Of a stretch of 64,000 bases of DNA, positions 1 through 64,000 are shown piece by piece. Source of the DNA: Robertmurraya dakarensis (GTDB taxonomy: Bacteria > Bacillota > Bacilli > Bacillales > Cytobacillaceae); assembly GCF_900156875.1 (NCBI RefSeq), contig NZ_LT707409.1, forward strand, positions 2,873,279 through 2,937,278. The letters are read 5' to 3'. How positions within the stretch are numbered: the stretch's first letter is position 1; every line of letters begins with the position of its first letter. Under the pieces are notes generated by a model. The model had not been told where the DNA came from. It made no database searches and was given only the letters and a program-made list of their open reading frames with translations. The position numbers were made by a program, and so were the translations under genes.

Positions 1-135
1 AAAAATCAAACAGCACTGCAGCATTTACTAGATCTTATTCAATTAACCGATTTTAAGGAAAGCGTCGAAAAGCTTGAAGGCTACGACACAACAGAATTCG
101 GAAAAATACTTTTTAACAATAGGCAGGAGGATTAA
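1..135 (+). CDS. C-terminal end of a substrate-binding-domain transcriptional regulator (partial)
   Basis: An open frame enters from the left edge and ends at TAA 133-135, giving 44 residues. The segment ending in EGYDTTEFGKILF resembles the last helix and strand of the periplasmic-binding-protein-like domain (PF12727 type) that is often fused to an N-terminal HTH in molybdate/tungstate regulators. Its stop lies 3 bp before the tupA start, and the tupA Shine-Dalgarno (GGCAGGAGG) lies inside its last codons, so the two genes are translationally close and probably co-transcribed. The inferred role is sensing or regulating oxyanion uptake. The family call rests on a short tail and on the neighbour, so it is tentative. 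Confidence 0.5.
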   Translation, partial: KNQTALQHLLDLIQLTDFKESVEKLEGYDTTEFGKILFNNRQED

Positions 136-138
136 TAG

Positions 139-1035
139 ATGAATACAAAGAAGTTTCTTACAACCTTCTACATCGGTTTACTATTACTTTTATTAACAGC
201 ATGTGGAAGTGCAAACAATGATACAACAGAAGAAAATCAAACAGAGACTGAAAACAAATCAGAAGAGCAAGCAGAACAATCAGCCGAGGTAAAAGATTTA
301 ATTTTATCCACGACAACGAGTACACAGGACAGCGGACTCCTTGACGTGTTAATTCCGATCTTTGAAGAGCAGCATCCCTATAATGTAAAACCGATTGCCG
401 TAGGTACTGGACAAGCATTAGAAATGAGCGTGAATGGTGAGGCAGATGTTCTCCTTACCCACGCACCTGCTTCAGAACAAGTTCTTGTCGATGCTGGAGA
501 TGTCATCAACTACAAGCGCGTTATGTACAATGATTTCATTATTGTTGGTCCTTCTTCGGATCCTGCAGGAATAAAAGGGTTGGAAGTAGTAGAAGCATTC
601 CAGAAGGTCTTTGATAGCAGTGCAGCTTTTGCCTCACGCGGTGATGACTCAGGTACACATAAAAAAGAACTTGGGATATGGGAATCCCTAAACATCACAC
701 CTTCAGAAAATGAAGCCTATCTTGAAACAGGACAGGGAATGGGAAATACCCTTCAGCTTGCCGCAGAAAAGCAAGCCTATTTATTAACAGACAGAGCAAC
801 CTATTTAGCTCAGGCAGATAACTTAGCAGATATGGAAATTGTCGTAGAAGGCGATGAAGCATTGTTAAATATTTATCATGTCATGCAGGTTAACCCAGAT
901 AAGTCTGATATCATTAACAGTGCAGGAGCAGAAGCATTTGTTGAATTTATGATTAGCGACGAAATACAAAGCATCATTGAAGAGTTTGGAAAAGAAGAAT
1001 ATGGACAGCCGCTATTCTTTCCGTATAGCGAATAA
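139..1035 (+). CDS. tupA: Tungstate ABC transporter substrate-binding lipoprotein TupA
   Basis: 298 residues. A lipoprotein signal peptide ends in the lipobox LTAC with Cys22. An acidic Glu/Gln-rich linker (about 30-50) follows, then a PBP domain beginning with the TupA hallmark TTTSTQDSGLLD (about 58-69). A second conserved block, SRGDDSGTHKKELGIW, lies near the middle. The protein is tethered outside the membrane and delivers tungstate to the TupB/TupC importer. Family knowledge says TupA selects tungstate over molybdate; exact selectivity cannot be read here. The start follows an ideal GGAGG. It is the first gene of tupABC, downstream of a putative regulator. Confidence 0.88.
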   Translation: MNTKKFLTTFYIGLLLLLLTACGSANNDTTEENQTETENKSEEQAEQSAEVKDLILSTTTSTQDSGLLDVLIPIFEEQHPYNVKPIAVGTGQALEMSVNGEADVLLTHAPASEQVLVDAGDVINYKRVMYNDFIIVGPSSDPAGIKGLEVVEAFQKVFDSSAAFASRGDDSGTHKKELGIWESLNITPSENEAYLETGQGMGNTLQLAAEKQAYLLTDRATYLAQADNLADMEIVVEGDEALLNIYHVMQVNPDKSDIINSAGAEAFVEFMISDEIQSIIEEFGKEEYGQPLFFPYSE

Positions 1036-1104
1036 CCTGAAACTACCATCATAGTTATGATTTGCTACAATAATAGTAATGCTTTTAGAAAGTTGGAGTA
1101 AAAA

Positions 1105-1803
1105 ATGGACTTATTACTAGAAGGACTACTTCGTGCACTAGAAATGATCGCATCCGGAGATCCGGAAATCCTCGAAATTACCTGGCGGACGCTTCGTGTA
1201 TCTTTAACAGCGGTCCTAATCAGTACTTTCGTTGGTATTCCGCTTGGGATCCTATTTGGATTAAAAAGATTTCCTGGCAGAAAGATATTGCTTGTCATCA
1301 TTAATATCTTAATGGGGCTTCCTCCCGTTGTTGCCGGTCTATGGATTACGATTTTACTTTGGCGTTCAGGACCTTTAGGACATCTAGCCCTTCTTTTTAC
1401 TCCAACAGCCATTGTCATGGCGCAGGTGCTCGTTTCTTTGCCAATCATTATTGGTTTAACGAGCAGTGCTTTTCAACAGATTGATGAAAAGATGATCCTG
1501 CAAATTAAATCACTGGGAGCAACGAAGCTGCAATCATTACTGATTCTATTAAATGAAACGCGCGTATCCATTCTAGCAGCAATCATTGCTGGATTTGGCA
1601 GAGTGATCGCTGAAGTTGGTGCCGCAATGATGGTTGGCGGTAATATACGAGGGGAAACAAGAATTTTGACGACCTCAATTGTGATGGAGGTTTCAAAAGG
1701 AAACTTTGATATTGCATTTGCTTTATCCTTTATTATTATGACGATTACGTTCTTGATCACGTTCTGTTTAACGTTCTTGCAGCAAAGGAGCCGAAAAGTA
1801 TGA
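1105..1803 (+). CDS. tupB: Tungstate ABC transporter permease TupB
   Basis: 232 residues with about five hydrophobic segments and a binding-protein-dependent permease loop (SLGATKLQSLLILLNETR, about 133-150) that docks on the ATPase. It forms the membrane channel of the tungstate importer. The stop codon overlaps the tupC start (ATGA), which indicates translational coupling. A gap of about 70 bp separates it from tupA. No defects are visible, and the length is usual for the family. Confidence 0.87.
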   Translation: MDLLLEGLLRALEMIASGDPEILEITWRTLRVSLTAVLISTFVGIPLGILFGLKRFPGRKILLVIINILMGLPPVVAGLWITILLWRSGPLGHLALLFTPTAIVMAQVLVSLPIIIGLTSSAFQQIDEKMILQIKSLGATKLQSLLILLNETRVSILAAIIAGFGRVIAEVGAAMMVGGNIRGETRILTTSIVMEVSKGNFDIAFALSFIIMTITFLITFCLTFLQQRSRKV

Positions 1804-2534
1804 ATCCGCTATTAGAGTTAAAGAACGTTGGTTACACAGCACAAGGCAGGGATATCTTAAACATTCCAAATCTATTAATAAAACAAAAAGAAATCATCGG
1901 CATTATGGGGCCTAATGGAGCTGGCAAAAGCACTTTATTAAAAGTACTATCCTTACTTGATGCCCCAAGTACCGGCAGCATCTATTTTAAAGAAAAGGAA
2001 ATTGATGTTCTCCACTTATCGATTGACATGCGCAGAAAGTTTGCGATTGCACTGCAGCAATCACTGCTCCTAAACACAACGGTCTTTCAAAATGTGGCCA
2101 TCGGTCTAAAACTTCGCAAACTGCCAAAAAAGAGGATAAAGGAAGAAGTACAGCATTGGTTAGAGATGTTTAAAATAGAGCATTTAGCCAAAAAGCATGC
2201 CTATTATCTATCTGGCGGCGAAGCGCAGCGTGTGAATCTTGCAAGAGCGATGGCCCTCAAGCCTGAGGTGCTGTTTCTCGATGAACCTTTTTCTGCTTTA
2301 GACTTTCCGACAAAAGTCCAGCTTTTGAAAGAATTAAAGGAAATACTTCACAGCACTGAAACAACGACGGTGTTCGTCAGCCATGATCTTTTGGAAATTA
2401 AATTTTTGACAGATAGGCTGGCTATTCTCATGAATGGTGAAGTAAGACAGATTGGGAACACATCCGAGGTGATCGAGTTTCCTAATGAAACAACCGCAGG
2501 ATTTATTGGGGAATGGAATTCATTTATTAAGTGA
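1800..2534 (+). CDS. tupC: Tungstate ABC transporter ATP-binding protein TupC
   Basis: 244 residues with a complete ABC ATPase motif set: Walker A GPNGAGKST (about 37-45), Q-loop, signature LSGGEAQR (about 139), Walker B VLFLDEPF and the switch His in FVSHD. It energises tungstate uptake through TupB. The start overlaps the tupB stop by 4 bp. The likely substrate is taken from the operon partner TupA, since the ATPase alone would not distinguish molybdate, phosphate or tungstate. A palindromic repeat element follows 15 bp downstream and may serve as the transcript end. Confidence 0.85.
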   Translation: MNPLLELKNVGYTAQGRDILNIPNLLIKQKEIIGIMGPNGAGKSTLLKVLSLLDAPSTGSIYFKEKEIDVLHLSIDMRRKFAIALQQSLLLNTTVFQNVAIGLKLRKLPKKRIKEEVQHWLEMFKIEHLAKKHAYYLSGGEAQRVNLARAMALKPEVLFLDEPFSALDFPTKVQLLKELKEILHSTETTTVFVSHDLLEIKFLTDRLAILMNGEVRQIGNTSEVIEFPNETTAGFIGEWNSFIK

Positions 2535-2547
2535 AACTTCAATACTC

Positions 2548-2632
2548 CTAACGAAACGATGATCCCTGTAGCGTGCCTTTATTTTGAAAAAATAACAGCA
2601 CGTGGAAGGGACCATCGTGGAGTGGGTATTCT
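2548..2632. repeat. Imperfect palindromic intergenic repeat, copy A
   Basis: One of three related elements in the window (others at 49831-49914 and 60174-60256, both in the opposite orientation). The element is an imperfect inverted repeat of about 80 bp: an arm reading ACGATG..CCCTGTA.CGTGCCTTTATTTT faces a mirrored arm AATAACAGCACGTGGAAGGG.CCATCGT. The strand could fold into one long hairpin. It sits just after tupC. The family is not one I can name. Confidence 0.75.
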
Positions 2633-2654
2633 AAGAACATTAACTAAATAAAAA

Positions 2655-2697
2655 AGAAAGTAGCATATGGGGCTTCATCCCCTGCATGCTACTTACA
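2655..2697 (-). terminator. Rho-independent terminator of the cotW-cotX unit
   Basis: AGTAGCAT pairs with ATGCTACT around an inner GGGG/CCCC stem. On the minus strand the hairpin is followed by a T-rich tract (TTTCTTTTTT). It lies about 65 bp beyond the cotX stop. Confidence 0.65.
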
Positions 2698-2762
2698 TAT
2701 ATATATTTAGGAGGTTGGGTTGGATAATGATAATTAGATGAGGCGTACTTACAAACCTTTAA

Positions 2763-3281
2763 TTAAAAGACATCAATTTGAACGAGTAAAGCAAGTAACA
2801 ATTGAAGCATTAACTGAAGTGATACAGCGATATCAGTATCAGTCATTTGAATATCAACATCACGGCTGTTTTCAATATAGACGCTTTGTCTATTAACTTG
2901 TTCAATTCTTGAGAATTGTAACAGGTCTTGAGTTACTTTTTCTGCTTGGTTGCTGTCAGCGATAGTTAAGTTAACAACTAGAGCAATCGCTACTTGCAGT
3001 GCAGCTTGCAATGAAACAGCCACTTGAGTTTCTGTTGAAGTTACATTGATATCACAGCTGTCTTTAACAACAATTACTTCTCTTGAACGCTGCTCAATAC
3101 CGCTAAATTGATCTGCTTCTTGAGATACTTGTGCATCATCATTTGAAAATGGGAATTGACTAGATGGGTCTAGTGCATTCCATCTTCTTCCTCCTCTATC
3201 ATTGCAGCGTGGGCAAACAGACTCTCTCTCGGATGCGCCACCAACACGGTTACGACTTTCATGACAATTTCCGCTTAACAT
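2763..3281 (-). CDS. cotX: Spore coat protein X (CotX family)
   Basis: 172 residues. A Cys-containing N-terminus (CPRC at about 22-25) is followed by WNALDPS and two tandem CotX-type units: SREVIVVKDSCDINVTSTETQVAVSLQ and RQSVYIENSRDVDIQMTDTDIAVSLQ. Each unit is followed by a hydrophobic run (ALQVAIALVVNL; LMLQLLLALLVQI). CotX proteins form the insoluble outer spore coat or crust. It is co-oriented 16 bp downstream of a CotW-like gene, as in B. subtilis cotVWXYZ. Expression is probably late mother-cell. Confident in the family, less so in one-to-one orthology with cotX versus cotV. Confidence 0.8.
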   Translation of the reverse strand: MLSGNCHESRNRVGGASERESVCPRCNDRGGRRWNALDPSSQFPFSNDDAQVSQEADQFSGIEQRSREVIVVKDSCDINVTSTETQVAVSLQAALQVAIALVVNLTIADSNQAEKVTQDLLQFSRIEQVNRQSVYIENSRDVDIQMTDTDIAVSLQLMLQLLLALLVQIDVF

Positions 3282-3297
3282 AATTTACATCTCTCCT

Positions 3298-3597
3298 TTA
3301 TTTTTCTTGATTTTTCTTTTTTTGCATCAAATCTCTTAAGGTTGTTCGGGTTCGACCGGCTTGATTATCAGCCGCTTCTGTGTCTTCTGTTTCCTGTTTC
3401 GTTTGTTTTACGAAGGAATTCACTTGGTCTTGTAAATCGTTGAAAATTTTCCTAAGCTGTTCCTTTTCCTCATCAGAAAGACTTCTGAGCTTTGAATTGT
3501 TATTGTCCTTCGTATTTTTGTTTAATACATCCTTTACATGAAGGCCGACCAATGACCGCGATAACTCAGTTAGTTTGTTGTTTAGATCTCCCAACAT
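3298..3597 (-). CDS. CotW-like spore coat protein
   Basis: 99 residues, highly charged and soluble, with a central helix LSDEEKEQLRKIFNDLQDQV and a basic tail ending in Lys/Gln residues. Composition, size and position directly upstream of cotX match B. subtilis CotW as I remember it, including the SDEEKE core. The gene likely encodes an outer-coat or crust component. A possible sigma-K -10 element (CATATCTAA, one mismatch) lies about 45 bp upstream but its -35 spacing is poor. Orthology is inferred mainly from context. Confidence 0.6.
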   Translation of the reverse strand: MLGDLNNKLTELSRSLVGLHVKDVLNKNTKDNNNSKLRSLSDEEKEQLRKIFNDLQDQVNSFVKQTKQETEDTEAADNQAGRTRTTLRDLMQKKKNQEK

Positions 3598-3671
3598 CTC
3601 ACCCCCTTGTGCTCTTACTATTAGATATGTGTTTACGGGGGTTTCGTTGAGGGCTTTTCCCCTATTCTAGT

Positions 3672-3714
3672 AAAAAAGGGCACATGGCTTAGTAGATTTG
3701 CCCTTTTTCTTTTT
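3672..3714. terminator. Bidirectional terminator-like hairpin
   Basis: AAAAAGGGCA pairs with TGCCCTTTTT around a 16-nt loop, and both strands end in T-runs. It stands alone in the 307-bp gap between cotW and spoIIP. The rest of that gap (3715-3900) shows only the possible spoIIP promoter. Confidence 0.55.
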
Positions 3715-3852
3715 GAATCATAAAAAATAAGCACCACTGTACTCCATTAAAGGCTCAATTTTTTGCTGCCAGAAACTAACGGCCTATGGATTTCACACCG
3801 TGTGTTCAATGGTGATTGCCATTAAATTTTTATAACTGACTGTTTTTCTTCT

Positions 3853-3881
3853 TAATATTCATAGGCTTGACACATATACAT
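3853..3881 (+). promoter_or_regulatory. Possible sigma-E promoter of spoIIP
   Basis: TAATATT (3853-3859), a 13-bp spacer and CATATACAT (3873-3881) resemble the sigma-E consensus (KMATATT, 14-15, CATACAMT) with a short spacer and a mismatched -10. The element is close to the start codon at 3905. spoIIP genes are normally sigma-E controlled, so this is plausible but unproven. Confidence 0.35.
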
Positions 3882-3904
3882 GTATGTAGGGAGGTGTTTC
3901 AAAG

Positions 3905-5035
3905 ATGAGGAAGCTTCAGCCTTCTATCCTTGTTTTTTTTAATAGCTGGCTGTTCGGCATTTTATTTATGTTTATCCTGGCTGGAGCAGTTACTACATAC
4001 TCCGGCTCCCTTATTTCTGGTTCATGGAAAACATGGTCCAATCAGATAAACGCAAGTGATTTCTTAATTTATGTGCTTCAATCCGAGAACCACTATTTTT
4101 ACCAAAAAGATGATGATGGGGCTGCCGATATGCGTACCATCTCAGATTTCACATTAGGATTAGCCGCTAACGTAAAGCCGACGGATATTCGTACCTTTCT
4201 CGGCAGAGAGCTGCCAGGCTTTTCAAGTTTTGATACGGAAATAATTGTCGCTGGGGAAGGGACCGATTACACAACACTGCCGATTGAATCTGCTCCCCCA
4301 ATGGAAGTACTTTTAACAGAACGTGAGATTGCGAGTGAGAAACTGGAAGAAGAATATAACGATGCTCCCTCTCCCATTAATGGTAAGAAATCTGTTCTGA
4401 TTTATCACACCCATAGCTGGGAGTCGTTTACCCCGCTTCTGAAGGGGATTACGAAAAATAGTGAAGCTGTCAGTTCTAATGAAAAGGTTAATGTTGTAGC
4501 AATTGGGCAAAAGCTAGCAAATAAATTGAATGAACGCGGAATTGGTGCTGTTCATGATAAAACCAATATGACGGAGGAGCTGCATAAGAAGAATTGGAGC
4601 TATGCCAATTCCTATACCTTATCACGAGAAATTGTCCAAGAAGCCCTCGCCACGAACGATGACGTTAATTTTCTCATCGATATTCACCGTGATTCACAGC
4701 CTAAAAACATAACGACAGCCACGATTAACGGGAAGTCCTATGCGAAGATCTATTTTATCGTCGGAAAAGAGCATAGCAATTATGAAGAAAATGAAAAAGT
4801 GGCAACAGAACTTCATCATATGTTGGAAGAAAAATATCCAGGAATCAGCAGAGGAGTATTTGCTAAAGGGAAAAGTGAAGGAAATGGCATTTACAATCAA
4901 GACTTATCAGAACGAGCTATTTTGATTGAATTTGGCGGGGTTGAAAATGATCTTCCAGAGCTAAATAACACAATTGATGCATTTGCTGATATTTTTGGCG
5001 ATTATTATTTAGATGCTGAGCTCGTGAACGGTTAA
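3905..5035 (+). CDS. spoIIP: Stage II sporulation protein P (SpoIIP family amidase/endopeptidase)
   Basis: 376 residues. An N-terminal membrane anchor (about 10-35) precedes an extracytoplasmic SpoIIP domain with the zinc-ligand style motifs YHTHSWESF (about 167-175), FLIDIHRDS and the catalytic-Glu region ILIEFGGVEN. SpoIIP removes stem peptides and cleaves crosslinks in septal peptidoglycan during engulfment, working with SpoIID and SpoIIM. The classical spoIIP lies next to gpr; here it stands alone beside coat genes, so it may be a second copy. The GGGAGGTG Shine-Dalgarno supports the chosen ATG. Confidence 0.87.
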   Translation: MRKLQPSILVFFNSWLFGILFMFILAGAVTTYSGSLISGSWKTWSNQINASDFLIYVLQSENHYFYQKDDDGAADMRTISDFTLGLAANVKPTDIRTFLGRELPGFSSFDTEIIVAGEGTDYTTLPIESAPPMEVLLTEREIASEKLEEEYNDAPSPINGKKSVLIYHTHSWESFTPLLKGITKNSEAVSSNEKVNVVAIGQKLANKLNERGIGAVHDKTNMTEELHKKNWSYANSYTLSREIVQEALATNDDVNFLIDIHRDSQPKNITTATINGKSYAKIYFIVGKEHSNYEENEKVATELHHMLEEKYPGISRGVFAKGKSEGNGIYNQDLSERAILIEFGGVENDLPELNNTIDAFADIFGDYYLDAELVNG

Positions 5036-5079
5036 GATTATAGTTTTTTACGTATTATATAAATTTTTTACACTCAAGG

Positions 5080-5110
5080 TGAATAATAACAGCAATATCT
5101 GGTCATTATA
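5080..5110 (+). promoter_or_regulatory. Sigma-G-like (forespore) promoter
   Basis: TGAATA (5080-5085), an 18-bp spacer and CATTATA (5104-5110) match the forespore sigma-G pattern well. It points toward the spore-type microprotein at 5232, but the spoIIP terminator (5137-5163) lies between, so transcription would have to read through or would give a very short RNA. Confidence 0.4.
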
Positions 5111-5136
5111 ATGGTAAAGTGTAATTCCCCCTTTTT

Positions 5137-5163
5137 AGGCCTCTGAAAAGAGGTCTTTTTCTT
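5137..5163 (+). terminator. Terminator downstream of spoIIP
   Basis: AGGCCTCT pairs with AGAGGTCT around a 4-nt loop (GAAA) and is followed by TTTTTCTTTTT. Confidence 0.75.
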
Positions 5164-5231
5164 TTTCACACATAATTGTTGGATGGTCGTGTAACACTAT
5201 CCTTGATCAAAGTGAAAAGGAGAATGACAGG

Positions 5232-5369
5232 ATGACAAAGAAATACAACAAAGGCAGCCGCAATCAAAACTCACCTCAAGCAGGCGGTGCTCTGTCTGGG
5301 GATATGAGTGGAGATAATAGTAAAGGCAATAAAAGAAATAAAGATCAACGTGATAAGTCAGATATGTAG
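5232..5369 (+). CDS. Small basic spore-type protein, 45 residues
   Basis: Reads ATG (5232) to TAG (5369) behind a good AAAAGGAG Shine-Dalgarno; the earlier ATG at 5224 stops at once. The product is Lys/Asn/Gly/Gln rich, without hydrophobic segments, containing GGALSGDMSGDNSKGNKRNK and ending in KSDM. This composition and length resemble minor small acid-soluble spore proteins (SspP-like), but I cannot match it firmly. A terminator follows 3 bp after the stop, and a sigma-G-like promoter lies upstream, both supporting a real gene. Function is inferred only as spore-associated. Confidence 0.6.
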   Translation: MTKKYNKGSRNQNSPQAGGALSGDMSGDNSKGNKRNKDQRDKSDM

Positions 5370-5372
5370 CTA

Positions 5373-5406
5373 AAAAACCTGTTCTCTATTGGAGAACAGG
5401 TTTTCT
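5373..5406. terminator. Bidirectional terminator
   Basis: AAAACCTGTTCTC pairs with GAGAACAGGTTTT, with T-runs on both strands. It serves the microprotein on the plus strand and the siderophore operon on the minus strand. Confidence 0.85.
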
Positions 5407-5409
5407 GTG

Positions 5410-6378
5410 TTATTGAATTCCAGCTTCAATTTCTTTTACCATTTCAGCTACAGATATTAATCCGCCGCCGGATAGGTACCAGTAATCTGGATTTAAGTAG
5501 ACAATGTTATCGTCTTGGAAAGCTTTCGTAGTTTTCACTAATTCTGTTTCAACGATTGATTTAGCAGAAGATTCACCGCCGACTGCTGCACCTCTATCAA
5601 TGACGAAGAGGTAGTCAGGGTCCATTTCCACAATATATTCTGGTGAAATATTTTGACCGTGTGTAGAGATTTCGATGCTTTCATCCACAGCTGGAATACC
5701 GAATTCATCATGAATAATTCCAAAACGTGAGCCTGGGCCGTAAGCACTTAAGTTTCCTTCATTAGCTAGTATCACTAATGCATTTTTACCAATACCTTCG
5801 CCTTTTTCCTTTAGGCCTGCAATTACTTCATCTACAGCTGCTAATTTAGCTTCTACTTCCGCTTCTTTATCGAAGATTTGAGCTAGTGTGACCATATTGC
5901 CTTTAAAAGATTCCATATAGTTTTCATAATCTAATGGCATATAAACAGTTGGTCCAATCTCAGCAAACTCTTCATACAATTCCATCTGCCTAGCGGAGAT
6001 AATAATTAAATCAGGACCAAGTTCAGCGATCGCCTCAAAATCTGGTTCCTTTAAGCTTCCAGCATTCACGTACTCGTCGCCTTCATATTTTTCAAGATAT
6101 GCAGGTACGGTTGCCTGCGGAACAGCTGCTACTTCTACTCCTAGTTTATCAAGTGAATCAAGGATACCAAAGTCAAATACAACCACTTTTTGTGGATTTT
6201 TCGTAACCGCAGTTTCCCCTAATTCATGGGATATCGTAATCTCATCTGTTTGTGCTTCGCCGTTTCCTTCAGCTCCGCCTTCTTGATTTTCACTGCTGTT
6301 ATCATCAGCACCACCGCACGCGGCAGCAAAGATTGATAGCATGGCAATGATTAAAAATAAAGATAATTTCTTTTTCAT
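5410..6378 (-). CDS. Siderophore ABC transporter substrate-binding lipoprotein (YclQ/FatB type)
   Basis: 322 residues from the ATG at 6378, chosen because GAGGTG sits at the right distance; a longer frame starts at 6393. The signal peptide ends in the lipobox FAAACGG. A PeriplasBP_2 fold follows, with KVVVFDFGILDSLDKLG near the start and a conserved PDYWYLSGGG near the C-terminus. Gene order permease-permease-ATPase-binding protein equals B. subtilis yclNOPQ, whose YclQ binds petrobactin and related catecholates; the substrate here is inferred from that. It acts on the outer face of the membrane under iron starvation. Confidence 0.8.
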   Translation of the reverse strand: MKKKLSLFLIIAMLSIFAAACGGADDNSSENQEGGAEGNGEAQTDEITISHELGETAVTKNPQKVVVFDFGILDSLDKLGVEVAAVPQATVPAYLEKYEGDEYVNAGSLKEPDFEAIAELGPDLIIISARQMELYEEFAEIGPTVYMPLDYENYMESFKGNMVTLAQIFDKEAEVEAKLAAVDEVIAGLKEKGEGIGKNALVILANEGNLSAYGPGSRFGIIHDEFGIPAVDESIEISTHGQNISPEYIVEMDPDYLFVIDRGAAVGGESSAKSIVETELVKTTKAFQDDNIVYLNPDYWYLSGGGLISVAEMVKEIEAGIQ

Positions 6379-6414
6379 GATGGCACACCTCATAGAATTT
6401 TTAGTAGATCTAGT

Positions 6415-7173
6415 TTATGAAAAATATAAGCAGTAACGTTTTTTATTTTCTTCTTTTACCGTAAAGTCCATATCATAGATTTCCTTTAGAACTTCTGGTG
6501 TTATGACCTCTTGGGTAATTCCTTCTCGTACCACTTTTCCATCTTTCATGGCTACAATATAGTCTGAATAACATGCTGCAAAGTTAATATCGTGGATTAC
6601 AATAATCACTGTTTTTCCAAGGTCATCAACCAATTGTCTTAACACTTTCATGATTTGCACAGAATGCTTCATATCTAAGTTGTTAAGCGGCTCATCAAGA
6701 AGGATATACTCTGTATCTTGAGCAATTACCATCGCTATATACGCTCTTTGTTTTTGCCCGCCGCTGAGCTGATCAATGAATTTATGCTGCATTTCCGTGA
6801 GCTCCATATATTCAATCGCTTCATCGACATATTGCCAATCCTGTTTGGACATTCTGCCTTGAGAATATGGAAATCTTCCAAATGCTACAAGCTCACGAAT
6901 CGTCAAGCGCAGATTAATATTATTCGCTTGCTTCAAGATAGAGATTTTTTTCGCCAGATCATTGCTTTTTGCCTTGCTGATTTCCTGGTTATCAATTAAT
7001 ACTTCTCCAGTATCCTTCGCAATCAGGCGGCTGACCATTGACAATAAAGTACTTTTCCCTGCACCATTTGGTCCAATAAAGGATGTGATCGTACCTTTTT
7101 CAATTTGCACTGAAACATCTTCGACAACACTCTTATTTCCATATCTTTTCGAAACATTATTTACGATTACCAT
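6415..7173 (-). CDS. Siderophore ABC transporter ATP-binding protein (YclP type)
   Basis: 252 residues with Walker A GPNGAGKST (about 34-42), signature LSGGQKQR, Walker B YILLDEPLNNLD and switch His in VIHD. It powers iron-siderophore import. The start overlaps the end of the second permease gene by 7 bp, showing translational coupling. It is the third gene of the four-gene operon. Confidence 0.85.
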   Translation of the reverse strand: MVIVNNVSKRYGNKSVVEDVSVQIEKGTITSFIGPNGAGKSTLLSMVSRLIAKDTGEVLIDNQEISKAKSNDLAKKISILKQANNINLRLTIRELVAFGRFPYSQGRMSKQDWQYVDEAIEYMELTEMQHKFIDQLSGGQKQRAYIAMVIAQDTEYILLDEPLNNLDMKHSVQIMKVLRQLVDDLGKTVIIVIHDINFAACYSDYIVAMKDGKVVREGITQEVITPEVLKEIYDMDFTVKEENKKRYCLYFS

Positions 7174-8120
7174 GATTTACTCTCCTTTAATAGAAGATAG
7201 ATGAAGTATACTCCACCGGCGAAATTAATAATGACACTGATCGTTGTTGAGAACGTAAAAATTCGTTCTACTATTAGCTGACCACCGACAAGGGCAATGA
7301 TACTGATTAACACAGAACCAATAATTAAATAGCTATGACGATAAGTATTAAGGAACTGTACGGCGATATTCGCAACGAGCAGACCTAAGAATGTAATCGG
7401 TCCTACTAAAGCAGTTGCGACAGAAACTAGAACGGCAATGATGATAAGCAGTCTTTTTACTACATAATCATAATCCACTCCTAAGTTAATCGCTTGTTCC
7501 TTCCCTAAAGCAAGAACATCTAAGTATTTATATAACCTTGCAAAATAAATGCTGGCTAATATGATAAAAACAATTGAAATGACGAGAAGATCTGTTTTTA
7601 CATTATTAAAACTTGCAAACATTCTATCTTGAACAATCATAAATTCATTTGGATCAATAAGAACCTGCATAAAGGTTGAAAGACTTTCAAAGAATGTTCC
7701 AAAGATGATCCCAATTAAGAGAAGCAAGTAGATATTGTTTTGACCCTCTCTGCTAAAAAGCACTTTATAGAGCAGTCCTGAAAAAAGAACCATTAAAGCC
7801 ACGGATACTATAAAGTTAAAGTTATCATCCATAACGGTTAGATTCATTGACCCAAACGCAAAGATTAAAAAGGTCTGAACTAGTAAATAGAGCGAATCTA
7901 ATCCAATGATACTAGGAGTCAAAATTCGGTTATTTGTAATTGTTTGAAAAATAATCGTCGTGAAGGCGATTACAGCACCTGTTAAAACAATTGCTAATAT
8001 CTTCTTTCCTCTTCTCGGAAGGACATAATCCCAATTGGTTCCGATATCCACGAATACATATAGCGCTACTAAAATTAGAGCTATAACGGCAAGAATACTA
8101 AGTTTACTTTTATTACTCAT
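7167..8120 (-). CDS. Siderophore ABC transporter permease (YclO type, FecCD family)
   Basis: 317 residues with about nine hydrophobic segments and the FecCD signature region LGKEQAINLGVDYDYV (about 197-212) that contacts the ATPase. It forms half of the membrane channel together with the preceding permease. The gene overlaps both neighbours by 7-8 bp. Confidence 0.85.
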   Translation of the reverse strand: MSNKSKLSILAVIALILVALYVFVDIGTNWDYVLPRRGKKILAIVLTGAVIAFTTIIFQTITNNRILTPSIIGLDSLYLLVQTFLIFAFGSMNLTVMDDNFNFIVSVALMVLFSGLLYKVLFSREGQNNIYLLLLIGIIFGTFFESLSTFMQVLIDPNEFMIVQDRMFASFNNVKTDLLVISIVFIILASIYFARLYKYLDVLALGKEQAINLGVDYDYVVKRLLIIIAVLVSVATALVGPITFLGLLVANIAVQFLNTYRHSYLIIGSVLISIIALVGGQLIVERIFTFSTTISVIINFAGGVYFIYLLLKESKSW

Positions 8121-9063
8121 ATGCCTTTCTCCTCATGATTAAGTAAAGAAAAATTCCGCTTCCGATGACCCCAACTGTAACTCCAACGGCAATTTCATAA
8201 GGATAAATAATGACACGGCCGAGGATATCACAGACGAGAACAAAGATTGCTCCGAGCAATGCTGTATGAGAAAGACTGTTTTTAAGATGATCCCCACGGT
8301 ACATTGTAACAATATTAGGGATGATCAATCCTAGGAACGGGATCATACCGACCGTGAGAACGACGACTGTAGTAATCAAGGCTACAATCACGAGGCCAAT
8401 ATTGGTCACTCTTTTATGATTAAGCCCTAAATTAACCGCGAAATCTTCGCCCATTCCCGCAATCGTAAATTTATTGGCATAAAAATAGGCAATGATTACG
8501 AGTGGAATACTGATGTAAAGCAATTCGTAACGCCCTTGAAGCATCATCGCAAAATTCCCTTGCAGCCATGACGACATGTTCTGAATCAAATCATTTTTGT
8601 AAGCAAAGAACGTTGTAATCGACCCGATGATATTCCCAAACATCAACCCTACTAATGGAATGAAAATAGCATCCTTATACTTCACTTTCTCTAAAATTTT
8701 CATAAAGAGAAAAGTTCCTAACAACGCAAAGGCAAAGGCTACTAGCATTTTGACTAACGGACTTGCAGATGTAAAGAGCATCAATGATACCAAAATTCCC
8801 AAACGGGCCGAGTCCATCGTACCAGCCGTAGTTGGTTCAACAAACTTATTTCGTGTCAGCTGCTGCATAATTAAACCGCATATACTCATCCCCATACCAG
8901 CTAGCAGGATCGCCATTAAGCGAGGGAATCGGCTCACCCATAAAATATGTGCTTGTTCTTGAGTTAAATCAAAAAGATCTAAAGGAGTTATTCCTTTTAC
9001 GCCAATGAACAATGATGTGATGGATAGGATGATTAATGCTAGAACTAAATATCGTCTTTTCAT
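8113..9063 (-). CDS. Siderophore ABC transporter permease (YclN type, FecCD family)
   Basis: 316 residues, first gene of the operon. FecCD features include SRFPRLMAILLAGMGMSICG near the N-terminus and AVNLGLNHKRV in the coupling loop. A Fur box lies about 55 bp upstream of the start, so expression should be iron-repressed. It pairs with the downstream permease as a heterodimeric channel. Confidence 0.85.
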   Translation of the reverse strand: MKRRYLVLALIILSITSLFIGVKGITPLDLFDLTQEQAHILWVSRFPRLMAILLAGMGMSICGLIMQQLTRNKFVEPTTAGTMDSARLGILVSLMLFTSASPLVKMLVAFAFALLGTFLFMKILEKVKYKDAIFIPLVGLMFGNIIGSITTFFAYKNDLIQNMSSWLQGNFAMMLQGRYELLYISIPLVIIAYFYANKFTIAGMGEDFAVNLGLNHKRVTNIGLVIVALITTVVVLTVGMIPFLGLIIPNIVTMYRGDHLKNSLSHTALLGAIFVLVCDILGRVIIYPYEIAVGVTVGVIGSGIFLYLIMRRKAYE

Positions 9064-9116
9064 AACTCTTTCCTTACTCTTTCTAATTTTTTCGAGAACA
9101 AACTATTCTGCGTAAA

Positions 9117-9135
9117 TGAGAATGATTATCAATAA
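9117..9135 (-). promoter_or_regulatory. Fur box proximal to the siderophore operon
   Basis: TGAGAATGATTATCAATAA is close to the 19-bp Fur consensus (GATAATGATTATCATTATC) and lies 54 bp upstream of the first permease start. Confidence 0.75.
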
Positions 9136-9305
9136 AAAGTTAAAGTAAAATCCAAGGACTGGATTTCGTTCTTGCTAATATCCAGAAACCTATAAGCAGT
9201 GTTGTTTTGTCCCATATGCTGTTTTTCATAGGTTCTATCAATTATGGTTTTGTAATGAGAATAGTTTTCACTTAATCTCAAAAAATATAAACCTTCTACT
9301 TATGA

Positions 9306-9334
9306 TGATAACGATTATCATTATCTTGTGTCAA
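9306..9334 (-). promoter_or_regulatory. Distal Fur box overlapping a -35 element
   Basis: GATAACGATTATCATTATC (9307-9325) matches the Fur consensus at 18 of 19 positions. On the minus strand TTGACA (9334-9329) directly precedes it, so Fur would cover the promoter. The 354-bp gap 9064-9417 otherwise holds the proximal Fur box and, between the two boxes, a hairpin whose AACCTAT/ATAGGTT arms span about 9187-9236. Confidence 0.75.
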
Positions 9335-9417
9335 TATATTTTAACAATGTTCACATAATATATATAAATTTCTTATTTTTATTATGCAAATAATGCTTTT
9401 CCAACTTTAAAAAACAT

Positions 9418-10167
9418 TCACTCCTCATATATCATTTTTCTTGTCATTCCTCCATCAACGACGAGATTAATACCTGTCACAAAATCATTTTCTTCCGTGC
9501 TTAAATACAAACAGGCTCTGGCAATATCAGCAGGTTTTCCTACGCGCTTCGAGAGATGTTGAGCATGATCCTCTTCTTTTAACTGAGAATAGTCTCCGGT
9601 TTCAATCCAGCCGGGAGATATCGCATTAACGCGGATTTTATCATCGCTTAACGATGCTGCAAGAGCATGAGTCAGCGCAACAATCCCTCCCTTTGTAGCC
9701 GCATAAGCTTCAGAATTCGGCTCAGACATGATTGCACGTGTGGAAGCAATATTGACAATGGCACCGCCATTTTGATTTTCACGTATGTATTTAGCTGCCT
9801 CTCTCGAACATAGGAAGACACTCCGTAAATTCGTCTGTATGATATCATCCCACTCCTGCAGTGTCAGATCGTAAGGCGATTTGAACATTCCTTTTCCGGC
9901 ATTATTAATTAGTACGTTTATTTTCCCATAAGCTTCCTTTGTATATTCCATTAATTTAATAATATCTGTCTCTTTTCTAACATCGGTTTTAATAAATGCT
10001 GCTTCTCCATGCTGCTCCTGAATGGATTTGACAACACTCATTCCTTTTTCTTCATCTAAATCCGCAACAACGACACTGCCTCCCTTTTCGGCAAAAGCTT
10101 TCGCTGCACCTTGTCCAATCCCGTTTGCGGCGCCGGTCACAATAATGACTTTATCATTAAAACTCAT
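9418..10167 (-). CDS. SDR family NAD(P)-dependent oxidoreductase
   Basis: 249 residues of a classical short-chain dehydrogenase: cofactor motif TGAANGIGQG (about 11-20), Asp in VVADLD suggesting NAD preference, NNAG (about 88), catalytic Ser in IVNIAST and YAATKGG with the Tyr-Lys pair. The C-terminal VVDGGMTRK is typical of the glucose-1-dehydrogenase-like subgroup. The substrate cannot be read from sequence. It is a single gene, with the nitroreductase terminator upstream. Confidence 0.85.
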   Translation of the reverse strand: MSFNDKVIIVTGAANGIGQGAAKAFAEKGGSVVVADLDEEKGMSVVKSIQEQHGEAAFIKTDVRKETDIIKLMEYTKEAYGKINVLINNAGKGMFKSPYDLTLQEWDDIIQTNLRSVFLCSREAAKYIRENQNGGAIVNIASTRAIMSEPNSEAYAATKGGIVALTHALAASLSDDKIRVNAISPGWIETGDYSQLKEEDHAQHLSKRVGKPADIARACLYLSTEENDFVTGINLVVDGGMTRKMIYEE

Positions 10168-10228
10168 ACCATCTTCACCATCCTTTTTTTATTATTGTAC
10201 CTGCTTTTCCTCTAATAAAACAAAATAA

Positions 10229-10268
10229 TCCCCCTCGCCTCTTATTGTTAAAAGCAAAAGGGGGAAAC
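10229..10268 (-). terminator. Terminator of the nitroreductase gene
   Basis: TCCCCC and GGGGGA arms pair across about 25 nt; on the minus strand they are followed by TTATTTTGTTTT. Confidence 0.55.
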
Positions 10269-10278
10269 TTCGATGTAG

Positions 10279-10863
10279 TTAGAAATCATTTTCAGTGTTG
10301 AACCATCTTGTTACTTCACTGACAGGCTTTATTTTTCTCGCAGGAGGATTCATATTTGGGTAGCCCATATAAATAAAGCCCAAAACTTCCCCTTTGTCTG
10401 ACAGTTTAAACAGCTTCCTCATTTCAGGGTGATAGCAAGGTTCTCCTGTTCTCCAAATGGCCCCGAGACCGAGTGCATGTGCTGCTAACAACATATTTTG
10501 CACCGCCGCATTGACCGCAGCATATTCCTCTTTTACTATCACTCTCGGGTTATCGCTAGGTTCAACCGCAGCCACGATGACAACGGGAGCGCGAAGTGAC
10601 TTCTCCTTTGTTTTAGCCAGCTTTTGCTGATTTTCCTCTGTTTCCGGATTATCCATCTTTTGTGCAGCAATTTTGGCAAGAGTTTCTCCTAGCGGTTTTC
10701 TCCCATCGCCTGTTAACACAAAAAATCGCCATGGTTGTGTTTTAAAATGATTTGGAGCCCAAGTCCCAGCTTCCAACACTTGGTTAATTAACTCCTCCGG
10801 TACCACCTTGTCTAAAACAAGCCCAATGCTCCTTCTTGTTCGTAATGCTTCCAACGCATCCAT
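10279..10863 (-). CDS. Nitroreductase family protein (YdjA-like)
   Basis: 194 residues from the ATG at 10863, which has GGAGG 9 bp upstream; the longer frame begins with a poor TTG. FMN-binding pattern RTRRSIG (about 7-13), then ANHFKTQPWRFFVLTG and the central GLGAIWRTGEP. These enzymes are dimeric FMN proteins that reduce nitro compounds or quinones with NAD(P)H; YdjA-like members are minimal versions. Physiological substrate unknown. Confidence 0.82.
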   Translation of the reverse strand: MDALEALRTRRSIGLVLDKVVPEELINQVLEAGTWAPNHFKTQPWRFFVLTGDGRKPLGETLAKIAAQKMDNPETEENQQKLAKTKEKSLRAPVVIVAAVEPSDNPRVIVKEEYAAVNAAVQNMLLAAHALGLGAIWRTGEPCYHPEMRKLFKLSDKGEVLGFIYMGYPNMNPPARKIKPVSEVTRWFNTENDF

Positions 10864-11014
10864 TTTGGTTCCTCCGATCAACTTTACTAGTTATTTCCTT
10901 TTGATATTTTATATGATTTTGGTTATGAAATGGTTCTATTTGCGGAGTTAAGAGCCCATCACTCGGCTTTCTACTAAATATTCTAACAGACATAAAATAA
11001 CCTACAAAGTAAAT

Positions 11015-11043
11015 AGGCTGCGGGGGTATCCCAGCAGCCTTTC
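11015..11043 (-). terminator. Terminator-like hairpin after copA
   Basis: AGGCTGC pairs with GCAGCCT. The T-tract on the minus strand is weak (ATTTACTTT). Confidence 0.5.
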
Positions 11044-11051
11044 AAACCAGA

Positions 11052-13466
11052 TTATAGCTTTAATTTTTGCAAACGAAGGGCATTCAGAACAACGGATACT
11101 GAACTGAAGGCCATTGCTGCACCTGCAAGCCATGGAGCAAGGAAGCCGATGGCGGCAATCGGGATTCCTAATGTGTTGTACCCAAAAGCCCAGAACAGAT
11201 TTTGTTTGATGTTTTGCATCGTCTTCTTACTCATAAAAATAGCATCTGCAATGCTGTTCAAGTCGCCTCGGATTAAAGTGATATCCGCTGCTTCCATCGC
11301 CACATCTGTACCTGTACCAATCGCCATTCCGATATCTGCTACAGCGAGAGCCGGCGCATCATTGATACCATCCCCAACCATCGCTACCTTCTTGCCGGCA
11401 GCCTGCAATTTTTTCACTTCTTCCGCTTTTCCTTCAGGCAGAACCTCGGCGATCACTTGGTCTATGCCCGCTTGGGCTGCGATTGCTGCCGCTGTATCAT
11501 GATTGTCACCAGTAATCATAATCACTTCTAGGTCCATTTCCTTTAATCGTTTAATGGCAGCGACAGAAGTGTCTTTAATTGTATCAGCGACAGCAACAAT
11601 TCCCGCAAACTTCCCATCAATACCGACTAGCATCGCTGTCTTGCCTTCTTTTTCAAAAGCAGTCATTTTCACTAGAGCTTCTGTAACATCGATTCCTTTT
11701 TGGACCATCAGTTTTCTTGTACCAACGAAAACTTCGGTTCCCTCCACTATTGCGCGAATCCCAAAGCCTGTGATTGATTCAAAATCAGTAACATCCTTTA
11801 ATTCAATACCTTTGTTTGTAACACCTTCCACAATTGCCTGAGCAAGAGGATGTTCTGATTTCTTCTCACTGCTTCCAACATTCGCAAGCAATTGTTCTTC
11901 ACTAAAACCATCTGCCACGACAACATCGGTTAGTACTGGTTTTCCGTTTGTAACCGTTCCTGTTTTATCGAGGACAACCGTTGTAATACCTTGCGTCGTT
12001 TCTAAATGCTCGCCGCCTTTAAACAGAATGCCGTATTCAGCAGCGCGTCCCGATCCTGCCATAATCGACGTTGGCGTTGCAAGTCCCAAAGCACAAGGAC
12101 AGGCGATGACTAGAACGGCAATCAGTTTTTCCAAAGCCTCAGCAAAGTCTCCTGGTGAAACAAATAAGTACCAGATCAAGAAGGTCACAATAGCAATCCC
12201 GACCACAATCGGTACAAAAATGCCCGAAATTTTATCAGCCAAACGTTGGATCGGAGCTTTTGTCCCTTGAGCTTCCTCCACCACTTTAATAATTTGCGCA
12301 AGGGCTGTATCCTTCCCAACCTTTGTCGCTTTCACCTTTAAAAAGCCGTTTTTGTTGATCGTAGCCCCAATTACTTCGTCTCCAGCTGTTTTATCAACGG
12401 GTACACTTTCACCTGTCAGCATTGATTCATCAATCGCTGATTGACCGTCTGTGATGATACCATCTACCGGTATCTTTTCCCCTGGTTTTACATGAAAAAT
12501 ATCCCCTTCTATTACCTCTTCTAATGGGATTTCTTTTTCAACTCCATCACGTTCGACAATCGCTGTCTTCGCTTGGAGCCCCATCAGCTTTTTGATGGCT
12601 TCTGAAGAACGCCCCTTTGCTTTTGCCTCAAAAAGCTTACCAAGAATGATCAGTGTGATTAAGACAGCACTTGTTTCATAATATAGTTCAGGCATATGAC
12701 CGTGGCTTCCGCCAGCCTGCAGTGTTAAATAAAGACTATAAAAATACGCTGCCGAAGTACCTAGTGCTACCAGTACGTCCATATTCGCACTGCCGTTTTT
12801 CAGAGCTTTGTAGGCTCCGACATAGAACTGCTTTCCAATGATAAACTGAACAGGCGTTGCTAAAGCCAGCTGCACCCATGGATTCATCAGAATTTCTGGG
12901 ACATATAAGAAGGACGTGAACTCAAAATGACCAACCATCGTCCAAAGGAGCGGCAATGAAAAGATCACAGCAAAGATAAATTTTGTTGTCTGCCTTTTAA
13001 TCTCTGCTTGGCGATGATCGACGGCTTCACCATTTCCATCTTCCTTCACGCTCGCACCATAGCCAAGGTCCTGTACTTTTTTGATTACATCCTGTACAGA
13101 AATCTCGGAAGGATTATACTCGACAGAAGCCTTTTCAAGAGCCAGATTCACATTTGCATTTGTTACGCCGCTCAGTTTATTTAAGCCCTTCTCGATCCTC
13201 GCTGAACAAGCGGCGCAGGTCATTCCCGTAATTTCAAATTCCGCCTTTTCGGTCACAACATCGTAGCCTAAGTCACGAATCTTGTTTTGAATTTGTTCAA
13301 TATTTGTTACCCCAGGGTCGTATTTAACCGCAGATTTCTCCAAGGCCAAGTTGACATTTGCCTCCTGGACCCCATCTAACTTTCTTAACCCTTTTTCGAT
13401 TCTAGTAGCACAAGCTGCACAAGTCATACCGGTTATTTGCATATTGGTTTCTTTACTGCCACTCAT
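11052..13466 (-). CDS. copA: Copper-exporting P1B-type ATPase CopA
   Basis: 804 residues. Two N-terminal heavy-metal-associated domains each carry GMTCAAC (about 13-19 and 79-85). A membrane domain follows with the CPC ion motif (VIACPCALG), then TGES in the actuator loop, DKTGT with the phosphorylated Asp, the SEHPLA motif and GDGINDAP. It pumps Cu(I) out of the cell, receiving it from CopZ. It lies downstream of csoR-copZ but behind a separate terminator and its own CsoR-like operator, so it may be an independent CsoR-controlled unit. Confidence 0.93.
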
Positions 13467-13480
13467 ATTATCTACCCCTC

Positions 13481-13497
13481 ATACCCACCGTGGGTAT
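13481..13497 (-). promoter_or_regulatory. CsoR-like operator in front of copA
   Basis: ATACCCACCGTGGGTAT is a nearly perfect GC-centred dyad of the CsoR type. It sits 15 bp upstream of the copA start, between the copZ terminator and copA. Confidence 0.65.
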
Positions 13498-13508
13498 AAT
13501 ATATTTTC

Positions 13509-13545
13509 AAAAGAACGTGCTGTCTTCATCGCAGCACGTTTTTTC
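13509..13545 (-). terminator. Terminator between copZ and copA
   Basis: AACGTGCTG pairs with CAGCACGTT; on the minus strand CTTTT follows. It begins directly at the copZ stop codon. Confidence 0.6.
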
Positions 13546-13547
13546 TG

Positions 13548-13757
13548 TTACTCAACGTCATATCCTTGATCGTCGATCGTTTCTTTAATTTTATCAATTG
13601 ACACAGCATCAGCATTAAAGGCAACTGCCACTGTTCCATCTTCAAGATTTACTTTGACTTCGTTTACTCCATCAAGCTTTCCAACGCTTCCTTCAACTGC
13701 CTTCACACAATGACCGCAAGACATTCCTTTTACATTTAACGTAACTTGTTCCATCAT
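13548..13757 (-). CDS. copZ: Copper chaperone CopZ
   Basis: 69 residues, a single heavy-metal-associated domain with the Cu(I) site GMSCGHC (about 12-18). It carries Cu(I) in the cytosol to CopA. It lies 23 bp downstream of csoR, in the usual csoR-copZ order. Two adjacent ATGs are possible starts; the first was kept. Confidence 0.93.
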   Translation of the reverse strand: MMEQVTLNVKGMSCGHCVKAVEGSVGKLDGVNEVKVNLEDGTVAVAFNADAVSIDKIKETIDDQGYDVE

Positions 13758-13780
13758 AAATTCCTTCTTTCTTAATAGAT

Positions 13781-14125
13781 TTATTTTTTCATTAACTTCT
13801 GAATGGTGACTAGCAGCTCATCAATTGCTTCATGGTCGCCTTCTTGAACGCGATCGACAATACAGCTTTTCATATGGGCTTCTAATAAAATTTTAGCGAC
13901 TCCGTTTAGTGCTGCCGTTGTTGCTGAAATTTGAGTAATCACATCATCACAATAAGTATCTTTTTCAATAAGCCCTTTTATGCCGCGGATTTGACCTTCA
14001 ATTCGATTGAGTCTCGTCACTAAGTTCTTCTTTGTTTTCTCTGAATGATGGCTCTTTCTTACAGATCCATCACAACAGTTGTCATCACAATGAGGATCTT
14101 TGATTGGCGGATCATTCATCTCCAT
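13781..14125 (-). CDS. csoR: Copper-sensing transcriptional repressor CsoR
   Basis: 114 residues from the ATG at 14125, placed 9 bp after GGAGG; an upstream in-frame TTG abuts the Shine-Dalgarno. The DUF156/CsoR helical core begins NLVTRLNRIEGQIRGIKG. Copper ligands are visible as Cys in DTYCDD, then His and Cys in EAHMKSC. The N-terminus is unusually rich in Cys/His (HCDDNCC, KSHH), which could add metal affinity. It represses the cop genes until Cu(I) binds. A CsoR operator lies just upstream, suggesting autoregulation. Confidence 0.9.
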   Translation of the reverse strand: MEMNDPPIKDPHCDDNCCDGSVRKSHHSEKTKKNLVTRLNRIEGQIRGIKGLIEKDTYCDDVITQISATTAALNGVAKILLEAHMKSCIVDRVQEGDHEAIDELLVTIQKLMKK

Positions 14126-14151
14126 ATTTAACAACCTCCTCGAAAATAATG

Positions 14152-14171
14152 TACCATACCCCTCTACCCTA
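14152..14171 (-). promoter_or_regulatory. CsoR operator upstream of csoR
   Basis: On the minus strand TAGGGTAGAGGGGTATGGTA resembles the B. subtilis copZA operator (pattern TACCCTA..GGGGTATGGTA). Confidence 0.7.
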
Positions 14172-14344
14172 TGTAAAGTACTAAATAAACATTTTTTTGC
14201 CCAATTTTTATTTTGTCATATTTCGGACAAAACTTACATGTATCAGCCTGAAGTCTTAGTGGTAATTCCTTCTATAGAACAATGATGGAAGATTCTATGC
14301 ATGTTACAGTATACATAAAGTGGACCATGAAAGAGGCGAAAATA

Positions 14345-15202
14345 ATGAAAAGAGTCATGATTATTTTTCTTGCTCTTGTCGGCATCTATATTTTATTTCA
14401 ATCTGCTACAGCTCTTACTGATTTCATTTTTGGAAAAAATGATACAGCCGCTGAAATTACGGATGAAATTAAAACCATTGAATTGGATGTCTCGGGAGTA
14501 AATGTCAATATCCTTCCTGAAAGCAGAAAGAACTTAGAAGTCAATCTTGATGGAAAAGGCAATGTACAGATCCATAAGGACAAAGACACGATTGCCATCA
14601 CATACGAAAAAAACTGGCTGCAGTGGTTTCCGTTTTTCAACCGTGGTGATGTGAAGGTTTTTATACCAGAAGACTATAATCAGGAACTTGATGTGGAAAT
14701 CGGGTCTGGCAATGTCCATTTAATTGGTAAGTCTTCCTCACAGCCTTATGAATTAGACAAACTTGCCATTGACATGAGTTCTGGGAAAGCCGCTTTAAAA
14801 AATCTATCTGTTAAAGAGTTTGAACATGATGGATCTTCTGGACATCTATCAATAAATTCTCTCACTGCAGATAAGAGCGATATTGATATCAGTTCTGGAA
14901 GCATCTTCATAGGAGAGTATACAGGTGCATTAAAAGCGGATCTATCCTCTGGAAAACTAGAAGTAAAAATGAAGGAGCTGGCAGATTCTGTTCAGGTCGA
15001 TGTTAGTTCCGGCAGCGTCTTTCTAGATCTGCCTGATGATGCCGATTTTACCCTTAATGGTGAAAGCACCTCAGGGAATATATCCTGTGAATTCCCTTTA
15101 GAAATCATCAAACAAGATCAACGCACTCTTGAAGGAAGTCACGGGAAAGGCACACACCCTATTGAGATCGAGGTATCTAGCGGAAATGTAAGAGTCTATT
15201 AG
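14345..15202 (+). CDS. DUF4097-type beta-strand-repeat membrane-anchored protein
   Basis: 285 residues from the ATG at 14345 (GAGG upstream); a longer frame starts at 14282. One N-terminal transmembrane helix (about 2-20) is followed by a repetitive beta domain in which DxSSGxx recurs (MSSGKA, GSSGHL, ISSGSI, LSSGKL, VSSGSV, VSSGNV), typical of DUF4097/adhesin-like beta-solenoids. Such proteins in Bacillus are often linked to envelope stress or LiaI-type systems; no partner is visible here, so no role is assigned. A terminator follows 8 bp after the stop. Confidence 0.7.
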   Translation: MKRVMIIFLALVGIYILFQSATALTDFIFGKNDTAAEITDEIKTIELDVSGVNVNILPESRKNLEVNLDGKGNVQIHKDKDTIAITYEKNWLQWFPFFNRGDVKVFIPEDYNQELDVEIGSGNVHLIGKSSSQPYELDKLAIDMSSGKAALKNLSVKEFEHDGSSGHLSINSLTADKSDIDISSGSIFIGEYTGALKADLSSGKLEVKMKELADSVQVDVSSGSVFLDLPDDADFTLNGESTSGNISCEFPLEIIKQDQRTLEGSHGKGTHPIEIEVSSGNVRVY

Positions 15203-15210
15203 AAAGGATC

Positions 15211-15238
15211 AACCTGGGCAGAGCTCCAGGTTCTTTTT
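15211..15238 (+). terminator. Terminator of the DUF4097 gene
   Basis: AACCTGGGCAGAGCTCCAGGTT hairpin (22 nt given as 15211-15232) followed by CTTTTT. Confidence 0.8.
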
Positions 15239-15277
15239 AAAAGTGCGAAAATGCAGTAATTTCCCTGTGTATGAAAA

Positions 15278-15351
15278 ATAAACGGAAAAATTCCTCTTAA
15301 ATTGGGAAATACACATATTTCCCTAAAAATAGAGGGAGTTTTTCCGTTTAT
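15278..15351. repeat. Long nested inverted repeat between convergent genes
   Basis: The outer arms ATAAACGGAAAAATTCCTCT (15278-15297) and AGAGGGAGTTTTTCCGTTTA (15331-15350) pair with few mismatches. Nested inside, TTGGGAAATA faces TATTTCCCTAA. To the right (15390-15470) GGGAA..TTCTCCCCC motifs recur. No ORF overlaps. Confidence 0.7.
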
Positions 15352-15476
15352 GTGATCCAAATCTCTGGATTTTGTTTTATTTAGAGAAATTAAAGGGAAT
15401 TTCTCCCCCTATATCTGCTCTTTAGCTCCCTCTCTATACATTAGGGGGAAACTCTCCCCCTATCCCGGATTCTTTG

Positions 15477-16667
15477 TTATCCTTCTTCAACAATATGTGA
15501 TCCATTTTCCCCTTTCACAAAAACAAATGTATACAGCAGAAGAAGTAAAACTAAAATCAAAATCGAGAAGCCATAGATGAAGTGATAGCCCGTATAAGAA
15601 GCTAGCAGTCCTAATCCTGTCGACCCGATCGCTACCCCAAGGTCCATTCCGGAAAAGAACATGGCATTGGCTGTCCCCTGCTTATCTCTTCTCACTGCGC
15701 TGACGGCAATGGCCTGCAGTGTCGGGGTAAGGACACCGTATGCAATTCCATAGAAGAATGCGGCAATAAGCAAGGTTGCGGTGTTATTCGTTATAGCTAA
15801 CAGGAAAAGACCAATGATCCCGCTGGCCGCCGCTGGGTAGATAATTACTTTATGACCATAATTATCAAAGATTCTTCCTGAAAAAGGACGTACAGCTGCC
15901 ATGACGATCGAGACAATTAAAAAGAAGAATGCGACAGATCCTTCAATATGCGCTTCCTTTCCCAGCTCATTTAAAAAGCTGATCACGCCTCCTAGTGAAA
16001 CGGTAAAGAAGACGGTCAGCAAGCAGGGTAGAAAGGCCTTTTTATCAAAAGCATACTCCTTGAAGGTAACCTTGTCTTTCTTCTCTTTCTTTTGTTCTAC
16101 TTTCTTAGGTGCTTTTGTAAAAAAGCTAATGATTAGTGTCGCGATAGTAAGCAGCACAGAAACAATGATTAATAGATTGTAAGAATATAGCTGAAGCAAG
16201 GACAAGGCGATCATCGGAGCCAAGCTTGTTCCAATGCTTGTTGCCAGTCCATAATAGCCAATTCCCTCTCCCAGCCTGTTTGCTGGAATAATATTGGTTG
16301 CCATCGTTGAAAGAATCGTAGATAAAATCCCAAAACCAATCCCATGTAAAGCTCGTAAAAATAGTAATAAAGGAACAGAATCTTGCCCATAGCTGAACCC
16401 GATGGTAACAGCAACAAATACCAAGCCGGCCAAACTCATCACTTTCATATTCATTTTATGAATGAGATAGCCAATTAACGGCCGCGTCACAATCGCTGCA
16501 AGCATGAACACCGTTGTCATTAACCCGCCCTGTGCGGGATTATTTTTCACATCCGTTATATAAGCTGGAAATCCTGCGGTTAAAAGCTGGACACATACAA
16601 AAAATAAAAAAGCCATCAACACAATGGCTACGTACCTACCTGTCCATAATTTAGTTGATTTACTCAA
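15477..16667 (-). CDS. MFS transporter
   Basis: 396 residues with about twelve hydrophobic segments and the MFS loop motifs RPLIGYLIHKMNMK (between helices 2 and 3) and RPFSGRIFDNYGHK in the second half. Probably a proton-coupled exporter. It directly follows a MarR regulator gene (1 bp gap), the common arrangement for drug or metabolite efflux. Substrate unknown. Confidence 0.85.
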   Translation of the reverse strand: MSKSTKLWTGRYVAIVLMAFLFFVCVQLLTAGFPAYITDVKNNPAQGGLMTTVFMLAAIVTRPLIGYLIHKMNMKVMSLAGLVFVAVTIGFSYGQDSVPLLLFLRALHGIGFGILSTILSTMATNIIPANRLGEGIGYYGLATSIGTSLAPMIALSLLQLYSYNLLIIVSVLLTIATLIISFFTKAPKKVEQKKEKKDKVTFKEYAFDKKAFLPCLLTVFFTVSLGGVISFLNELGKEAHIEGSVAFFFLIVSIVMAAVRPFSGRIFDNYGHKVIIYPAAASGIIGLFLLAITNNTATLLIAAFFYGIAYGVLTPTLQAIAVSAVRRDKQGTANAMFFSGMDLGVAIGSTGLGLLASYTGYHFIYGFSILILVLLLLLYTFVFVKGENGSHIVEEG

Positions 16668-16668
16668 A

Positions 16669-17127
16669 TTAATTCCTTCTTTCTGTCTGATGGTCTAAAA
16701 GATGTTGTATCGAGTCTTCCAAAGATACTAATACTTCCTGGAAAATGGTTAATTTTTCATCTGGTATTCCTTCGATGATAATTCCATAAATGTTTTCAAG
16801 GAAAGGAATCAATTCTTCCGAAAGGGAACTTCCTTTTTCGGTGATTTTAATAAAAAAAGATCGCCGGTCGTTTGGGTTGGGTATTCTTTCAACAAACCCA
16901 TTTTTCACAAGAAGGTCTAGTATTTTCGTTAATGTCGCTTGATCTTTATCTGATCGCTCCGATAATTGCTTCTGGGTAATATGATCGCATTCATATAAGG
17001 TGCGGAGGACGCTCCATTGTTCAGTAGTAATACAGTAAGGCTTGAGATGATGATTAATAATCCTCGTAACTTTCTTACTGAGCCGTACTGTTGCAGCTCC
17101 AATCGATTTATCTAATGTTATTTTCAT
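16669..17127 (-). CDS. MarR family transcriptional regulator
   Basis: 152 residues with a winged helix: ITQKQLSERSDKDQATLTKI as recognition region and the wing IPNPNDRRSFFIKITEKG. Probably represses itself and the MFS gene behind it in response to a ligand. A 12-bp palindrome upstream is a candidate operator. Confidence 0.87.
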   Translation of the reverse strand: MKITLDKSIGAATVRLSKKVTRIINHHLKPYCITTEQWSVLRTLYECDHITQKQLSERSDKDQATLTKILDLLVKNGFVERIPNPNDRRSFFIKITEKGSSLSEELIPFLENIYGIIIEGIPDEKLTIFQEVLVSLEDSIQHLLDHQTERRN

Positions 17128-17190
17128 TGTGAAGCCCTCCCTTATCCGACTTACATATTATATCTCTAAATATTATTTGTGTAAATATAA

Positions 17191-17202
17191 TTTGTATACA
17201 AA
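17191..17202. promoter_or_regulatory. Candidate MarR operator
   Basis: TTTGTATACAAA is a perfect palindrome in the AT-rich region 64 bp upstream of the marR start, with TATAAT-like sequence beside it. Confidence 0.45.
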
Positions 17203-17216
17203 CTACTTTATCACAC

Positions 17217-17258
17217 ATAAAAACGGAGCATGCCTATAAAGCAAACTCCGTTTTTTTA
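17217..17258. terminator. Bidirectional terminator
   Basis: AAAACGGAG pairs with CTCCGTTTT, with T-runs on both strands. It ends the binding-protein gene on the minus strand and also lies upstream of marR. Confidence 0.75.
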
Positions 17259-17267
17259 TAAAATAGC

Positions 17268-18542
17268 TTATTTTACTTCACCTGTTGCCGGATCAAACGT
17301 TTTCGGGTCTGTGATTGGCACAATTTTACCATCTTGAGCTTGTGTCATAAACATCGTAGTCAAGCCATAATGGTTATCCTCTGAGAACGTCACACCTGCA
17401 TAAATCGAACCTTGCCAATTATCAAATGTATTGAATGAGGATAAGAAGTTATCCCATGTCAAATCGTCACCTGTTTGCTTTAGTGCCTCTACAAAAACTT
17501 GAGCGGCTGCCCAGCCAACTTGAGAAAACCCAGCTGTTGGATCATTTGGGTAATCCTTGCTGAAACGCTCAACAAATAACTGCATTTCTTCATCATCTGG
17601 AACGATTTCAGGCATCGGGAATGTTGCACCAGTATAAGTGCCCTCCCAAACATCTTCACCAGCTAAATTAAAGAGATTATTATCATTTGCTCCTACAGAT
17701 GAGACGATATAGGCAGCGTCTTTAAATCCGATTTTGTGCATTGCTTTTTTCAAGTTTGCTGCTGGATTAGGTGTTGAGAAGTTTAAAATGGCATCTGGAT
17801 TAGCTTGCTGAAGCTTCTGTGCTTGGGAACTGAATTCTGTATCTGTCGCTATGAACGTTACTTCTTCGACAATTTCAACATCTGGATAATTGGCGATTGC
17901 TTCTTTTACTCCTTCATAGCCTTCTTTCCCGTAATCATCATTTTGATAAGCCAAAGCGATTTTTTTAGCACCAAGTTCATTGACAGCATAATCTAAGAAA
18001 ATTTTTGCTTCAACGCGGTAGTTCATGATACTTGAACCAAAGTAATTGTTGATTGGCGGATTTACAAATTCTTTCGCTCCAGTACTAACTAGAATCATCG
18101 GAATGCCTTTATCGACATAGTAGTCCTTTGCCGCGGTGTTACATGGTGTACATACATTCCCCAGCATCGCAAATACTTTGTCTTCTTCTACTAATCTCTT
18201 TGCCACCTGAACGGTTTTTGCAGGCTGATATTGGTCATCATAGGCAACAAGCTTTAATTGTCGTCCATTGACCCCTCCATTTTCATTTACGTATTTAAAG
18301 TGTGAGTCGATTCCTTTTCTGATTAAATCATAGATGGCTACTGGTCCTGTTTGCGGGCCCAGGTGTCCAATTAAGATTTCATCATCTGATACACCTTGTG
18401 CGAGCTCTGTGCTGCTTTCATTGCTTCCTTCATTATTTCCCTCAGATGAAGAACTTTGTTCTCCCCCCCCGCTGCATGCCGCTAATACTAGCGCCATGAT
18501 GCATGTGATAATGAAACCCAGGTAAAGTTTTTTAACCTTCAT
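17268..18542 (-). CDS. ABC transporter substrate-binding lipoprotein (branched-chain amino acid/amide type)
   Basis: 424 residues. Signal peptide with lipobox VLAACSGG, Ser/Glu-rich linker, then a type I periplasmic-binding fold (Peripla_BP_6) starting ILIGHLGPQTGPVAIYD, as in LivJ/UrtA/aliphatic amide receptors. No permease or ATPase genes adjoin, so it is an orphan receptor; an acyl-CoA ligase lies upstream in the same orientation. Such orphan receptors near acyl-CoA ligases can bind carboxylic acids, but the substrate here is unknown. Confidence 0.8.
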   Translation of the reverse strand: MKVKKLYLGFIITCIMALVLAACSGGGEQSSSSEGNNEGSNESSTELAQGVSDDEILIGHLGPQTGPVAIYDLIRKGIDSHFKYVNENGGVNGRQLKLVAYDDQYQPAKTVQVAKRLVEEDKVFAMLGNVCTPCNTAAKDYYVDKGIPMILVSTGAKEFVNPPINNYFGSSIMNYRVEAKIFLDYAVNELGAKKIALAYQNDDYGKEGYEGVKEAIANYPDVEIVEEVTFIATDTEFSSQAQKLQQANPDAILNFSTPNPAANLKKAMHKIGFKDAAYIVSSVGANDNNLFNLAGEDVWEGTYTGATFPMPEIVPDDEEMQLFVERFSKDYPNDPTAGFSQVGWAAAQVFVEALKQTGDDLTWDNFLSSFNTFDNWQGSIYAGVTFSEDNHYGLTTMFMTQAQDGKIVPITDPKTFDPATGEVK

Positions 18543-18681
18543 TCTAGCTCCCCCTTTATTTATTTAAGGTTTTGCGTAAGCCTTTTGTGTAGCTGCAGCT
18601 GCCTCGTAAGGGATCCCTGACGGCACAGCCAACAAAAAAAGCTTCAACATAACCATTGCTAAAATAAATCATGTTTCTTTC

Positions 18682-20196
18682 TCACATAAGACTTTTAAGT
18701 TTTCGCTTCATCAATTTACCTGTCGGTGTTTTGGGAATTTCATCGATAAACTCTACCTTTTGAATTTGTTTATATTTTGCTAACTTTTCTAAACAAAATC
18801 TTTTAATCTCTTCTTCTGTAAGGGTCATGCCCTTTTTTACCACGATGAAAGCTTTCGGAACTTCACCAAGGCGTTCGTCATGCTCGCCAATAACCGCTGC
18901 TTCAAGAACAGCCGGGTGGGTATACAGCAGATTTTCAACTTCTACAGGATAGACATTATAGCCGCCCACAATAATCAAGTCCTTCTTGCGGTCTAGCAGA
19001 TACAAATAACCATCTTCATCGATTTTTCCAATATCTCCGGTATGCAGCCAGCCGTCGACAACCGTCTTTTCCGTTTGTTCCGGATTATTCCAGTATCCCT
19101 TCATCACACAGTGTCCGCGCACGACAATTTCTCCCGGTTGATTGGCAGGTAAAAGATGATTGTCATCATTCACAATTCCCACCTCTAGATGTGGGAGAGG
19201 GTATCCAACGCTATCAAACTTGCGCTTCCGATTTAGCATATCCACAGTGATAACCGGTGAGCTTTCTGTCTGCCCGTAAGCTTGTAACGTCGTCGTCTTA
19301 TAGCGGGATTCGAAGTTTCTTCGCACCTCAAGCGGCATATGACCTCCGCTTGTAATGCAGATTTCCAGTGAAGATAAGTCGTACTCAGGTACTTCTGGCA
19401 TATTGAGAAACATATAGTACATCGCGGGAACTCCGATAAAGAAATTAATTCTTTCTTGATTGATTTTCTCAGCAACGCCCGTCGTACTAAACTTTTCAAA
19501 CAGATAAAATTTGCCGCCCTTCATAAAAATCAAAATGAGACCGGCCATTAAAACGAGTAAATGCGATAGCGGTGTAACAATCGCACCATAATGATGTTGT
19601 GTAAGGCCAATGCTATCAGCATAAAATTCTGCATTCGTATTCAAATTATAATGAGACAGTTCAACACCCTTAGGGTTGCCAGTCGTTCCTGATGTATATA
19701 AAATACAGGCACCGTGATCAGGAGAAAGGTCTAGAGCTGGCAAATTACCAGCGGTACTTTCTAGCAGCGATGTTAAAGCTGTGAACGGTTTTTCAACACG
19801 ATGATCGCTATCAGTGATTAAGATATTCTCCAAGACCCCCATCTTGGAAGCGTTACCATTTAACAGCGGCATTTTTTCTTTTGTTGTAAAAAGAACCTTT
19901 GCTCCTGAATGATTTAGAATATATTGAGATTCTGCTTCTTTAAATAGATAATTAATAGGCACAGCCAATGCTCCTATTTTTAAAATACCGTAGAAACTAT
20001 AAATAAATTCCATCCCATTGGGAAGCCAAATCGCCACTCTGTCGCCTTTTTTCACACCATGTGAAAGCAATACATGTGCAAATTGATCGACTTTTTGATT
20101 TACTTGTTGATATGTATACTCTTTCTCTTTGAAAATTACTGCTGTTTTGTTCTCATTAATATATGCATGCCTCTCAAGAGCATGAGCAATGTTCAT
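18682..20196 (-). CDS. Class I adenylate-forming enzyme, long-chain acyl-CoA ligase type
   Basis: 504 residues. Motifs of the ANL superfamily in order: ILYTSGTTGNPKGVELSH (about 162-179), QAYGQTESSP, GWLHTGDIGKIDEDGYLYLLDRKKD and the C-terminal lysine in KTPTGKLMKRKLK. Activates a carboxylic acid to its acyl-AMP and transfers it to CoA. The acid is not predictable from these motifs. A strong CAGGAGG Shine-Dalgarno precedes the start. It lies about 140 bp upstream of the orphan binding-protein gene. Confidence 0.85.
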   Translation of the reverse strand: MNIAHALERHAYINENKTAVIFKEKEYTYQQVNQKVDQFAHVLLSHGVKKGDRVAIWLPNGMEFIYSFYGILKIGALAVPINYLFKEAESQYILNHSGAKVLFTTKEKMPLLNGNASKMGVLENILITDSDHRVEKPFTALTSLLESTAGNLPALDLSPDHGACILYTSGTTGNPKGVELSHYNLNTNAEFYADSIGLTQHHYGAIVTPLSHLLVLMAGLILIFMKGGKFYLFEKFSTTGVAEKINQERINFFIGVPAMYYMFLNMPEVPEYDLSSLEICITSGGHMPLEVRRNFESRYKTTTLQAYGQTESSPVITVDMLNRKRKFDSVGYPLPHLEVGIVNDDNHLLPANQPGEIVVRGHCVMKGYWNNPEQTEKTVVDGWLHTGDIGKIDEDGYLYLLDRKKDLIIVGGYNVYPVEVENLLYTHPAVLEAAVIGEHDERLGEVPKAFIVVKKGMTLTEEEIKRFCLEKLAKYKQIQKVEFIDEIPKTPTGKLMKRKLKSLM

Positions 20197-20375
20197 CCAA
20201 ACACCTCCTGGGAAATTGTCTATTCTTATTAAAGCACAGAATACTCTAAATAGTAAATATCTTCTGATAATTTATTTTTCAAAAAAAATTTACTTTTTTA
20301 TTCTTCTCTGTTAGGAATCAATTTACTATTGCTCTCTTAATCTCTTTATATTAAAATATGTTCTTTGGCACAGTC

Positions 20376-20413
20376 CACGTGGTTCGTAACCATCCCACGA
20401 TAAAAAACTAAGG
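20376..20413 (+). ncRNA. PreQ1-I riboswitch upstream of queT
   Basis: The segment has P1 arms CGTGG and CCACG, a loop GTTCGTAACCATC and the A-rich tail GATAAAAAACTAAGGAG, matching the class I preQ1 aptamer pattern (stem, C-rich loop, then AAAAAACUA pairing back). The tail runs into the Shine-Dalgarno AGGAGAGG, so control is probably at translation initiation. A promoter-like TTGCTC/TATA pair lies about 45 bp before it. Confidence 0.9.
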
Positions 20414-20423
20414 AGAGGTACCT

Positions 20424-20915
20424 ATGAATATTAAAACACTTGTAACGAATGCGATTTTAGCAGCTCTGTATATTGCTGTTTCAGCATTGGTTCAGCCTTT
20501 TGGGTTTTCGCAAATACAATTTCGTGTTTCAGAAATGTTTAATCATCTCGTCGTTTTCAACAAAAATTATGCATATGGAATCGTCGTCGGTGTTTTTATC
20601 ACGAATTTGCTCTTTTCCCCAATGGTTGCTTATGACTTAATCTTTGGAGTGGGTCATTCGATACTTTCTTTAACGATTACGATCATTCTCTGCCGTTACG
20701 TCAAGAACATTTGGCTTCGAATGACGATCAATACGGTTGTGTTTACATTTATGATGTGGCTGATCGCACTTGAACTAAATCTTGCACTTGGTTTCCCGTT
20801 TATGTTCACATGGCTGACTACAGCAGTCGGTGAATTCGTCGTATTGGCAGTGGGTATCCCAGTTATGATCGCGCTGAACAAGCGCATAAGATTTGATCAG
20901 TTAATGAGTAAATAG
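20424..20915 (+). CDS. queT: Queuosine precursor transporter QueT
   Basis: 163 residues with five to six transmembrane segments and the QueT family pattern FGFSQIQFRVSEMFNHLVVF (about 31-50). It is the S-component of an ECF-type importer for queuosine precursors such as preQ1, using shared EcfAA'T modules elsewhere. The preQ1-I riboswitch overlapping its Shine-Dalgarno strongly supports this role: ligand excess shuts off translation. Confidence 0.92.
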   Translation: MNIKTLVTNAILAALYIAVSALVQPFGFSQIQFRVSEMFNHLVVFNKNYAYGIVVGVFITNLLFSPMVAYDLIFGVGHSILSLTITIILCRYVKNIWLRMTINTVVFTFMMWLIALELNLALGFPFMFTWLTTAVGEFVVLAVGIPVMIALNKRIRFDQLMSK

Positions 20916-20931
20916 AGTTTCGTAAGGCCCA

Positions 20932-20957
20932 GAACTTGAATTGGGCCTTTTTTTATT
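20932..20957 (+). terminator. Terminator of queT
   Basis: AAGGCCCA pairs with TGGGCCTT, followed by TTTTTATTTTT. Confidence 0.85.
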
Positions 20958-21113
20958 TTTCAAAAATAAGCCGTTGTCTATACACAATGCTAACAGCCGC
21001 CACACTTGGAAAACAGCTGCCTTCTCTTCCGTATTATTCCCATGTATGAAAACCTTTATCGGACGAAAAATATATACGTATTTTGATTTTTCATCAAAGG
21101 GGGTACACGAAAA

Positions 21114-21656
21114 TTGAAAATTTATGTGCTGCATTCGAGCATGTTTGGCCATACGGAAGTGTTAGGCGGTGCCATCGCTGATGGTACAAAGCAGGTCAAC
21201 GGCGCTGAGGTCATTTATAAATCGGTAGATGATGTAGATCCTGAAGAACTGAAAGAAGCGGCGGGGATTATTTGGGGATCTGGGGGAATCTTTGGTGAAC
21301 CAAATCCTAAAATGTCAACTTTCTTAGCAAAACTTGGAGGTCTTTGGGCAACTGGAGCACTGCAAGGGAAGGTAGGCGGTGTGTTCGCGACGACTACTAC
21401 TCAGCATGGCGGCGTGGAAAATGTTTGCCGTGCGCTGCAAACGCCTATGTTCCACCATGGGATGGTCGTCGTATCCAATACAGGTCCAATCACACCTGAC
21501 CGTGCACAATACGGAAACCCTTATGGTGCGACAGCTTCCATTCCTACGGAGGAATCGAAGGAAGCACCAATGAACAAACCGAATGACGCTGAAATGCAGC
21601 TTGCCAGAGATTATGGTAAATTAATCGCCGAAACGGCCATGAAGATGCATGGATAG
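21114..21656 (+). CDS. Flavodoxin-like NAD(P)H:quinone oxidoreductase (WrbA-related)
   Basis: 180 residues, TTG start behind AAAGGGGG. Flavodoxin fold: phosphate loop HSSMFGHTEVL (about 7-17), WGSGGIFGEPNPKMSTFLAK (about 63-82), TTTTQHGGVENVC (about 105-117), pattern shared with WrbA. It probably reduces quinones by two electrons with FMN. It is slightly shorter than WrbA (about 200). A stand-alone gene with a terminator directly behind. Confidence 0.8.
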   Translation: MKIYVLHSSMFGHTEVLGGAIADGTKQVNGAEVIYKSVDDVDPEELKEAAGIIWGSGGIFGEPNPKMSTFLAKLGGLWATGALQGKVGGVFATTTTQHGGVENVCRALQTPMFHHGMVVVSNTGPITPDRAQYGNPYGATASIPTEESKEAPMNKPNDAEMQLARDYGKLIAETAMKMHG

Positions 21657-21664
21657 GTTTTAGC

Positions 21665-21696
21665 AAAAAGCGGGCCGAAAATACGACCCGCTTTCC
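21665..21696. terminator. Terminator between convergent genes
   Basis: AAAGCGGG pairs with CCCGCTTT around a 13-nt loop; useful in both directions. Confidence 0.75.
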
Positions 21697-21703
21697 TTCT
21701 ATG

Positions 21704-24145
21704 CTATGATGGATTACTAGCTGCTAATGCTGATTCATATATTTTTTTAAAACGGGTGTCGACTTTTTGAAAAATCGTATCTTCAGGAAAATCACAAGAT
21801 TCTCCGCGAATATTTCCAGCTCGAATCCCTGTCAGTATTTCAATTCCTTCTGTAATATGGCTGACTGCCCAAATATGAAATCGTCCATGACATACTGCAT
21901 CCACTACTTCTGAATGAAGCATTAAGTTTTTCACATTCTGCTTCGGAATGATTACTCCTTGATCCCCTGTAAGACCTTTTTCCTTGCAAATTTCGTAAAA
22001 GCCTTCGATCTTCTCATTTACACCGCCAATTGCTTGAATCTCTCCCCATTGATTTACCGATCCTGTAACCGCAATTCCTTGATGTATCGGAACTTCGGCA
22101 AGTGATGAAAAGAGAACATATAATTCCGTACTTGAAGCGCTGTCCCCATCAATAGGCGAATATGTTTGTTCGAAGGTGATGCTGGCCGACAGCGGTAGTG
22201 GTTTATTTTTAGCAAACTCTCCTGATAAATAGCCTGTTAAAATCATTAATCCTTTATTATGGATCTGTCCGCTTAAAGCCGCTTCTCTTTCAATATTCAT
22301 AATCCCCGCTTTCCCGGCAAACGTCTGTGCAGTAATTTTTGTAGGAATACCGAATACCGAATCTCTCGTCCCCATTACCGCTAATCCATTAATCTGACCA
22401 ATACGAAATCCGGATGTATCCACCATAATCGTTTCATTTCGAATTAAATCCCGATAATGCTGGGAGACATAATTAGATCGCTGCACCTGCTCAGAAAGAG
22501 CCTTTAATACATGATGATCATCAACAAAGCGAGCATCGCTCTTCTTTGCCCAATAGCTTGATTCTACGAGCAGCTTCGTTATGTCATGAAAACGCGTTGT
22601 CAGCTTTGACTGATCCTCTACCAATCGAGAGCTGTAATCAATCATTTTCGCGATGGCTCGTTGATGAAATGGCAGCAGTCCTTGCTGTTCACAATAATTT
22701 TTTACAAAGCGTGCCATCTTTAAGCTATTTTCATCATCCTTCTTCATAACGGTATTAAATTCGACCTTTACTTTGAAGAGCTTGTGAAAATCTTCGTCAA
22801 CACCGGAGAGAAGATCGTATATATAATAAGAACCAATAATCACCACTTTGACATTTAGCGGGATGGGCTCTGGCTTAATGGCACTAGCTGGAAATGCACC
22901 GCTTTCTTCATAAGGATTTTCGATTTGGATTTTACCATTTTGAAGAGCGCGTTTTAATCTTGTCCAAGAATTTGGATGCTGCAGCAATTCTGCGGCCTGA
23001 AGGATTAAATAACCTCCATTCGCTGCATGCAGTACTCCTGGTTTAATATAAGTAAAATCCGTCACCCAGCTCCCAAGCTGTCCTCGGTATTCGACTTTCC
23101 CAAATAAATTTTGATAAGTTGGACTTGTTTCATAAATCACTGGGGCTCCAGCTAGTTTCTTATTGTTAACAAATAAATTGACGGTATAGCGATGAAGCTG
23201 CTGCTCTTTTGAGCCGATCAAAGCACTCATGACATTATCTTCCTCGTTTTCATCAGAGATGAAAAAGAAGAAATGCTCAACCACATCATGAAAATACGCA
23301 TCCAAATAGGAAAGGACCTTTTTATGATCACGATAAACTTCCTTTAGAGGCAAGAAAAGCTCGTTAACCGCTTCATAGGTTGTCTTCTTCATAAACTCAT
23401 TTACTTGCTTTCTTAATTCTTCATCCATCTTGCGAATTTGATGAACGGTATCCTGGATTTTTTCCTCAATCAGTCTCTCTTTTTCTTTCAATAAATCTTT
23501 ATGAACTTGAGACAATTGTTCATACTCCTGCATACTCATGGGTCTGCCAAAGCGAAGAGGGATTGTATTAATTCCCATTTGCGTTCTTTCAATCTTATAA
23601 TTCTGTTCTGAAGCAAATCCATCTGTTTGGGCCCATAGCTCATCTACTTTTTCCCGAAAGGAATCCAATATAGCACGCTTATTCTTTTCAAACATTTCAC
23701 TTGAAAAATAAGCTCTGATCTCACTTTCTATTTCAACAAGCAATGATTCTATTTCACGTTGAAATTTCTGTCCTTGGCCTGCTGGAAAAGAAATCACAAG
23801 CGGCATGTCAGGGTTTTCAAAATTATAAACATAACACCAATCCTCTGGAACTGCTCTTGTTTTAGCCTTCTTTTCAACACTATCCAGAGCATACGTCATT
23901 CTCCCCGTGCCAGCCGGACCTACCACAAAAAGATTATATCCCGTTTGTTCAACGGTTAAGCCAAAGTCCATTGCCTGCTCAGCTCGTTCCTGCCCAATCA
24001 TCTCGTTAGGGAGTTTTTCCATCTCAGCAGTTGTTGTGAAAGGTAACTTACTAGGATCAAATTCTGATCTTAATTGCGAGACAGGCACACGATGCGTGTT
24101 CAATACATTTTCATATTCTTCTCTATTCAATTGGAATCTCCTCAC
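21704..24145 (-). CDS. Lon-like ATP-dependent protease (LonB/Lon_2 family, YcbZ-like)
   Basis: 813 residues. An N-terminal AAA-type segment has VVGPAGTGRMTYAL (about 54-67), where the usual Walker Lys-Ser/Thr is replaced by Arg-Met; a long helical insertion (about 110-280) follows. The C-terminal Lon protease domain shows the catalytic Ser in PIDGDSASS and Lys in GGVNEKIEGF. It belongs to the Lon-related family found beside or instead of LonA, likely ATP-influenced proteolysis of damaged proteins. Substrates unknown. Stand-alone gene. Confidence 0.82.
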   Translation of the reverse strand: MRRFQLNREEYENVLNTHRVPVSQLRSEFDPSKLPFTTTAEMEKLPNEMIGQERAEQAMDFGLTVEQTGYNLFVVGPAGTGRMTYALDSVEKKAKTRAVPEDWCYVYNFENPDMPLVISFPAGQGQKFQREIESLLVEIESEIRAYFSSEMFEKNKRAILDSFREKVDELWAQTDGFASEQNYKIERTQMGINTIPLRFGRPMSMQEYEQLSQVHKDLLKEKERLIEEKIQDTVHQIRKMDEELRKQVNEFMKKTTYEAVNELFLPLKEVYRDHKKVLSYLDAYFHDVVEHFFFFISDENEEDNVMSALIGSKEQQLHRYTVNLFVNNKKLAGAPVIYETSPTYQNLFGKVEYRGQLGSWVTDFTYIKPGVLHAANGGYLILQAAELLQHPNSWTRLKRALQNGKIQIENPYEESGAFPASAIKPEPIPLNVKVVIIGSYYIYDLLSGVDEDFHKLFKVKVEFNTVMKKDDENSLKMARFVKNYCEQQGLLPFHQRAIAKMIDYSSRLVEDQSKLTTRFHDITKLLVESSYWAKKSDARFVDDHHVLKALSEQVQRSNYVSQHYRDLIRNETIMVDTSGFRIGQINGLAVMGTRDSVFGIPTKITAQTFAGKAGIMNIEREAALSGQIHNKGLMILTGYLSGEFAKNKPLPLSASITFEQTYSPIDGDSASSTELYVLFSSLAEVPIHQGIAVTGSVNQWGEIQAIGGVNEKIEGFYEICKEKGLTGDQGVIIPKQNVKNLMLHSEVVDAVCHGRFHIWAVSHITEGIEILTGIRAGNIRGESCDFPEDTIFQKVDTRFKKIYESALAASNPS

Positions 24146-24260
24146 TTCCTATTTTTCCCGTTAGCAGCTATAAACTCTTTCTATTCTTACAAAATTCGCT
24201 AAGTTAAATTCCTTCCCCTTCCTTTTTACCAATTGTTCATTAAATATCTACAAATTTCGC

Positions 24261-24306
24261 AAAAAAAAACACCCCTTGGGTCTGACTGACTCTGCTAGGA
24301 GTGCTT
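24261..24306 (-). terminator. Terminator of the threonine dehydratase gene
   Basis: CACTCCT and AGGGGTG arms (with one G-T pair) are followed by nine Ts on the minus strand. Confidence 0.7.
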
Positions 24307-24309
24307 TCG

Positions 24310-25518
24310 TTATTTAAGCATTTGAACCATTGTGCCTTTTTTCTTTAATGCACTATAAATTTCTTCGATATGTTCTTGATCCCTCGTTTCAACGGAGATG
24401 ACTAATTCAACATAACCGGGATAAATCGTTTCGCCCATATGATTTACATTAATATTGATAATATTTCCCTGCTCTCCCGTAATCACATTTAGCACTTTTT
24501 CAAGATATCCAGGCTTGTCCTGCAGGATCGTATTGAATCTTGTATACCGTCCGGCCTCTACCATCCCTCTTTTGATAATACTAGAGATGAAGTTTACATC
24601 GACATTGCCTCCGCTTATGATGGAGACGATCTTTTTATTTTTTATAGGAAGCTTTTGATAAAGCAGCGCTGCAAGTGAAGCCGCCCCGGAGCCTTCCACC
24701 AGGAGCTTATTTCTTTCAAGCAGCATTAACATCGTTCTCGCAATTTCCATTTCGTCCACTGTGTAAATATCATCAATATACTTCTGTACAATTTCATAGG
24801 TCAATTGCCCTGGTTTTTTGACGGCGATTCCATCTGCCATTGTTGGATCAGAATCAATCATGATCGGTTTCTTCTCTTGCAGTGAAAAAGCCATACTTGG
24901 ACAAGCCTTTGCTTCAACACCATAGATTTTTATATTGGGGTGTTTTTCCTTAATGGCCAGGGCGAGCCCTGCAATCAAACCGCCTCCGCCAATCGGACAA
25001 ATGATACCATCGACATCTGGGAGCTGATCGATGATTTCCAGACCAATCGTCCCCTGCCCTGCTATCACAGCCTCATCATCAAACGCATGAACAAAAGAAC
25101 GACCTGTTTTTTCCTTTAATTCCAGGGCATACGCCAGCGCTTCATCAAATACATTTCCCTGCAACTCCACATTTGCTCCATACTCTTTCGTAGCCTGCAC
25201 CTTGCTTAACGGAGCCCCTTTTGGCATCACAATCGTACAAGGAACCCCAAGCATGCTGCTCGAGTAAGCAACTCCCTGAGCATGGTTTCCTGCAGAAGCC
25301 GCAATCACTCCTTTTTCCAAATCTTCTTTACTTAAAGAAGTCATTTTGTTGAAAGAGCCCCGCACCTTGAAGGATCCTGTTTTCTGAAGATTTTCGAGCT
25401 TTAAATATATCTCGTTATGGGAAAACTCACTAAAGGTTTTTGAGTAGTCCAATGGTGTTTTATGTACAATGCCGATCATTTTTTCTTGCGCCTTTAATAT
25501 ATCTTCATATGAAACCAT
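24310..25518 (-). CDS. ilvA: Threonine ammonia-lyase with ACT domain
   Basis: 402 residues of the fold type II PLP family: PLP lysine in KTGSFKVRGSFNK (about 46-58), phosphate loop CPIGGGGLIAGLA and SGGNVD near residue 308. The last 75 residues form one ACT-like domain. It deaminates threonine to 2-oxobutanoate. The single ACT domain and short length resemble the tdcB/ilvA short forms in Bacillus rather than the long double-ACT ilvA, so biosynthetic versus catabolic role is open. Confidence 0.85.
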   Translation of the reverse strand: MVSYEDILKAQEKMIGIVHKTPLDYSKTFSEFSHNEIYLKLENLQKTGSFKVRGSFNKMTSLSKEDLEKGVIAASAGNHAQGVAYSSSMLGVPCTIVMPKGAPLSKVQATKEYGANVELQGNVFDEALAYALELKEKTGRSFVHAFDDEAVIAGQGTIGLEIIDQLPDVDGIICPIGGGGLIAGLALAIKEKHPNIKIYGVEAKACPSMAFSLQEKKPIMIDSDPTMADGIAVKKPGQLTYEIVQKYIDDIYTVDEMEIARTMLMLLERNKLLVEGSGAASLAALLYQKLPIKNKKIVSIISGGNVDVNFISSIIKRGMVEAGRYTRFNTILQDKPGYLEKVLNVITGEQGNIININVNHMGETIYPGYVELVISVETRDQEHIEEIYSALKKKGTMVQMLK

Positions 25519-25606
25519 GGAAATCCCCCTTTTTTGGTATTTTTTGCAGCGGAGGAAATGTTATTCAGTTCTAAACTAAGAGGTTAGAATTAGCACTAAA
25601 GACTCT

Positions 25607-25636
25607 TTTACAAAATTCGACAAAATATGCTAAGAT
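25607..25636 (+). promoter_or_regulatory. Promoter of the zinc-ribbon-like microprotein transcript
   Basis: TTTACA (25607-25612), 18-bp spacer with TG at the extended -10 position, TAAGAT (25631-25636). Confidence 0.5.
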
Positions 25637-25641
25637 TTCTT

Positions 25642-25720
25642 TTAGGCAAACTTCAAACAACTTCGCAGCAGTATTCCTCTGCTTACTATCTAGAATTACG
25701 CCCTTTCCTAATTTGCCTAA
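25642..25720 (+). ncRNA. Structured 5' leader of unknown class
   Basis: TTAGGCAAA (25642-25650) and TTTGCCTAA (25712-25720) are perfect 9-bp complementary arms enclosing 61 nt; an inner GCAG/CTGC pair (25665-25682) adds a hairpin. The outer stem begins at the predicted transcription start and ends 13 nt before the Shine-Dalgarno (AAAGGTG) of the following microprotein. I do not recognise the class. Confidence 0.45.
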
Positions 25721-25748
25721 TACAGCTTAAGAAAGGTGTACTGTCACG

Positions 25749-25934
25749 TTGATTTATCCTACTTTTTATAGTGAAAAATCCAATTTAAGGCATATTGTAA
25801 AAGATCAAAATAATTGTTTATGCGGCTTAAAGTACCATGTATTTCCAACATTCTGCGACAAAGATTTCAAGAAAATTCAATTTCGATCAGATGATGAAAT
25901 TAACTGTCCACACTGCAGATCCATCATGAAATAA
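25749..25934 (+). CDS. Cys-rich 61-residue protein, possible zinc-binding
   Basis: TTG start with AAAGGTG upstream. Product contains CLCGLKYHVFPTFC (about 24-37) and CPHC near the C-terminus (about 53-56), spacing that suits a small zinc ribbon. A strong terminator overlaps its stop codon and a promoter plus structured leader precede it, so it is a complete transcription unit. I do not recognise the family; function unknown. Confidence 0.6.
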   Translation: MIYPTFYSEKSNLRHIVKDQNNCLCGLKYHVFPTFCDKDFKKIQFRSDDEINCPHCRSIMK

Positions 25935-25951
25935 CATGATGGATCTTTTCC
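25917..25951 (+). terminator. Terminator overlapping the end of the Cys-rich gene
   Basis: AGATCCATCATG pairs with CATGATGGATCT around AAATAA, which contains the stop codon, then TTTTCCTTTTT. Confidence 0.85.
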
Positions 25952-25956
25952 TTTTT

Positions 25957-26124
25957 CTATAGACCGCCGCAGAAGTCTGGATCTTCCTTTTGTTGCTCGA
26001 CAGAGTTGTCAACAGATTCTAGTCCATACCCAGTAGAACTGATTTCTAATACATCTTGTGACTGATTCGCCTCTACTGTCCCATTTTTATTGGTAAGGGA
26101 AGAACTTTTCTCTTTCTTATTCAA
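25957..26124 (-). CDS. Hypothetical 55-residue acidic protein ending in Cys-Gly-Gly-Leu
   Basis: TTG start at 26124 with an excellent GGAAGGAGGGG Shine-Dalgarno at 7 bp; the longer frame (to 26211) lacks one. Polar Ser/Asn/Gln-rich peptide with LEISSTGYGLESVDNS in the middle and DPDFCGGL as its C-terminus, no membrane segment. A perfect palindrome ATTTTGCGCAAAAT lies upstream. No family recognised. Confidence 0.5.
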   Translation of the reverse strand: MNKKEKSSSLTNKNGTVEANQSQDVLEISSTGYGLESVDNSVEQQKEDPDFCGGL

Positions 26125-26160
26125 GGTTACCCCTCCTTCCTGCACACCACGGATTGGTAT

Positions 26161-26174
26161 ATTTTGCGCAAAAT
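26161..26174. promoter_or_regulatory. Palindrome, candidate operator
   Basis: ATTTTGCGCAAAAT is a perfect 14-bp palindrome about 37 bp upstream of the 55-residue gene, in a region shared with the divergent SufR-like gene. Confidence 0.35.
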
Positions 26175-26222
26175 AGAAGCGGTTATGATAGTGGACAGGA
26201 AGTATTTTCACTTTTTATATTT

Positions 26223-26240
26223 TATACTTTCAAGTATAAT
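26223..26240 (+). promoter_or_regulatory. Palindromic operator overlapping a -10 box
   Basis: TATACTTTCAAGTATA (26223-26238) has perfect 7-bp arms and overlaps TATAAT (26235-26240), about 65 bp before the SufR-like start. Autoregulation is inferred. Confidence 0.5.
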
Positions 26241-26303
26241 AAGATGAAACTTTGTTCGTGAGATTGGTAACTTTTTAAAATGAGAATCGAGGTGTTTCTA
26301 CCC

Positions 26304-26954
26304 ATGACCATGAAGATGACGACGAAGGACAAAATTCTTGATTTGCTGAAAAAGGAAGTTTCATTAGCGGTAAATGATTTGACACAGCGTCTGAACATTA
26401 CACATATGGCCGTAAGAAAACACCTGGATTCACTGCAAAAGGATCACCTGGTACAAGCCTCAGAGTTAAAACAAGCAATGGGCAGGCCTCTGCAAATCTA
26501 TTCTTTAACGGAAAAAGCTGAAAAATCTTTCCCAAAAAATTATGAAGGCATCACACTGGAATTCCTGTATGATATCAAGGATTTATACGGAGACGATGCG
26601 GTTGAAAAATTATTTAATAAAAGAGAAGAAAGATTAACAAAAGAATACTCACAGCGGATCGCACATAAAACGAATGTAGAAAAAATCAATGAGCTTGTCA
26701 CCATCCAAAATGAAAAAGGCTATATGGCGGATGTTTCACTCATCGATGAAGATGTCTATGAACTTGTTGAACATAATTGCCCGATCCTTGCTGTTGCCAA
26801 TACTTTCAAAACAGCATGCCAATGCGAGACGCAAATGCTGCAGAATGTTCTTCACACAGACAACGTCCGCAGGGTCAGCTGCAAAACAGATGGCGATAAT
26901 CATTGTAAATTTATTATAAACTTCAAACAAAAAACACTTTTAGGAACATCCTAA
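26304..26954 (+). CDS. SufR-like HTH transcriptional regulator with cysteine cluster
   Basis: 216 residues from ATG 26304, preceded by GAGGTG. N-terminal winged HTH (LAVNDLTQRLNITHMAVRKHL) and C-terminal domain with four cysteines in the SufR arrangement: HNCPI, TACQCE and VSCKTDGDNHCKF. In cyanobacterial SufR similar cysteines hold an Fe-S cluster that controls DNA binding. It is convergent with sodA, which suits an oxidative or iron stress role, but no suf genes are in the window. Confidence 0.7.
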   Translation: MTMKMTTKDKILDLLKKEVSLAVNDLTQRLNITHMAVRKHLDSLQKDHLVQASELKQAMGRPLQIYSLTEKAEKSFPKNYEGITLEFLYDIKDLYGDDAVEKLFNKREERLTKEYSQRIAHKTNVEKINELVTIQNEKGYMADVSLIDEDVYELVEHNCPILAVANTFKTACQCETQMLQNVLHTDNVRRVSCKTDGDNHCKFIINFKQKTLLGTS

Positions 26955-26966
26955 AAGTGTTTTTTG
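26931..26966. terminator. Bidirectional terminator between the SufR-like gene and sodA
   Basis: AAAACACTTTTAGG pairs with CCTAAAAGTGTTTT; the SufR-like stop codon lies inside it. Confidence 0.85.
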
Positions 26967-26976
26967 TTGTTTTTAA

Positions 26977-27588
26977 TTATTTTGCAGCTTGGTAGCGCTT
27001 GTTTACTTCATCCCAGTTCACAACGTTAAAGAATGCGTTGATATAATCTGGACGCTTGTTTTGATACTTTAAGTAGTAAGCATGCTCCCATACGTCAAGA
27101 CCAAGAATTGGCGTCTTGCCTTCCATTAATGGGCTGTCTTGGTTAGGTGTGCTCGTAATAGCAAGCTCGCCATTGTCGACAACCAGCCAAGCCCAGCCAG
27201 AACCGAAACGGCCTGTCGCTGCTTTAGCAAACTGATCTTTGAAAGCATCGTAGCTTCCGAATGCTGCAGTGATGGCTTCTGCCACTTCACCAGTTGGAGC
27301 TCCGCCTGCATTTGGAGCAAGGATTGTCCAGAAAAGACTGTGGTTTGCATGTCCGCCGCCATTGTTACGTACAGCAGTGCGTACGTTCTCAGGAACCTCA
27401 TCAAGGTTTGCAATTAGCTCTTCCACGCTCTTGCTAGATAGTTCATCTAGACCTTCCAGTGCTGCATTTAAATTGTTTACGTATGTAGCATGATGGCGAT
27501 CATGGTGAATCATCATCGTTTGTTCATCGATATGTGGTTCAAGTGCGTTGTTTGCATATGGTAATGCAGGTAGTTCGTATTTAGCCAT
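26977..27588 (-). CDS. sodA: Superoxide dismutase [Mn/Fe]
   Basis: 203 residues. Metal ligands visible in the family positions: His27 in MMIHHDRHH, His near residue 82 (NHSLFW), Asp and His in [15 protein letters not shown]. Gly/Gln pattern GSGWAWLV and TPNQDSP is typical of the manganese form. It converts superoxide to peroxide in the cytosol. Strong GGAGG Shine-Dalgarno. Confidence 0.93.
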
Positions 27589-27677
27589 TGGTAATTCCTC
27601 CTAAATAATAATCTATGTACGATTTTGATTATAGTTTAGAATTTTAACTTTTTCAACTAAAAAGTATAAAAATAGAT

Positions 27678-27718
27678 TCTAATAAGAAGCTGACCTGCTA
27701 AATCAGCTTCTTATTAGA
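27678..27718. terminator. Strong hairpin terminator
   Basis: TAATAAGAAGCTGA pairs perfectly with TCAGCTTCTTATTA; immediately beyond the stop of the small membrane protein. Confidence 0.75.
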
Positions 27719-27720
27719 CT

Positions 27721-27915
27721 TTAAGTGAATAATTTAATATAAATCCCAAGAGCAATTAAAGATATGGTGATAATAACAACATAAATCATCGTTAAATTAG
27801 TCGTGTTTCTTTTTGTAGATTTGCTATAATCTTCGTCACCCTTGCCAGCTATAAGCAGTGTTGCAACGATGGATATAATAACGATGATGATTACCAATGC
27901 ATATAGTACGTTCAT
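27721..27915 (-). CDS. Small two-helix membrane protein
   Basis: 64 residues: transmembrane segment about 4-23, a polar loop KGDEDYSKSTKRNTTN, second segment about 42-62. Good GAGAGGGG Shine-Dalgarno and own terminator support expression. Family not recognised. Confidence 0.6.
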   Translation of the reverse strand: MNVLYALVIIIVIISIVATLLIAGKGDEDYSKSTKRNTTNLTMIYVVIITISLIALGIYIKLFT

Positions 27916-28029
27916 GGAACCCCTCTCTTAGATTGTATTTATACTTCTTACCATTCTACTATTCTTTTAAAAAAAGGTCTCCAAGTTAATCTAATCTGTA
28001 GTAACCATCCAGTTTGCAGGTAAGACCAA

Positions 28030-28305
28030 TCAATTCTTGCTTTCGGCCAATCTTTTTAAATGATCCAATAATTCTTCGCTATCCTTAGCAGCTATAAACT
28101 CTCCATCGACGATTGCATAGGGAGAGTTCTTGCATTCCTCGCATCTGCTTTGACATTGATATTCTTTATAGGTAATGTTTTTCCCCTTCAAAAATGCATC
28201 ATAAGATGGGAAATTCTCTTTCGTTAAAAAACGGTCAAGATTTTTTTCACAAAATTCTACTGTTACGTTCTGTTTTTTCTGTCGTAATTTATGAAAAAGT
28301 TTCAC
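28030..28305 (-). CDS. DUF1450 (YuzB-like) small protein
   Basis: 91 residues from a GTG at 28305, chosen because AAAGGAT is well spaced; the ATG at 28317 abuts it. Pattern VEFCEKNLDRF, then CQSRCEECKNSPYAIVDGEFI, matches DUF1450/YuzB (VEFC..., C..C..C...PFALVNGE) with an extra CxxC that suggests thioredoxin-fold-like metal or Fe-S binding. Role unknown. Confidence 0.65.
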   Translation of the reverse strand: MKLFHKLRQKKQNVTVEFCEKNLDRFLTKENFPSYDAFLKGKNITYKEYQCQSRCEECKNSPYAIVDGEFIAAKDSEELLDHLKRLAESKN

Positions 28306-28353
28306 TTGCGATAACATCCTTTTTGAATTTTACGTCTCGACTGAAGATGACTC

Positions 28354-29196
28354 TTAATAAATATTCCCTTCGCGAATCCACTTCGTCGCTACCCACTTTT
28401 CCCCTTCTTGCACCGGGATGCTGCTATGAACGGATAATCGATCCACTTGACCTATGCTGTTCCCATAGTGGAAATAGACAGCGCTTCCTTTTTTTGGAAC
28501 GACGGAGAGACCGATTTTTTGAAAAACCGTTTCTCCGCCGGCAGGGACATCATTTAAGTAGATTAATAAAGTAGCGACCCGCTGTCCGCCTTTATCTCTG
28601 TCAATCTTATTTGGTGGAAAGAAATCAAAATGCGGCTTATATTCTTCTCCAATTTCGTAATTCAACACCTGAAGGCCCTCTCCATTTTCAATAGGAAAGT
28701 TTGTCATCTCTTCTATTCTTTTTTCAATCTTCTCAATGAATTCATTTTCTCTTATTTGAAAGTACATGCCTTTACTTGTTCTGCCAGGGACTACTTTTTC
28801 TGCTCCAGTATTAGGGTCGACAACTCGAGATGGTTGTAAACGTTCCTTCGCAAGGGAGATAAGCTCGTCACATTCTTCGATGCTAAGGACGTTATCTAAA
28901 TGAAGTGTGAATGGCTTTTCAATTCTAGAAAGCACCTTAATATCACGGTCAGCCGTGGTGATCATATTGCCTTTTTGACCAATACTCGGTACCTCATACT
29001 CATATGGAATTTCAGTACTTTCCGTCGTCTTAATTTGTTCATTTCCCACAATTTTAAATAACGATTCGTACGCAAACCTTGGATCAAAGCCTTTTTTAAT
29101 CAAAGCATCAGCAATCGCAACCGGGCTTACACCCGTTTTTAATGTTTGAATGATCCAATCTCTCAGCTCAGATGACAGCTGTTTTATTTTTGTCAT
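28354..29196 (-). CDS. 2OG-Fe(II) oxygenase, prolyl 4-hydroxylase-like
   Basis: 280 residues from ATG 29196 behind GGGGAGGGG. N-terminal helical segment (about 1-60), then a P4Hc domain: HxD in YKPHFDFF, a RVATLLIYLNDVPAGGETVF strand pair, distal His in RLSVHSSIPV and the 2-oxoglutarate-binding Lys in EKWVATKWIRE. Bacillus relatives (B. anthracis P4H) hydroxylate proline in collagen-like or other proteins; the target here is unknown. Confidence 0.82.
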   Translation of the reverse strand: MTKIKQLSSELRDWIIQTLKTGVSPVAIADALIKKGFDPRFAYESLFKIVGNEQIKTTESTEIPYEYEVPSIGQKGNMITTADRDIKVLSRIEKPFTLHLDNVLSIEECDELISLAKERLQPSRVVDPNTGAEKVVPGRTSKGMYFQIRENEFIEKIEKRIEEMTNFPIENGEGLQVLNYEIGEEYKPHFDFFPPNKIDRDKGGQRVATLLIYLNDVPAGGETVFQKIGLSVVPKKGSAVYFHYGNSIGQVDRLSVHSSIPVQEGEKWVATKWIREGNIY

Positions 29197-29225
29197 CCAG
29201 ATCCCCTCCCCTAACCTTTGCGAAG

Positions 29226-29522
29226 TCATGGCTTTTTATAATCAAATTCTAATTCATCACTACTTTTATTGTACTCCACATAGAGATCATGTTCATCAAA
29301 AAACCACAAATCTCCTTCTTCAATGAAAAAAAGAATGCCCTCCACCTCGGTACTTACCACGACATTAATAGGGTCTGGATCTTTTGTAAATCCCAGGCTA
29401 AAGCCCTCTTGTACTGGGCTGGTGCCATAAATTTTTGAAAAAAACTTAATTTTATCGCCTGCCTCCAAATCCATTTCATCCTTGAACCATTCTATCGCGT
29501 TGTCACTAATATGTATGTTCAT
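29226..29522 (-). CDS. HesB/YneR-like small protein
   Basis: 98 residues; NIHISDNAIEWFKDEMDLEAGDKIKFF start and the rest follow the HesB-like YneR family, but the cysteines of true A-type Fe-S carriers are absent, so cluster transfer is unlikely. It lies 29 bp upstream of the oxygenase gene in the same direction and is probably co-transcribed. Confidence 0.65.
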   Translation of the reverse strand: MNIHISDNAIEWFKDEMDLEAGDKIKFFSKIYGTSPVQEGFSLGFTKDPDPINVVVSTEVEGILFFIEEGDLWFFDEHDLYVEYNKSSDELEFDYKKP

Positions 29523-29612
29523 GATTAATTTTCCTCCTATTGGTAATTAGTCTTCTTTATTGTCTGCAAAATGGTATTTATTATTTAATTTGTTCTGAAC
29601 CAGCTAAAAATG

Positions 29613-29645
29613 AAAAACCACTGTTTTTAATATGCACAGTGGATT
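29613..29645 (-). terminator. Terminator of the DUF3817 gene
   Basis: CCACTG pairs with CAGTGG; minus strand continues TTTTTCATTTTT. Confidence 0.65.
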
Positions 29646-29658
29646 TTACAAAGGTTGT

Positions 29659-29961
29659 TTATTGTTCAATGTGAGAAGATTTTTTTAGGAAAGAGTCAAG
29701 GACCAGGTTGCCAAAAGGAATAAAGGCAACGGCGACAGCACTTACAACCCATTTAAATGACCACCTAATCTTAAACGTTGTATAAGCAATCACGAATAAA
29801 TAGAGAATGAAGAAAAATCCATGCAAGGAGCCAACCACTCTCACTGCTTCCGGCAGTCCCGCACCATATTTTAATGGCATTGCAATAAACAATAAGATTA
29901 ATAGAGATGCCCCTTCAATATGCCCGAAAAACCGAAAACGCCCAATCGCTGTTTTTAACAC
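29659..29961 (-). CDS. DUF3817 membrane protein
   Basis: 100 residues, three hydrophobic segments, with IGRFRFFGHIEGASLLILLF at the start and VRVVGSLHGFFFILYL in the centre, typical of DUF3817/YdzA. Integral membrane protein of unknown function; own terminator. Confidence 0.75.
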   Translation of the reverse strand: MLKTAIGRFRFFGHIEGASLLILLFIAMPLKYGAGLPEAVRVVGSLHGFFFILYLFVIAYTTFKIRWSFKWVVSAVAVAFIPFGNLVLDSFLKKSSHIEQ

Positions 29962-30053
29962 ATAATCACCATCTTTTTAGTAATAATAGTAGTCTTCATA
30001 AACAGCATTATATCATTTTATGTATGAACTTTTTAGTTATTTCTACTATTAAA

Positions 30054-30091
30054 AAGGTGCAGTAAAATCGTGGCCGACTTTACTGCACCTT
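30054..30091 (-). terminator. Terminator of azoR
   Basis: AAGGTGCAGTAAA pairs with TTTACTGCACCTT; minus strand continues TTTTTAATAG. Confidence 0.75.
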
Positions 30092-30106
30092 CATTTTGAT
30101 GTCTAA

Positions 30107-30742
30107 TTATGCTAGTACTGCTGATAAATTCTTTGCTGCTTTTTCTACTTTTGCCAGGCCTTCAGCAATGATATTTTCCGCTTGATCCGGAGCAGCTGCA
30201 TGTCCTTCAATGATAACTTCATCGATTACTTCCATACCGAATACGCCAGCACAGATATTTTTCACATAGGTTGCAGACATTTCAAGTGGAGCCATTTCTG
30301 GTGTAGAGTAAATGCCGCCGCGAGCACTTAGGATAACCACTTTCTTATCTCCCATTAAGCCAACTAATTGACCATTTTCATCATACTTGAATGTGTAACC
30401 AGCTTGATATACATAGTCAATGAATGTTTGTAATTTAGCAGGGATTGTTAAGTTCCATAATGGGAACGCAAAAACGATAACATCTGCTGCTGATAATGCA
30501 TCCATTGCTTTTTTCTTTGCAGCTAAAATACGTTGTTCAACGTCTGTCATTTCTTCGCCTGATTCAGCTTTACCAAAAGCATTGAATAAATCTTGGCCAA
30601 AATAAGGCATATCTTCAGCAAACACGTCGAAAGTTGTTACATTAACACCTTCAATGCTGTTCATAAATGTTTCATACATCTTACTAGAAACTGCTTCTGA
30701 AGCAGGACGGTTATTTGCTTTTACAACTAAAACGTTTTTCAT
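30107..30742 (-). CDS. azoR: FMN-dependent NADH-azoreductase
   Basis: 211 residues, flavodoxin-2 fold: phosphate-binding start VVKANNRPASEAVSSKM (about 5-21), FAFPLWNLTIPAKLQTFIDYV (about 92-112), and SARGGIYS. Reduces quinones and azo compounds with NADH, detoxifying electrophiles. The upstream region contains a half-site ATCTCGAA resembling the MhqR box of quinone-responsive azoreductases, though the mirrored half is poor. Confidence 0.87.
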   Translation of the reverse strand: MKNVLVVKANNRPASEAVSSKMYETFMNSIEGVNVTTFDVFAEDMPYFGQDLFNAFGKAESGEEMTDVEQRILAAKKKAMDALSAADVIVFAFPLWNLTIPAKLQTFIDYVYQAGYTFKYDENGQLVGLMGDKKVVILSARGGIYSTPEMAPLEMSATYVKNICAGVFGMEVIDEVIIEGHAAAPDQAENIIAEGLAKVEKAAKNLSAVLA

Positions 30743-30773
30743 TATATTAAAATCTCCTTTAATCTTGTTAATT

Positions 30774-30796
30774 TAATTATCTCGAATTAATAATAT
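30774..30796 (-). promoter_or_regulatory. Possible MhqR-type operator
   Basis: TTATCTCGAATTAATAAT: the left arm equals the remembered MhqR arm (TATCTCGAA), the right arm is degenerate. About 35 bp before the azoR start. Confidence 0.3.
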
Positions 30797-30859
30797 ATGA
30801 ATATATTAACGTTGTCAAAGGAAGTGATTGGATGCCCGTCATGTATCACATAACAATTT

Positions 30860-32221
30860 CTAAAAACCACTTAAAGCTGCTGCATAGGTGAGCGGTGTTT
30901 TATAAAGTGTCGAGATTAATTCTTCATTTTTCATTATATATAAACTCTTTTTCCCATAGAGATTATTTACTTCTAATACCCATGGTTTAAAATCCTGATC
31001 TATGATTACGTCCAACGCTATGTCTCCAAAATGTCCCAAATTGTAATCTAAAATTTGACAGATTGCTTTACAAGCCTTAATGGTACGATTTATAATCCGC
31101 CTTGCTTGTTCATCATCGACTTTGTATATAATCTGAAGTGCTTTTTCTCCGGTGGCTATATGGGCAAGATGGTCTAAATTTGTAACGATGCTATTCTCTT
31201 GCGCCACTCTGCCAATCGTCCCTTGACATACCCAATTCTTTTGGGCATCTTTCTGAAAATACAATCTAAAATCAAAATGTTTATTTCTATATACGCTGGG
31301 AATTCCTTGTTGGAGGAGATAAATTTTATTTGGAAGTATCTTCTTTAGTTCTTCCATAACCTCAAACAATGACGGAAATGTCTTTTTATCCTTTCTTTTA
31401 TTAATAATCGATATTCCATCCTGCTCTTCCTTAATAACAAAGATTCCATTTCCTTGCATCCCTTTTGCTGGTTTAAGATAGACCGTTCCAAATTTATAAA
31501 GCATTTCTCTAAGATCCCCGATTAATCTAAACCTTTTCGTTTCAGGTAATATACTTCTTACCTCTTTATGTTTCGAGCATGCTTCCCAAAATTCAAATTT
31601 AGTAAAAAAGTTTGTATTAAATAACCTTTCATCAGTTGACTTCCTTAGTTCCAGTTCAATCTTTTCTGGTATCCTAATTTTTTTGAACACACAATCAGGA
31701 AAAGGAAATGTCCCTTTTACCCATCTTGATGTGTTCTCTTTTTCATTTGGCATACAGTAAAAGCCTGTAATTTCCTTATTCATTAGATCTATGGAATCGA
31801 TACAACAAAAAATAATGTGATAACCTTTCATCTCATGTAATCGATAAAGCATCTTATAATGATTTAATGTATCAACTGATAAACGTTCCATTTTCTTTTT
31901 TACAATTAATCCAATGTATGGACCGATATGCAGTACATCCCTCTCCACCTTTAGGTTTAAAAACAAGTTTCCAGGTATGTTAAAAGAATGGTTGTTCTTG
32001 ATCAGGCCAATTTCATTCTCAGATAACGAATTATCAATGTATACACTAAACTTTTGGAGCCAGCTCCCGAACTTAATAAATATGAATCTAGACTTAATGT
32101 TATATTTTTTTAGAAAAGTATTTGTTAAATATACAATAGGAAGACCTTCTTCACCTGAGATAGTCCAAACCTTATTTGTACTTTTTCTTTTCTTGGAGGA
32201 CGTATAAATAACTTTTATCAT
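30860..32221 (-). CDS. YheC/YheD-family coat-associated ATP-grasp protein
   Basis: 453 residues from the ATG at 32221 (GGAG upstream); a longer frame to 32287 has no ribosome site. N-terminal YheC/D-specific region with YTSSKKR and GPYIGLIVKK, then an ATP-grasp core: GTVYLKPAKGMQGNGIFVI (about 270), DFRLYFQKDAQKNW, and DIALDVIIDQDFKPWVLEVNNLYGKKSL at the end. Family members are spore-coat-associated ligase-like proteins. It lies beyond the terminator of the mnx-like operon and has its own possible sigma-K -10 (CATACTATA, 32264-32272) with a weak -35. Confidence 0.78.
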   Translation of the reverse strand: MIKVIYTSSKKRKSTNKVWTISGEEGLPIVYLTNTFLKKYNIKSRFIFIKFGSWLQKFSVYIDNSLSENEIGLIKNNHSFNIPGNLFLNLKVERDVLHIGPYIGLIVKKKMERLSVDTLNHYKMLYRLHEMKGYHIIFCCIDSIDLMNKEITGFYCMPNEKENTSRWVKGTFPFPDCVFKKIRIPEKIELELRKSTDERLFNTNFFTKFEFWEACSKHKEVRSILPETKRFRLIGDLREMLYKFGTVYLKPAKGMQGNGIFVIKEEQDGISIINKRKDKKTFPSLFEVMEELKKILPNKIYLLQQGIPSVYRNKHFDFRLYFQKDAQKNWVCQGTIGRVAQENSIVTNLDHLAHIATGEKALQIIYKVDDEQARRIINRTIKACKAICQILDYNLGHFGDIALDVIIDQDFKPWVLEVNNLYGKKSLYIMKNEELISTLYKTPLTYAAALSGF

Positions 32222-32322
32222 AAAGAAATAAGCACTCCATATCTGTATAAAATAGGATCCATGTATAGTATGTAACACAGAGTACATTTGCCAATATCAT
32301 AAAAACTCTTCTATGGAACCAC

Positions 32323-32353
32323 AAAAAACATTACCGCTATAAGCAGTAATGTC
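32323..32353 (-). terminator. Terminator of the mnx-like operon
   Basis: GACATTAC pairs with GTAATGTT; TTTTTTG follows on the minus strand, 15 bp past the SCO gene stop. Confidence 0.7.
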
Positions 32354-32368
32354 GCTATATAATCTTTT

Positions 32369-32965
32369 TTAATTTTGTCTCACTAACTCATTAATATCAG
32401 CTAGAATCTGTTCCTTTTCAACTGGTTTTTTGGCATTAGCCATATCATATAAAGCTCTTAATTGGTTATTGCTGTCAATCAAATACATGGTCACGGAATG
32501 CGTAAAAAAATCCCCTTCGATTTTTCGGTATTGCATTTGGAATTCCTTCGTAACTGCTTTTGTTTGCTCTGTTGAACCCCTTAACCATTTCCAGCCAGCT
32601 GGATCTGTTTCGAATGCCCTGGCATAGTTTCTTATCACCTGTTTTGTGTCGTGTTCAGGGTCTAAAGTGATTGAAACTAATTCAACTGACTCACCGAACA
32701 GACCCTCATTTTTTAGTCTCTTTTGCAAAATTTGAAAGTCAAACATGGTTAATGGGCAAATATCAGGACAATTGGTATAAAAAAAGGCAACTAATTTAAT
32801 TTGACCATTATCAGATTTATATACATCATGATGGACATCTTCAAGTTCAAAGCTCTCTATTCTGTCTAAGACAGGCAGTTTTTCACCACTTGGCCAAAAC
32901 CAATAGATGCATAAAAATCCAGCAAGACCAATCAATAAAAACGGCCAGAATATTTTCTTTCCCAT
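32369..32965 (-). CDS. SCO1/SenC-family copper chaperone (mnx operon)
   Basis: 198 residues from ATG 32965 (AAGGTG at 7 bp). N-terminal membrane anchor (about 5-22), thioredoxin fold with the copper-binding FFYTNCPDICPLT (CxxxC) and the conserved His in FFTHSVTMYLID. SCO proteins deliver Cu to cytochrome oxidase CuA sites; here it is the last gene behind the multicopper oxidase, so copper loading of that enzyme is the likely job. In the SG-1 mnx cluster, as I recall, a SCO-like protein is MnxC, encoded upstream rather than downstream of mnxG. Confidence 0.82.
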   Translation of the reverse strand: MGKKIFWPFLLIGLAGFLCIYWFWPSGEKLPVLDRIESFELEDVHHDVYKSDNGQIKLVAFFYTNCPDICPLTMFDFQILQKRLKNEGLFGESVELVSITLDPEHDTKQVIRNYARAFETDPAGWKWLRGSTEQTKAVTKEFQMQYRKIEGDFFTHSVTMYLIDSNNQLRALYDMANAKKPVEKEQILADINELVRQN

Positions 32966-32996
32966 ACCTTCACACCTTATTAAGGAGTTTTTCACC

Positions 32997-35900
32997 TCAA
33001 TTTAGCTTGGCATTAGAGTTTTTTAACGGAAGAAGATGTACTTGCTTATTTTTATGCACTCGAATAATTCCCCACATCCCTTGTTCAATATCCCAGCGTA
33101 TATTGCCTGAACGATACATGTAGTCACCAGGGAAATTGAAAAAACTTCCTGCTCCGTAGTGCAATTGCAGATCCCTTGCATGCCCTAACACAACGTGATC
33201 CTCAATAGATTTGACCTGAGAAAAAATATCCTTATCGTCTGTGTTCCAATAATGACCATGTAAATGGAAGGTATGTGCACGCCTGCGTTCGGATGGATTC
33301 ACAAGTCTAATCGTTATCGGATCACCAGGATATGCTTCAAATACTGGTGTGGATGGATCCCCATGAACCTTCGAGCTAAATAAATCCTTCAGGATAGGAT
33401 GTTCATTCAGGCGGTTTATTAATCTCTCAGTCCGATAGTTAAAACCTCTTGATCCATTATCATACGTATCTACTAGATCATCAAGTTCATCAGGATCAAC
33501 ATCTGTTAAAATACCATCTACGGGATCGATGATGACACAGCCATCTCTATCCACCAACCTGGCACCATCGTACATAACTAGCACAAACTCTCTTCTGTCA
33601 GGCGAAAATGGATGGTTTAATATGACATTTTCACTTGTAATAACGGCCGGAGTACGTGTTTTAGGGTTTAATATTTGCGTTCCTCTCGATTCAGCAATAA
33701 ACGTCCCATAAGTCCCTAGTGATCTATGATTTCTAATATCCGCCATGTCCCACATTCCACAGGCACCTACAGCAACATCAACATACCATCGATACGTCAC
33801 CGTTTCTCCTGGCCCAGCCGTTTGATCAGGATTGAACCCCACTGTTTCTCCTGCAGAGGATTTTACGTCATATTGAATAAGCTGCGGATGTAATGAAATT
33901 CGAACAGATGGCGGATAAAATGCTTGTTCTTTTACAGGTGGGTACGGCCAAATTCCATCCGGGAAAGGGAATTTTTCAGACTCTAGGAAACTGGTTAAAT
34001 GAACCTCGACAACGTCTCCCTGATTAGCACGTAATATTAAAGGCACTGGCTCCTTCTTTCCTGAAAGGATTTCATCCATATCTTCCTTTAGTGCAAATAT
34101 AATTCCATATGGATCTTGTTCTCCCCATTTGCTATAGCGGATTGGGACGTGGAAGGCAGCAATATGAAAAACTTTAACAGGTGCATTTAGAGGTGCATCG
34201 ACCTCTACTTTTTTTGCTGGCGGCGGGGGATTCCCTGTACAAACTGGTAATGGTTTCGTTCGTTTCGGCGGAGAAGGGCGATCCTCCAAGGGGATTAGGA
34301 AATCGACTTCTTCATCATACGCACGAATCAGCCCCCAGCAGCCATTCCATAGATCCTCTTCGGTTTCAAACGTCCAAAGATAATCTCCTGATCTGGGAAC
34401 CTCCATATCAAATGTGAATGATTCAGAAATGCCGATATGTTCCTGAGATTGAAACTCTGTCTCAATATCAGGCCTCTCCTTTTTCCACCTCAAACCATGT
34501 ACATTAAAGCTGTGTGATTCTTCCTGTGCCCCTTGGAGTAAACGGATGCGAATGGGGTCCCCCTCATAGCAATGTAAGATCGGTGTCACAGGATCGTCAT
34601 TTACAAAGGAGCTAAAAGAATATGCTGGATCACAATCCTTTCCTAAACGGAATTGCAGCGGTTCATTTTTATAATTTACTGCAAATAAACCTGGGTCATC
34701 TTGAGACCCTGGAAATTCAGGTGGATTTAAAGGACATCCATCTTTATCAAAAAGGAGTGCAAAGTCATGAACCATCAAAGCAAAATCTCTGTAATCTGGA
34801 ATTAAAGGATGTGTAACAGTCACTTGTGCACCTGCTTCCACCTCTTCACCCGTTTTTGGATCCAGAACCTTTGAAAATCTGCCATGAACAACAGTGGAAC
34901 CAAATACACCATGCTGCTGATGATAACTGGCAAATAAATGATCATGGAAAAACCATGCTTTCAACTCTACATCAGCAAAGTATTCATAGCGAATCGTTTC
35001 ACCTGGCAGTACACTGGAGTCATAATTCCAGCCAACATTGGCCCCATCACTCACCAATACATCAAATTTGACAAAGTGAACATGAAAAGACGTCTCATAG
35101 GTTCTTGTTACAAGCTGAAACGCATCTCCACTTGCTACTTCTGGGAGACGATTTGTAAAATTGACAGATAAACATGTTCCGGCATTCATATGAAGTATTA
35201 AAGGCTCTGGTTCTTTTCTGCCAGCTAAAACATCCTCTAAATCCTCGTCGCGAACATAAATTCTGCCTTTAGGGTCATGCCATCCTTGACGGTTATAAAC
35301 AAGCGGAAGTTCAATAAGGGAAACATTTATCTCCTGTACGGCTGGATTCTCCTCGATGATACATGGATCCGTGAACACCGCTCCAGGTCTTGCAGTTGGT
35401 ACAGCCGCATTTCTCTCAAGCTCCGTAAGCCCCCTGCCCCCAACAACACCAAGCGGTGGACGAGGTGCCTTGCAGCCTACTTTTCCTGGAATGAAATTAG
35501 GAAATCCCGGTCTTTCCTTTGTAGGTGCAGGTGGACACGGACGGTCAGGCAAAGGCTGCAGCGCTTTAATCGGAACGCCATTCGGATAACACTGACTGCC
35601 ATCCTGAAGCGTATCGAACACTCTGTTGATTGCCCACATCCCTACACCAAAATGTGGATACAAATGGCAATGGATAATGAAATCACCAAATGCCCCTACC
35701 AAGGATCCTAATCCATATAATGTATCAATGGTATACCACGATTGTGGACTAACAGATATTGCATCAAACACATCCGAATCAGTATTAAGGGGATCTCTAA
35801 AAAAGCTATGAGCATGGTAATGGAACACATGAGTTTCCTTGACCCCTGCATGAACTAATCTGTATTTGGCCGGATCGCCCCGGTAACCTCGAAAAATTGG

Positions 35901-36671
35901 TGTTGCCGGATCGCCAAACACCCATGAATCATGATGGACTTCTTCCCCCTCACAATCAGGACATACTACTCCTTCTTCAATCAGCCTCTTGCGATTTTGT
36001 TCAGGTTCGTAACGATAACTAATCGCATGTGTAGACTCTCTCTCCTGATTTGTAACAGGATCAAGCGGGCGATTTCCAGTTATATCCTTTGTTGACATTT
36101 CATCATGGAAAATAAATGCATATTCACGAAATGAAGGGGCAAATGGATGGTGTACATCAGCAAACATCCCGCTATTTAACGGTCCTCCAGTTTCCGGGTC
36201 TGTCCACCATGATCCTCGTTTTTCAATAAAGAGGCACCCAAATAATCCATTAATACTTGTTCCTTCATCACTGCTGTCAGGATTTCCCAAGTCTGTAAAT
36301 ATGGATACTCCCTCATGATTAAATTGCAGACGGTAAAGGATTTTCTCACCCGGCTCTGCCAATGTATTTGGGTTAAAACCGACATTTGCACCATCTGAGT
36401 TCAATACATCATAGTCTGCTTCTTGAAAGTGCATTCCAGTTGCATAATGAATCTTGTTTTCAAATAATATTTCAACGGTGTCACCTTGATTCGCCCGAAT
36501 ACACAAAGGCTGCACTAAGTCTACCGGTGTAAATGGATTCTTTTTAACAGCTTCCTTCACTTTCTCTTCATTTTCTTTCAAAACGTACATCATGCCCGTT
36601 TCATTGTAGTCACCAAAATTGTTTAATACTATTCGAATTGGGATCGCAACAACATGATAAAATCTCTTCAT
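32997..36671 (-). CDS. mnxG: Giant multicopper oxidase, MnxG-like Mn(II) oxidase
   Basis: 1224 residues from ATG 36671 (GGGAG at 7 bp). Multiple cupredoxin domains are strung together. Copper motifs in order: HVFHYHAH (about 284) and HCHLYPHFGVGM (about 336), a type-1/trinuclear pair in the N-terminal third; HVHFVKFD and WFFHDH (about 535-600), the complementary half; then HSFNVHG (about 760) and HTFHLHGH (near the C-terminus), extra His clusters. Length, domain number and the preceding small genes match MnxG (about 1217 residues) of Bacillus sp. SG-1, the Mn(II) to Mn(IV) oxidase on the spore surface. No signal peptide is seen, consistent with assembly into the spore coat or exosporium from the mother cell. 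Confidence 0.85.
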   Translation of the reverse strand: MKRFYHVVAIPIRIVLNNFGDYNETGMMYVLKENEEKVKEAVKKNPFTPVDLVQPLCIRANQGDTVEILFENKIHYATGMHFQEADYDVLNSDGANVGFNPNTLAEPGEKILYRLQFNHEGVSIFTDLGNPDSSDEGTSINGLFGCLFIEKRGSWWTDPETGGPLNSGMFADVHHPFAPSFREYAFIFHDEMSTKDITGNRPLDPVTNQERESTHAISYRYEPEQNRKRLIEEGVVCPDCEGEEVHHDSWVFGDPATPIFRGYRGDPAKYRLVHAGVKETHVFHYHAHSFFRDPLNTDSDVFDAISVSPQSWYTIDTLYGLGSLVGAFGDFIIHCHLYPHFGVGMWAINRVFDTLQDGSQCYPNGVPIKALQPLPDRPCPPAPTKERPGFPNFIPGKVGCKAPRPPLGVVGGRGLTELERNAAVPTARPGAVFTDPCIIEENPAVQEINVSLIELPLVYNRQGWHDPKGRIYVRDEDLEDVLAGRKEPEPLILHMNAGTCLSVNFTNRLPEVASGDAFQLVTRTYETSFHVHFVKFDVLVSDGANVGWNYDSSVLPGETIRYEYFADVELKAWFFHDHLFASYHQQHGVFGSTVVHGRFSKVLDPKTGEEVEAGAQVTVTHPLIPDYRDFALMVHDFALLFDKDGCPLNPPEFPGSQDDPGLFAVNYKNEPLQFRLGKDCDPAYSFSSFVNDDPVTPILHCYEGDPIRIRLLQGAQEESHSFNVHGLRWKKERPDIETEFQSQEHIGISESFTFDMEVPRSGDYLWTFETEEDLWNGCWGLIRAYDEEVDFLIPLEDRPSPPKRTKPLPVCTGNPPPPAKKVEVDAPLNAPVKVFHIAAFHVPIRYSKWGEQDPYGIIFALKEDMDEILSGKKEPVPLILRANQGDVVEVHLTSFLESEKFPFPDGIWPYPPVKEQAFYPPSVRISLHPQLIQYDVKSSAGETVGFNPDQTAGPGETVTYRWYVDVAVGACGMWDMADIRNHRSLGTYGTFIAESRGTQILNPKTRTPAVITSENVILNHPFSPDRREFVLVMYDGARLVDRDGCVIIDPVDGILTDVDPDELDDLVDTYDNGSRGFNYRTERLINRLNEHPILKDLFSSKVHGDPSTPVFEAYPGDPITIRLVNPSERRRAHTFHLHGHYWNTDDKDIFSQVKSIEDHVVLGHARDLQLHYGAGSFFNFPGDYMYRSGNIRWDIEQGMWGIIRVHKNKQVHLLPLKNSNAKLN

Positions 36672-36688
36672 ACGCACTCTCCCTTTTC

Positions 36689-36997
36689 CTAAATATCATC
36701 TCTAAGTTCCGGTATTCTCGGCATTCCTTTTTGTTCTATATAAAAAACTTCTATCTGATGAGCATGGATATACCATAATCTATTTTCAAGTTCTCCGATC
36801 GTTGTCACTTTTACATCAACTACAACAGCATCACCAACTACTTCCACAATTCTTCCAATAAAGACAAAAGGAAAAGATGGAGTCATGATTAAAACATTTT
36901 TCCCGATTCCAGCCACAAATTCATTTATAAGTGCTTCATCATGTATATCATTTACGGATGGTAAACTAATCTCAGTTAATCGAATGTCTTGTTCCAT
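36689..36997 (-). CDS. mnxF: MnxF-like subunit
   Basis: 102 residues, all-beta character: GKNVLIMTPSFPFVFIGRIVEVVGDAVVVDVKV resembles a small Sm/SH3-like barrel, ending with IHAHQIEVFYIE. Size and position immediately before mnxG (17 bp) match MnxF, which with MnxE forms the E3F3 partner of MnxG. GGAGG is 10 bp before the ATG. Subunit role inferred from the SG-1 complex. Confidence 0.72.
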   Translation of the reverse strand: MEQDIRLTEISLPSVNDIHDEALINEFVAGIGKNVLIMTPSFPFVFIGRIVEVVGDAVVVDVKVTTIGELENRLWYIHAHQIEVFYIEQKGMPRIPELRDDI

Positions 36998-37040
36998 GGT
37001 TAAGAAGCCTCCTTACATTTTCTTGATGAGTTCAAGCTGA

Positions 37041-37424
37041 TCACGTAAGTGGAATCCTGTCATTACAATCAAAGTCAGGCGAAAAATGGGATATTTTTTC
37101 TAGCGGGATGCTTAATGGAGTAGGAAATTGATAAAATGGAGCATTAATCATTTTTATGTTTACTGGGAATAATGTAACATCACCTTGTGTCACTCTTATG
37201 ATCGTTCCGCAAAAAATCGGACGAAATGTTTGGCCAAATAAATTTAACTGATCTGAATTGGTCACGACTAAAATACTTTTACCTATCATTCCATTCAATT
37301 CATCAAACAATTGATCTTCAACATTGGCTATATTTATCCGTATCATACCGTCAAAAAATCGTTCATCGTCCATTACCCGTTTTTCATCTACCTTCTTTTC
37401 ATTGTCTTTTTTTTCGTTTGACAT
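37041..37424 (-). CDS. mnxE: MnxE-like subunit
   Basis: 127 residues from ATG 37424 with AAAGGAGGAGG at ideal distance; a longer frame to 37463 overlaps the previous gene. Charged Lys/Glu N-terminus (about 1-22), then a beta domain GKSILVVTNSDQLNLFGQ...FCGTIIRVTQGDVTLFPV...IPLEKISHF, the same layout as the MnxF-like protein. Likely copper-binding partner of MnxG. Confidence 0.68.
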   Translation of the reverse strand: MSNEKKDNEKKVDEKRVMDDERFFDGMIRINIANVEDQLFDELNGMIGKSILVVTNSDQLNLFGQTFRPIFCGTIIRVTQGDVTLFPVNIKMINAPFYQFPTPLSIPLEKISHFSPDFDCNDRIPLT

Positions 37425-37455
37425 ATAGCCTCCTCCTTTACTCATAGAAAAATAT

Positions 37456-38262
37456 TTATCCAAGAGAGCTATCCTTTGTAAATCTTTTAAATAAATACGA
37501 AAACATTGTCATGATCCGAATTGTTTCTACGTATTTCAAATCAATTAAATTAATATGACTACTCTCTCCAAAAAATGAAAGGGCTAGTTTGTTATCTTTA
37601 CAGCTTAGTATTTTACCAATCTTTTTTTCATCTCCTCTCAAGTGAGCAACCACCCACGTTTCCTTCCAAGCTTCCAAGTTAGTCTGAAGTGATTCCTCAA
37701 AAAACTGCTGCATTAAAAGATTTCGCTTCGAAACGGTTTCACCAAATTGCAGAATCAGTTTATTACGCAAATTATTGTCATAAAGAAAATGTTGATGTGT
37801 GTTAGAATAGTTCGGTATGCCAAATGGAATATTAGCACTTTCAATAATTGAATAAGGGATCCACATTCGTTCTTTGAGATTGGTAATCATCACAAAATCC
37901 CGGCCAACGGTACTAACTTTCCCGACTTTGTGTATGGATTCACTTCCGCATTTTGCATAAATCTCAATTTGCTGATTCCGTTTTGCTTTAAAAAATTTTC
38001 TCAGCTTTAAATATTTTCCTCTTTTTTCATTATGCTTGGAAATATTAAACATATTTGCACGGTCGATATATTCCATTAACAACCGTGTTTCCTCAGTTGT
38101 TGTTGATGTAGTCGGTGATGTTAATCCTTTTCCCCTCTTTATATTGAACTCATTAATAATATCCTCTTTTTTCTCTTCATTTTTCACCCTTTCGAGCAGC
38201 TCTTTTCTGTATTCATGTAAGTGAAGCCTTTTTCCCTTTTCATCACCCTTTTTCTGTTCCAC
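37456..38262 (-). CDS. CotB-like beta protein of the mnx cluster (position of MnxD)
   Basis: 268 residues, GTG start with AAAGGAG at 9 bp. Basic, Lys-rich N-terminal half, then two beta modules: HKVGKVSTVGRDFVMITNLKERMWIPYSIIESANI (about 113-147) and KKIGKILSCKDNKLALSFFGESSHINLIDLKYV (about 217-249). This repeated (G-x-V-x-x-[hydrophobic]-x-x-D-x-[VL]...IP...I) pattern resembles the DUF2642/CotB spore-coat module. It is the gene before mnxE, as mnxD is in SG-1; direct orthology is uncertain. Confidence 0.55.
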   Translation of the reverse strand: MEQKKGDEKGKRLHLHEYRKELLERVKNEEKKEDIINEFNIKRGKGLTSPTTSTTTEETRLLMEYIDRANMFNISKHNEKRGKYLKLRKFFKAKRNQQIEIYAKCGSESIHKVGKVSTVGRDFVMITNLKERMWIPYSIIESANIPFGIPNYSNTHQHFLYDNNLRNKLILQFGETVSKRNLLMQQFFEESLQTNLEAWKETWVVAHLRGDEKKIGKILSCKDNKLALSFFGESSHINLIDLKYVETIRIMTMFSYLFKRFTKDSSLG

Positions 38263-38286
38263 AAAATGATGCTCCTTTCCATTGGA

Positions 38287-38751
38287 TTAGACTTTTAAAG
38301 AATAAAAGACAAAAAAAATTGTAACTCCAGCAAGAAAAGTGCCGAATACACCAAAAAGCATCATGTTTTGATTTATATTCGTAAGATAGGCAGCCGGTAA
38401 GCTGCATATACTTGGATCCTTAATGACTAATCCAAGCATATTTCCCATTAAGCCTCCTACAATTCCATTAAAGAAACCTGCTAAAAGTGATTGGAATTTT
38501 ACTAAAGAGCCAAACAGCACTCCAATAAGTCCGCAGACAATAACAGATATAATCATAACTATGGAAAAATTCTCCGGAAATAAAAACTGTACAATCATTG
38601 ATAAATTCAAGCTCAGAATGCCACTGCAGCTCATTGCCATAATCATTCCAAACCGATCATCATATAATTTCCTTTTCTTATAAAAAATCTTATAAATCAT
38701 GAAACCTATAAAACTATTAAGGCATAGTAAACTTATAAGAAACATGGTCAA
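38287..38751 (-). CDS. Small four-helix membrane protein of the mnx cluster
   Basis: 154 residues from a TTG at 38751 with GGAGG 11 bp upstream (an ATG two codons later is the alternative). Four to five hydrophobic segments; Gly-rich GVLFGSLVKFQSLLAGFFNGIVGGLMGNMLG in the middle. Homologous in layout to the next upstream gene, so the pair arose by duplication and may form a heteromeric membrane complex. It corresponds in position to mnxA/mnxB. Function unknown. Confidence 0.6.
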   Translation of the reverse strand: MTMFLISLLCLNSFIGFMIYKIFYKKRKLYDDRFGMIMAMSCSGILSLNLSMIVQFLFPENFSIVMIISVIVCGLIGVLFGSLVKFQSLLAGFFNGIVGGLMGNMLGLVIKDPSICSLPAAYLTNINQNMMLFGVFGTFLAGVTIFFVFYSLKV

Positions 38752-38770
38752 TTCGCATCCATCCTCCTAT

Positions 38771-39190
38771 CTATGTATGCTTGGCTGACAGAACCAACAA
38801 GAACAGAGAAAGAAGAAAGATCCCCTCCAGGAAAGTTAAAAAAATATAACTATTTTTTGCTGCTGCCCCAATCATTGGTGCCATTATACCCATCATTAAC
38901 CCATTGCCATAACCAGTTAACATTGTTTGATAATCGAACAATGAGCCAAATAGACCTCCAGCCGCCACACCAATTAAGGTTGTGATTATGGTTACGACTA
39001 CGAAGTTAAGCGGAAACTGATATATCAAAATCACCCCGGTTACAATGGCAATAAAACCGCCGGCCATATTTGAAATATTCATGCCCAACTGATATCCAAT
39101 CAGCCTACGAATCCGAAACAGGTACAAATACGTGCAGACAAGTATCAACACATTTCCATAGAGAAGATACCCCAGATATCCAGCCAGCAT
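38771..39190 (-). CDS. Small four-helix membrane protein, first gene of the mnx cluster
   Basis: 139 residues from ATG 39190, preceded by GAGGTGG; a longer frame to 39247 has no ribosome site. Four to five hydrophobic segments with GGLFGSLFDYQTMLTGYGNGLMMGIMAPMIG, clearly parallel to the following gene (GxLFGSL..xQ.xLxGxxNGxxxGxM). Probably mother-cell membrane protein made with the Mn oxidase. No clear promoter found; a poor sigma-K-like CATAGGACA lies 20 bp upstream. Confidence 0.6.
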   Translation of the reverse strand: MLAGYLGYLLYGNVLILVCTYLYLFRIRRLIGYQLGMNISNMAGGFIAIVTGVILIYQFPLNFVVVTIITTLIGVAAGGLFGSLFDYQTMLTGYGNGLMMGIMAPMIGAAAKNSYIFLTFLEGIFLLSLFLLVLSAKHT

Positions 39191-39284
39191 TCTTAACCAC
39201 CTCTTGAATGTCCTATGATTCATTTTTATTAGACAAATGCTTGTCATTATTCTATTTATTATTTTTTGTCATCCTAACCGCCCA

Positions 39285-39313
39285 GACAAAAAGGGTAGTT
39301 CACCCATAAACTA
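39285..39313 (+). promoter_or_regulatory. Sigma-K promoter of the CotB-like gene
   Basis: GACA (39285-39288), 16-bp spacer, CATAAACTA (39305-39313): fits the sigma-K consensus (mACm, 16-17, CATAnnnTA) except for the first -35 base. Confidence 0.7.
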
Positions 39314-39335
39314 GGTATATATTTAGGAAAGGAGT

Positions 39336-40160
39336 GTGCCTAAAATAAGTTTCTTTAGAGAGAAGAATAATGTCGACGGTTTCAATGAGTTTAGGTGTCC
39401 TGAATGTATTTCAGGGGAACATGATGGGGATTTTTTTTGTTCAGCATTAAGATGTCCTGAACAAATTCCTCAGCCGAAATTCCCATCTGCTAATAGCTCG
39501 TTTCCACCGGAAGAGCTAGCTGAAATTACCGAATGTATTGAGGAAGCAAATGAAATTCTACTTACATTAGGTGTTGAGAGGGATTCGGAAAACCTGAGGG
39601 CCATGCAGGAAAGCTTAAGAAAATTGAGAAACCACCGCTTCCTAGTAACGATAAACTGTGGTGAAGATCAAGAAACACAAACCATCAAAGGACATCTGGC
39701 AGACGCGGGATTAGATTTTATTATTATCCAAACAGATGTGGGGAATATTGTTATGATTCCTTTTGAACGAATAGTACAGATGAAACGACTGCTCAAGGAG
39801 AAAGTACAAAATCGAAGGGAGCAAGAGCTGCTTAACATAGACGCATGCCTGCGAAGAGCTCTTACTTTCAATTTTGGTAAGGTTGTGCCGAAAAGTCCGT
39901 TTTTACTCAATTTATTTTTCGGGCTTAAATTGAAGCTTTTTCTTGAAAGCTACGTTGACAGTTTTATCTATGTAAAATCCGAAAATCATAAAATGGAAAA
40001 AGACGGTAAACTGATAAATGTTAATAAAAGAAGAATAGTAATGGAGATTGATCACGAAAAACAAGGTATTGATTTTGATGAGTTATGTTATATTGAGATT
40101 GAAAGAGGACTCCTTGCTAGAGAATATTTAATTTGTAATCAAAATCCTATTGTACAATAA
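39336..40160 (+). CDS. CotB-like spore protein with N-terminal cysteine motif
   Basis: 274 residues, GTG start with a weak AGGA seven bases upstream (the stronger GGAG is too close). N-terminal CPECISGEHDGDFFC...CPEQ cysteine cluster (about 20-43), a helical stretch, then the beta module IKGHLADAGLDFIIIQTDVGNIVMIPFERIVQM (about 115-147), the DUF2642/CotB-type pattern. A sigma-K promoter sits directly upstream, so it should be made late in the mother cell. It is divergent from the mnx operon. Confidence 0.65.
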   Translation: MPKISFFREKNNVDGFNEFRCPECISGEHDGDFFCSALRCPEQIPQPKFPSANSSFPPEELAEITECIEEANEILLTLGVERDSENLRAMQESLRKLRNHRFLVTINCGEDQETQTIKGHLADAGLDFIIIQTDVGNIVMIPFERIVQMKRLLKEKVQNRREQELLNIDACLRRALTFNFGKVVPKSPFLLNLFFGLKLKLFLESYVDSFIYVKSENHKMEKDGKLINVNKRRIVMEIDHEKQGIDFDELCYIEIERGLLAREYLICNQNPIVQ

Positions 40161-40217
40161 ATCTTTACATTGATATCATGAGCAGAAGCCTTCGGAAAGG
40201 TCCGAAGGCTTTTGACG

Positions 40218-40979
40218 TTAACCAATTTGTATCTCAACTTTACATCCTTTATGCTGTAACAACTTAAATTTTAAGTCATCATTCAATCCAGCTAGCCGCA
40301 ATTCAAATCGCTCATCGCAAAACGGAATGGCATGGTCACAAAAACATGTGAATTTTTGATGACAACAGCGGTTATTTCGCATATGGTAAAAGTGTTCGGA
40401 GTAATCATATCTTCGGTCATGTTCGTCATGACAATGAGGACAGTGGTCGTGCCTTTCTCGGTGCTCGTGATGGCAATGAGGACAACGGTCGTGTTTTTCC
40501 CGGTGCTCGTGATGGCATTGAGGACAATGGTCGTGTCTTAACTCATCAAATTTCTTACGTTTATTAGTATGTTTCACGCCCCTGTGATTTTTGCTATAAC
40601 ATTGACAAGGGGTTTTATTACAGCCTTTACAACTATGATGAAATTCCTTATCCTTTTTCCTTTTTTTCTCTCGACGATCATTAAAATCTGATAAGCGCCC
40701 AATTTGTACACAATGACAATTTCCATGGTGCTTACATTGTAATACTCTTTCTGAAGCCCATTGGCCAGGCCATTTTATATGTGTAATCCTATCTGTTAAA
40801 ACACTTATTATAAGATGATCATCCTGTAATATTTCAACGAAATCAATTCCAACATCAACTATTTTCCCTTTGATAGTTAAAGGATCCTCTTTAATATATT
40901 TAAACCTCATGGTATCTGGACCAGCTTTATTCTGTTCTCTATTTGTTAATAAGTTATTGATATCTTTCCTTAAATACAT
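40218..40979 (-). CDS. His/Cys-repeat metal-binding spore protein
   Basis: 253 residues; GGAGGGGA 6 bp before the ATG. The N-terminal third contains the CotB-like module TIKGKIVDVGIDFVEILQDDHLIISVL (about 34-60). The C-terminal half has three tandem 14-residue repeats of the form HD[HR]CPxCHxEHxxx (about 152-193), flanked by more CxC and HC pairs, giving dozens of potential metal ligands. Behind a perfect sigma-K promoter and next to the Mn oxidase cluster, it is probably a coat protein binding Mn, Cu or Zn. I do not know a named homologue. Confidence 0.65.
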   Translation of the reverse strand: MYLRKDINNLLTNREQNKAGPDTMRFKYIKEDPLTIKGKIVDVGIDFVEILQDDHLIISVLTDRITHIKWPGQWASERVLQCKHHGNCHCVQIGRLSDFNDRREKKRKKDKEFHHSCKGCNKTPCQCYSKNHRGVKHTNKRKKFDELRHDHCPQCHHEHREKHDRCPHCHHEHRERHDHCPHCHDEHDRRYDYSEHFYHMRNNRCCHQKFTCFCDHAIPFCDERFELRLAGLNDDLKFKLLQHKGCKVEIQIG

Positions 40980-41008
40980 TTTCTCCCCTCCTATAACATG
41001 GACTAATT

Positions 41009-41037
41009 TAACATATGACTAAAGTATTTAGAGTGTT
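41009..41037 (-). promoter_or_regulatory. Sigma-K promoter of the His/Cys-repeat gene
   Basis: On the minus strand AACA (41037-41034), 16-bp spacer, CATATGTTA (41017-41009): an exact match to mACm-16-CATAnnnTA, 30 bp before the start codon. Confidence 0.8.
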
Positions 41038-41147
41038 CAATAATGGGGTGAAAGCCTATTTGAAGTGTTTGGAACTTTAATACTTAACTAAATTAGCCTA
41101 GTAGAATATTAATAAATAAGGAGCTCAGTAAGAAGGAGTGAGTGCTT

Positions 41148-41564
41148 TTGAAGAAAGAACAGAAAGACCAGGAATCAAATTCCGTATCATTTTCTAAAAC
41201 GGAGGATAAGGAAACTAGAATTCTAAGATTAAAACAACAAATTGCAGCCAGTGTTTGGATCCAGGCCCTTGCACTAATATCTGAAGCAGTGAATGTAACG
41301 AAATTATTTTATTTAGAGGATGAAGAACCTGGATCGCTTGAAATACTGAATGGAGTTTGGATTCAAGCCATTGGGCAATTAATAGAAGCAATCGGTGTGT
41401 CTCACCAAATTTTATCCGAAGACACTCCATCACTATTAATTGGTCAAAGAACTGCCATCACAGGAGACTGGCTCCAATCAATTGGTGCTGCTATCGAAGC
41501 AGTGGGAGGAGAAAAGACGCATCAAGATGCCATTCGTCAACAGGAAGATGGTTTTGTTCCGTAA
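41148..41564 (+). CDS. Repetitive small protein with WIQAIG units (DUF6944-like)
   Basis: 138 residues from TTG 41148, placed 9 bp after AAGGAG. Three repeats of an amphipathic unit: SVWIQALALISEAV, GVWIQAIGQLIEAIG and GDWLQSIGAAIEAVGG, spaced about 38 and 41 residues apart. Similar repetitive proteins occur across Bacillus without known function. It adjoins spore-coat genes and is followed by a strong terminator. Confidence 0.6.
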   Translation: MKKEQKDQESNSVSFSKTEDKETRILRLKQQIAASVWIQALALISEAVNVTKLFYLEDEEPGSLEILNGVWIQAIGQLIEAIGVSHQILSEDTPSLLIGQRTAITGDWLQSIGAAIEAVGGEKTHQDAIRQQEDGFVP

Positions 41565-41624
41565 TGCTAAGAGTAATAACTCTCTATCATAAATTGCTTT
41601 CTATTTATACACTCGTCAAACTTA

Positions 41625-41664
41625 AAAACTCCCATAACCGGTTAGGTATGGGAGTTTTATCTTT
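41625..41664 (+). terminator. Terminator of the WIQAIG-repeat gene
   Basis: AAAACTCCCATAACC pairs with GGTATGGGAGTTTT, then ATCTTTTT. Confidence 0.8.
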
Positions 41665-41825
41665 TTAAAATGTAAGTTCAAACGACAAACGGTCTCTCCT
41701 TATTACTCAATCGCATAACTTTTACTTTGTTTCTAGCTCTTCCCAAGTTTTCTCCCTTTTTTTATTCTTATTATTAAAACAGTGTCATTCAGTTTTAAAT
41801 TAGATACCTGCTGATAAAATTTTCA

Positions 41826-41854
41826 TTGAAAAATACGAACATTTGTTCTAAAAT
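41826..41854 (+). promoter_or_regulatory. Promoter with LexA (SOS) box in the spacer
   Basis: TTGAAA (41826-41831), 17-bp spacer, TAAAAT (41849-41854). The LexA-type box CGAACATTTGTTCT (41836-41849) fills the spacer; its GAAC-N4-GTTC core is intact and differs from the Bacillus consensus at two outer/inner positions. LexA binding would block the homing endonuclease promoter until DNA damage. The rest of the 342-bp gap 41565-41906 holds only the upstream terminator. Confidence 0.75.
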
Positions 41855-41906
41855 AAAAATATCTAATCAATGCATTTATAAAAAGTATTCGGGAGAGGAA
41901 ATTATT

Positions 41907-42314
41907 ATGAAAAACTGGGAAGCTGCCTATTTAGCTGGAATAATTGATGGAGAAGGAACAGTTACTTTGACCAGAATGCATGAAAACGAATACCGACGGC
42001 CATGTATTACGATAGCTTCAACCGATAAAGAACTTTTAGACTATATTCAAACACTAACAGGTGGCACAATTACAAAAAAGAAAAACTATAAACCAGATAT
42101 ACATAAAAATTCCTACTCACTAATGATCAAAAAAAAAGATACAGTTTTTTATCTGTTAAGAAAAATTTCTAACTTTTTACGAATTGAGAAAAAGAAACAG
42201 CGAGCCTTATTGATACTTGAGAATTATGAAAAAGTAACCCCGAGAAATGGAAAATACAGTCATGACTTATTGCAGAAAAAATTGGCCTTCGAAGAACAAT
42301 TTTTTCAAATATAA
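41907..42314 (+). CDS. Free-standing LAGLIDADG homing endonuclease
   Basis: 135 residues from ATG 41907 (GGGAGAGG upstream). One LAGLIDADG motif, AAYLAGIIDGEGTV (about 6-19) with both acidic residues, then the STDKELLDYIQTLTGG segment and a basic C-terminal half. One motif and small size imply a homodimer that cuts a near-palindromic site. It is AT-rich and Lys-rich compared with neighbours, a sign of acquisition. It ends 33 bp from the tmRNA 3' end, on the opposite strand, and outside the intron. The intronless tmRNA gene is the obvious candidate target. Confidence 0.85.
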   Translation: MKNWEAAYLAGIIDGEGTVTLTRMHENEYRRPCITIASTDKELLDYIQTLTGGTITKKKNYKPDIHKNSYSLMIKKKDTVFYLLRKISNFLRIEKKKQRALLILENYEKVTPRNGKYSHDLLQKKLAFEEQFFQI

Positions 42315-42324
42315 AATAAACAAA

Positions 42325-42353
42325 TAAAAAACCACCAAATATGTATTTGGTGG
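42325..42353 (-). terminator. Terminator of tmRNA, overlapping its 3' CCA
   Basis: CCACCAAATA pairs with TATTTGGTGG, followed by TTTTTTATTTG on the minus strand. The left arm includes the CCA end of mature tmRNA. Confidence 0.8.
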
Positions 42354-42364
42354 AGACGGTGGGA

Positions 42365-42642
42365 CGTGATCTTCCATGCTTTCGTCATGGCACTGACTAT
42401 ATCTTGAACCTGTTTTTTTACAGGTCCTTCGGCGTGTTATGCAAAATGTAAATTTACTTGATTCTCAAGTATATTTTGCATCCTAGTACTACCATCATGA
42501 TGGCAGCCTATAAGTCGATACACGGCTGTTGGATTACTCCACATACCGCTCGGTATTGCCTTATCACATTTAAGTGACTTAGGTTTCACCGATAAAGCCG
42601 AATTTTCACTTATGTGTTACCACACAAGGCGACTATTTACTA
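42365..42642 (-). other. Group I intron in the tmRNA T-loop
   Basis: 278 nt, no ORF. The 5' exon ends in T and the intron ends in G, the group I rule. P1 forms between exon CGAT and the internal guide GTCG (42630-42633) with the U-G wobble at the splice site. P2 has a GTAA tetraloop; P4 pairs TCGGT with ACCGA; P5 and P6 (second GTAA loop) follow; P7 pairs GACT in ATCGACTTAT with AGTC in the S-type element AAGATATAGTC; P9 is CCATG/CATGG. Subgroup not assigned. Confidence 0.9.
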
Positions 42643-42861
42643 ATCGAACCCACGTCCAGAAATATCGCCACTTAAGCTTCTACGAGTGTAGTCGACATAT
42701 TCTTGTTTCGCTAGTCCTTTTGCCTGCCGACAGGCGGCCGGCTAGCTAGTCTGGTTGTTCTCTTCCTTCTTCCTCAGACGGTGGAATCCGGCGTAGCCCA
42801 CTAAGAGTGAGTCCGCTACCCTACCACATGGGCGATGGAGGGGCGAACCGCTAAAGTGCTA

Positions 42862-42897
42862 TTAGGCAGCTAAAGCGAAGTTGTTTTGTTGTTTGCC
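42862..42897 (-). other. tmRNA tag-peptide reading frame
   Basis: Codons GGC to GCC then TAA encode GKQQNNFALAA; with the alanine carried by tmRNA the tag is AGKQQNNFALAA, ending in the usual ALAA degron for ClpXP-type proteases. Confidence 0.88.
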
Positions 42898-43094
42898 AGT
42901 TATAGGCTTTGACGTTTTAACGAGGCCGATCCCCTCGACTCGCAACCTAAGCTCGAACTACCCCTGTCGAATCCGTAGCGTCCCCATGTTAAAATGTACG
43001 CTGTGGTATTTCACACAATCGTCCATGGTATGAAACGGAATGCTCGAAATAGATGAGCTATAAGTTATGTGTGTTAGTCGTGCTGACAAATATT

Positions 43095-43122
43095 ATTATA
43101 ACATATTACAACATCAAATCAA
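43095..43122 (-). promoter_or_regulatory. Promoter of ssrA
   Basis: On the minus strand TTGATT (43122-43117), 16-bp spacer, TATAAT (43100-43095), about 105 bp before the mature 5' end, leaving a leader for RNase P to remove. Confidence 0.6.
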
Positions 43123-43143
43123 TTGTAAACTTTTGTAAATCCA

Positions 43144-43611
43144 CTACATTTTCTGACGATCACGAAATGCGCGTTCAATATCGCGTTTTGCTTCTTTTTG
43201 TTTCAATGCTTCCCGCTTGTCATAATTCTTTTTACCCTTTGCAAGTCCAAGCAAAACCTTTGCATAGCCATTTTTTAAATATAATTTTAATGGCACAAGA
43301 GAATAACCTGTTACTTTCGTTTCCCCGGTCAGCTTATCAATTTCTTTTTTATGAAGCAAAAGCTTTCGTGTCCGTTCTGGATCATGATTATAGCGATTTC
43401 CTTGTTCATATGGACTGATATGCATCCCGACAAGAAACACTTCGCCGCCTTTAATCTGTGCATATGAATCCTTTAGATTGACGCGGCCCGCACGTATTGC
43501 TTTGATTTCCGTTCCTTGCAGAACAATCCCGGATTCATACGTATCTTCAACAAAATAATCATGATATGCTTTTTTATTTTGGGCAATAACCTTACCAGCG
43601 CCTTTTGGCAT
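43144..43611 (-). CDS. smpB: SsrA-binding protein SmpB
   Basis: 155 residues, full length. OB-fold core with [28 protein letters not shown] and the C-terminal basic tail ([25 protein letters not shown]) that mimics an anticodon stem in the ribosomal A site. Binds tmRNA for ribosome rescue; ssrA lies directly downstream. Confidence 0.97.
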
Positions 43612-43694
43612 ATACTTTCCCCCTTACATCCTGAACCTTATTGTAGCAAATTTTACCGCGAGCTACAAATTGTAAGAAGGGGCCTCTTAACCAC

Positions 43695-43731
43695 TTCGGA
43701 AAAGGAGAGCCAAAGCCGATTTGACTCTCCT
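43695..43731 (-). terminator. Hairpin after rnr
   Basis: GGAGAGTC faces GGCTCTCC, followed by TTTTCC on the minus strand; lies between rnr and smpB. Confidence 0.55.
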
Positions 43732-43740
43732 TCGAACACC

Positions 43741-46086
43741 TTAGCGTTTCTTCTTTTTCCGCTTCGCTTTAGGTGCATTCTCGAAATGCTTTTTCTTTTT
43801 CTTTGGACTTCCTCCAGAGCCTTTACCGCCGTCTTTTCCTCCGCCCTTAGCAGGTTGACCTGACTTTCCTTTGCGAGGTTTTTTCTCGGTGCTACCCGTT
43901 TTAAAAATCTTCGCTGGACCTTCTGTATTACGCGGACGGCTGCCCTTCATTCCAACTACTTCAAAATCAATCGAGCGCTCATCTTTATTCACATTGACAA
44001 CACGAACGGTGATCTCATCACCAATCCGGAATACTTTTGCCGTTCTTTCTCCTACCATCGCATAGTTACGCTCATCATAGCGATAATAATCATCTGTCAT
44101 ATAAGAGACGTGAACTAAACCTTCAATCGTATTCGGAAGCTCTACAAACATACCGAAGTTGGTAACAGAACTAATGATACCGTCGTATTCTTCACCAATT
44201 TTATCAGCCATATATTCGGCTTTCTTCAGTTCATCTGTTTCACGTTCCGCATCAACTGCTCTGCGTTCCATTTTTGAAGTATGGTCAGCAATCTCAGGCA
44301 GTCTAGCGTTCCATTTTTCCCTCGTACTTTCATCTAATTTTCCTTCGATTAAATACGTACGGATTAAACGATGAACAATTAAGTCAGGATAACGGCGAAT
44401 CGGTGACGTGAAATGCGTATAAAATTCAGCAGATAAACCGTAATGTCCTAGACTTTCTGGATCATATTTCGCTTTTTGCATCGATCTTAACATCACAGTG
44501 GAAACAACCATTTCCTCCGGCTTCCCTTGAACTTCCTCAATGATTTCCTGAAGTGCCCGCGGATGAACCGAATTCGCAGTTCCCCTTACAATGTAACCGA
44601 AATTTGTAATGAACTCGAAAAATCTTCTTAGCTTATCTTCTTTCGGATCTTCATGAACACGGTAGATGAATGGGACATCCAGCCAATGGAAATGCTCAGC
44701 AACCGTTTCATTTGCTGCCAGCATAAATTCCTCGATGAGACGTTCAGCAACAGACCGTTCTCTAATCACAACGTCTTGCGGCTTTCCTTCCTCATCAACA
44801 AGAACCTTAGCTTCTTTAAAATCAAAATCAATCGCACCGCGTGTCATCCGTTTTTTACGTAAAATAGCCGCCAACTCTTCCATGAGCTGGAACATCGGCA
44901 CTAACGGTTCGTAACGTTTGATCAATTCCTCATCTTGTTCTGTAAGAATCTTATTCACATCATGATACGTCATTCTTTCCGTTGTTTTGATCACACTTTG
45001 GAAAATTTCATGGTTAACCACTTGACCTTCCGGCGAAATTTCCATTTCACAGGATAACGTTAAGCGATTCACCTTCGGATTTAAAGAACAAATTCCATTT
45101 GATAAACGGTGCGGAATCATCGGAATAACACGGTCCACTAAGTAGACACTCGTTCCGCGGTCAGCCGCTTCCCGGTCGATCGGCGTTTCTTCTCTTACAT
45201 AATAGGAAACATCCGCAATGTGAACACCTAATTTATAGTTTCCATTATCAAGCTTCGTGACCGTTACCGCATCATCCAAGTCCTTGGCATCTGCACCATC
45301 AATCGTCACAATTGTTTGGTCTCTTAAATCACGGCGATTTTCGATTTCACTTTCATCGATCTCATCAGGTGTTTCATTTGCTTGCTGAATGACATCATCA
45401 GGAAACGGGCCTGGCAATCCATGCTTATGAATGACCGAAAGAATATCAACACCCGGATCATTTTTATGTCCTAGTATTTCAATAACTTCTCCTTCGGCAC
45501 TTTTACGCCCTTCAGGATAAGTGGTTAATTTTACGACAACCTTATGTCCTTCTACTGCTCCAGCAGAAGCTGCCTTTGGAATAAAGATGTCACTCGTAAA
45601 CTTTTTATCATCAGGGATGACAAAGCCGAAGTGTTTGCTTTCTGTGTAGGTTCCAACGATTTGCTGGATTCCCCGCTCAATAATGCGGACAACCGTTCCT
45701 TCCCGTCTTTGTCCCGAAGTTTCTGTTGATACACGAGCTAACACCGTGTCTCCATGCATCGCATTATTCGTTTCATTTGGCGGGATAAAAATATCATCCA
45801 TTCCCGGTTCGTCCGGAATGACAAACGCAAATCCTTTAGAATGCCCTGTCAGCTTCCCGCGAATTAAGTTCATTTTTTCCGGAAGTCCATAGCGGTTGCT
45901 TCTCGTCCTGACGACGTACCCCTTTTCTTCCATAATCACTAATGCTTTTACAAAATCCTTAAAGTCCGCGGAGTCTTCTATGCCAAATGCTTTCTCTAGC
46001 TCCTGTACGGTTAATGGTTTGTATGCTTCATCTTCCATATAATGCAGGAGCTTATCAATATGCTGTTGAATATTTTCTTCCAACAT
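43741..46086 (-). CDS. rnr: Ribonuclease R
   Basis: 781 residues: N-terminal HTH-like region (about 1-65), cold-shock domains (about 70-220), RNB catalytic domain with [12 protein letters not shown] (about 258-269, metal-binding Asps), S1 domain ([20 protein letters not shown], about 632) and a Lys/Gly-rich tail (about 725-781). Processive 3'-5' exoribonuclease that degrades structured RNA and acts with tmRNA in non-stop mRNA decay. Upstream of smpB as usual. Confidence 0.96.
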
Positions 46087-46113
46087 AACCCCTCCTTTTA
46101 CTAATTTTTTATC

Positions 46114-46860
46114 TTATTGTTCCCAATCAAGTTTTTCTAAAAACTGATAAACATCCTCATGCAGCTGATCTTTTTCTTGATCGAAGGTAATGACATGGCC
46201 TGATTCTTCATACCATTTCAGTTCCTTTACCTCTGATTCAATTTCGTTGTAAATAATATTGGCACTGTCCGGATTGATCATTTTATCGTGTCTGCCTTGA
46301 ACCACAAAGGTTGGAGCATATACATGATCGACATGATCTCTGACATCAGCTATCAAATCTTGAAGTGATTTCAATGTGTTCATTGGAGTTTTTTGAAACT
46401 CGTCCATTTCTTGTTCTATTTGCTCTGGATCTTTTCCTTCGCGCTTTTTATATTCACGGGCAAATTCGAGAACTCCTTGATACATAACTTCTTCACTCTT
46501 TATGTACATGGGGGCACACATCGGTACAATTCCCTTTATAGGTACAGTGTAACCCAATTTTAAAGAAAATACGCCACCTAGCGAAAGACCCACGGCTGCT
46601 ATTTCGGTATAGCCTTTATTTTTTAAAAAATTATAGCCTTCCATCACGTCCTTCCACCAATCTTCTGGTCCTGTCTGAACCAGCTCTTCTGGCGGCGCAC
46701 CATGTCCTTTATATTGAATTCCATGACAGGTGTAGCCTTTCTTTTCTAAAAAGCGTGCCAGCATACGGCAATCTGCACTATTCCCTGTAAAACCATGCAG
46801 AAATAGCACAGCTCTCTTTCCCCTTTCAAATGTAAATGGCTTTGGTAAGGTAATTTTCAT
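46114..46860 (-). CDS. est: Carboxylesterase (Est30/YvaK family)
   Basis: 248 residues from ATG 46860 (AAAGGAG upstream); a longer frame to 46965 crosses the secG terminator. Alpha/beta hydrolase: [12 protein letters not shown] oxyanion region, nucleophile GLSLGG (about 92-97), Asp in VQGRHDKMI and His in EESGHVIT. Cytosolic carboxylesterase in the conserved secG-est-rnr block; physiological substrate unknown. Confidence 0.9.
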
Positions 46861-46945
46861 TATGTATAAACTCCTTTTTCTAGTTGCTGTATTTAGTTTA
46901 AACAATGTCCCTTCTATCAATCCACTAATACGATTCTCGAAAGAC

Positions 46946-46977
46946 GAAAAAAACCTGACCCTCAAAGGCCAGGTTTG
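46946..46977 (-). terminator. Terminator of secG
   Basis: AACCTGGCC pairs with GGTCAGGTT around TTTGAG, then TTTTTTC on the minus strand. Confidence 0.8.
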
Positions 46978-46983
46978 TATGTT

Positions 46984-47214
46984 CTATAAGAAGTAAGCAA
47001 CGATAATCGTTAAGATGAAGAATAGAACGGATAAGACAATCGTAAGACGGTGGAGAACAAGGTCAAGTCCACGTGCCTTTTGCTTGCCGAATAGTTGTTC
47101 CGCTCCCCCAGAGATGGCACCGGTAAGACCTGCGCTTTTTCCTGATTGAAGTAATACGACAACAATTAACGCGATTGAAACAATCACTAGTAACGTTACA
47201 AATAATGCATACAT
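46984..47214 (-). CDS. secG: Preprotein translocase subunit SecG
   Basis: 76 residues from ATG 47214 (GGAGGTGG upstream). Two transmembrane helices (about 1-22 and 52-74) flanking the conserved loop [29 protein letters not shown]. Third component of the SecYEG channel. Confidence 0.95.
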
Positions 47215-47345
47215 AAAGTCCACCTCCATAAACGAACATTCACAGTAAGATTAATTTTATCATAGTTGATATTGTATCACAACAATTATATGTAGAGGAA
47301 TTTGGCGGAGCATGTCGAAATATAGTTTCGAAAGGAGTGATTGCG

Positions 47346-48317
47346 GTGATTTTAAAAGAGCTTACCAAACCAATTCATATTCATAAACTGGAAGCACTGG
47401 TAACGCGGATTTTGGCAGAACACCCTAAGCTGCCCGACATCAGGCAAAGGCTCGTTAAACAATTATCTGGATTTAAAGGTGAAAAAGCTGCTGCCTATTA
47501 TATGGACCACCTCTCAAAAGAAGGCTATGTCGTACTTCACAACCTCCGCCTCCCCAGTGGAAAATACCATTTTCAGATTGATTACTTATTATTAACGCAC
47601 TGCTTTGCGATGATCCTTGAGTGCAAAAATTATTATGGCACCGTTTATTTTGATGAAAACTTCCAGCAGCTTACTCGCAATGCCAATGAACAAGATGAAG
47701 GCTTCCCAGATCCCCTCGCCCAAGCCAGATGGCACCAGCGTCAATTACAGGACTGGCTTCGACTTCACCATTTTCCCTCATATCCAATTGAATACCTCGT
47801 CGTATTCGCCAGTCCATCTACCATTCTTAAAGCAAACCCTAGGAATCGAGAGGTTCTAAAACGCGTCGTGCACAGCCAATTAATTGTCGAAAGAGTTGAA
47901 GAGTTAGGTTCCAAATACCATAGTGAATGTTTTGATGAAAAAAACTTACGTAAATTAGGGAAATCTTTGTTGAAAAGTGATGTTCCGGAGGATGGGGATA
48001 TCCTTGATCGGTTTGGACTGGTTCCCTCTGATATTAGGACAGGGGTTCAATGTTTAGATTGTGGCTTTTTCGGGATGGAACGTGGCTATGGTACATGGAT
48101 TTGCCCAAAATGCGGCGGGAAAAGTAAAGATGCGCATGTTAAGGCGGTGGGGGATTATTTTCTTTTGATCGATAAAACGATAACCAATCAAGAATTTAGA
48201 AGCTTTCTGCATTTATCCGATCCTGACACAGCAACCAATCTTCTAAGAACGATGAATTTACCCCATTCTGGTACAAAAAAAGGACGAATTTATCATCGAC
48301 CGACGATATATCCGTAA
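47346..48317 (+). CDS. NERD (nuclease-related) domain protein with zinc ribbon
   Basis: 323 residues from a GTG at 47346 (AAAGGAG at 8 bp). NERD domain: GFKGEKAAAYYM (about 44), FQIDYLLLTHCFAMILECKNY (about 78-98, D..ExK catalytic pattern) and TRNANEQDEGFPDPLAQA. A C-terminal zinc ribbon has CLDCG and CPKCGG (about 237-260). Probably a DNA-acting protein of unknown role. Its stop codon lies inside the first unit of a 20-bp-phased repeat array. Confidence 0.82.
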   Translation: MILKELTKPIHIHKLEALVTRILAEHPKLPDIRQRLVKQLSGFKGEKAAAYYMDHLSKEGYVVLHNLRLPSGKYHFQIDYLLLTHCFAMILECKNYYGTVYFDENFQQLTRNANEQDEGFPDPLAQARWHQRQLQDWLRLHHFPSYPIEYLVVFASPSTILKANPRNREVLKRVVHSQLIVERVEELGSKYHSECFDEKNLRKLGKSLLKSDVPEDGDILDRFGLVPSDIRTGVQCLDCGFFGMERGYGTWICPKCGGKSKDAHVKAVGDYFLLIDKTITNQEFRSFLHLSDPDTATNLLRTMNLPHSGTKKGRIYHRPTIYP

Positions 48318-48418
48318 GAAAATCGATATATCCGTAACTTTTTGCATTTATCCGTAAGTATTCGGTTATATCCGTAACTTTTGCATTTTATCCGTAAGAA
48401 TACACATTATTTCCGTAA
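48309..48418. repeat. Phased repeat array TATCCGTAA, six units every 20 bp
   Basis: TATCCGTAA begins at 48309, 48329, 48349, 48369 and 48389; a sixth, degenerate copy (ATTTCCGTAA) has its CCGTAA core one base out of phase at 48413. Spacers are AT-rich and differ, though ACTTTTTGCATT-like text recurs. It fills the space between the convergent NERD and eno genes. Confidence 0.85.
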
Positions 48419-48423
48419 CTCAA

Positions 48424-48461
48424 CAAAAAAAGGCGCCAACGCATTCCGCGAAGGCACCCTC
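48424..48461 (-). terminator. Terminator of eno
   Basis: GGTGCC/GGCGCC and inner CGC/GCG arms, followed by seven Ts on the minus strand. Confidence 0.75.
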
Positions 48462-48471
48462 CAAAACTAAC

Positions 48472-49770
<1,299 letters not shown>

Positions 49771-49830
49771 TTATTCTCTCCTTCAAAATATGATTATTTT
49801 ATTAGGCTTTGTAATGAATATTGTAGTTGT

Positions 49831-49914
49831 ACCACTCCACGATGCCCCCTTCCACGTGCTGTTATTTTTTTAAAATAAAGGCACGTTACAGGGACCATCG
49901 TTCCGTTATATTAC
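49831..49914. repeat. Imperfect palindromic intergenic repeat, copy B
   Basis: The reverse complement is nearly identical over about 75 bp to copy A (2548-2632). It occupies half of the gap between gpmI and eno. The stem could act as an RNA processing site or partial terminator within the glycolytic transcript. Confidence 0.8.
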
Positions 49915-49929
49915 GAACGATAAATTTTG

Positions 49930-52273
<2,344 letters not shown>

Positions 52274-53458
52274 TTATTTATCGTTAAGCGCGACTACCCC
52301 TGGAAGTGCTTTTCCTTCCATAAATTCAAGTGATGCACCGCCGCCTGTTGAGATATGGCTCATGCGATCTGCCAAGTGGAACTTTTCAACCGCTGCTGCT
52401 GAATCACCGCCGCCGATCACTGAATATGTATCATTTGCCTCCGCAAGGGCCTCTGCCACAGATCTTGTCCCGCCAGAGAACTTAGTCATTTCAAACACGC
52501 CCATTGGTCCATTCCAAATGACTAGTTTTGAACCTTGAATGACTTGGCTGTAGTGTTCAGCTGTCTTCGGCCCAATATCAAGCGCCTCCCAATCTGCTGG
52601 AATTTCCTCGATTGGAACAATTTTTGTATTGGCATTTTCTGAAAAATCATCAGCCACAATGGCATCGACAGGCATGTGGAATTGTACGCCTTTTTCTTTT
52701 GCTTTTTCCATAAAACTGCGTGCCAAATCAATTTTATCTTCTTCTAACAATGACTTACCGACCTCATGGCCTTGCGCTTTTACAAACGTATAAGCAAGCC
52801 CGCCGCCAATGATTAAGTGATCGACTTTTTCAAGAAGATTTTCAATGACACCGATTTTATCTTTTACCTTTGCTCCGCCAATGATCGCTGTAAATGGTCT
52901 TTCTGGATTAGAAAGTGCTTTTCCAAGAACATCTAGCTCTTTCTCCATTAAAAGGCCGGAAACTGCTGGAAGATGGTGAGCAATCCCTTCTGTGGAAGCA
53001 TGGGCACGGTGTGCAGCTCCGAAGGCATCATTCACATACACATCCGCTAGCTCTGCGAAAGCTTTTGCAAGTTCTGGATCATTCTTCTCTTCTCCAGGAT
53101 AAAAACGAACGTTTTCTAAAAGAAGGACATCTCCCTCATTTAACTTCTCGACTTCTGCTTTAACAGAATCTCCGTACGCTTCATCTACTTTTTTCACATC
53201 TTTTCCTAACAGCTCTGATAAGCGTTTCGCAACAGGAGTTAACCGCATCTCTTCCACTACTTGGCCTTTTGGGCGTCCTAAATGGCTTGCAAGAAGAACC
53301 TTTGCTCCTTGTTCCATTAAATACTTAATGGTTGGCAAAGCTGCACGAATGCGTGTTTCGTCCGTAACTTGTCCATCTTTCATTGGGACATTAAAATCAA
53401 CACGGCAGAATACACGTTTTCCTTTCAAATCAACATCTTTGACACTCTGTTTGTTCAT
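52274..53458 (-). CDS. pgk: Phosphoglycerate kinase
   Basis: 394 residues: [14 protein letters not shown] near the N-terminus, SHLGRPKG (about 59-66), [12 protein letters not shown] in the hinge and [12 protein letters not shown] in the ATP lobe. Makes ATP from 1,3-bisphosphoglycerate. Separated from gapA by a 253-bp gap containing a terminator-like hairpin. Confidence 0.97.
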
Positions 53459-53542
53459 TACAAGAACCTCCTAAGGTAAGGGATGATCAAGCATGCTTAC
53501 CACTTTCATGTAGTGCTAGTTCCTCTATGTGTAAAGCAAAAG

Positions 53543-53580
53543 AAAAAGGAGTGGGGAATCTTCCCCGCTCCCCTTTTAAG
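53543..53580 (-). terminator. Terminator-like hairpin between gapA and pgk
   Basis: AAAAGGGGAGCGGGGAA pairs with TTCCCCACTCCTTTT and T-rich sequence follows on the minus strand. It may reduce read-through from gapA into pgk. The rest of the 253-bp gap shows no gene. Confidence 0.65.
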
Positions 53581-53704
53581 CTTTAAGCCTGCTGTCATTT
53601 TAGCAATACGCCTAAAGTGGCAATATTATACAAGAAATGAAAGTTTTTCACTTTATCATTATAGACGTTCTCGACATTTATCGCCACATTGAAGTAAATA
53701 TTTC

Positions 53705-54754
<1,050 letters not shown>

Positions 54755-55774
54755 TTACCCAAGTAACAACTGTTTTGCTGCTCCTTCATCTGTAATGAAG
54801 ATGGTCTTTTCCGGAGCCTGTTTCATATAAGATCGTATGGCTTTTGCTTTCGACGCCCCGCCTGCGACGGCGATGACACTGTCAGCACGTTCTAGGTCAT
54901 CTAATTGAAGACCGATCGTATGAAGCTTATGAACGATTTCTCCATCTTCGTTAAAATAATACCCAAACGCTTCACCAACGGCTTTCTTCTCTTGGAGCTT
55001 ATTCAGATCGCCAGAATTAGTTTTACGGCGTTCTGCCATTGTAATAGCATCTCCAATGCCGTGTAAAACCATGTTTGCTGATTTGATCAAGGTTAAAACT
55101 TCCTGTATGAGTGGTTCATCCATAATGGATTGATACATTCCGCTGCTGACTTCATCAGGTACATAAAGAACACGATGTTTGGAATGCGTCTTTTCTGCCA
55201 TGATTGCACAAATGGTATTGGCCTGGTTTTGAACATCCTCACCAATGCCTCCTCTTGCTGGTACAAAAAGCAGGTCATCGCTTAATTCAGGAGTCAACAT
55301 TTCTGCAACAGCAGCCATCGTTGATCCACCCGTAACAGCAATGATATTTTCCCCTTTGAGGCGGGCTTTCATACAATTTGCCGCAGCTCTTCCTAATTCT
55401 CTTTTTACCCAAGGAGATTCATCACTGTCTCCAGATACAACCATGACTTTCTCAACACCCAGCTCTTTGTGAAGCTGCTCTTCTAAGATGTTAATTCCGA
55501 GAAGATCTCTCATCATGCCTCGCAAACCATGAAGTACAGTTCGGCCCTCGGGGGTTATGCTCATTCCAGCATTGTTAACGATGATCAAGTTTTGATCCTT
55601 TAAGATCCCGACTTCACTTCGCAAGACGCGTTCTGTTATTCCCAAGCTTACTGATAAGCTGCGCCGGCCAACCGGCTCCATTAACCCTATGTATTGGAGG
55701 ATGTCAAATCTTCTTTGCATGACCGGAAGCAAATCAGGTAATAATCTCTTTTGAATGTCAATCAATGAATTCAT
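54755..55774 (-). CDS. cggR: Central glycolytic genes regulator CggR
   Basis: 339 residues. N-terminal HTH (SLSVSLGITERVLRSEVGILKDQNLI, about 39-64) and SorC-type sugar-phosphate-binding domain (GGSTMAAVAEM, GIGDAITMAERR). Represses the gapA operon; fructose-1,6-bisphosphate releases it. Its own operator lies 32 bp upstream, so it is autoregulated. Confidence 0.95.
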   Translation of the reverse strand: MNSLIDIQKRLLPDLLPVMQRRFDILQYIGLMEPVGRRSLSVSLGITERVLRSEVGILKDQNLIIVNNAGMSITPEGRTVLHGLRGMMRDLLGINILEEQLHKELGVEKVMVVSGDSDESPWVKRELGRAAANCMKARLKGENIIAVTGGSTMAAVAEMLTPELSDDLLFVPARGGIGEDVQNQANTICAIMAEKTHSKHRVLYVPDEVSSGMYQSIMDEPLIQEVLTLIKSANMVLHGIGDAITMAERRKTNSGDLNKLQEKKAVGEAFGYYFNEDGEIVHKLHTIGLQLDDLERADSVIAVAGGASKAKAIRSYMKQAPEKTIFITDEGAAKQLLLG

Positions 55775-55805
55775 TCATGACATCTCCTTCAATCATTCAT
55801 CTCAT

Positions 55806-55842
55806 GGTCATTATATGTCCCTTATGGACGTATTGTGTCCCA
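55806..55842 (-). promoter_or_regulatory. CggR operator
   Basis: Minus strand: GGGAC-N6-CGTC-N4-AGGGAC-N6-TGAC, matching the remembered direct-repeat operator CGGGAC-N6-TGTC-N4-CGGGAC-N6-TGTC. TATAAT overlaps its downstream half. Confidence 0.85.
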
Positions 55843-55849
55843 CTGATGC

Positions 55850-55896
55850 AAAAAAAAATCACCCCGAGCACATTTTCATTCTAGCAGGAGTGATTT
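55850..55896 (-). terminator. Terminator of the glutaredoxin-like gene
   Basis: AATCACTCC pairs with GGGGTGATT (one G-T pair), then nine Ts on the minus strand. Confidence 0.8.
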
Positions 55897-55902
55897 ACTT
55901 AT

Positions 55903-56154
55903 TCAACTTAAATGTTTTCGTGAAAGCGCTTCGTTCAAAAAAATTTTATCAATTTGCCCAAATTGCACTTCCTCCCCATCAATTTCAACTACGGGAATCA
56001 TTAAACCGTACTTCTCTGTCAGCTCATCGCTTCTATCTATATCTTCTTCTTCATATTGAAAATTCCATTTTTCTTTCAGCTCCATCACAATAGCTTCTGC
56101 ATTTTCACAAAGATGGCAGCCCTTTCTGGTGTATAACTTTACATATGTCTTCAC
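55903..56154 (-). CDS. Glutaredoxin family protein
   Basis: 83 residues, thioredoxin fold with redox motif KGCHLCENA (CxxC, about 11-19) and cis-Pro in LMIPVVEIDG. Small NrdH/YruB-like redox protein; partner unknown. Lies 12 bp downstream of rpoN. Confidence 0.85.
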   Translation of the reverse strand: MKTYVKLYTRKGCHLCENAEAIVMELKEKWNFQYEEEDIDRSDELTEKYGLMIPVVEIDGEEVQFGQIDKIFLNEALSRKHLS

Positions 56155-56166
56155 AGTGAAACCCCT

Positions 56167-57498
56167 TTAATTATATCTTTTTCGTTTCGATGATGATAAA
56201 ATCCCCAATTGATCGCGATATTTAGCAATCGTTCTTCTAGAGACCACAATGCCCTCCTGCTCATTGAGCATGTTAACAATTTCTTGGTCGGATAATGGCT
56301 TGTATTTATTTTCATTTTCTATTAAGTTTGATATCGCATTTTTAACTTGCTGGGATGATGTGCTTTCCTCAGAGGTCGTTTGAATGGTGCTCGTGAAAAA
56401 TGATTTTAATTCATATGTGCCAAAAGGAGTTTGAACATATTTTTCTCTTACCGCCCTGCTGACGGTTGATTCGTGTATCCCTAATTCCTCTGAAATATCT
56501 TTCATGGTCATTGGTTTTAAAAAAGCGGGCCCTTTCACAAAGAAATCTGGCTGTTTTTCAACAATCTTTACCGCAACCTTTGTCAATGTTTCCTTTCGCT
56601 GCTCTAAACTTCTAACAATCCAAAAATAGTCCTGCTGCTTTTCTTGCAAAAAGCGGCTGACCTGCTTGTCTTCGTAGGATGAAAACTGCTTATAGTAATC
56701 TTGATTAAAGCTTATTTTAGGCAATGCTTCGTCGAAAACACTGATCGAAAACGATTCTCCGTCCCATTTCACGACTACATCTGGAACAATATAAATCGGG
56801 TGTTCTTGTTGAAAATTAGAAGCAGGCCTCGGATTCAATGTTTGAACTAAATCAAACACTTTTTGAATGTCGACCGGTTTCACCCCTAGGAGCTTTGATA
56901 GCTCTTTCCACTTTTTATCAGCAAAAAGCTCAAAATATTCAGTGATAATTTCTTCTGCTAATTCATTTCGGTTTGGAAGCCGTTTTAACTGAAGGTATAG
57001 ACATTCCTTTAAATCTCTCGCCCCAATTCCAGCCGGCTCCAGTTCCTGAATAATCTTTAAATAAATCTCAGCTTTGTCAGCTGCAATGTTAAATTGTTGG
57101 GCAATTTCTTCGACTTCTCCACAAAAGTAACCGTTTTCATCGATGTGTTCAATAAGGTGATTCATCACCCTGCGAATGGCAGGAGTGAGCTGCTTCATAT
57201 CCATTTGTGAGTATAGATACTCATCCAGTTGTTTACTGACGGTTCCTATTTGTTCAATCCAGCTTTGTTTATCTTTTTCAACCTTTGAGTTGGTCTTCTT
57301 TGGCCTGTCCTTCCGAGGATCCATACTTTGAACATTCCCTGATTCAAGCTGCAAAAGGGGATTTTCAATAGCCTTGTCTTCTAAAAAAGACGTAAGTTCT
57401 TGATTGGAATATTGCAATAACGCGATCGCCTGTGACAACTCCTGCGTCATCGTCAGTTTTAAAGTTTGCTGCTGCCATAAACCAGCCTTTAAATTCAT
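56167..57498 (-). CDS. rpoN: RNA polymerase sigma-54 factor (SigL/RpoN)
   Basis: 443 residues: Gln/Leu-rich region I (QTLKLTMTQELSQAIALLQYSNQEL), core-binding domain, HTH (MTMKDISEELGIHESTVSRAV) and the RpoN box (VSRRTIAKYRDQL). Directs transcription from -24/-12 promoters with enhancer activators. Called sigL in B. subtilis and located at the same place before cggR. Confidence 0.95.
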   Translation of the reverse strand: MNLKAGLWQQQTLKLTMTQELSQAIALLQYSNQELTSFLEDKAIENPLLQLESGNVQSMDPRKDRPKKTNSKVEKDKQSWIEQIGTVSKQLDEYLYSQMDMKQLTPAIRRVMNHLIEHIDENGYFCGEVEEIAQQFNIAADKAEIYLKIIQELEPAGIGARDLKECLYLQLKRLPNRNELAEEIITEYFELFADKKWKELSKLLGVKPVDIQKVFDLVQTLNPRPASNFQQEHPIYIVPDVVVKWDGESFSISVFDEALPKISFNQDYYKQFSSYEDKQVSRFLQEKQQDYFWIVRSLEQRKETLTKVAVKIVEKQPDFFVKGPAFLKPMTMKDISEELGIHESTVSRAVREKYVQTPFGTYELKSFFTSTIQTTSEESTSSQQVKNAISNLIENENKYKPLSDQEIVNMLNEQEGIVVSRRTIAKYRDQLGILSSSKRKRYN

Positions 57499-57518
57499 TT
57501 CTTACTCCCCCCTAACTC

Positions 57519-57543
57519 CATTTTACAATAACACTGTAAAATG
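57519..57543. promoter_or_regulatory. Inverted repeat in the rpoN leader
   Basis: CATTTTACA and TGTAAAATG are perfect 9-bp arms separated by 7 bp, 21 bp before the rpoN start. It could be an operator or leader hairpin. Confidence 0.4.
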
Positions 57544-57668
57544 TTGTATCTAAAAAATTTCCATATGTACTATCTACTATATGCTTATTATCTTTTGTTT
57601 TTGATTTACCAGCATAAAATAGAGGAATTTAAAGATAGGAATAGAAAGAGGAATAACAGCATAATAGA

Positions 57669-57707
57669 ACAATAGCCCCTCGTCGCTAGTCGACAAGAAG
57701 CTATTGT
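57669..57707 (-). terminator. Terminator of tRNA-Arg
   Basis: ACAATAGC and GCTATTGT arms with an inner CTTGTCG/CGACGAG stem; TCTATTAT follows on the minus strand. Confidence 0.55.
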
Positions 57708-57709
57708 TA

Positions 57710-57781
57710 CGCCCTCGGAGGGAATCGAACCCCCATTTTAAGAACCGGAATCTTACGTGCTATCCGTTGCACCACGAGGGC
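57710..57781 (-). tRNA. tRNA-Arg (anticodon CCG)
   Basis: 72 nt cloverleaf: acceptor GCCCTCG/CGAGGGC, D-arm GTGC..GCAC, anticodon stem TAAGA/TCTTA with loop TTCCGGT (anticodon CCG), T-arm GGGGG-TTCGATT-CCCTC, discriminator G. CCA is not encoded. Confidence 0.95.
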
Positions 57782-57887
57782 AATATAATTTGCATTACGT
57801 TTATCTATTATATGTTATGTTATCATAGTTTGCAAGGTCAAAATTTGGTTTAAAAGATAATTTTATGGGTATCATGGTAGAAGAAAA

Positions 57888-58007
57888 AGCGGAAGCGCCT
57901 TGACCACCCCCGACAAGCACAAGACGAGCCAGCCTGAAAGGTGTTCTTTACCTTTCTGGGTGGATCGGCTTGTGACCTCGAGGGGGTAGGCGCTGGAGCT
58001 GGACAAT
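57888..58007. repeat. Bacillaceae AGCGGAAGCGCC-type hairpin repeat
   Basis: A long imperfect inverted repeat: AAGCGGAAGCGCCTTGACCA at one end faces GGCGCTGGAGCTGGAC at the other, with CCCCCGACAAGCAC..GAGCC matched by GGCTTGTGACCTCGAGGGGG and a central CAGCCTGAAAGG/CCTTTCTGG hairpin. I recognise this as an element common in intergenic regions of several Bacillus genomes. It lies in the 393-bp gap between tRNA-Arg and clpP, whose remainder holds the clpP promoter. Confidence 0.75.
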
Positions 58008-58080
58008 TATCAAAGTTACCAACACATAAATCCGTTCAAAAAGTTGTCGAACAAATAAGGTAAAAAATTCATTTGTATTG

Positions 58081-58111
58081 TTTGACCTTATTTGACTTAT
58101 TAGTGTATGAT
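58081..58111 (+). promoter_or_regulatory. CtsR operator and promoter of clpP
   Basis: TTTGACC-TTA-TTTGACT (58081-58097) is the CtsR tandem heptad. TTGACC (58082-58087), 18-bp spacer and TATGAT (58106-58111) form a sigma-A promoter that CtsR would cover, giving heat-shock control. Confidence 0.85.
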
Positions 58112-58174
58112 TACATACATAGAGGTACAAAAGAATACTTAGATTTTGACTCTTATTTTGAAGGAGGAACAAAA

Positions 58175-58774
58175 ATGAATTTGATTCCAACAGTTATTGA
58201 ACAAACCAACCGCGGTGAGCGTGCTTATGACATTTATTCACGTCTATTGAAAGACCGTATCATCATGCTGGGAAGTGCAATTGACGATAACGTAGCCAAC
58301 TCGATCGTTGCGCAATTATTATTCTTAGAAGCCGAGAATCCTGAAAAAGACATCTCCATTTACATTAACAGCCCTGGCGGCAGTATTACAGCTGGTATGG
58401 CGATCTACGATACAATGCAATTCATTAAGCCGCAGGTTCAAACGATCTGCATTGGGATGGCTGCATCAATGGGTGCATTCCTGCTGGCTGCCGGCGAAAA
58501 AGGAAAGCGTTATGCATTGCCAAACGCTGAAGTAATGATCCATCAGCCACTAGGCGGTGCACAAGGTCAGGCAACAGAAATTGAAATTGCCGCAAAACGT
58601 ATTCTTTTCTTACGCGAAAAGTTAAATACAATCCTTTCAGAACGTACTGGTCAGCCGCTTGAAGTAATCGCTCGTGATACTGATCGTGATAACTTCATGA
58701 CAGCTGAAAGAGCAAAAGAGTACGGTTTAGTTGACCATATCATTACTCGTAATGATAAAAAAGAAGAAAAATAA
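58175..58774 (+). CDS. clpP: ATP-dependent Clp protease proteolytic subunit ClpP
   Basis: 199 residues from ATG 58175 (AAGGAGG upstream); the longer frame runs through the CtsR operator. Catalytic Ser in [11 protein letters not shown] (about 94-104), His in [13 protein letters not shown], Asp in RDTDRDNFM. Forms the tetradecameric protease chamber for ClpX, ClpC and ClpE; among its substrates are tmRNA-tagged proteins. Confidence 0.97.
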
Positions 58775-58784
58775 TTTGAACATA

Positions 58785-58818
58785 AAAACTCGCACCATAT
58801 GATGGGGCGAGTTTTTAT
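58785..58818 (+). terminator. Terminator of clpP
   Basis: AAAACTCGC pairs with GCGAGTTTT, followed by a T-run; also usable for crh on the minus strand. Confidence 0.85.
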
Positions 58819-58833
58819 TATGATTGGATTACT

Positions 58834-59088
58834 TTAGTCTTGTACCACATATTCCGCAAGAGCCTCTAAAGCTTCTTCCTCATCACTGCCTTCAGCAATT
58901 AATGTGATGACAGCACCTGAACTAATTGCTAGACTCATCAAACCCATGATACTTTTTGCGTTTACTTTCTTACCATCTTTCTCAATGAACACTTCAGAAG
59001 AAAAGCGCGTTGCTTCCTGCACAAACAAAGCAGCCGGGCGTGCCTGTAAACCTGTTCTTAATTTGACTTCAACTTGTTTTTCTACCAT
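58834..59088 (-). CDS. crh: Catabolite repression HPr-like protein Crh
   Basis: 84 residues from ATG 59088 (GGGAGG at 9 bp). HPr fold, but the active-site His15 is replaced by Gln ([11 protein letters not shown]), the mark of Crh; regulatory Ser46 is kept in [11 protein letters not shown]. Phosphorylated by HPr kinase, it serves as CcpA co-regulator and cannot act in sugar transport. It sits after whiA as usual. Confidence 0.95.
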
Positions 59089-59119
59089 TTCCATTATCCT
59101 CCCAAAAATTATCTATAAT

Positions 59120-60070
59120 CTATTTATGTTTTACTGGTTCGCCAGCACGTAATTTCTCCGCAATTTCATCAATCTTGCGCAGACGGTGATTGATTCCCGA
59201 TTTGCTGATTGTGCCTCCTGAAACCATCTCTCCAAGTTCCTTCAAAGTAACATCTTGATACTCAACTCGAAGCTCCGCTATTTCTCTTAACTTATCAGGC
59301 AAAATCTCAATCCCAACCGTTTCTTTAATGTATCGGATATTCTCGACTTGCCTTAACGCAGCACCAATCGTTTTATTTAAATTAGCTGTTTCACAATTGA
59401 CTAATCGATTAACGGAGTTTCTCATATCTCGAACAATTCGAATATCTTCGAACTTTAGTAAAGCGTTATGAGCACCAATAATATTTAAGAACTCTGTGAT
59501 TTTTTCCGCTTCCTTCAAGTATGTGATATATCCCTTTTTACGTTCCAATGTCTTACTGTTAAGACCGAACGTATTCATCAATTCACAAAGAGCATCATTA
59601 TGTTCTTTATAAAGGGAAGCCACCTCTAGATGATAGGAAGATGTCTCCGGATTATTCACAGAACCTCCAGCAAGGAAAGCTCCTCTTAGGTACGAACGCT
59701 TACAGCATTTCTTTTTTACTAATGATTCGGAAATATTGTGTACAAATACAAAACCGGTTTCTAAAATTTTTAGATCCTCTAGTATTTCTTTCGCTTGATT
59801 GGAAAGCCTTACAATATATACATTGTTCTTTTTCAAGCGCATTTTTTTACGAACTAACAGCTCAACTTGAACATTATAATCCTTTTTAATCAATGTGTAT
59901 ATTCTTCTGGCTATGGCGGCATTTTCTGTTTGTATGTCTACAACCAGTTTTCGATTTGAAAAGGATAAGGATCCATTCATTCGAATCAGTGCTGATAGTT
60001 CAGCTTTAGCGCAGCAAGCTTTTACTTCTAAGTTGGTTAACTCTTTCTTTGTTTCTGAAGCGAATGACAC
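59120..60070 (-). CDS. whiA: DNA-binding protein WhiA
   Basis: 316 residues, GTG start behind GGAGGTG. N-terminal degenerate LAGLIDADG endonuclease-like domain ([15 protein letters not shown], about 127) and C-terminal HTH ([27 protein letters not shown]). Linked to cell division and chromosome segregation in B. subtilis. Confidence 0.96.
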
Positions 60071-60173
60071 CCCTGCACCTCCTTTTAAAAATCGCTGGAC
60101 CCCACAATAAATCTTATTTGATCGACAGCTCTTTTCTACAATAACCGTTATTCATTACTATTGTTTGGCGTAT

Positions 60174-60256
60174 GAACTGCACAACGCCCCTTCCATGTGC
60201 TGTATTTTTAAAAAATACAGACATGTTACAGGGATCACCGTTCCGCCTGTGTTTCG
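60174..60256. repeat. Imperfect palindromic intergenic repeat, copy C
   Basis: Same element and orientation as copy B (CCCCTTCCATGTGCTGTATTTT...GTTACAGGGATCACCGTTCCG), more diverged. It fills much of the yvcK-whiA gap within an operon that is usually contiguous. Confidence 0.75.
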
Positions 60257-60275
60257 ATAAAACGCCTTAACAGTA

Positions 60276-61259
60276 TTACGCTTCAAACCTGCGATTGGTT
60301 TCATCCAACAGCATAGAATACAAAATTTGTGCAACCTGGTTCGTATCATGCCGAATGACTCCCTGTTCAAGTGTCATGATTTCGCCTTGAACCACTTCCA
60401 ATCCCAGCTCGTAAAGACCATTGAAATCAAAATGAACAGGCTTCGCATGCTCTTCGCTATACCTTTCGAGAATTTCTTTCGGTATATTTTCACTATTTAC
60501 AAGAATCGTATTGATAAAAGGATGATTCAAATGATCATAAATGGCTTTCACATGATCACTGGCCGTATAATCAAGCGTTTCCCCAGCTTGTGTCATCAAA
60601 TTACAAATATACACTTTCTTAGCTTTTGAACGGCACACCTCGTTGCCTAATTTAGGAACAAGTAAATTGGGAAGTATGCTTGTATACAAACTTCCTGGGC
60701 CGAGGATAATCAAGTCTGCCTGCCGTATCGCTTGGATGCTCTCCGGCAAGGCCTTTGCCGTCTCCGGTGTTAAAAATACACGTTTAATTCTTTTTCCAGA
60801 GTAAGGAATTTTCGATTCTCCTGAGACAATCGTCCCATCTTCCATTTCGGCATGAAGGACGACACTGTCACTAGCAGCAGGTAAAACTCTTCCATGGACA
60901 TTCAATACTTTACTCATTTCTTGAATTGCCCGGACAAAATTTCCTGTAATCGATGTCATCGCAGCCAAAATCAAGTTCCCAAGGGAATGGCCAGATAATT
61001 CATTAGTGGTTTTAAAACGATGCTGAAACATTTCCTCTACTAATGGCTCAACATCTGATAAGGCCGCTAACACATTTCGCACATCACCCGGAGGAGGAAT
61101 GTCCATTTCGTCCCTTAAACGTCCAGAACTTCCTCCGTCATCTGCAACGGTAACAATTGCTGTAATATCGAGAGGGTATTTTTTTAATCCTCTTAATAAT
61201 ACGGGCAGACCTGTTCCGCCTCCGATGATCACGATTTTGGGCTGTTGTTGTATGGTCAT
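60276..61259 (-). CDS. yvcK: Gluconeogenesis/cell-wall factor YvcK (GlmR)
   Basis: 327 residues. Nucleotide-binding [16 protein letters not shown] (about 11-26), [12 protein letters not shown] (about 38-49) and [15 protein letters not shown]. Binds UDP-GlcNAc and stimulates GlmS in B. subtilis; needed on gluconeogenic substrates. Its start overlaps the rapZ stop by 4 bp. Confidence 0.95.
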
Positions 61260-62149
61260 GTTGACCTTTCCTTTCTCCTTTCGATGTCACGGTGCGTAAT
61301 GCGAGTGTGGTAATCTTTTTCAAAATGATGACCAATATGTTCAGCAAGTGCAACTGAACGATGCTGACCGCCAGTGCAGCCAATCGCAACGACTAGCTGA
61401 GCTTTTCCTTCCCGCTTATAATGCGGAAGCATGAAAGTTAACAGCTCCGTAACCTTTTCAAGGAATTTATTCGTCTCATTCCATTTCAAAACATAACTAG
61501 ACACTTCTTCATCCAACCCTGTCTTCGGCCGCATATGATCGATATAGTGAGGGTTGGGTAGGAAGCGTACATCAAAAACTAAATCTGCATCTATCGGAAT
61601 TCCATGCTTAAAACCAAATGATACGACATTGACTGTGAAGGTAGTCTTCTTATTCACAGAAAACTCGGAGATAATTCTCTCCCTCAGCTCTTTCGGCTTT
61701 AAACTTGACGTATCATAGATGATTTGTGCCCTGCCCTTTAGCTCGTCAAGAAGCTCCCGTTCTAGTTTGATCCCCTCAAGCGGCAATCCTGACTTCGCCA
61801 AAGGATGTGAACGCCTTGTCTCTTTATATCTTCGAACTAATGTCGCATTGTCTGAGTCGAGGAACAAGATTTGGGGTGTTACCCAGGACTTTTCGGAAAG
61901 ATCATCAAGAGCTTTAAATAACGAATCAAAAAACTCACGACCTCGAAGATCCATAACAAGTGCCACCTTATTCATCTTATTCCCTGAATCCTTCATCAGT
62001 TCAAGAAATTTTGGCAAGAGGGTTGGAGGCAAGTTATCTACACAAAAAAAGCCTAAGTCTTCAAAGCTTTGGATCGCGACTGTTTTGCCTGCTCCTGACA
62101 TTCCAGTAATGATAACCAATTGTGTTTCATGAACTGCTCCAGTACTCAT
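61256..62149 (-). CDS. rapZ: RNase adapter/nucleotide-binding protein RapZ (YvcJ)
   Basis: 297 residues. Walker [12 protein letters not shown] (about 15-25) and the C-terminal signature [18 protein letters not shown]. In B. subtilis YvcJ is a GTPase-like factor affecting competence; in E. coli RapZ controls GlmZ RNA. Shares the operon with yvcK and whiA. Confidence 0.95.
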
Positions 62150-62216
62150 GTTCTTTCCCCCTTATATAGTAAAAAAACCACTCTATTTCGTAAAATCGTT
62201 CCACTGCTTGTATCCA

Positions 62217-62675
62217 TTAACTTGGATCAAGCCGATATTGAATCAATTTAAAGTCTGGTGTGTACGTGAAGGTTCCATAAATAATGCCATTGCCATGCAC
62301 CATATAGTCTAATATATGATAGTCACCTTCTGCCATTGGCAAATTTTTGATCTCATCAAAAGAGTGCCAGGAGATTTTTCCTTCGTCAGATTCGTCCAAA
62401 TTGACACCATCAGAATTTTGCGCAAAAAAAGTGAACATCATCCATTCTGATAGAACTTGGTCGCCATCCTTCATGATAAAGGTAAAAATCCCCTTTATAT
62501 TCGGATTTCTTAAATAGATGCCTGTCTCTTCACGAAATTCACGAATACAAGAATCTCTGACAGACTCCCCCGGCTCCATCTTTCCGCCAGGAGCTACCCA
62601 CCAGCCTCGTTTTGGCTTCTGTAATAACAATACTTTATCATCTTTCATTAATACACAATTCGTTACTCTTTGCAT
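62217..62675 (-). CDS. NUDIX hydrolase (YvcI)
   Basis: 152 residues from ATG 62675 (GAGGTG at 7 bp); the frame extends to 62726 without a ribosome site. Complete Nudix box GGKMEPGESVRDSCIREFREETGI (GX5EX7REUXEEXGU, about 32-55). Hydrolyses a nucleoside diphosphate-X substrate, likely 8-oxo-dGTP-like. First visible gene of the yvcI-rapZ-yvcK-whiA-crh run. Confidence 0.9.
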   Translation of the reverse strand: MQRVTNCVLMKDDKVLLLQKPKRGWWVAPGGKMEPGESVRDSCIREFREETGIYLRNPNIKGIFTFIMKDGDQVLSEWMMFTFFAQNSDGVNLDESDEGKISWHSFDEIKNLPMAEGDYHILDYMVHGNGIIYGTFTYTPDFKLIQYRLDPS

Positions 62676-62864
62676 CCTTTTCACCTCTACTTCGGGGAAG
62701 CTGTATGTAAATCTAAGGAGCACCACATATTAATGTATTAATTATACTATTTTTGTTAGAGCGCCACAATGAATTGGATATAGAGAAATAGAGGAGGGAA
62801 TTGATGCCAATTTAAATGTGGACAAAACGAAGAAGCCATTCCTTCTCTGCTGCTTTTTTTATGT

Positions 62865-62895
62865 AAAAAAAAAGAGCACAAGTTTCCCTGTGCTA
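62865..62895 (-). terminator. Terminator-like hairpin upstream of the NUDIX gene
   Basis: AGCACAGGGAAACTTGTGCT followed by CTTTTTTTTT on the minus strand. No gene on that strand ends just before it, so it may stop trxB read-through or a small RNA. The gap 62676-63193 (518 bp) otherwise contains the phased repeat array and the trxB terminator. Confidence 0.6.
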
Positions 62896-63041
62896 TCCAA
62901 AGGATTTTATTTTAAAAGGGGGTCAATTTCTATTATTATCATAACTGATTTTTATTTCACCATTGTTACAGGAGAGTTAAAAGCGAATGACTTTTTGTAA
63001 ATTTTATGTGGAATTTTGTCATCGGGGCCGCTTGGAACGGT

Positions 63042-63150
63042 TATTCGCGATTAGCTGGCTATATTCGCGAAAAAAGTAATTTATTCGCGTTCATGGGAAT
63101 ATATTCGCGGAAGTCATCCTTTTATTCGCGTTCGTCGGAATATATTCTCA
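63042..63150. repeat. Phased repeat array TATTCGCG, six units every 20 bp
   Basis: TATTCGCG at 63042, 63062, 63082, 63102 and 63123, and a degenerate TATTCTCA at 63143; steps are 20, 20, 20, 21 and 20 bp. Spacers are unrelated except for recurring GTTCxTxGGAATA. It lies just downstream of the trxB terminator. Confidence 0.85.
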
Positions 63151-63153
63151 AAA

Positions 63154-63184
63154 GCAAAAAAACCCGCACAAACGCGGGTTTTCA
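63154..63184 (-). terminator. Terminator of trxB
   Basis: AACCCGC pairs with GCGGGTT, then TTTTTTTGC on the minus strand. Confidence 0.8.
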
Positions 63185-63193
63185 TGTAAAGCC

Positions 63194-64000
<807 letters not shown>

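Follow-up and report, generated by a model that had tools for sequence, protein, structure and literature searches.

A bacterial chromosome carries a 278-nucleotide group I intron in the T-loop of its tmRNA gene (ssrA), and a separate gene for a LAGLIDADG homing endonuclease lies just past the ssrA 3′ end on the opposite strand. We consider it likely that the intron is moved by this detached endonuclease, a process called collaborative homing, which would here operate in a cellular ssrA gene and under the control of LexA. The window (the whole stretch of DNA that was analyzed, 64 kb in length) comes from a genome of 5.48 Mb, which consists of 11 contigs. Comparisons cover other genomes of the same family (Cytobacillaceae), samples of its class and phylum, and viral contigs.

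The interrupted ssrA gene

The whole interrupted gene spans positions 42985 to 42348 on the minus strand. Its 5′ exon (42643-42985, minus strand) was identified by Rfam model RF00023 and by ARAGORN on the joined exons, and ends ...GTGGGTTCGAT in the T-loop. The 3′ exon TCCCACCGTCTCCACCA (42348-42364, minus strand) is assigned from the sequence and from the joined-exon test. A tag reading frame coding for GKQQNNFALAA, followed by stop codons, is located at 42865-42897 (minus strand), as called by ARAGORN on the joined exons and read from the sequence.

The Rfam tmRNA model matches the unspliced gene with 156.7 bits (E = 4.3e-63), and ARAGORN calls no tmRNA in the unspliced window. When the 278-nt insert is removed and the exons are joined, ARAGORN calls a standard 360-nt tmRNA with the tag given above, and both the tRNA-like and the mRNA-like domains are complete. 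An earlier note on this DNA had predicted a tmRNA of exactly this length upon removal of nucleotides 42365-42642, and the joined-exon call bears this out. The acceptor stem, read from GGGGACG...CGTCTCCACCA, includes a G3·U70 pair, which is the identity rule for alanine.

The surroundings are those of a usual ssrA locus, since the ORF immediately upstream (43611-43144, minus strand) is, judging by its family, presumably smpB. An ORF that we take to encode an RNase R-like protein is also located upstream. With smpB as the query, a match was found at the loci of 66 of 80 relatives. A terminator scan places a hairpin at 42332-42353 (minus strand), which is a consensus match only. The mature 3′ CCACCA of ssrA sits within the stem of this predicted terminator, and thus termination and 3′ processing would overlap. 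In nine intron-bearing genomes of the family (for example, G148 and G158), the encoded 3′ end is CCACTA rather than CCACCA.

Several other database calls in this region were set aside. A permuted form of tmRNA is suggested by a weak match to the Rfam tmRNA_permuted model (29.6 bits against a gathering score of 47) and by a second, ‘permuted’ ARAGORN call on the joined sequence. Both are artefacts, and the standard form explains the gene. Weak Rfam matches to VrrA, SR6_antitoxin and MIR5286 are attributed to chance. Elsewhere in the window, a 253-amino acid ORF (40218-40979, minus strand) is rich in histidine and cysteine with a repeated CPHCHHEH-like unit, and has no Pfam match.

A group I intron in the T-loop

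The insert (42365-42642, minus strand) is a compact, structurally intact group I intron with stems P1 to P9 plus P7.1 and P7.2. It lies between bases 6 and 7 of the T-loop TTCGATT, which corresponds to position 7 of PMC11915505. The earlier note had recognized a group I intron that splits ssrA in the T-loop and had listed its hallmarks. Rfam matches, the ARAGORN call on joined exons and covariation over 74 introns all agree with that assignment, and the following features are present in the sequence: a U at position −1, a terminal G, a U·G pair in P1, the P3 and P7 pairings, the GUAA loop of P6a, and AAGATATAGTC.

In the Rfam check proposed in the earlier note, the tmRNA match is strong and the intron model (Intron_gpI, RF00028) matches with an E value of 1e-9, but its score of 45.8 bits is under the gathering score of 50, which is a curators’ cut-off and not a biological feature. 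The group I assignment also draws on a test of structure. For this purpose, stems P1, P2, P3, P4, P5, P6, P7, P7.1, P7.2, P8 and P9 were written down from the window sequence and compared with an alignment of 74 of the 167 extracted introns, including that of the window, from which near-identical and over-long introns had been removed.

Base pairing is maintained in 92.2% of the 5,548 paired cells of this alignment, versus 86.6% in shuffles and 33-39% when one arm of the stems is slid. Compensatory changes on both sides occur in 46 of the 76 pairs, versus a mean of 26.9 in shuffles, and none of 500 shuffles gave a value as high. Covarying pairs are found in P3 (3 of 6), P4 (1 of 5), P6 (2 of 3) and P8 (5 of 7). 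The P7 stem is uninformative because all four of its pairs are invariant, and the inner portion of P7.2 lacks conservation, with 48% of its cells paired. The splice-site U·G pair is kept in all 74 introns; the U at −1 was part of the pattern used to extract introns, and the pairing G was not. The terminal G of the relatives provides no independent test, since the search pattern required it.

No ORF of at least 80 amino acids is present within the intron, according to the ORF list for the window. We considered the possibility that family introns carry an endonuclease gene internally and rejected it, as the 102 family introns measured are 268-308 nt long and are too short for the gene. Just one of the 167 extracted introns exceeds this range; it measures 430 nt, comes from Bacillus sp. 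Marseille-Q3570 (L245), and was left out of the alignment. Its P5a loop is enlarged by about 150 bases, a place that differs from the published endonuclease sites in P7.1 and P9.

Distribution of the intron and second tmRNA genes

The intron is present in 103 of the 192 family genomes whose tmRNA gene could be read. The exon-intron pattern had matched 104 of 193 genomes, of which two (G067 and G125) were dropped because the match is not to a tmRNA, and one (G006), whose exon differs, was added. Another genome (G183) was left out for want of a tmRNA match, and G146, which was missed by Rfam and found by the pattern, was kept. A second pattern match in G130 (C14) was disregarded. PMC11915505 reports 883 unique intron-form tmRNA sequences, at all positions, in 21 phyla. 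Together with the count for the family, this means that the intron is not rare, and the statement in the earlier note that such introns are known from a few bacteria is outdated. The intron alone is of an already known kind.

A second group I intron is present elsewhere in the source genome (G000:C11:2197737-2198039; L001 1501-1803), where it scores 65.4 bits. The two ORFs that flank it look to us like the halves of a ribonucleotide reductase gene.

The source genome also has a second tmRNA gene (G000:C11:884293-884657; L003 1501-1865; L011 9294-9658). This gene is uninterrupted, 365 nt long, and codes for the tag GKQQNSFALAA. It sits in a cluster of the order tRNA-Ser/tmRNA/tRNA-Thr/tRNA-Leu, and its T-arm and tag are intact. 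The earlier note had argued that ribosome rescue in this cell depends on splicing, which is too strong a claim given this second, uninterrupted gene.

More than one tmRNA match was found in 22 of 193 family genomes. In 20 of these, the extra copies (25 in total) are located in tRNA clusters. In G003 and G007, the ordinary type of gene is itself present in several copies. The T-loops of the 25 cluster copies are TTCAACT (20), TTCGACT (3), TTCGAAT (1, in the genome studied here) and TTCAAGT (1); none has TTCGATT, the T-loop of the intron-bearing genes. The cluster copies also differ in their acceptor stem, which in most cases reads GGGAATG or GGGGATG, and in their tag. A link between the second copy and the intron was considered and not adopted, since the presence of the intron in 17 of the 20 cluster-copy genomes is unconvincing against its base rate in the largest genus.

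The detached endonuclease gene

A gene on the plus strand (41907-42314) is predicted to encode a LAGLIDADG homing endonuclease of 135 amino acids, based on a match to Pfam PF14528, an alignment of 36 relatives, and a predicted structure. The gene is convergent with ssrA, with 33 nt separating the 3′ ends of the two, and lies outside the segment (42348-42985) with which the earlier note was concerned. A sequence resembling a ribosome-binding site, GGGAGAGG (41891-41898, plus strand), can be read in front of the ATG at 41907.

The match to PF14528 scores 33.7 bits against a cut-off of 22.5 (scanned from 41826), and PF00961 falls just under its own cut-off (22.8 vs 23.1). The motif IDGEG is invariant in all 36 relatives. 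The predicted structure has a pLDDT of 92.8 and a pTM of 0.84, and its nearest solved folds include I-CreI, I-MsoI, I-Vdi141I and I-CvuI, with a Foldseek E value of 7.7e-07 to I-CreI and 15-21% identity to the 50 fold matches listed. In a profile search, the best match in the PDB is I-MsoI (6.5e-16). Since each chain has one motif, a homodimer is expected, as is established for I-CreI. By analogy, the 135-amino acid protein would act as an I-CreI-like homodimer.

The likeness to I-CreI, I-MsoI and I-CvuI thus comprises the fold (from the predicted model), the sequence profile (for I-MsoI) and the single motif. These three enzymes home in rRNA genes and are encoded by introns, whereas the gene described here lies outside its intron.

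No plasmid matches to the endonuclease were found, and the phage matches consist of three records from two phages with 32-36% identity. Viral contigs encode 259 relatives. Among the best 80, which were fetched, the top match (L315) has 40% identity over its whole length, the next has 45% over 75 residues, and the rest have at most 43%. A phage or plasmid origin was therefore not adopted. When close kin of L315 were searched for, L315 itself was the sole match. Inspection for ssrA covered the first four of the 80.

A candidate SOS box

A promoter-like sequence, TTGAAA-17-TAAAAT, is located at 41826-41854 on the plus strand. It is a consensus match only, from a promoter scan that gave 7 matches in the region versus a mean of 4.9 (sd 2.4) in shuffles. 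Its spacer holds an SOS box, CGAACATTTGTTC. The box, GAACATTTGTTC (41837-41848), ends 58 nt before the endonuclease start codon and was recognized by its match to the Bacillus subtilis consensus, given as CGAACN4GTTCG in Table 1 of PMC9578287. It is the only exact GAACN4GTTC in the 64-kb window.

The 120 nt upstream of the endonuclease gene were examined in 80 relatives, which are not independent, so that kinship affects these counts: 15 of 80 have the exact core and 48 of 80 have it with at most one mismatch. The background, provided by 3,869 other tiles from the same loci, is 6 exact cores (0.16%) and 175 with at most one mismatch (4.5%). The box is absent or poor (at least two mismatches) in the other 32 of the 80 relatives. 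In the source genome, boxes with one mismatch also precede lexA (three) and recA (one). The endonuclease gene is probably repressed by LexA and induced in the SOS response, as far as its upstream sequence can tell.

Association of endonuclease and intron across genomes

The endonuclease is strongly associated with the intron. Of the 192 family genomes whose tmRNA gene is readable, 103 carry the intron, and an endonuclease match (E ≤ 1e-5) is found in 64. Both are present in 62 genomes, the match only in 2, the intron only in 41, and neither in 87 (Fisher p = 5.7e-20). The two match-only genomes (G022 and G141) both have endonuclease fragments with an uninterrupted ssrA.

Intact endonuclease genes, defined as start-to-stop ORFs that cover query residues from 8 or lower to 125 or higher, are found in 42 genomes of 13 genera, and all 42 carry the intron (Fisher p = 3.2e-14). 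No intact gene occurs without an intron in the family genomes. One of the 42 (G190) is doubtful because its tblastn match holds a stop codon. A looser rule, based on the open length from the match start, gives 45 of 45 with the intron, though this rule fails G089 and G111 and passes some truncated genes. When labels were permuted within genera, which removes only part of the kinship among these related genomes, the observed overlap was reached in 0 of 20,000 permutations, both for the count of matches and for the count of intact genes.

Among the 103 intron-bearing genomes, 41 have no endonuclease match and 20 more have only a partial, broken or diverged copy. Thus, many of the introns in the family may no longer move. 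Remnants in two genomes (G103 and G161) lie below the threshold of E ≤ 1e-5 that gave the 64 matches.

The position of the gene is also consistent. An endonuclease match (E ≤ 0.01) is present in the fetched stretch at 58 of 102 intron loci, and all 58 are on the strand opposite to ssrA. The match starts mostly 37-255 nt past the ssrA 3′ end, with one at 609 nt. At 49 loci on genome contigs, the distance from the ssrA end to the endonuclease stop codon is 27-602 nt, most commonly 41-49. In four genomes, the match is farther from the intron-bearing ssrA on the same contig, at a distance of about 6 kb (G063), 25 kb (G074), 54 kb (G085) and 16 kb (G135). Islands appear to have inserted at the ssrA 3′ end in these genomes, between ssrA and the endonuclease gene.

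The contigs of named genomes encode endonuclease relatives at 165 loci, of which the best 80 were fetched. In 71 of these 80, ssrA is visible, and the two genes are convergent in all 71; an intron junction is found in 70 and is masked in one. At the remaining nine, the fetched DNA does not include a complete ssrA.

Bacilli and Clostridia both have examples of this layout. Records with the titles Clostridium, Anaerovorax and Clostridiaceae show it, with an endonuclease identity of 49-52% (L304, L307, L308, L310, L312 and L313), and so do three further genomes (G802, G915 and G592; L395-L397). In two genomes outside the family (G754 and G704; L398 and L400), an endonuclease remnant lies beside an uninterrupted ssrA, and in another (G228; L399) a remnant lies near an intron-bearing ssrA. 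The gene is sparse outside the family. A sample of 398 genomes from the class contains 4 with a match (E ≤ 1e-15), and a sample of 398 from the phylum contains 7 (E ≤ 1e-8), with the source genome counted in both. In another locus (L314, 3446-3454), a sequence like the ssrA end, CCTCCACCA, occurs 37 nt past the endonuclease gene, with no recognizable T-arm.

The viral relative mentioned above is of a different kind. On L315 (IMGVR_UViG_3300017971_006494, region 2474-3430), a metagenomic contig labelled viral, the endonuclease relative (40% identity) directly follows an uninterrupted ssrA. Copies of the ssrA 3′ end, 19 bp each and 541 bp apart, flank it on both sides, and its stop codon adjoins the second copy. 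In this single case, the endonuclease gene looks like it was inserted at the ssrA end without an intron.

Shared history, selection and empty sites

Tree distances were compared for 56 loci, out of 64 entries kept. The endonuclease and intron distances are correlated (rho = 0.72), and a partial correlation of 0.55 (p = 0.002) persists when smpB is accounted for. The correlation between intron and smpB drops to 0.19 once the endonuclease is accounted for. The endonuclease and intron trees share 15 of 53 splits, and any two of the trees share 14-18 of 53. Linkage alone could give part of the correlation between endonuclease and intron.

The median dN/dS among 56 intact endonuclease genes is 0.16, a value that rests on the 70 of 1,540 pairs with dS below 1.5 because the other 1,470 are saturated at synonymous sites; the median for smpB is 0.02. 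These ratios indicate that the endonuclease is under purifying selection that is weaker than that on a housekeeping gene.

Three of the best-matching pairs of loci (L228/L258, L045/L283 and L052/L276) combine an intronless with an intron-bearing ssrA, with 91-98% identity in the blocks adjoining the gene. In all three, the intron and the endonuclease-bearing DNA are two separate inserts, and the intronless partner has neither. In L228/L258 and L052/L276 the second insert has a clear far boundary, and L045/L283 matches for only 70 nt there.

A proposed mechanism and its alternatives

Our proposal is as follows. The intron would leave the pre-tmRNA through two transesterifications initiated by guanosine, which would restore the T-arm. 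The endonuclease would serve as the detached vehicle of the intron: as a homodimer, it might cut the nearly palindromic T-arm of uninterrupted ssrA alleles, and repair of the cut from the donor would copy the intron and the neighboring endonuclease gene together. The host’s own ssrA would be spared because the intron splits the site. LexA probably represses the gene, so that the enzyme would be made when DNA damage or incoming DNA induces RecA and recombination. Once the allele is fixed, selection for the endonuclease would end and the gene would decay, leaving introns that are free of an endonuclease.

We infer that the target of the enzyme is the intron insertion site. The strongest indirect sign is that no intact endonuclease accompanies an uninterrupted canonical ssrA in the family. 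The apparent insertion at the ssrA 3′ end in L315, a single case, supports this target in a different way. The near-palindrome is a property of every tRNA-like T-arm. In intronless canonical ssrA genes, the base at −1 is C in 22 and T in 12 (34 readable of 37 fetched, from 89 intronless genomes), which we take as weak support.

The same observations have to be weighed under other readings. The endonuclease might be an independent selfish gene that homes just downstream of ssrA, with the intron as an immobile relic inherited vertically, the two being found together through shared ancestry and parallel loss. We consider this unlikely, but deserving of attention, since the gene does lie outside the intron, its relative in L315 (40% identity) stands beside an uninterrupted ssrA between 19-bp copies of the ssrA 3′ end, and the trees of intron and endonuclease each agree partly with that of smpB. 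Against this reading, 0 of the 42 intact endonuclease genes in the family are without an intron, and the overlap was reached 0 times in 20,000 within-genus permutations. Moreover, the correlation between intron and smpB is only 0.19 with the endonuclease accounted for, and an enzyme that cuts the T-loop would spare its host only if the site there were altered or split by the intron.

The restriction of intact copies to genomes with the intron (42 of 42) would also be expected of a maturase, that is, a LAGLIDADG protein that binds the intron RNA, aids splicing, and no longer cuts DNA. Some LAGLIDADG proteins do act in this way. Nevertheless, we find this role improbable here, as 41 of the 103 intron genomes lack a match and another 20 have no more than a partial, broken or diverged copy, and introns taken from both groups have the same fold. 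In addition, IDGEG is invariant in 36 of 36 relatives, and a splicing factor repressed by LexA would leave the normally growing cell short of tmRNA. Very little credence can be given to the idea that the interrupted ssrA is a dead copy and the intron a scar, with rescue carried out by the second, uninterrupted tmRNA. That gene does have an intact T-arm and tag, but tRNA-cluster tmRNAs are found in just 20 of 193 family genomes and the intron in 103. Both the exons and the core of the intron are conserved, joining the exons yields a complete tmRNA fold, and the interrupted gene is the one that adjoins smpB. We therefore favor homing by the detached endonuclease.

Relation to known systems and significance

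The published position-7 tmRNA introns (PMC11915505) are alike in site, in the U before the 5′ splice site, in the G at the end, and in length, which is similar. The endonuclease genes of tmRNA introns described there are inside the intron (in P7.1 or after P9), whereas the gene described here is outside, on the other strand, and past the 3′ exon. According to the same source, 36 of the 883 intron-form tmRNA genes (4%) hold an endonuclease gene, versus 54% of archaeal rRNA introns. PMC13153191 concerns a 23S rRNA intron.

Collaborative homing is, to our knowledge, known only from phages. The examples described are the cyanophage psbA intron and the ICP1 terL arrangement (PMC3984707, PMC10448857). 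The likeness is that a group I intron without an ORF is accompanied by an endonuclease gene that stands on its own next to the host gene. The system described here differs in its location on a cellular chromosome, its tmRNA host gene, its LAGLIDADG enzyme, its SOS-box promoter, and its occurrence in two classes. According to the review, the target of the enzyme is the intron insertion site in two phages, whereas here we infer it. The literature matches listed, which include few subscription papers, seem to hold no description of a tmRNA intron combined with a detached convergent LAGLIDADG gene and an SOS box in two classes.

A more general proposal is that SOS-induced collaborative homing in bacterial chromosomes is the usual engine of tmRNA introns that seemingly have no endonuclease, and that second tmRNA genes must escape through altered T-loops. 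On this broader claim our opinion is evenly balanced.

The detached endonuclease could explain why an endonuclease gene is found within only 4% of tmRNA introns. A gene located past the 3′ exon would escape a count of endonucleases within introns, and 62 of the 103 intron-bearing genomes of the family have such a gene or its remnant. The enzyme would be a natural nuclease that is expected to cut a conserved tRNA-like T-arm. If it does cut the T-loop site, then there is a testable engine behind the spread of introns into an RNA gene of importance, and collaborative homing extends from phages to cells. If LexA control is also true, homing would be tied to the SOS response, and cutting would be timed to periods of recombination.
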